IMG/VR virus record: IMGVR_UViG_3300011253_000047
Coordinates: 1 to 20,186 of that record
DNA: 20,186 nt
Origin: a virus
Strand: one strand, 5' to 3'
In this document: piece after piece, positions 1-20,186 of the stretch
Numbering within the stretch: the first letter of the stretch is position 1
Layout of the letters: each line of letters starts with the position of its first letter
Notes under the pieces: generated by a model
Told to the model about the DNA's origin: nothing
The model's input: only the letters and a program-made list of their open reading frames with translations
Database searches by the model: none
Position numbers and translations under genes: made by a program

Positions 1-1
1 A

Positions 2-256
2 GCAGCAGAAAACGGAGCTGAGTTTACACTATCAACTGGATCTTCAAGAGCATTTTTTGTCTTTCCAGGCTTCGGCGGCGGCGAACATCTTTTGCTTCAA
101 ATAAAAAATTCTGGCGGATCATCTTTTTCAGATGTTGGTATTTTAGCTGAAAATGGTAAAAACACTGGAGTCGTTACTGCTCGCGGCGCTGGAGACTCAA
201 TATTTAGAGTTGTAAAATCAGAAACAAGCACAGCTATACAAGTGTTTTTTGATTAA
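2..256 (+). CDS. C-terminal end of an unidentified beta-rich phage protein (5' partial)
   Basis: An open frame enters from the left edge and ends at the TAA at 254-256, giving 84 visible residues. They are rich in Gly, Ser, Ala, Phe and Val with alternating polar and hydrophobic residues (for example FFVFPGFGGGEH and the end TAIQVFFD), which suggests a beta-structured virion or tail-fibre C-terminus. No catalytic motif or membrane segment is visible. The stop codon shares its last A with the ATG of the small terminase gene (TAATG), so this gene probably belongs to the same transcript. In many phages with circularly permuted maps a tail or decoration gene can sit just before the packaging genes, but that role here is inference. 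I do not recognise the family. Confidence 0.7.
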   Translation, partial: AAENGAEFTLSTGSSRAFFVFPGFGGGEHLLLQIKNSGGSSFSDVGILAENGKNTGVVTARGAGDSIFRVVKSETSTAIQVFFD

Positions 257-711
257 TGATTAAACGACAAAAGAAAAGAAAGCTTACTAAGCAGCAGGAA
301 AAGTTTGTTGATCTAATGGCTCGTGGTTATCACGAAGGCCGGGATCCAACAAAGATGACTGTAATGGATGCTTTTAGGCTAGCGGGATATGCACCGGATA
401 ACGGTAACGCCTATCGCTTATACAAAGACCTAAAAGAAATTATTAAAGAGAAACGTGATGATCTTGTTGATGAAAATCAAGTTGCCTCGTTAGCTACCAA
501 GATCATTGAAGACATCATGGTAAACCCAGATGTTAGACCAGAGATTCGCCTAAAGGCGGCACAAGACGTTCTGCACAGAACAGGCCACGATAAACCGAAA
601 GAAGTTAATCTTAACCAAACAGTATCTGACCTTTCTGATGCGGAACTTGATGAACAACTATCTGAGCTGATTGAATCATCCACTAATGTCAAACAACTTA
701 AGCAAGGCTGA
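256..711 (+). CDS. terS: Terminase small subunit (DNA recognition)
   Basis: A 151-residue protein whose start overlaps the previous stop (TAATG) and whose end overlaps the large terminase gene. Residues about 10-60 carry a pattern seen in phage small terminases: a basic start, LTKQQEKFVDLMARGY, then DAFRLAGYAP and NAYRLYKD, i.e. a helix-turn-helix of the Terminase_2 type that would bind the packaging site. Residues 76-110 form a predicted amphipathic helix with the pattern IRLKAAQDVLHRTGHDKP that small terminases often show before the C-terminal region. The C-terminal third is acidic (DLSDAELDEQLSELIE) and may contact the large subunit. Family knowledge: small terminases form rings that recognise concatemeric phage DNA and stimulate the large subunit. 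The neighbouring ATPase makes the call firm even though small subunits are poorly conserved. Confidence 0.85.
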   Translation: MIKRQKKRKLTKQQEKFVDLMARGYHEGRDPTKMTVMDAFRLAGYAPDNGNAYRLYKDLKEIIKEKRDDLVDENQVASLATKIIEDIMVNPDVRPEIRLKAAQDVLHRTGHDKPKEVNLNQTVSDLSDAELDEQLSELIESSTNVKQLKQG

Positions 712-2146
712 AAAAGAGAAACTCCTTAAGTTAATGCAGGAGAGAGAGGAAAGGCGAAAGTTTAACGCTATCGCCCAATGGAGTCCGTATGGCTGGCAGG
801 AAATCCTTGCAAATGCGACAAAAGAGAACAATCAGTGCCTAGCGATGGCGGGCAACCGGGTAGGAAAAACCTATACTGGCGCTAGAATTACAGCGTGCCA
901 CCTAACAGGGAAATACCCTGACTGGTGGACAGGAAAGCGGTTTACCAAGCCAATCAACGCTTGGGCCGCTGGTGCTAGTACGGTTACGACAAGAGACATC
1001 TTACAGAAAGAGCTGTTGGGTGATCCTGTCAACTTAGAACTAAGAGGGTCTGGAGCAATACCTAAAGACTGCATTGTAGATGTCGTCAGAAAGCCTCAGA
1101 TACCAAACGCAGTAGAAAGTATTGTAGTCAAGTTTCACAATGCTTTTGGCGTACACATAGGTGAGTCGGTACTATCTTTTAAGTCCTATGAAATGGGCGA
1201 AGAAAAGTTCATGGGTTCATCATTAGACTGGGTGTGGCTAGACGAGCAACCAGCACAGAATATATATACCCAGTGTCTGACAAGGACGTTGGATAAAAGG
1301 GGTTACGTTATGATGACGTTTACTCCTGAGAGCGGCATGACTCCTGTTATTAATCAGTTCTTGAAAGACAGGAAGAAAGGCCAGTTCTTAATACAAGCAG
1401 GGTGGGACGAAGCGCCGCACCTTGATGAAGATGCAAAAGAGCAGATCCTAGCGCAGTACCTTCCTAACGAAAGGGAGATGCGTACAAAGGGTCAGCCTGT
1501 ATTTGGTAGAGGCATGGTCTTCCCTTACTCGCTTGAGAAGCTGGTAGTGGAGGACTTTGACATACCTGATTCTTGGCTTAGAATATGCGGCATTGACTTT
1601 GGATTTGATCACCCTACAGCGATTGTATGGGGTGCGATTAACCCAGAGAACGGTTGCTTTTATATAGTTGACGAATACAGAGAGTCTCGTCAGACCGCAG
1701 TCGAACACGCCATAGCGATAAGAGCTAGACCGAACCAGCCGCCTATAGCCTGGCCGCATGATGGAAACAGGACTTTTGATGGCGGCGATTCAATGGCACA
1801 GCAGTACAGGCAGGAAGGAGTTAACTTTCTACCAGAACACTTTACAAATCCCCCTGATATATCGCAAACTAAGGGAGATATAAAGATTTCTGCTGGTATT
1901 ACTGCAATGACCAGAGCAATGCAGAAAGGATTATTTAAAGTATTTCAGAGTTGTCACTTTTGGCAGCAGGAATACGGGACTTATCATTTTGGTGATAACG
2001 GTAAGATAGTAGACAAAGAAGACGACTTGATGTCTGCCACACGATACGCATTCCAGAGTCAAAGGTTTGCACAGGCATCTGAGTCAAACAAGAAAAGGCG
2101 ACCTTGGGAAACCGAGGAAACTAACAACTACAACTGGGTCACATAA
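686..2146 (+). CDS. terL: Terminase large subunit (packaging ATPase and nuclease)
   Basis: From the ATG at 686 the protein has 486 residues. The ATPase half shows a Walker A motif GNRVGKT (residues 56-62), a Walker B motif VWLDEQ (183-188, acidic D186 and E187) and a coupling motif TFTPESG (211-217). The nuclease half shows the RNase H-like pattern GIDFGFDHPTA (302-312, D304), VDEYRE (328-333) and DDLMSATRYA (446-455), which supply the metal-binding acids. The length is usual for the family. In the phage head-filling motor it would dock on the portal, translocate DNA by ATP hydrolysis and cut concatemers. The frame is also open from a TTG at 671; neither start has a strong ribosome binding site, and ATG 686 is preferred because of codon type. 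Either start overlaps the small subunit gene, which suggests coupled translation. Confidence 0.95.
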   Translation: MSNNLSKAEKEKLLKLMQEREERRKFNAIAQWSPYGWQEILANATKENNQCLAMAGNRVGKTYTGARITACHLTGKYPDWWTGKRFTKPINAWAAGASTVTTRDILQKELLGDPVNLELRGSGAIPKDCIVDVVRKPQIPNAVESIVVKFHNAFGVHIGESVLSFKSYEMGEEKFMGSSLDWVWLDEQPAQNIYTQCLTRTLDKRGYVMMTFTPESGMTPVINQFLKDRKKGQFLIQAGWDEAPHLDEDAKEQILAQYLPNEREMRTKGQPVFGRGMVFPYSLEKLVVEDFDIPDSWLRICGIDFGFDHPTAIVWGAINPENGCFYIVDEYRESRQTAVEHAIAIRARPNQPPIAWPHDGNRTFDGGDSMAQQYRQEGVNFLPEHFTNPPDISQTKGDIKISAGITAMTRAMQKGLFKVFQSCHFWQQEYGTYHFGDNGKIVDKEDDLMSATRYAFQSQRFAQASESNKKRRPWETEETNNYNWVT

Positions 2147-4089
2147 TGGCAGTTTCCAACAAAGACTTATTAACCGCAATTAACTCATACGAAGACAATG
2201 TATCTGACCACATGGACAGCGATGCAGCGCAAACTCGCGCTGATCTTATTGATTACTATCTTGGTGAGCGATACGGGAATGAACGTGACGGCTACTCGAA
2301 AATCGTTACCAGAGAAGTCTATCAGACTGTTGAGAATATCAAAGCCGATGTTGCCGAGCTTTTCATTGCAGACGATGAAACTGTTAGATTCGAGCCAGAA
2401 GGCCCAGAAGACGTAGAAGGCGCACAACAAGCAACCGACTATGTTCGATATGTGTTCTATCGTCAAAACGATGGCTTTAGCGCAATCTTGGACTCATTAA
2501 TGGACGGCCTTCTTCAGCGTCAAGGTGTTATTAAACGCTGGCGGCATATGGAAGACATGGTAACCAACCATAGCTTTGAAGAGGTCTCAGAAGCTGCATT
2601 TGCTATTTTGATGGCAGATCCAGAAGTAGAAATCACTGAGTTTGAAGAAGCAATTGATGAGTTAACACAATTAAGTGTTTACAGCGGTAAGTTGCTAAGA
2701 ACTAAGACTCAAAGCGAAACAAAAATAGAAGTAATTCCGCCTGAAGAGTTTGCAATAGATCGAAGCGCAGTTAGCGTCGAAGAAGCCAAGTATGTAAGGC
2801 AAAGAAAGTTAGTTTCTAAAAGCGACCTCCTGCAAATGGGATTTGATGCAGATAAGGTTGAAAAAGCAGCGACATCTTCTGGATATAACGAATATGACTC
2901 TCCTGAAAAAATTGCTAGGGATTTTGACGGCGATAACTATTATGATGATGATGACAACAATATTAGTCCTGTTTACGATTTGCACGAAATTTATATGCGG
3001 TATGATCGTGATGAAGACGACTATGACGAGCTTGTTAAAATCTGCAAAGTAGGCAATGTTGTCCTTAATGTAGAAGAAGTAGATGAGATACCTTTTGTTA
3101 TATGGACTCCTATCCGCATTCCACACAGATTGACAGGTCTTTGCCCTGCTGATGCAGCGGCTCCACTACAAAAGGTTAAGAGTACACTTTGGCGTAACCA
3201 GCTAGACAACCAGTACAACCTTAACAATGGTCGTCCTGTTATCGTAGAGGGTCAAGTAGACCTAGACTCAGTAATGAGCAGTAAGCCCGGTGCGCCTTAC
3301 ATCGTCAAGCATCCCAATGCTATCTCATTCCCTCAACAACCTTCATTTGGCCAGCATACTTACAACATGATGGGTATTGCTGATCAGATGTTAGAGCAGA
3401 ATGTAGGCGCTACTGATAACTCTATCAGCCCTGATATTTTGCATGGCAACACAGCGGCGGGCGCAGTTAGCCAGGTTTTATCTAAGCGCCAAGCTAGAGT
3501 TCGTTTGATAGCGAGAGAGTTTGGTGAATTTTTACGCAAAGTCTTTATGGGTATCTACGAGCTAGAGATAGCTTATTCAGATGACAAGTCTATATTCCGG
3601 CTAGACAACAAGTTTGTAGAGGTAGACCCAAGACACTGGCACGCAAGAAAAGACGTTACAGTTCTTGTCGGTTTAGGCAACGGATCTAAGACTGAGCAGT
3701 TATTCCATATGCAACAAACTATGGCCGCACAACAAGCTATGCTTAGCGCTGGCGGCATGGGAGTTACTGTTACACCACAGCAGATTGTACAGTTGCAAGA
3801 AGATATGGTAAGACTGTATGATAAGAGCGCACACGGTAGGTACTTCACAGAGCCACCTGCTGAGTTTACAGGGCAACCTGAACCACAGCCACCATCAGCG
3901 CAAGAACAGGCGTTAATGGCGCAGGTAGAGATAGAGAGAGCCAAGCTTGAGCTAGACAGGCAAGAGCTGGCCCTTAAAGAGCAACAATTCATGCTTAAAG
4001 TGCGAGAGCATGAAGATGAGAACGAATTTAAGTTAGCGGAACTTAACTTGGAGGCACGCAGTGAGAGAGCAGTCAAGATTGGTAACTAG
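2146..4089 (+). CDS. Portal protein (head-tail connector)
   Basis: A 647-residue protein that starts at a TAATG overlap with the large terminase. Size, position and sequence style fit the P22/SU10-like portal group: an acidic N-terminal region with DLIDYYLGERYGNE and VTREVYQTVENIKADV (about residues 28-70), a central region with VKSTLWRNQLDNQYNLNNGR (about 344-363) and DNSISPDILHGNTAAGAVSQ (about 424-443), the last being a stretch typical of portals of this group. Residues 259-272 are an Asp/Asn-rich loop. From about residue 585 onward there is a long Glu/Lys/Gln-rich coiled coil that may correspond to the barrel or C-terminal extension of such portals. Twelve copies would form the ring at one capsid vertex, bind terminase during packaging and later the adaptor at 7760-8392. 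The 3' end overlaps a GTG-started gene. Confidence 0.9.
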   Translation: MAVSNKDLLTAINSYEDNVSDHMDSDAAQTRADLIDYYLGERYGNERDGYSKIVTREVYQTVENIKADVAELFIADDETVRFEPEGPEDVEGAQQATDYVRYVFYRQNDGFSAILDSLMDGLLQRQGVIKRWRHMEDMVTNHSFEEVSEAAFAILMADPEVEITEFEEAIDELTQLSVYSGKLLRTKTQSETKIEVIPPEEFAIDRSAVSVEEAKYVRQRKLVSKSDLLQMGFDADKVEKAATSSGYNEYDSPEKIARDFDGDNYYDDDDNNISPVYDLHEIYMRYDRDEDDYDELVKICKVGNVVLNVEEVDEIPFVIWTPIRIPHRLTGLCPADAAAPLQKVKSTLWRNQLDNQYNLNNGRPVIVEGQVDLDSVMSSKPGAPYIVKHPNAISFPQQPSFGQHTYNMMGIADQMLEQNVGATDNSISPDILHGNTAAGAVSQVLSKRQARVRLIAREFGEFLRKVFMGIYELEIAYSDDKSIFRLDNKFVEVDPRHWHARKDVTVLVGLGNGSKTEQLFHMQQTMAAQQAMLSAGGMGVTVTPQQIVQLQEDMVRLYDKSAHGRYFTEPPAEFTGQPEPQPPSAQEQALMAQVEIERAKLELDRQELALKEQQFMLKVREHEDENEFKLAELNLEARSERAVKIGN

Positions 4090-4348
4090 TCTTGTTAGTG
4101 AGAGCGCAAATAACGACACTAAGTTAAAAGTAGCAAACGCAGCCGCAAGGCTTATTGAGGATGGCGCAGTACAGTTTATTTTTCAGGAGATGGAAGATAA
4201 TCTATACAGGGCTTTTTCTGGAGTGCAAACACCCGAATTAGGTGAAGCTCTTTGGAGAGAGGTTAAGGTAGTTAAGGCTTTAAAAGAGAACTTGGAGTGG
4301 TATGCAAACCAACGAGAAACACTCGGAAAACAAATCCGAGGAAGATAA
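4061..4348 (+). CDS. Small helical protein of unknown function
   Basis: A 95-residue frame starting with GTG at 4061, inside the last codons of the portal gene. The start is supported by a strong GGAGG at 4050-4054 with a six-base gap. The product is predicted to be almost all helical, with LKVANAAARLIEDGAVQFIFQEME and the tail VVKALKENLEWYANQRETLG split across two helices, and has no Cys pair or membrane segment. Small helical proteins of about this size between portal and scaffold genes are common in podophages and are mostly unassigned. A role in capsid or connector assembly is only inferred from position. Confidence 0.75.
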   Translation: MREQSRLVTSLVSESANNDTKLKVANAAARLIEDGAVQFIFQEMEDNLYRAFSGVQTPELGEALWREVKVVKALKENLEWYANQRETLGKQIRGR

Positions 4349-4514
4349 AGAGTATTACATCGTATCTGGTGATTTGGTTAACTGGATGCGAGGAGTGGCG
4401 TTTACTAAGTTGACGTTACAAGAGGTAGATGGGTTTACTGACGAGTTATTTCACACACCAACTCTTCAGCAATACCTAGATTTACAAAAAAACAAACCAA
4501 AAATTATCACTTAA
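4302..4514 (+). CDS. Small acidic/Lys-rich protein of unknown function
   Basis: A 70-residue frame whose ATG at 4302 has GGAG at 4294-4297, four bases away, and which overlaps the preceding gene by 47 bases. The first 20 residues are charged and likely flexible (EKHSENKSEEDKEYY). The rest (VSGDLVNWMRGVAFTKLTLQ, then DELFHTPTLQQYLDLQKNKP) looks like a small folded helical unit. I do not recognise the family. The overlap and the clear ribosome binding site support a real gene; its place between portal and scaffold suggests a head-assembly role, without direct evidence. Confidence 0.65.
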   Translation: MQTNEKHSENKSEEDKEYYIVSGDLVNWMRGVAFTKLTLQEVDGFTDELFHTPTLQQYLDLQKNKPKIIT

Positions 4515-4516
4515 CA

Positions 4517-4541
4517 AAGGATAACGGCAAAGCCGACCCTT
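4517..4541 (+). promoter_or_regulatory. Small hairpin before the scaffold gene
   Basis: The 40-base gap before the scaffold gene holds CGGC (4525-4528), loop AAA, GCCG (4532-4535), and outer arms AAGG (4517-4520) and CCTT (4538-4541). It is short and has no T-run behind it, so it does not look like a terminator. It lies just before the AAAGGA ribosome binding site (4542-4547) of the scaffold gene and could tune translation or protect an mRNA end. This is inference from pairing alone. Confidence 0.3.
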
Positions 4542-4554
4542 AAAGGATATTAAA

Positions 4555-5604
4555 ATGAGCAATACAAATGAGAACAATTCTTCGGAACTCTCTATTAACG
4601 ACCCAATTACAGAAACTGCTGGACTTGAAGCAATATTGGGCATGATCAATCCTAAAGAAGATTTAGGAGAAATTGAGAATGATTCTGTACCTGAAGCTGA
4701 GTTAGAAGAGGAATTTGAAGAAGAATACCTTGAAGACGAAGTGGAAGAAACACTCGATCAAACTGAAGACGATGAGTTGGAAGAGAGTGATGAGCCAGAA
4801 ATGTCTGGTGACATCGAGCTTGACGACAGCGAATACGATTATTTAGTTTCTGCCAAAGAGTTCTTGAATGAGAACGGTCTTGATGATATTGAAAAGATCA
4901 AGAGTGGCATATTGATGCAGGGTGATTATACTCGTAAGACTCAGGCGTTATCTGACGAGCGTAAATCTTTTGAGGCGGAGCGAAACACATCTCTCGAAGA
5001 AACAGCAAGGCTGTTAGAGGTGGCTCAAGCAATGGTATACGGTCAGCGACCAACCCACACAACTCAAGAGCTTTTAGCGTTAAAAGAGTCAGATCCCTAT
5101 GCTTATGAACAAGCTTTAGAGGCAAGGGTTCTTTATGAACAAAAGGAATCTGAAATAAACGGTGTAGCTAGCAAAGTATCAGAGCAATACCAAGCACAAC
5201 AAGCAGAGCAGTTACAGGCTCAATCAGCACAACAGGCAGAATTGTTAATTCAATTAGAGCCTGGTTTCGCAGATCAAAACACTGCGACTCAGAAAGTAAA
5301 TGTGATGACTGAGTATTTCCAGAGCATTGGGGGTAACCCTGAGATGCTTAATACTGTAAATGACGCTATTGTGTTAAAGGTGTTACACGATGCTGCAATG
5401 GCTAGTCAATCGCAAAAACAGGTTGCTGAAAGTAAAGCTCCTAAGAAGAAGACTTCTAAAACTGTTATAAGGAAAGGAACGTCAAAGAGTCGTGCGGAAA
5501 AACAGGCTTCGGCAAAACGCGCTAGAGTCCAAAAAGCTGTACAAGCTGATGGGTCTATTAGCAAAGAATCTGCCGTAGATTTAATTCTCGATTCTTTTAA
5601 ATAG
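4555..5604 (+). CDS. Head scaffolding protein
   Basis: A 349-residue protein directly before the major capsid gene. Residues 36-95 are extremely acidic (runs of Glu and Asp), residues 118-200 hold MQGDYTRKTQALSDERKSFE (121-140), a motif recurrent in phage scaffolds, followed by coiled coil, and residues 200-235 are Gln/Ala-rich. The last 55 residues (about 295-349) are strongly basic (KAPKKKTSKTVIRKG and SAKRARVQK), as in scaffolds that contact the inner capsid surface through a positive tail. Family knowledge: scaffold guides assembly of the procapsid and then leaves. The ATG has AAAGGA eight bases upstream. There is no protease motif, so exit rather than self-cleavage is more likely. Confidence 0.85.
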   Translation: MSNTNENNSSELSINDPITETAGLEAILGMINPKEDLGEIENDSVPEAELEEEFEEEYLEDEVEETLDQTEDDELEESDEPEMSGDIELDDSEYDYLVSAKEFLNENGLDDIEKIKSGILMQGDYTRKTQALSDERKSFEAERNTSLEETARLLEVAQAMVYGQRPTHTTQELLALKESDPYAYEQALEARVLYEQKESEINGVASKVSEQYQAQQAEQLQAQSAQQAELLIQLEPGFADQNTATQKVNVMTEYFQSIGGNPEMLNTVNDAIVLKVLHDAAMASQSQKQVAESKAPKKKTSKTVIRKGTSKSRAEKQASAKRARVQKAVQADGSISKESAVDLILDSFK

Positions 5605-5614
5605 GTAAATTATC

Positions 5615-6634
5615 ATGGCTACAATTACTTCAACATCTGCAAAAGTCTTAGAAGACGCTAATAACGTCCGAGAAGACTTAGGCAACATCATTTTCAACGT
5701 ATCACCTTACCAAACTCCATTCACTTCTGGCATTAAAACTGGTTCTGCTACAGCAGATAACCACGAATGGTTAACTGACTCTTTTGCTGCTTCTGTTGGT
5801 AACAACGAAACTATCGAAGCAGAAGTTGTTAGCTCGGCTGCTGGATCAAGCCGTACTCGATTAGGCAACTTTGTTCAAATTGCAAGCAAAACTGTTTCAG
5901 TAACCAAAAAAGCTGAAATGTTTGATCGTGCTGGCGTACCCGGCAAAGAAATGGCTTACCAGCTAATGAAGTTAGGTAAAGAGCTTCAAATGGACATTGA
6001 GAAGCAAACCTTAGCGGTTTACACAGCAAGTACAACTCGTAACACTAAAGTTGCTCCTACTGCATCTGCTGCTGGTCGTTCTGGTGGTGTTCCTTACTGG
6101 ATTTCTGCGGCAGCAAACCAAGTTGTAGGCGGTTCAGGTGGCGGCGCTCCAAACACTGGTACTGATGGCGCTGGTACTCAGCTTGTTCCTGGTACAGCGG
6201 CAACTTTAACTACTGCTCAATTAAGCGGTCTTATTGATGCAGTATGGAATGAGTCTGGTGACTTTAACAATGTTAAGTTAATGGGTTCTGCCGCTGCTGT
6301 TGCATCTTTACGAGCAACTGCATCTAGCGGCCCAGGCTTAGGCATGGCTACAGATGTAACTACCAATAGCAGCACTGGCGAAATCGTAAACCGAGTTTCT
6401 GTTTACCAGTCTCAGTTTGGCCCTATGGCTGTTATTCCTAACAAGCATATGAAAGCAAACACTCTTTATGTGTTGGATATGTCTTCTTGGGGATTAGCAT
6501 TTGGCGGTGGTAAGAAAATTCACACCACTGACATTGCTACACAAGCATCTGCTGAGCAGAAGTTACTTGAGTGCTACTACACTCTTGAAGCTTACTCTGG
6601 CAATGCTAACGCAGCACATTACTCTGTAGCTTAA
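5615..6634 (+). CDS. Major capsid protein (SU10-like / DUF5309 type)
   Basis: A 339-residue protein just after the scaffold gene. The N-terminal region VREDLGNIIFNVSPYQTPF (about residues 18-36), followed by the NHEWLTDSFAA stretch (about 49-59), matches what I remember of the SU10-type major capsid family (DUF5309, HK97 fold). The C-terminal part with LYVLDMSSWGLAFGGGKKIH and QKLLECYYTLEAYSGNANA is also in keeping with that group. The centre is rich in Gly, Ala and Ser (about residues 150-200) and may form an exposed insertion. It would form the icosahedral shell. A weak TAGGTAA binding site overlaps the scaffold stop. A terminator follows, as expected for a gene that needs a large amount of message. 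Confidence 0.93.
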   Translation: MATITSTSAKVLEDANNVREDLGNIIFNVSPYQTPFTSGIKTGSATADNHEWLTDSFAASVGNNETIEAEVVSSAAGSSRTRLGNFVQIASKTVSVTKKAEMFDRAGVPGKEMAYQLMKLGKELQMDIEKQTLAVYTASTTRNTKVAPTASAAGRSGGVPYWISAAANQVVGGSGGGAPNTGTDGAGTQLVPGTAATLTTAQLSGLIDAVWNESGDFNNVKLMGSAAAVASLRATASSGPGLGMATDVTTNSSTGEIVNRVSVYQSQFGPMAVIPNKHMKANTLYVLDMSSWGLAFGGGKKIHTTDIATQASAEQKLLECYYTLEAYSGNANAAHYSVA

Positions 6635-6651
6635 TAGCAAAGTAAAGGACG

Positions 6652-6671
6652 GGGAGCTTCGGCTCCCTTTT
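6652..6671 (+). terminator. Rho-independent terminator after the capsid gene
   Basis: GGGAGC (6652-6657) pairs with GCTCCC (6662-6667) around a TTCG loop, and TTTT follows (6668-6671). A C(UUCG)G loop makes an unusually stable hairpin. It lies 17 bases after the capsid stop at 6634. Genes on the same strand resume at 6692, so it probably trims or partly stops transcription, leaving the capsid message more abundant than the messages downstream. Confidence 0.88.
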
Positions 6672-6691
6672 CCTGTAACTAGGAAGTTATT

Positions 6692-6802
6692 ATGAAAATG
6701 AAAACACCAAGTCGTCAAACTAAAAAGAAAAGTAAAAGCACTAAAGCTCTTCCCAAGCGTGGAGGACGCGCAGCTACTAACAAAAAGAAAAGGGGATATT
6801 AA
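6692..6802 (+). CDS. Tiny Lys-rich basic protein (36 aa)
   Basis: An ATG at 6692 has AGGAAG at 6681-6686, five bases away, and opens a 36-codon frame (starting MKMKTPSRQTKKK and ending NKKKRGY). About half of the residues are Lys, Arg, Ser or Thr. The stop overlaps the next ATG (TAATG). It is probably unfolded and could bind nucleic acid or a charged surface of the virion, but no domain is visible. The good binding site and tight joining to the next small gene are the main evidence that it is translated. Confidence 0.7.
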   Translation: MKMKTPSRQTKKKSKSTKALPKRGGRAATNKKKRGY

Positions 6803-6969
6803 TGAAAGGTGTTAAGCATTATAAAAGAGATGGAACAGAACACAAAGGCTCAACGCATAAAATGGCTGATGGAACATTGCACAGTAATAAAAGCCATACT
6901 AAAACTAGCGTAAAGTTATTTCATTTTAAAGATTTGTCAGCTAAAGCTAAGAAAAAAACAAGGAAATAA
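6802..6969 (+). CDS. Small basic His/Lys-rich phage protein (55 aa)
   Basis: A 55-residue frame starting at 6802 with AGGGGA at 6791-6796. It begins MKGVKHYKRDGTEHKGSTHK, continues with MADGTLHSNKSHTKTS, and ends in a Lys/Arg tail. The Y-x-x-x-G-x-x-x-K-G-x-x-H-K pattern followed by a short L-H-S/T-x-K-x-H-T segment is one I associate with a small protein found in many aquatic phages, always unassigned. It looks like a small beta-hairpin unit with a basic tail. Function is unknown; the place after the capsid gene hints at a virion or DNA-binding role. Confidence 0.8.
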   Translation: MKGVKHYKRDGTEHKGSTHKMADGTLHSNKSHTKTSVKLFHFKDLSAKAKKKTRK

Positions 6970-6971
6970 AG

Positions 6972-7124
6972 ATGCCGGCTAAAAAAGGTTTATACGCAAA
7001 CATTAATGCTAAACGCAAAAGAATTAAAGCAGGTAGCGGTGAGAAAATGAGAAAACCTGGCACTAAAGGAGCACCGACTGCAAAAGCATTTAAGCAAGCA
7101 AAGAAAACAGCTAAGAAAAAGTAA
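6972..7124 (+). CDS. Small conserved basic phage protein (50 aa)
   Basis: A 50-residue frame with AGGAA at 6961-6965, six bases before the ATG at 6972. The sequence MPAKKGLYANINAKRKRIKA followed by GSGEKMRKPGTKGAPT is a pattern I recognise from many marine and freshwater phage genomes, where it is annotated only as hypothetical. It is about one-third Lys/Arg. The stop overlaps the next ATG (TAATG). It might coat or condense DNA or bind RNA; that is inference from charge and abundance in late regions only. Confidence 0.85.
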   Translation: MPAKKGLYANINAKRKRIKAGSGEKMRKPGTKGAPTAKAFKQAKKTAKKK

Positions 7125-7429
7125 TGGCTAAAGTTAGAATAAAACGTAAGACAGATCCTAGGCTTGCAAGAGCCGGGGTTTCTGGTTACAACAAGCCTAA
7201 AAGAACACCTAATCATCCTACTAAGTCGCACATTGTAGTGGCAAAGTCAGGTGGTCAGATCAAGACAATACGTTTTGGTCAGCAGGGAGCAAAGACTGCT
7301 GGTAAGCCTAAGAAGGGTGAGTCAGAAGCAATGAAGAAGAAACGAGCGTCATTCAAGGCTCGTCACCGTAAGAATATAGCCAGAGGCCCTATGTCAGCGG
7401 CTTACTGGGCTAACAAAGTTAAATGGTAG
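7124..7429 (+). CDS. Basic protein with a KARH...YW C-terminal motif (101 aa)
   Basis: A 101-residue, strongly basic protein starting at a TAATG overlap. The N-terminal half (VRIKRKTDPRLARAGVSGYN) is Lys/Arg-rich, and the C-terminal end has SFKARHRKNIARGPMSAAYW followed by ANKVKW. A Ser-Phe-Lys-Ala-Arg-His core ending in Tyr-Trp recurs in small unassigned proteins of aquatic phages and giant viruses; the similar proteins I remember often replace part of this with Cys residues, none of which occur here. Role unknown. As the third basic protein of the group, it may work with its neighbours, perhaps at the DNA-capsid interface. Confidence 0.83.
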   Translation: MAKVRIKRKTDPRLARAGVSGYNKPKRTPNHPTKSHIVVAKSGGQIKTIRFGQQGAKTAGKPKKGESEAMKKKRASFKARHRKNIARGPMSAAYWANKVKW

Positions 7430-7436
7430 GAGAGAG

Positions 7437-7760
7437 ATGAAGAAGATTGATAGACAGTTAAATCAAGGAATATTGGAAGATACCTATACTGATGGGGAAG
7501 GCATATTCCAGCACTATCAAGAAGACATTACCAAGCTAATAGAAGACAACAAAAGAAAGCAAAACGAAACAAACGACTGGATTAAATTTGATCCTAAAAA
7601 AGATTATCATCAAATACTAGACCTATCTATGACTGATGTTATGAAATTAAAAAATGAACATGGGGTTGATATAATGGGATCCCATGTAGATTGGAAGTAT
7701 GTGTTTAAACTAATAGAAACACATTACCCATATATGAAAACCACAACAGCGAGACTGTAA
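7437..7760 (+). CDS. Small soluble protein of unknown function (107 aa)
   Basis: A 107-residue frame with an AGGAGAGAG purine stretch (7428-7436) right before the ATG at 7437. The product is charged and mainly helical (IFQHYQEDITKLIEDNKRKQ) with a C-terminal half holding LDLSMTDVMKLKNEHG and WKYVFKLIETHYPYMK. It has no Cys, no membrane segment and no catalytic pattern. Its end overlaps the adaptor gene start (TAATG). It is likely co-translated with head-completion genes; function not recognised. Confidence 0.75.
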   Translation: MKKIDRQLNQGILEDTYTDGEGIFQHYQEDITKLIEDNKRKQNETNDWIKFDPKKDYHQILDLSMTDVMKLKNEHGVDIMGSHVDWKYVFKLIETHYPYMKTTTARL

Positions 7761-8392
7761 TGGCAATAAGCACACTAGGAGATTTAAAAGTTTCAGTCGC
7801 AGACTGGCTAAATAGATCAGACTTATCTTCACAGATACCTGACTTCATTACTTTGGCTTTAAGAAATGTAAATAGACAGCTATCTATTCCTTTGCAAAAC
7901 AAAGAAAGCACCATAACACCAATAGCCTTTGCTACCGACCTTCCTTCAGACACTATATATGTTATTAGTGTTACAGATTCTAAAGGCCGATTAGTTGAAC
8001 CTGTTACAATTGATGAGGTTTACAACTTTTCATCAGAAAGCGGAGCTAATGTTAGATACGCGCTTAGAGGGAAAAGTATTCTTTTGGCTCCAGATCCAGG
8101 CGCAACAAACACAGAAGTTTACACAATAGTTTATGTTGCTGATTCAGATTTTGATGGCGATGAAACTACAAGCGCTACAGACACATCAACAATCAACATA
8201 CAAGATATTTATTTATATGCTACCCTTCAAGAAGCGTATGTTTATTTAAAAGACGACAACAGAGTTCAATACTTTGCACAAGAGACAGCTAAAAGAATAG
8301 CTGATATGGAAGCAAGGCGTTCTCGACAAGGCTCTGTGAGAGGCAGAATTAAAGATGAAAGTATATCCGTTAACGGAGGCCCATTAATCTAA
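7760..8392 (+). CDS. Head-tail adaptor protein (SU10-type)
   Basis: A 210-residue protein whose N-terminal part LGDLKVSVADWLNRSDLSSQ followed by IPDFITLALRNVNRQL (to about residue 41) is the sequence style of podophage adaptor proteins of the SU10/P22 gp4-like type: a helical start with W-L-x-R-x-D-L and I-P-x-F-I. A beta-rich middle (about 50-140) and helices near the C-terminus (LYATLQEAYVYLKDD, ETAKRIADMEARRS) follow. In the virion a ring of adaptors binds under the portal and carries the nozzle. It follows the capsid and basic-protein genes and precedes the tail genes, as expected for this step. The start is part of a TAATG overlap. Confidence 0.82.
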   Translation: MAISTLGDLKVSVADWLNRSDLSSQIPDFITLALRNVNRQLSIPLQNKESTITPIAFATDLPSDTIYVISVTDSKGRLVEPVTIDEVYNFSSESGANVRYALRGKSILLAPDPGATNTEVYTIVYVADSDFDGDETTSATDTSTINIQDIYLYATLQEAYVYLKDDNRVQYFAQETAKRIADMEARRSRQGSVRGRIKDESISVNGGPLI

Positions 8393-10413
8393 TGACATCA
8401 TCAATCGACATAAGTAAACCAGCCCAAGGTACAGCCTTAACATTAGATGTTAGGAACAACTTTAGCCATGCTAAAGATGAAATTGAGGCTTTACAAGATG
8501 CTACTAAATCAGTAAAAGATTTTAATGCTGTTGGAAATGGTACGACTGACGACACAACTGCTATACAAAATGCAGTAAACTCAGGAGGAGTAGTATTTGT
8601 ACCTGCTGGAACTTATTTAATATCCTCAGCAATAACAATAAGCAATGATGTCATTATTAGGGGAGAGGGTGATAGCAGCATATTTTTAATGAAAGCATCT
8701 ACAGCCGCTAATACTTTTTTTAGCAACACTGCCGCTATTCAAGTTAAATTTGAGAATATCAAGTTTGATGGTAATTATGCAAATCAGTCAGCTACAAGTT
8801 CTAATAGAGCAATTAGATTTGACGCAACTACAATAAGCTCAAGGGAAACGCCAAGAGTACTAAGCATTAATAGCTGTACTTTTTGCAATGGCAGCCTCAC
8901 AGATATTCTTATTCAGTGTGATAATGACTTAGATAACTCAGTTACTAAGCTTTATATTTCTGAAAGTTATTTTTATGGTGGTTCGTTAGCTAGTGGATCT
9001 CAAGCCGGTGGAGATGCTTATGGCCCAAGGTATGTATATTTAAGGGGTGGGGTTTCTGCATTTATTTATGGTTGCACTTTTGATACAGGTTTAACAAGCG
9101 CCCCAGCGCAAGGTAGGGCTGGCATAGTGCATGATGAAGAAACAAGTCAAGGTGCTTTTACGCGCCCTAATGAACTTTTTATATGTAACAATGACTTTAA
9201 GCACGTTGGAAGGTCAACAGAAGATGGAACTTTAGGTTGTATTGATTTTTATTCTGGAGTAAAAAATTCTGTAATATCTGGAAATAGGCTTGCAAACAGT
9301 TATGGTAGAGGTATTTCTGGTAAAGCTGGCTCAGGGCAAATGATAATTACTAATAACATTTGTTCAGATACTACAAGAGGAACGGCATCTACAACAGGTA
9401 ACATAGGTGGTGACATTGTAATAAATGGAATTGCTTCTGGAACACAACCAGATAATGTTGATGATAATATTATTATTTCTAACAATATTTCTATAAATCA
9501 TCTTAACAGAGCTATTGTTGTTGAGGGATCTAATATTGCAGACGATCAAACTATGAGTAATGTTTTGATTACAGGAAATATAATTCAAAATGCTGGTCAA
9601 AGAGCAATTCAGGTAAGCCAGCTAAATGGAGTAATTATTAGCACAAACATCATAAAAGGAGGAATGGCAGATACTACTGTTTCTTCTTCTGGTCATACTG
9701 CTATATCCCATCAAGACTGTAGTAACACAATATTAATCAAAGACAATTTAATTGAAGATATTGGCAACTCTAGCCTTGGCAATGGTATAACTTGTGGGAC
9801 AACAACTGCCGACACAACTGCTGATGTTAAAATTTGTGACAACACTTTTAGGGGTTTAGCTGGCGGTAGTGCTATTGATAACGGATCTGGAAGCAAAACA
9901 TTTGTTTGCTGTAATAATGTTTTTGACACCATAACAAACTCAAGCGGAAAACTCATTGACATGGGTACTTCTGGAACAGGTGTGACAAATGGTGGATATA
10001 TAAAAGGCAATGTCTCATTAAATACTGGCGCTGATACTGGGGTTCTTTCTGGCATGGTTTTTACATCAGCCAAAGGGTTTTGGGTTGGAGATAACAACTG
10101 GGATAAGTCTGTAGCATTTTCGGGAGTAAGTAAAGCAGTAATATCCTCTGGCGCTATAACTGCCTTTTTAGAGTTTCATGTTGTTGCAGCCGAGTCAGGA
10201 ACTACTGATGACTTGACTACGATCAATAACGGAACTCAAGGAAAAATCATTACTTTAAGGGCGCAAAGCACTGACACTATTACTGTAAAAGATGGCGGAA
10301 CATTAAAAATTAATGGTGATTTTGCTATGGGTGGCGGCGGCTATGACTCTATAACCCTTCTTTGTAGTGATGGTACAAACTGGGTAGAATTATCAAGAAG
10401 CGATAACCAATAA
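8392..10413 (+). CDS. Tail spike/fibre with pectate-lyase-like beta-helix
   Basis: A 673-residue protein with GGAGG at 8375-8379. Residues 1-36 (IDISKPAQGTALTLDVRNNF and a short helix) form a likely virion-binding N-terminus. From residue 41, KDFNAVGNGTTDDTTAIQNA marks the start of a Pectate_lyase_3 right-handed beta-helix. Rungs rich in I/V-x-I-x-x-N (for example VIISTNIIKGG, ILIKDNLIEDI, SGNRLANSYG) continue to about 540. The last 90 residues end TNWVELSRSDNQ, a C-terminal hairpin common in phage fibres that may help trimerise. Family knowledge: such spikes bind and often cut surface polysaccharide. No catalytic residues could be assigned. The gene is markedly AT-rich: 16 of 60 bases are G/C at 9421-9480, against 27 of 60 at 19381-19440, which fits a module that is exchanged. 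Confidence 0.88.
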   Translation: MTSSIDISKPAQGTALTLDVRNNFSHAKDEIEALQDATKSVKDFNAVGNGTTDDTTAIQNAVNSGGVVFVPAGTYLISSAITISNDVIIRGEGDSSIFLMKASTAANTFFSNTAAIQVKFENIKFDGNYANQSATSSNRAIRFDATTISSRETPRVLSINSCTFCNGSLTDILIQCDNDLDNSVTKLYISESYFYGGSLASGSQAGGDAYGPRYVYLRGGVSAFIYGCTFDTGLTSAPAQGRAGIVHDEETSQGAFTRPNELFICNNDFKHVGRSTEDGTLGCIDFYSGVKNSVISGNRLANSYGRGISGKAGSGQMIITNNICSDTTRGTASTTGNIGGDIVINGIASGTQPDNVDDNIIISNNISINHLNRAIVVEGSNIADDQTMSNVLITGNIIQNAGQRAIQVSQLNGVIISTNIIKGGMADTTVSSSGHTAISHQDCSNTILIKDNLIEDIGNSSLGNGITCGTTTADTTADVKICDNTFRGLAGGSAIDNGSGSKTFVCCNNVFDTITNSSGKLIDMGTSGTGVTNGGYIKGNVSLNTGADTGVLSGMVFTSAKGFWVGDNNWDKSVAFSGVSKAVISSGAITAFLEFHVVAAESGTTDDLTTINNGTQGKIITLRAQSTDTITVKDGGTLKINGDFAMGGGGYDSITLLCSDGTNWVELSRSDNQ

Positions 10414-10426
10414 TTTAAGGTTAAAT

Positions 10427-12538
10427 ATGCCATTTGAAACTGATAAAAAAAATGGGTTTAAGTTTGACGCTTCAGAATTGTTAAGAACTGGAGTTTACCC
10501 TGATACCTTTGACAGAAACATTCCATTTTGGGATGAGGTCAATGGTGTTCAATATGACGAGTTTGGCATGAAGCGTAAGGCTGGAAGAAGCCTAATTAAA
10601 GACATATCTGCTTCGCCAACATCATCAACCTCTGAGATAAGGGGTATTGCTACTACAAATGAGTTTGACACCAAAGTAGCTTACATTGCTGATAGAAATA
10701 AAATATATTCTTATAGGTCTAACACTGACGTAACTAGGTCTGTAGTAGAGTCTGGAACTGATTACAACTTAATAAAAGATTTAAGCGCTACCGATTGGGA
10801 TGCTGCATCTGAATTTGTTGTAACATCAGCCAAGGCGACTCAGACTACAGAGGTAGAGTTAACTTTTGGTGGCCCTCATGGGATGTCTCCAGGAGATACA
10901 TTTTCTATTGCCGGGTTAGGAACTGGGAGCACCTCTAGCGTTGATATTAATAACGGTGGAAGCAATCCTGCAACATATACTTTTGTTACTCCTGTTGGAG
11001 GCGCTTTAAATGACCTAAAGGTTTATTTTAACATCTCAGGTCTAACAAAGGATGAAACATTTAGCACTAGCGGATCTTCAAAGCTAACACCACCAAGACC
11101 TACAACTTGGGATTCCACAGAAACAACTTGGGACATCTCTTCTAACTTTCCGGATACATGGGTTTTTGAAACATTTGGCAGCTTTGTTGTAGGTGCTAGA
11201 GGACAAGGAAAGCCAGTAATAAAGAAAAACAATGTTATATTTAATACTTTTTTTAATGACGAAGTAAGTGGCGGGACTATTACTAATCCAGGAACAGCTA
11301 ATTACGCTGTTGATGACGTTCTTGCTCAAGCAAGCGTTAGCCCTAGCGGAGGAAGTAACTTTGCAGCAAAGGTTACTGAGGTTGAATCTGGAACTGTTAA
11401 AGCTATAGAAGTTACAAATTTTGGCTCTGGATATGCTAATGGTGACGTAATTACTATGGCGATACCATCAGGCTCCCCAACAAGGTCAGGTGCGGTTACA
11501 GTCACAGTTACGGAACCAGATATTAACTATACAAAAGTTAAAATATTTAAGAGTCAAGGCCCGCATATGCTTGCCTTTAACTACAGTACAGCGGCAGATG
11601 ACTTTAAAACAAGTTTTTCTTGGTGCAGTGCGGATGATTTAGACTCTTGGGTTGGAAGCGCAACAAACACCGCAGGTAATTTGCAAATAAGAGAAGCTAA
11701 CGGTGAAATAATGTGCGTTACTCAGCTAGGTAATAACTTAGCAGTTTACACACAAAATCAAATGTTTATTGTTTCCTATATTGGGCTTCCAAACATATTT
11801 GGCTATAAGTTAGCCTTAGAGGGCGATATAGGGGCAGTATCTCCGCACTCTGTAGTGTCTGTTGGCAGAAAAAATTATGGCTTATCTAGGGATGGTTTTT
11901 TTGTAACGGATGGAGCCTCTAGTCAGCTTATAGGAAACCAATCAAGCATTAATAAATTCTTTAGAGACAATGTTAGTCAAAATGGCGTTTACTTGACACA
12001 AGCTTTTGATAATAGCAAAGAGAATGAAGTTGTTTGGTCTGTTCCATTAAACAACAATACGGTTTCTAAAGAGCTGTACTACAACTACAATACTGGTCAG
12101 TGGGGCATGAGAGATGGGTCAGTTACGGTATATAAGTCAGCAGATGTTTTTGACAGCGCTCTTTCTGCTGATACTAGCGGTAAATTTTACTTTGAAGGGG
12201 AAGGAACAGACTTATCCAACTCTTTTGTATCTGCAACAACAAAAGCACATGACTTCAACAATGCAGATAGGATAAAAGAAGTTTCTGCTTTGCGTGTAGG
12301 AAAGGAAGGAAATGGTAGCCCAACTGTAAAGATTGCTTTTACCAACACAATAGACGCAACGCCTGATTTTGAAAATCCAGTTAGCTCAGATCAGTTTGTT
12401 GTTAAAGACACATTTGAAAGTTTTCCAGTAAGGGTTGCTGGTAGATATATACATTTAAATATATCAAGCGAAGCTAATGATGATACTTGGAAGATAACTG
12501 ATATGGTTATACAGGGTCGGTTTGAGGGCGAAAGATAG
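10427..12538 (+). CDS. Tail nozzle/hub protein, beta-propeller type
   Basis: A 703-residue, beta-rich protein with AAGG at 10417-10420. It opens with FDASELLRTGVYPDTFDRNI and VQYDEFGMKRKAG, repeats VAYIADRNKIYSY and FGSFVVGARGQGKPVIKKNN-like blades, and later GNNLAVYTQNQMFIVSYIG and RKNYGLSRDGFFVTDGASSQ. These blades resemble those of podophage nozzle proteins (P22 gp10 or T7 gp12 role), which sit below the adaptor ring and carry the spikes. Residues about 133-220 (EVELTFGGPHGMSPGDTFSI) and about 282-362 (EVTNFGSGYANGDVIT) look like two separate adhesin-type beta modules set into the propeller. The C-terminal 100 residues (SALRVGKEGNGSPTVKIAFT onward) are probably a beta sandwich. Position after the spike and adaptor supports the call; the exact name is inferred. 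Confidence 0.72.
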   Translation: MPFETDKKNGFKFDASELLRTGVYPDTFDRNIPFWDEVNGVQYDEFGMKRKAGRSLIKDISASPTSSTSEIRGIATTNEFDTKVAYIADRNKIYSYRSNTDVTRSVVESGTDYNLIKDLSATDWDAASEFVVTSAKATQTTEVELTFGGPHGMSPGDTFSIAGLGTGSTSSVDINNGGSNPATYTFVTPVGGALNDLKVYFNISGLTKDETFSTSGSSKLTPPRPTTWDSTETTWDISSNFPDTWVFETFGSFVVGARGQGKPVIKKNNVIFNTFFNDEVSGGTITNPGTANYAVDDVLAQASVSPSGGSNFAAKVTEVESGTVKAIEVTNFGSGYANGDVITMAIPSGSPTRSGAVTVTVTEPDINYTKVKIFKSQGPHMLAFNYSTAADDFKTSFSWCSADDLDSWVGSATNTAGNLQIREANGEIMCVTQLGNNLAVYTQNQMFIVSYIGLPNIFGYKLALEGDIGAVSPHSVVSVGRKNYGLSRDGFFVTDGASSQLIGNQSSINKFFRDNVSQNGVYLTQAFDNSKENEVVWSVPLNNNTVSKELYYNYNTGQWGMRDGSVTVYKSADVFDSALSADTSGKFYFEGEGTDLSNSFVSATTKAHDFNNADRIKEVSALRVGKEGNGSPTVKIAFTNTIDATPDFENPVSSDQFVVKDTFESFPVRVAGRYIHLNISSEANDDTWKITDMVIQGRFEGER

Positions 12539-12778
12539 ATGGCTACTTTGCCAGAGGAGTATGACCGGGTAGCGCTTGAGGAGGAGCTAAGGGATCTTCA
12601 GCAAAAAATAGACGACATGAAGACTCTCATTACGTTTATTCCTTTAGGAAATCCACCTGTAGTGACAAATAAAGACAAGGGATTAGTTGCTTATAGTGAT
12701 GGAACTGTTACATGGGTTGGATCAGGTTCAGAAGGGCTGTATAGATATACAGGTAGTGCATGGGTTAAGATAGGTTAA
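12539..12778 (+). CDS. Small coiled-coil tail-associated protein (79 aa)
   Basis: The ATG at 12539 follows the previous stop directly, with a GAGGG at 12524-12528. Residues 8-35 form a coiled coil (VALEEELRDLQQKIDDMKTL). The rest is a small beta unit that ends GLYRYTGSAWVKIG, similar in type to the GTNWVELSR end of the tail spike. The layout, a trimeric coiled coil followed by a short beta tip, is common in small fibre or needle-like proteins. A tail-fibre accessory or a cap for the nozzle is possible. I do not recognise a family. Confidence 0.75.
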   Translation: MATLPEEYDRVALEEELRDLQQKIDDMKTLITFIPLGNPPVVTNKDKGLVAYSDGTVTWVGSGSEGLYRYTGSAWVKIG

Positions 12779-12795
12779 ATTAAGAGGGGAGAGAA

Positions 12796-13221
12796 ATGCA
12801 GCAGGATTTAGTTAAAATAGAACCAGAATATTTAAACAAAGTTTGGCACTTATGTGCGCCGATGCTAGAAAAAGCAATATTAAGATCAGAAGGTTACATT
12901 GATATTAAGGATATGTACCATCTTATAATGTTAAAGCAGTTTGATTTATGGGTTTTAGTGAGCCAAGAAGGGAATATTGATATGTCTGCTATTACAAAAG
13001 TAGAAATCAACCCACAAAAAACTGTATTGCAGATAAACTTTGTTGCAGCAGATGACCCAAAGGTTTTAAAAGACTTTAGAGAAACTCTTAAAATATGTGA
13101 AAAGTGGGCTAAAGAATTAGGTGCAACCGAAACTGTTATGTATGCAAGAAAAGGTTGGACAAAAGTATTTCCAGAATTTAAAGAAAAATACACAGTAATG
13201 ACAAAGGTATATGAGGATTAA
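12796..13221 (+). CDS. GNAT-like small protein in the virion-gene region
   Basis: A 141-residue protein with a very strong AGAGGGGAGAG site (12783-12793). It has a helix-rich start (PEYLNKVWHLCAPMLEKAIL), a hydrophobic strand LWVLVSQEG (51-59), a strand VLQINFVAADD (77-87), a helix DFRETLKICEKWAKELGATE and an end MYARKGWTKVFPEFKEKYTV. This order, and the R-K-G-W at 118-121, recall the GNAT-like proteins found beside internal virion genes of many podophages (the T7 gp13 neighbourhood). The acetyl-CoA loop (Q/R-x-x-G-x-G/A) is not clearly present, so it may be a fold relative with no transferase activity. Co-occurrence with the ejection-type proteins suggests an assembly role. Confidence 0.55.
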   Translation: MQQDLVKIEPEYLNKVWHLCAPMLEKAILRSEGYIDIKDMYHLIMLKQFDLWVLVSQEGNIDMSAITKVEINPQKTVLQINFVAADDPKVLKDFRETLKICEKWAKELGATETVMYARKGWTKVFPEFKEKYTVMTKVYED

Positions 13222-13224
13222 GAT

Positions 13225-13959
13225 ATGGGCGGTAAAAGCGGCGGCGGAGATACAACAACAACAACTAGACCATTTCCAGCTCAGGAAAGGGCGTTAACTA
13301 AGTTATTTGGCCTATCACAAGGCGCATTTGAACAGGGGCCAATGGAATACTTCCCTGGTCAAACGGTTGCGGCACAGTCACCTAACACTATTGCGGCACA
13401 GGAAGCAGCATTAGGTGCGGCGGCTCCTCAAGCTGGCTTAGGCATGGCAGGTGCAAGATCAGTTGCTGCGGCACTTGATCCTATGTCTGCTCAGTCTCAA
13501 GCAGTAATGGATCCGTTTATAGCCAAACTACAAAGCCAGATATTGCCCGGAATAGGCAGTCAAGCTATTCGTCAGGGTGCATTTGGTGGTAGCCGTCAAG
13601 GCATTCAAGAACAGCAAGCTGCTGAGTCGACCGCAGGAGCCGCTACACAGGCGATGCTAAGAAACCAACTAGCTGCAATGTCTGCCCTCCCAGCAGCCCA
13701 GAGAGGCCTTCTAGCGCCTTCTCAGACCCTATCAGCAGTAGGTGCACAGCAACAAGGCTATGAGCAAGCACTTATTGATGCAGAAAGACAGCGTTTTGCC
13801 TTTGAGCAACAAGCTCCAGAGACAGCACTTGATCGCTTAGCTAGTCGCATTACTGGTATTAACTTAGGTCAAATTGGCACTACTAGCGGTGGCGGTGGCG
13901 GTACAGATGCTGCTCAGTTAGCAGGCCTTGCTCTGGCTGGTTACGGATTAACAAAGTAG
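13225..13959 (+). CDS. Putative internal virion (ejection) protein, Gly/Gln/Ala-rich
   Basis: A 244-residue protein with GAGGA (13213-13217) seven bases before its ATG. It begins with a flexible MGGKSGGG and a five-Thr run, then RPFPAQERALTKLFGLSQGA, a region of Ala/Gln/Gly-rich helices, GGSRQGIQEQQAAESTAGAA, and ends with a hydrophobic stretch (AQLAGLALAGYGLTK). The motif F-P-G-Q-T-V-A near residues 43-49 and the G-A-F-G-G-S-R near 120 resemble proteins that I remember between tail and internal virion genes in podophages. It could line the tail channel or be ejected with DNA. Function is inferred from composition and place. Confidence 0.62.
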   Translation: MGGKSGGGDTTTTTRPFPAQERALTKLFGLSQGAFEQGPMEYFPGQTVAAQSPNTIAAQEAALGAAAPQAGLGMAGARSVAAALDPMSAQSQAVMDPFIAKLQSQILPGIGSQAIRQGAFGGSRQGIQEQQAAESTAGAATQAMLRNQLAAMSALPAAQRGLLAPSQTLSAVGAQQQGYEQALIDAERQRFAFEQQAPETALDRLASRITGINLGQIGTTSGGGGGTDAAQLAGLALAGYGLTK

Positions 13960-13968
13960 GAATATATT

Positions 13969-14325
13969 ATGGGAATTGGTTTTAAAGTTGCTGGCTCAGG
14001 CGTTAGATCCGGAATAGAAAACAAAGAAGACTTAGGTGTTTCAAGAGTATTTTTTCCTAAAAACACATCTAGTTCTGCATTTTTCCCTGAAATGACTGCC
14101 GCAGAAAAAGCTGCTGAAATTCGTAAATTGTTTGGTGCTGGCACTTACGAGTCCAGAGCACAGCAAGCGCTTCCTGGCATTTTACAGCGTTTACAGACAA
14201 ATACACCCACTTTAAGTGTTGTGCCTACAGGGCAAGGCTTACTACAAAGCTTAGCAACAAAAGGTATGGATCAGATAGCGTCTGGTCAAGCAATGAACCC
14301 AACAATATTAAAAGCAAAAGGATAA
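13969..14325 (+). CDS. Hypothetical virion-region protein (118 aa)
   Basis: A 118-residue frame with TAGGAA overlapping the previous stop and an ATG at 13969. It has a Gly/Ser-rich N-terminus (GIGFKVAGSGVRSGIENKED), a helical middle (MTAAEKAAEIRKLFGAGTYE) and a Thr/Gln-rich rest (QALPGILQRLQTNTPTLSVV). It has no membrane segment and no catalytic motif. The frame is tightly packed between two internal-virion-like genes and shares their Ala/Gln-rich style, so it is likely part of the same set, perhaps a small partner protein. I do not recognise its family. Confidence 0.65.
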   Translation: MGIGFKVAGSGVRSGIENKEDLGVSRVFFPKNTSSSAFFPEMTAAEKAAEIRKLFGAGTYESRAQQALPGILQRLQTNTPTLSVVPTGQGLLQSLATKGMDQIASGQAMNPTILKAKG

Positions 14326-14329
14326 TACA

Positions 14330-15193
14330 ATGGCTTTACCAGCGTTTTTAATACCTATGTTGATAGGCGGTGCAGCTCTTGGCGCCAACGTAGCTAAGAA
14401 TAAAGATGAAGACCTTTTAAAAGGCGCTCTTAAAGGTGCTTTGCTGGGTGGTTTGGGTGCTGGCGGCCTATCGGCGGCAGGAGTTGGGGCAGGAGCAGGT
14501 GCGGGTGCAGCAGGAGCAGGAATTACTAAAGCGGCAGCGACTGGCGGAGCTTCGGCAGCGGCAAATCCTATAACGGGTGTTTTAGCTCAACAGACAGGTA
14601 CTGGCGCAGAAGCAGCGGCGGTAAAAGCAGACGTAGCAGCAAAAGAGGCGGCATCTAAAGCAGCAGCAGCAAAAGCTTCTACGGCGGCTATAGTTCCTCC
14701 TACAAATGCAGCCTCAACTGTCGGTGCTGATTCATTATTTTCAGCCGCTGACTTAGGCTTGAATGTAAATCCCGCAACAGGATCTAGCTTAACTACACCT
14801 ACAAATACTTTTAGCGCATTTCAAGCTCAAAATACTGCAAACAAAGCCGCTTTAGATTCTGCTGTAGGTAGTATAACAAATCCTATTACTGAAAAAATAG
14901 CTTTAAGTCCTGGAGCAAAACTCCTAGCAACAGCTAAAGCAAAACCTTTGGAGACAATGATGTTTGTATCAGCGCTAGGAGGCGGCGGTCAACAACAAGC
15001 GCCAGCACCATCTATGGCTCCTTTGACTCAACCCGGTGGCTTTGGCGATGTACCAACTGTTGAACAGTCTATTGGAATGGATAGCGGTCCTAGATTTGTA
15101 TCTAAAGGCTTATTTGATGAGTCAAAGCGGTCTATGGAAGAAGAAGAGATGGCTTTAATGTACCAGAAACTATCAGAGGCAGGATTAGTATAA
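14330..15193 (+). CDS. Putative membrane-inserting internal virion protein, Ala/Gly-rich
   Basis: A 287-residue protein with AAAGGA at 14317-14322. Residues 3-20 (LPAFLIPMLIGGAALGAN) are hydrophobic, and residues 30-65 form a Gly/Ala-rich zipper (LKGALKGALLGGLGAGGL, then GAGAGAGAAGAG) of the type that inserts in membranes. Residues 66-125 are Ala-rich helices. The middle is Thr/Asn-rich, and the end is charged (ESKRSMEEEEMALMYQKLSE). Such N-terminal glycine zippers are frequent in phage proteins that help DNA cross the cell envelope. The runs of GCA/GGA codons give a low-complexity DNA stretch at about 14470-14525. It could be an ejection protein; there is no lytic domain. Confidence 0.65.
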   Translation: MALPAFLIPMLIGGAALGANVAKNKDEDLLKGALKGALLGGLGAGGLSAAGVGAGAGAGAAGAGITKAAATGGASAAANPITGVLAQQTGTGAEAAAVKADVAAKEAASKAAAAKASTAAIVPPTNAASTVGADSLFSAADLGLNVNPATGSSLTTPTNTFSAFQAQNTANKAALDSAVGSITNPITEKIALSPGAKLLATAKAKPLETMMFVSALGGGGQQQAPAPSMAPLTQPGGFGDVPTVEQSIGMDSGPRFVSKGLFDESKRSMEEEEMALMYQKLSEAGLV

Positions 15194-15194
15194 G

Positions 15195-16637
15195 ATGGCA
15201 AGTTATTTAGATCAGTTAATTCAAGAGTTCAGTATGCCTGATATTGCTGGGCAAGCTGGCATTACTGCTCAACCTCAAGCCGCTGGTAGGTCAGGGCTTG
15301 ATGAGTTGCAGGCGCTTATAAACCAGCAGGAAGAGCTTAGAAAGAGACAGCAATCTGCGATGTCAGACTTTTCTGAACTAGCGTCTAAACGTCCTGAGTC
15401 TCGTCTGCTACAAGAAAATCAAACTATTGGGCAGTTTTTTAAAGACCCATCTGAGGCACAAAGAGCCTTTATGGTTAACTTTGGTTTAAAGCTTGCTGCT
15501 GGAGACTCTACTAGAGACCTATCTTCTCGTCTAGCGGAATCACTTGGGCAAGGCGTAGGCGCTATGCAAGCATCAAGGGCGGCTAATATTAAAGAACAGC
15601 AGGTTCAAGCTAGGTCACAGATAGAGCAGCTAAAACTACAACAAGAAGGCTTGTCTGATCGGTTTACTCAGCGCAGAGCAATGCTTGGTGAAGAGAGAGC
15701 AGTTTCTGCTGAAGAAAGAGCATTAGAAGATCAAGCTATGCAGGCAACCAAACAAAGAGCAGCAGAGAAAAAATTAGACAGAGTTCCTTCAGTCTATTTA
15801 GCTGGCCAGCCTGTGTTTAAAAATTATCAAGGTGAAACTGTATTTATTGACGGAACACCTTTATCTCAAGAGCAGGAAGCAAGAGTTTCTAGGCCAAGAG
15901 CAGAAGGCGGTTCTATTATATTTGATCAAGAAACTGGTCAAATGAGAGTGGCACCAGGAGCAAACAGGTATAGGTCTAAGGCTGATGCTGATTTTGGTCA
16001 AGCGCTAAGAGAAAGCGTAAACGAAGCAGAGCCAGTATTACAATCTTTAGACTCTATGTCTCAATTGCTAGATGAAGGAATAAAAACTGGCAGAGGGACT
16101 GGGCTTCAAAGAGGTTTTGGCTCAGCAGTCGAAGGAGTTGAAAACTTGTTAGGAGTTGATATACCTCAAACTGAAGGAGCTGAGACTCAAGCTCAATTTG
16201 GAGATTTATTTGAGACTTATAGAAAGCGTCAAGGTATAGAAAATCTTAGATCATTTGGTGGTTCTGACACCGAAAGGGAGCTACAAGTAAGCTTAGAAAT
16301 ACAACCAAGTTTAAATTACAGTAACGCAGTAAACCGAGCAATCATAGCAAACAAAAAAGCTGCCGTTAGAGTATTGGCAGAAAAAGAAACATTTTATAAT
16401 AATTGGTATAACAAGTATGGATCTTTTGATGCTCAAGATGAAAGCGGTATGGCTTCTGGGGAGGCTTGGAGAAAATATCAAAGAGATAATTTTAAACAGG
16501 AAGACATTACAGGAATACCATCTGCTGACTTAAAACAATTTAATATGTCGGCAGACTCAAGACTAAAAACTGCAAACAGAAAAAGACTTCTTTCTGACAA
16601 CGAAACTGTGCAAAAAGCCTTAAACGCAATTAGGTAA
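15195..16637 (+). CDS. Putative internal virion protein (480 aa)
   Basis: A 480-residue protein, mostly helical and rich in Gln, Glu, Arg and Ala. Residues 32-70 (LDELQALINQQEELRKRQQS) and 125-190 (IEQLKLQQEGLSDRFTQRRA, ERALEDQAMQATKQRAAEKK) are coiled coils. A central beta part has VYLAGQPVFKNYQGETVFID. The C-terminal part carries RKRQGIENLRSFGGSDTERE, LQVSLEIQPSLNYSNAVNRA and ETFYNNWYNKYGS, a helical unit common in large phage proteins of ejection type. No peptidoglycan hydrolase motif is visible. It lies between the Ala-rich and the 669-residue protein and is probably ejected or tail-lining. Confidence 0.65.
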   Translation: MASYLDQLIQEFSMPDIAGQAGITAQPQAAGRSGLDELQALINQQEELRKRQQSAMSDFSELASKRPESRLLQENQTIGQFFKDPSEAQRAFMVNFGLKLAAGDSTRDLSSRLAESLGQGVGAMQASRAANIKEQQVQARSQIEQLKLQQEGLSDRFTQRRAMLGEERAVSAEERALEDQAMQATKQRAAEKKLDRVPSVYLAGQPVFKNYQGETVFIDGTPLSQEQEARVSRPRAEGGSIIFDQETGQMRVAPGANRYRSKADADFGQALRESVNEAEPVLQSLDSMSQLLDEGIKTGRGTGLQRGFGSAVEGVENLLGVDIPQTEGAETQAQFGDLFETYRKRQGIENLRSFGGSDTERELQVSLEIQPSLNYSNAVNRAIIANKKAAVRVLAEKETFYNNWYNKYGSFDAQDESGMASGEAWRKYQRDNFKQEDITGIPSADLKQFNMSADSRLKTANRKRLLSDNETVQKALNAIR

Positions 16638-16642
16638 ATAAA

Positions 16643-18652
16643 ATGTCTGAGATTGAAAACAAGATGGCTGCTGTTCAGTTGGCAGAATGGATTAACGAAA
16701 ACGAACACTTAAAAGGCACTCAGCAATACAATGATGTTGCTTCTGGTCTAAAAGAATCTGTAGCTTTAGATGTCGAAGAAAAATATCAAGACCTTTTTGC
16801 TAAGCAAGCGCCTGAAGAAACTGGTGCTTTTTCTGACTTCTCCAGGGCTTTTGGAATAAACGCTTTAGAAGTGGGAGCAGGATTAAATCAGATGGCGCTA
16901 GAAGGCGCTTCTAAGTTTGGTATACCCGGTGCTGATGATCTACTTAAAGATTACACAGGCACGATGTCTGAATTTACAAAACAACAAAAAGCTCTTACAG
17001 AAGATAGCCCTGTTGCATCGTTCTTTGGTGACGTTTTATCAGACACAGCTTTACTTGTTGCAAGCCCTACAGGAAAAGCTGATTCAGCAAAAAGCATCTA
17101 TAAAAAAATGGTTGAGTCTGGTGTAGAGCTAGGAGCGCTTGAAGGCGTTAAGTTAGTTGATGAAGATGGCAATAGACTAAGTATTGCAGCAGGAGCTGCC
17201 GCTTTAGGTGGGCTTAGTAGGGGTGCTTTAGAAGGTGTTATAGGTGGATTTAACAAGATTAAAGGCAAAGCCTCAGAAAGAATATCTACAGAGCTTGACG
17301 AGCTTTCTAAGCGCTTTGACGTAGATGTTTCTGTTGGAGATTTAACTCAATCTAAACCTTGGCAATTAACAGAAAACTTACTTGACCGAGTTCCTTTTAT
17401 TGGGACTGGTGACTTTGCACGAAGACAAGGCGAGTCACTAGAACAAGCGGCAAACAAGGTGATTGCTAATTATGGTGTTCCTGAAGACGAGATAAGCAAC
17501 TTCTTGACTGGTGCTGTTAAAAACAAATACAAAAAAGTAAAAGAAGTTTCTGATGCTAATTACGCCAACGTAAGCAAGGCATTAGGCGGTAAAAGTGTTC
17601 AGTATAATAATGCTAACGAAGCGGCGGCAGATTTAATTGAAGAGCTAAGGCCAAATCAAAATACACCAGAAATTAAGAAAATTATGGATGAGGTTAAGCG
17701 ATTTCTTCCAAAAGATTATTTTGGTGAAGATGAAGCTGGAAAGCTTATAAATAGAACTGGCTTAGGTGGGTATGAAAAAAGCTTTGATGATGCTTTTAAT
17801 CAACTTAAAATATACAACAAGTTACGGTATCAAGCTTCTAAGTCTGGCGATGAAAACCTAAGAGAAGTTTATGACACTATGGCTAAGGCCATACAAAGAG
17901 ATGTAGACGAGCTTGCAGACAATGTTGGTGGTGATGCGGCTACTGCTCTAAGCAAGGCTAAGTCTTACTACGCTAAAGAGGTTGCTCCATACACTAAAGG
18001 TCAGTTTCTTAAAATACGCAAGCCAGATGACTTCCCTACATTTAACGCTGACAACATTTACTCTACATTTGTTAAGCCTAACGCAAAAGGAACCAAAAAC
18101 CTACGCAAGCTTACTGACAAGATAGAGCTAGATGATGTTCAGATGTTAAAACAGCAAGTGCTTAGCGATGCTCACACAGCAGCTACGGTCAAAGATGTAT
18201 TTGATCCTTCAGTTTTTGCGTCACAGCTCAAAAAAATGGGTGAGTCTCGCAAGGTAATTTTTAATAAAGCAGAAAACGATGTTCTCGATGGGTACGTTAA
18301 GTTAGCTAATATGCTCCCTAGGGCTAAGCTTTCCTCTAATCAACAAGCGGCAAATATAGAAAGAGTTGCAGGCTCTGTTCCTGGCTTGGCTGCTGGTACG
18401 GCAACTATAGGTGCGGTTGCTGGAGCTTCACCTGCCGTTGTTGGAGGTCTTAGTATTATAGGCGGCATAAAAGGATTATCTTTACTCCTTACTTCTCCAG
18501 CAGGGAAAAAGCTGCTTACTACTGTTAATAAAAATCCAGACAAAGCAGAAACTTTGCTAAGACAAATGAACAAAGAGGTCCTTAATCTTACTAGAACAAA
18601 AGTCGTCCCTGTAGCTTCAGTGCCTAGCGTAAACCTAGAAGACGAAGAATAA
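16643..18652 (+). CDS. Large putative internal virion/ejection protein (669 aa)
   Basis: A 669-residue, mainly helical protein. The N-terminal region has AVQLAEWINENEHLKGTQQY, a short helical unit also seen at the N-terminus of other phage virion proteins. A segment near residue 225 (RFDVDVSVGDLTQSKPWQLT, then RVPFIGTGDFARRQGESLEQ) resembles an unassigned region of internal virion proteins. Residues about 575-625 are hydrophobic with Gly/Ala (LAAGTATIGAVAGASPAVVG, GGIKGLSLLLTSPAGKKLL) and can insert in membrane. It stops directly before the lysis genes and has the size and order of the largest ejected podophage protein. No enzymatic motif was found. Confidence 0.7.
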   Translation: MSEIENKMAAVQLAEWINENEHLKGTQQYNDVASGLKESVALDVEEKYQDLFAKQAPEETGAFSDFSRAFGINALEVGAGLNQMALEGASKFGIPGADDLLKDYTGTMSEFTKQQKALTEDSPVASFFGDVLSDTALLVASPTGKADSAKSIYKKMVESGVELGALEGVKLVDEDGNRLSIAAGAAALGGLSRGALEGVIGGFNKIKGKASERISTELDELSKRFDVDVSVGDLTQSKPWQLTENLLDRVPFIGTGDFARRQGESLEQAANKVIANYGVPEDEISNFLTGAVKNKYKKVKEVSDANYANVSKALGGKSVQYNNANEAAADLIEELRPNQNTPEIKKIMDEVKRFLPKDYFGEDEAGKLINRTGLGGYEKSFDDAFNQLKIYNKLRYQASKSGDENLREVYDTMAKAIQRDVDELADNVGGDAATALSKAKSYYAKEVAPYTKGQFLKIRKPDDFPTFNADNIYSTFVKPNAKGTKNLRKLTDKIELDDVQMLKQQVLSDAHTAATVKDVFDPSVFASQLKKMGESRKVIFNKAENDVLDGYVKLANMLPRAKLSSNQQAANIERVAGSVPGLAAGTATIGAVAGASPAVVGGLSIIGGIKGLSLLLTSPAGKKLLTTVNKNPDKAETLLRQMNKEVLNLTRTKVVPVASVPSVNLEDEE

Positions 18653-19141
18653 ATGTTTGGTTTAATCACCATGCTGTTATCAACGCTTGGAGCCACTGGG
18701 ATGGGTTCCATGCTAAAGATACTAGGTGGTGCAGTACAGAGCCGTAACGAGGCTAAAGAAGCAGAAGCAAAGAGAGAGCTAATACGTGATCTGCAAATGA
18801 AACAAGCAGACATAGAGTTCCAGAAGGCAATATTTGGAGATGCCAGCGATGACCCGGAAGCGACTATATTTACTCGGACTACTCGTAGGATTATTGCTCT
18901 TATCGGGATGCTCAATTTTGCAACCATCTCAATCCTCTGTACAATCTATCCCACAGTCGAACTCATTACATTTATCCCCCCTGAGCAAACCCAAGAAATT
19001 AGTATCTTGTGGGGTCTCTATAAGATGCCAGTCGATCAGGGAATTACAACTTCAATCACAACAGGGCATATCTCCCTTGTCTCGATTACCACTTTGGGCG
19101 CTATAATAGGGTTCTACTTCACACCGGCAGGAAAACGATAA
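18653..19141 (+). CDS. Holin-like membrane protein
   Basis: A 162-residue protein that starts directly after the previous stop and ends with an overlapping stop/start to the endolysin gene. It has a weakly hydrophobic N-terminus (MFGLITMLLSTLGATGMGSM), a coiled coil at about 30-62 (RNEAKEAEAKRELIRDLQMK), two basic residues (78-79) before a membrane helix at about 80-108 (IIALIGMLNFATISILCTIY) and a second one at about 138-158 (GHISLVSITTLGAIIGFYFT). This order of parts in front of a lysozyme gene fits a phage holin or related membrane protein. Codons in its 3' half use many C-ending ATC, CTC and CCC forms, unlike the AT-rich neighbours, which fits a second frame being used (see the nested lipoprotein). 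Confidence 0.7.
   Translation: MFGLITMLLSTLGATGMGSMLKILGGAVQSRNEAKEAEAKRELIRDLQMKQADIEFQKAIFGDASDDPEATIFTRTTRRIIALIGMLNFATISILCTIYPTVELITFIPPEQTQEISILWGLYKMPVDQGITTSITTGHISLVSITTLGAIIGFYFTPAGKR
18849..19106 (+). CDS. Nested lipoprotein frame, candidate Rz1-like outer-membrane spanin
   Basis: An 85-codon frame in the +1 frame relative to the holin-like gene, wholly inside it. The ATG at 18849 has GGAG at 18836-18839, nine bases away. The product starts MTRKRLYLLGLLVGLLLLSG and then C21: a basic n-region, a hydrophobic core and a lipobox LSGC, i.e. a classic signal peptidase II site. The predicted mature part begins CSILQPSQSSVQSIPQSNS and is rich in Ser, Gln and Pro, as Rz1-type spanins often are. 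Rz1 genes lie nested in, or overlap, a lysis gene, usually Rz; here the host frame is not clearly Rz-like. ATG at 18840 and TTG at 18834 are alternative starts. It could also be a chance product of the membrane-coding stretch. Confidence 0.45.
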   Translation: MTRKRLYLLGLLVGLLLLSGCSILQPSQSSVQSIPQSNSLHLSPLSKPKKLVSCGVSIRCQSIRELQLQSQQGISPLSRLPLWAL

Positions 19142-19731
19142 TGGACATTGATTTAGTCAATCAAACTGTAGCGATGATGAACCCTCAAGAGCAGGTTGTC
19201 GAGCAGATAGCACAGCCTTTGATTCTTGCAGCAACTCAACCTAGAGTCTTTTACGGCGCTGATGCAATTGGTGAGGTAGTTAAGCGAGAAGGCGATCTAA
19301 CGCCCCTACAAGCCTCCGTAGTAGTAGAAGAAGGGTTTGTTGATGGCATCTATGAGGATGACGCTGCTGACTCTGGTATCGCTAAGAAGAACGTCAAAAC
19401 AGCAGGTGTTGGTCAGACCGGCAAGTATATTGATATGTCGTTTAAAGAAGCCTTTGACGATAAGCTACAAGAAGCTAAGAAGATGTTCCCTGGCTTTGAC
19501 GACCTAAGCTTAGAAAAGCAAGAAGCGATTATGTCAACTCACTATCGTGGTGACACAAGACTCAAGAGCGGTAAGACTGCTAAATGGGTTAAGTTGTTTA
19601 ATGAAGGCAAGTACGGGAAGGCAGCAACAGAGTTGTTAGACCACAAAGAGTATAAGAAAAGAAAGTCTAATAACCCTAATGACGGTGTAGTAAAAAGACT
19701 AGAAAGAGCCTCTATGAATATTGCTAAGTAG
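19141..19731 (+). CDS. Endolysin, GH24/T4-lysozyme-like muramidase
   Basis: A 196-residue protein with AGGAAA six bases before the start. The segment EGFVDGIYED (64-73) aligns with the T4 lysozyme core EGLRLKIYKD, so E64 and D73 take the roles of E11 and D20. T87 in KTAGVGQTG (86-94) takes the role of T26, with about eight extra residues between D73 and T87. The end part with LFNEGKYGKAATELLDHKEY and GVVKRLERAS matches the C-terminal helices of that family. The first 40 residues are a hydrophobic/Gln-rich extension with no clear signal peptide or SAR helix, so release would need the holin upstream. It would cut the glycan backbone of peptidoglycan. It is also possible that it is a virion-bound lysozyme. 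Confidence 0.8.
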   Translation: MDIDLVNQTVAMMNPQEQVVEQIAQPLILAATQPRVFYGADAIGEVVKREGDLTPLQASVVVEEGFVDGIYEDDAADSGIAKKNVKTAGVGQTGKYIDMSFKEAFDDKLQEAKKMFPGFDDLSLEKQEAIMSTHYRGDTRLKSGKTAKWVKLFNEGKYGKAATELLDHKEYKKRKSNNPNDGVVKRLERASMNIAK

Positions 19732-19864
19732 ACTTCCTTGGCAGAATAGTATTCTTATTCTTCTTAACCTCTGAGTCTTTCTTCTTACGGAAGATTCTAT
19801 CGAAGTTCTCTTTGAACTCCTTACGACTGACTTCCATTGGTCTTGGTTTTGATCCTTTACCCAT
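19724..19864 (-). CDS. Small conserved basic phage protein (46 aa), minus strand
   Basis: On the minus strand an ATG (complement of 19862-19864) opens 46 codons ending at the TAG complementary to 19724-19726. The sequence MGKGSKPRPMEVSRKEFKEN followed by FDRIFRKKK is a pattern that I recognise from very many phages (G-x-G-S-x-x-R-P then F-x-x-x-F-D-x-I-F). It is always a small, unassigned gene. The frame has an in-frame stop upstream with no other start between, so the ATG is secure. Its last 8 bases overlap the end of the endolysin gene on the other strand. It probably belongs to the early or middle transcripts. Confidence 0.8.
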   Translation of the reverse strand: MGKGSKPRPMEVSRKEFKENFDRIFRKKKDSEVKKNKNTILPRKST

Positions 19865-19886
19865 AATAAGTACCGACTGCGGGAAA

Positions 19887-19929
19887 AGCTGGCCGGTGCA
19901 GCTCTGGAGGGATGCCTACCCACTGGCAT
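19887..19929. other. GC-rich island with two perfect inverted repeats
   Basis: Between the two minus-strand genes 32 of the 50 bases at 19871-19920 are G/C, against 13 of 50 at 19931-19980. Two perfect inverted repeats lie in it: AGCTG (19887-19891) with CAGCT (19899-19903) around a 7-base loop, and ATGCC (19912-19916) with GGCAT (19925-19929) around an 8-base loop. In minus-strand RNA the first stem extends to 7 pairs with a G-U. Neither arm has a long T-run. It could be a structured leader of the 46-residue gene, a small RNA or a stop for incoming late transcripts. No tRNA fits. Confidence 0.5.
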
Positions 19930-19951
19930 ATTCTGTTAAACAAAGTATAGA

Positions 19952-20186
19952 CTATAATTCTTCAATTGACTTCACTTTTCTTGGTTCTGGGAACAAATAA
20001 TCTATTTTAGTAGCCCAGTCCGTAGGAATAGCCGTACAGCCACCCCCTTGCGTTATTTCTTCTTCAGTCATACATCTAGCGGCAGAAGTCATTAAGACAA
20101 TAGTATCATCGTTATGTTCTACTAGCCAACCTACGGTATAACATATAGCCATAGGTGTTTTCTTGCAGTCTTCTATGTCTAGCCAA
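19952..20186 (-). CDS. Small unassigned phage protein, 5' partial at the right edge, minus strand
   Basis: A minus-strand frame ends at the TAG complementary to 19952-19954 and stays open to the window edge (first full codon TGG at 20185). An ATG at 20152 is possible but has no ribosome binding site, and the residues before it (WLDIEDCKKTP) look like coding, so the true start is probably outside. The visible part has CYTVGWLVEHNDDTIVLMTS and GGGCTAIPTDWATKIDYL. The pattern V-G-W-L-V-x-x-x-D-D-x-I-V-L followed by a late I-P-x-x-x-I/T is one I know from small, unassigned proteins of aquatic phages. It is probably an early gene. Confidence 0.78.
   Translation of the reverse strand, partial: WLDIEDCKKTPMAICYTVGWLVEHNDDTIVLMTSAARCMTEEEITQGGGCTAIPTDWATKIDYLFPEPRKVKSIEEL

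Follow-up and report, generated by a model that had tools for sequence, protein, structure and literature searches.

A conserved lipoprotein gene nested in a holin-like gene of uncultured phages, a candidate o-spanin

A 20,186-base IMG/VR virus record, which is the whole stretch of DNA analysed here and which we call the window, holds a short open reading frame inside a gene for a holin-like membrane protein. Conservation among relatives indicates that this frame, in +1 relative to the enclosing gene, is almost certainly a real gene, and we read its product, with a probability of about 0.72 on the strength of its sequence, as an o-spanin (Rz1-like) embedded in a holin-like gene instead of an i-spanin gene. 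The window also encodes an SU10-type portal and capsid protein (Pfam). The features on which the reading draws are listed here, the enclosing holin-like gene being called the host gene throughout.

18653–19141, plus strand: host gene, an ORF of 162 codons for a holin-like membrane protein.
18836–18839, plus strand: GGAG, Shine–Dalgarno-like, 9 bases (18840–18848) ahead of the ATG at 18849.
18849–19106, plus strand: predicted nested lipoprotein gene, 85 codons, in the +1 frame of the host gene and conserved in relatives.
18849–18908, plus strand: codons of the predicted lipoprotein signal peptide (MTRKRLYLLGLLVGLLLLSG).
18900–18911, plus strand: lipobox LSGC, with the Cys codon at 18909–18911.
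19089–19097, plus strand: Pro-Leu-Trp near the C-terminus of the nested product (P in 63/68, L in 64/68 and W in 64/68 sequences, against 0.16–0.18 under the null model).
19141–19731, plus strand: probable endolysin gene, lysozyme fold, whose ATG overlaps the last base of the host stop codon (TAATG).

The nested gene opens with the ATG at 18849–18851 and its stop codon ends at 19106; the peptide reads MTRKRLYLLGLLVGLLLLSGC/SILQPSQSSVQSIPQSN...LPLWAL, with a signal made up of MTRKR, a hydrophobic core and LSGC. An earlier note on this DNA had described a +1 frame of 85 codons with ATG 18849, GGAG 9 bases before it, MTRKR, a core and LSGC, and all of these are present. It had also set a left edge at 18834, where a TTG in frame with the ATG would lengthen the gene to 90 codons. 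The ATG at 18849 is the better supported start because 23 of the 25 distinct sequences in the clade of the window have an ATG at −20 from the Cys, 22 of them with GGAG 4–15 bases upstream. The remaining two sequences have AAG at the place of the ATG and a GTG one codon further upstream.

Clade 1, the first of two samples, consists of the best 80 of 122 IMG/VR relatives of the host protein, 65–100% identical, together with the window; 70 of these 81 sequences are distinct. Codon tests used 68 of them, L026 (cut by a contig end) and L030 (which holds N) being dropped, or 69 where only L026 was left out, and alignments A1 and A2 comprise 49 of the 69. A search with the alignment (best 80 of 142 relatives) returned mostly the same contigs as the protein search, and the few new ones (for example, L128, L129, L132, L134, L135, L137, L154 and L159), as well as L160, stand outside the codon tests. 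The sequences are related and their counts are not independent; the synonymous tests therefore use neighbouring pairs on the tree to limit the effect of kinship. For the null model, host codons were redrawn synonymously, with 4,000 draws per sequence and the codon usage of the host codons ahead of the overlap.

Several lines of evidence support the nested frame as a gene. First, it has been kept open together with its lipobox. Over host columns 69–149, 66 of the 68 clade-1 sequences keep the +1 frame open, as against 0.0002 of null draws; in L043 and L055 it ends early, within the tail. By a pattern test, the lipobox is present in 68/68 (null 0.101); a clean hydrophobic core is found in 61/68, the weak signal peptides being those of L027–L029, L031, L032, L051 and L052, whose cores contain His or Glu. 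All three features coincide in 59/68 sequences, a combination with a null frequency of 0.00000 (five decimals, mean over sequences). Position −3 of the lipobox is Leu in 67/68 (null 0.32) and Phe in 1/68, and position −1 is Gly in 62/68 (null 0.10) and Ala in 6/68. Having a Cys is itself weak evidence, because the Cys is dictated by a host Met codon (null 1.00); the strong evidence lies in the open frame and in the residues at −1, −3, −4 and −9. The +2 frame is open in 0/68 clade-1 sequences and 0/67 sequences of the more distant clade 2 described below, and reverse frames are open in 24/68 and 2/68 (clade 1) and in 14/67 and 7/67 (clade 2).

Second, codon choice in the host gene follows the nested frame. 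The C-ending host codons that had been remarked on in the overlap are confirmed: over 68 aligned sequences third-base C rises from 14% in host codons 1–61 to 35% in the overlap, and in the window by itself from 13% to 28%. The codon for host Gly85 is GGG in 63/69 and GGC in 6/69, never GGA or GGT, which restricts position −1 to Gly or Ala. At host codon 83, 64 sequences encode Leu, invariably as CTT, and the other 5 have TTT (Phe); CTC, CTA, CTG, TTA and TTG would serve the host protein equally, and the last four would stop the +1 frame where an A follows.

Third, synonymous change in the host gene is suppressed where the two frames overlap. With the expectation calibrated on host codons before the overlap, clade 1 shows 0.49 of the expected change in columns 73–92, which cover the signal core and lipobox, 0.68 over columns 67–149 and 1.12 past the end of the overlap; elsewhere in the host gene, synonymous change is twice as frequent as over the signal core. 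An earlier calibration on the whole gene gave the same shape, with columns 96–120 near 1.0. At codon 83 there are 0 synonymous changes against 14.4 expected, and at codon 85 there are 2.0 against 12.8. The earlier note had proposed that relatives be tested for a conserved frame and lipobox and for suppressed synonymous change in the host frame, and we find all of these; the opposite pattern that it had named, with stops, loss of the Cys and normal synonymous variation in close relatives, was looked for and did not occur.

Fourth, the pattern recurs in a distant clade. Searching genomes with the clade-1 alignment turned up two loci: L160, from an Arcticimaribacter bin, is 67% identical, and L161, from a Gammaproteobacteria bin, is 36% identical. 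Both have the nested lipoprotein frame, which in L161 starts with an ATG after GGGAGG. The host gene of L161 lies between genes read as the scaffold and capsid genes of a T7-like phage, and the nearest named relative of its capsid protein belongs to the Autographiviridae. Clade 2 was built from the best 80 of 197 IMG/VR relatives of L161 plus L161 itself (81 loci, 67 distinct); it is T7-like, and its host protein is 36% identical to that of clade 1. The nested frame is open in 67/67 of these sequences (null 0.0005) and a canonical lipobox is present in 64/67 (null 0.028). Its place, however, differs: it lies at the host-Met site in 43/67 and six codons upstream in 21/67, and in those 21 sequences the host-Met site reads Trp. 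The remaining three (L221, L225 and L227) have HAGC, which is not canonical, at the upstream place. A looser count, in which charges before the Cys are ignored and His is allowed at −3, gives 27 sequences with the host-Met site alone, 24 with the upstream site alone and 16 with both; because none of the 67 has both sites under the stricter criteria, these 16 are only possible intermediates. This relocation of the lipobox is the strongest single sign of selection on the +1 product as a lipoprotein. The motif KP[LIV]W is found in 66/67 clade-2 nested products, and synonymous change in the host gene falls to 0.60 of the expected level over codons 47–136, 0.34 in codons 111–130 around Lys-Pro-Leu-Trp, and 0.92 over codons 140–154.

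Start codons vary in the remote members. Across the whole of clade 1, the stretch 17–25 codons before the Cys holds ATG in 36/69 sequences, GTG or TTG in 26/69 and no start in 7/69. Four sequences (L040, L041, L058 and L072) have no ATG, GTG or TTG within 12–40 codons of the Cys, and wherever the start is thus unaccounted for, a simple reading of the sequence is weakened. In clade 2, 15–33 codons before the Cys, ATG is found in 58/67, GTG or TTG in 8/67 and none in 1/67, with a four-base Shine–Dalgarno-like word upstream in 45 of the 58 sequences with ATG. The nested frame passes the host stop codon in 18/69 clade-1 sequences, and there it is overlapping, not embedded.

The o-spanin reading draws on the lipobox, a +2 residue other than Asp, the Ser-rich tail, the lysozyme-fold neighbour and an anchored coiled-coil gene nearby. 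In clade 1, Ser makes up 24% and Pro 10% of the nested tail, against 8% and 6% under the null model. The mature product would have 49–84 residues in clade 1 (65 in 49/69 sequences) and 60–70 in clade 2, matching the short, low-complexity periplasmic domain expected of an o-spanin. By the E. coli rule, lipoproteins without Asp at +2 are sorted to the outer membrane. The +2 residue is S, V, A or L in the 69 clade-1 sequences and S, Q, L or P in the 67 clade-2 sequences, with Asp in none, which fits this rule. Translation of the nested product, its lipidation, outer-membrane place, partner and spanin action are inferred, as is the holin label of the host gene.

On this reading, one mRNA late in infection would yield the holin-like protein, the endolysin and, between them, the nested lipoprotein. 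After export the lipoprotein would be lipidated at Cys21 and, since it lacks Asp at +2, passed to the outer membrane, where its flexible Ser/Pro-rich tail with Pro-Leu-Trp could meet an inner-membrane coiled-coil protein made from a separate nearby gene. Once the holin-like protein and endolysin had opened the inner membrane and the wall, the lipoprotein/coiled-coil pair would disrupt the outer membrane.

The product of the neighbouring gene, 19141–19731, is predicted to be lysozyme-like. Its AlphaFold model has a pLDDT of 81, and Foldseek matches it to the P1 Lyz, T4 and phage 21 lysozymes with probability 1.00 and E 0.007–0.02; ranks 1–4 are receptor chains (E 0.0015–0.006), at least one of them titled as a T4-lysozyme fusion. 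No Foldseek match reached E ≤ 0.001 and the protein has no Pfam match, but L281, a relative with 47% identity, scores above the Phage_lysozyme cut-off, with 23.1 against 22.3 bits. In close relatives the same slot holds a Phage_lysozyme protein (L084) or a Pesticin-type muramidase (L086, E 6e-30). The lysis set of holin-like protein, spanin and endolysin suggested earlier is supported as regards the endolysin-like neighbour, with its lysozyme fold and the Pfam matches of its relatives, but it left out the inner-membrane partner on which a two-component spanin depends. The catalytic domain behind the host gene differs among close relatives (lysozyme-fold, Phage_lysozyme or Pesticin type), and the BLAST match between the slot proteins of the window and L084 spans 34 residues only.

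The host protein combines a long N-terminal helix, which has a charged stretch, with 1 or 2 hydrophobic segments in its C-terminal half. Hydropathy profiles of 14 relatives place one segment near residues 78–87 in 14/14 and a second near 138–147 in 11/14, with no N-terminal membrane segment in any of the 14. The second segment is absent from both window-clade members scanned, which makes the holin build less clear in that clade. AlphaFold gives a low-confidence model (pLDDT 54) with helices at 2–49, 54–61, 72–98 and 137–156. The build is loosely comparable to that of GTA_holin_3TM (PF11351), in that both have a charged N-terminal helix and hydrophobic helices in the C-terminal half. The profile match is weak, however (8/49 host-protein relatives, best E 0.021), an N-terminal membrane segment is lacking in the 14 relatives scanned, and the window protein has no Pfam match at E 1, hence none at the cut-off of this family. 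The label of putative holin is drawn from build and place.

Candidates for the inner-membrane partner were counted by tblastn with four reference proteins in 26 window-clade loci (L082–L107) and 81 clade-2 loci, near-identical loci included; the clade-1 loci L108–L159 were surveyed by a rougher filter only. A gene for an anchored coiled-coil protein, with a short membrane anchor at its N-terminus, lies within about 3 kb, the extent of the fetched stretch, in 22/26 window-clade and 48/81 clade-2 loci; none was found within that stretch in 4/26 (one of them cut by a contig end) and 33/81, which weighs against the o-spanin reading. It is directly upstream of the host gene in 14/26 window-clade loci (L011 type) and downstream on the opposite strand in L082–L087, and its place in the nearest relatives of the window would fall beyond the end of the window record. 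Some relatives at about 65–72% identity have other small anchored coiled-coil genes, of L039 type (4 loci) and L045 type (8 loci), and the L039-type protein matches PHROG 739, an Rz-like spanin, with E 6e-5. By their build, these anchored coiled-coil genes are i-spanin candidates.

One anchored coiled-coil family, with an NSEFR[IV]-type motif (phrog_20984; L097 3806–4168 and L204 2681–2998), occurs in both clades. It has homologs in 17 Pelagibacter phage records, hypothetical proteins among the matches listed, and is a possible i-spanin. The L097-type homologs in Pelagibacter phages are plausible i-spanins, but a scan of six records showed no lipoprotein frame next to them. Many clade-1 contigs have a pair of related small membrane proteins after the host gene (phrog_18771; L028 3825–4398 and similar); we set this pair aside as an i-spanin, as the charges after the membrane segment suggest, by eye, the opposite orientation. 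Two genes directly upstream of an anchored coiled-coil gene (L170 8086–9171 and L165 14265–15053) encode proteins with a signal-like N-terminus and no Pfam match.

The arrangement both resembles and departs from known spanin systems. As in lambda Rz/Rz1, described in the available part of Kongari et al. 2018 (PMC6139136), a small lipoprotein with a low-complexity tail is encoded wholly inside the +1 frame of another gene, with an endolysin nearby; in lambda, however, Rz1 lies inside Rz, its inner-membrane partner, whereas here the enclosing gene is holin-like and the candidate partner has a gene of its own, which lies either upstream or, on the other strand, downstream. As in the separated two-component spanins of T4, treated in the same source (PMC6139136), the candidate i-spanin and o-spanin share no DNA, but the o-spanin candidate still shares DNA with a third gene. 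The available part of that survey defines embedded spanins as an o-spanin inside an i-spanin gene and separated pairs as ones that do not overlap (PMC6139136). We tested the defining feature of the embedded class and found that the enclosing protein is not an N-anchored coiled-coil, and for this reason we keep the nested gene out of the lambda-type embedded class.

An o-spanin inside a holin gene is not described in the available parts of PMC12596118, PMC9025707 and PMC9144972, the latter two of which mention antiholins encoded inside holin genes; nor did we find one among the titles and abstract openings listed by a literature search that took in few subscription journals. There is, we think, a somewhat better than even chance that the cassette represents an undescribed lysis-gene architecture, with an o-spanin in a holin-like gene and the i-spanin elsewhere, present on at least three phage backbones and old enough for the lipobox to have moved within the overlap. 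Two of the backbones would be SU10-like and T7-like, and a third that of contigs which have neighbour genes in common with T4-like Pelagibacter and Methylophilales phages. In the available part of the survey, 196 of the 528 genomes that have two-component spanins lacked the o-spanin gene in their annotation, and no spanin could be identified in 91 genomes, some spanin-less phages coming from Prochlorococcus or Synechococcus hosts (PMC6139136). An o-spanin in a holin-like gene would escape searches that start from the i-spanin; if the reading is true, such genes could account for part of the phages listed as spanin-less, and they give a concrete place to look. The two clades also bear on the evolution of overlapping genes, as a case in which an overlapping gene keeps a key motif by moving it.

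The carriers are for the most part uncultured phages, and probably marine. The word marine rests on the named relatives, Pelagibacter phage HTVC008M and Methylophilales phage Melnitz, and on the two genome bins; contigs of up to 185 kb and a neighbour family in common with the same two phages suggest that part of clade 1 is T4-like. In HTVC008M and Melnitz, the curli genes csgF and csgG are preceded, at a distance of a few genes, by a phrog_18771 homolog. Searching 50,697 named-phage records, a set that may omit records very near the window, by tblastn with the clade-1 host protein (three members) and the nested peptide gave no relative, and a capsid search gave only remote relatives, 178 records each below 60% identity. 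For the clade-2 host protein there are two remote and doubtful matches, Roseobacter phage CRP-7 gp70 and Vibrio phage 2.275.O NVP2275O_289, possible homologs at 27–28% identity (E 0.8 and 0.2, respectively). Each is followed by a small gene for a protein with an N-terminal hydrophobic stretch and a coiled-coil-like rest. The two match one another's PHROG 38283, whereas the clade-2 host protein does not, and unlike the clade-2 genes they have a +1 frame full of stops and no nested lipoprotein. In the clade-2 records read in detail (L161, G016 and G017), the host gene is flanked by scaffold and capsid genes, with no recognised endolysin beside it, which counts against the o-spanin reading. In the uncultured phage S45C18, the capsid protein has 61.5% identity to the L161 one; its translated frames, read by eye, show no host homolog between the scaffold and capsid genes.

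The most serious alternative, although an unlikely one, is that the nested gene is real but encodes some other outer-membrane lipoprotein, such as a Cor- or Llp-like superinfection exclusion protein or a regulator of holin timing. The nested product matches no known o-spanin family significantly (best Rz-like PHROG E 0.023 among 49 members), and 8/49 members weakly match the Cor superinfection exclusion protein (PHROG 1119, best E 0.099). To our knowledge, a Pro-Leu-Trp motif is not known from o-spanins, which counts on the same side. Location speaks against this alternative: the nested frame sits in a gene that, in the window, adjoins the lysozyme-fold gene, and an anchored coiled-coil gene is nearby in 22/26 and 48/81 loci.

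A six-frame scan for lipoproteins by our own criteria, covering the window and 10 other contigs, none of them known to be complete, bears on both sides. No candidate besides the nested frame came up in the window or in 5 of the 10 others (G001, G004, G007, G016 and G018), which argues against another role. In G002, G005, G010 and G020 it was found alongside one or more other candidates, and in G017 the criteria missed it and gave two others. Three contigs hold another ordinary-looking lipoprotein (G002 17611–17907, G005 25129–25299 and G010 30512–30835), which could be the o-spanin there and so favours the alternative.

Two further explanations are very improbable. Under one of them, an RNA element or a codon-usage effect in the holin-like gene would suppress synonymous change and leave the +1 frame as a by-product. 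Third-position C is indeed raised in the overlap, and the reverse frames are open in part (24 and 2 of 68, 14 and 7 of 67), but the +2 frame is open in none and the constraint tracks the amino acids of the +1 frame, with Gly85 only GGG or GGC and Leu83 only CTT. Moreover, the strongest constraint falls on different stretches in the two clades, and in clade 2 a lipobox appears upstream where the old site is lost. Under the other, the nested product would be a unimolecular spanin, self-anchored in both membranes, as might fit the single lipoprotein candidate in the window and the loci without a partner in the fetched stretch; such a protein needs a C-terminal membrane segment, and hydropathy in 14 relatives gives the nested frame at most one hydrophobic segment, at the signal peptide. 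Chance, with the Cys supplied by the host Met and the hydrophobic run by a shifted Ile/Leu/Ala-rich helix, is refuted by the relatives: the Cys is forced (null 1.00), but the null probabilities of open frame and lipobox in both clades, the synonymous suppression in both and a +2 frame open in none all speak against it.

Around the cassette, the 669-codon gene upstream of the host gene (16643–18652) is unmatched in the near relative G001, which has a different, 641-codon gene there. A conserved small ORF on the minus strand of the window (19952–20185) is also found near the cassette in the otherwise different G001, G004, G005, G007 and G010.
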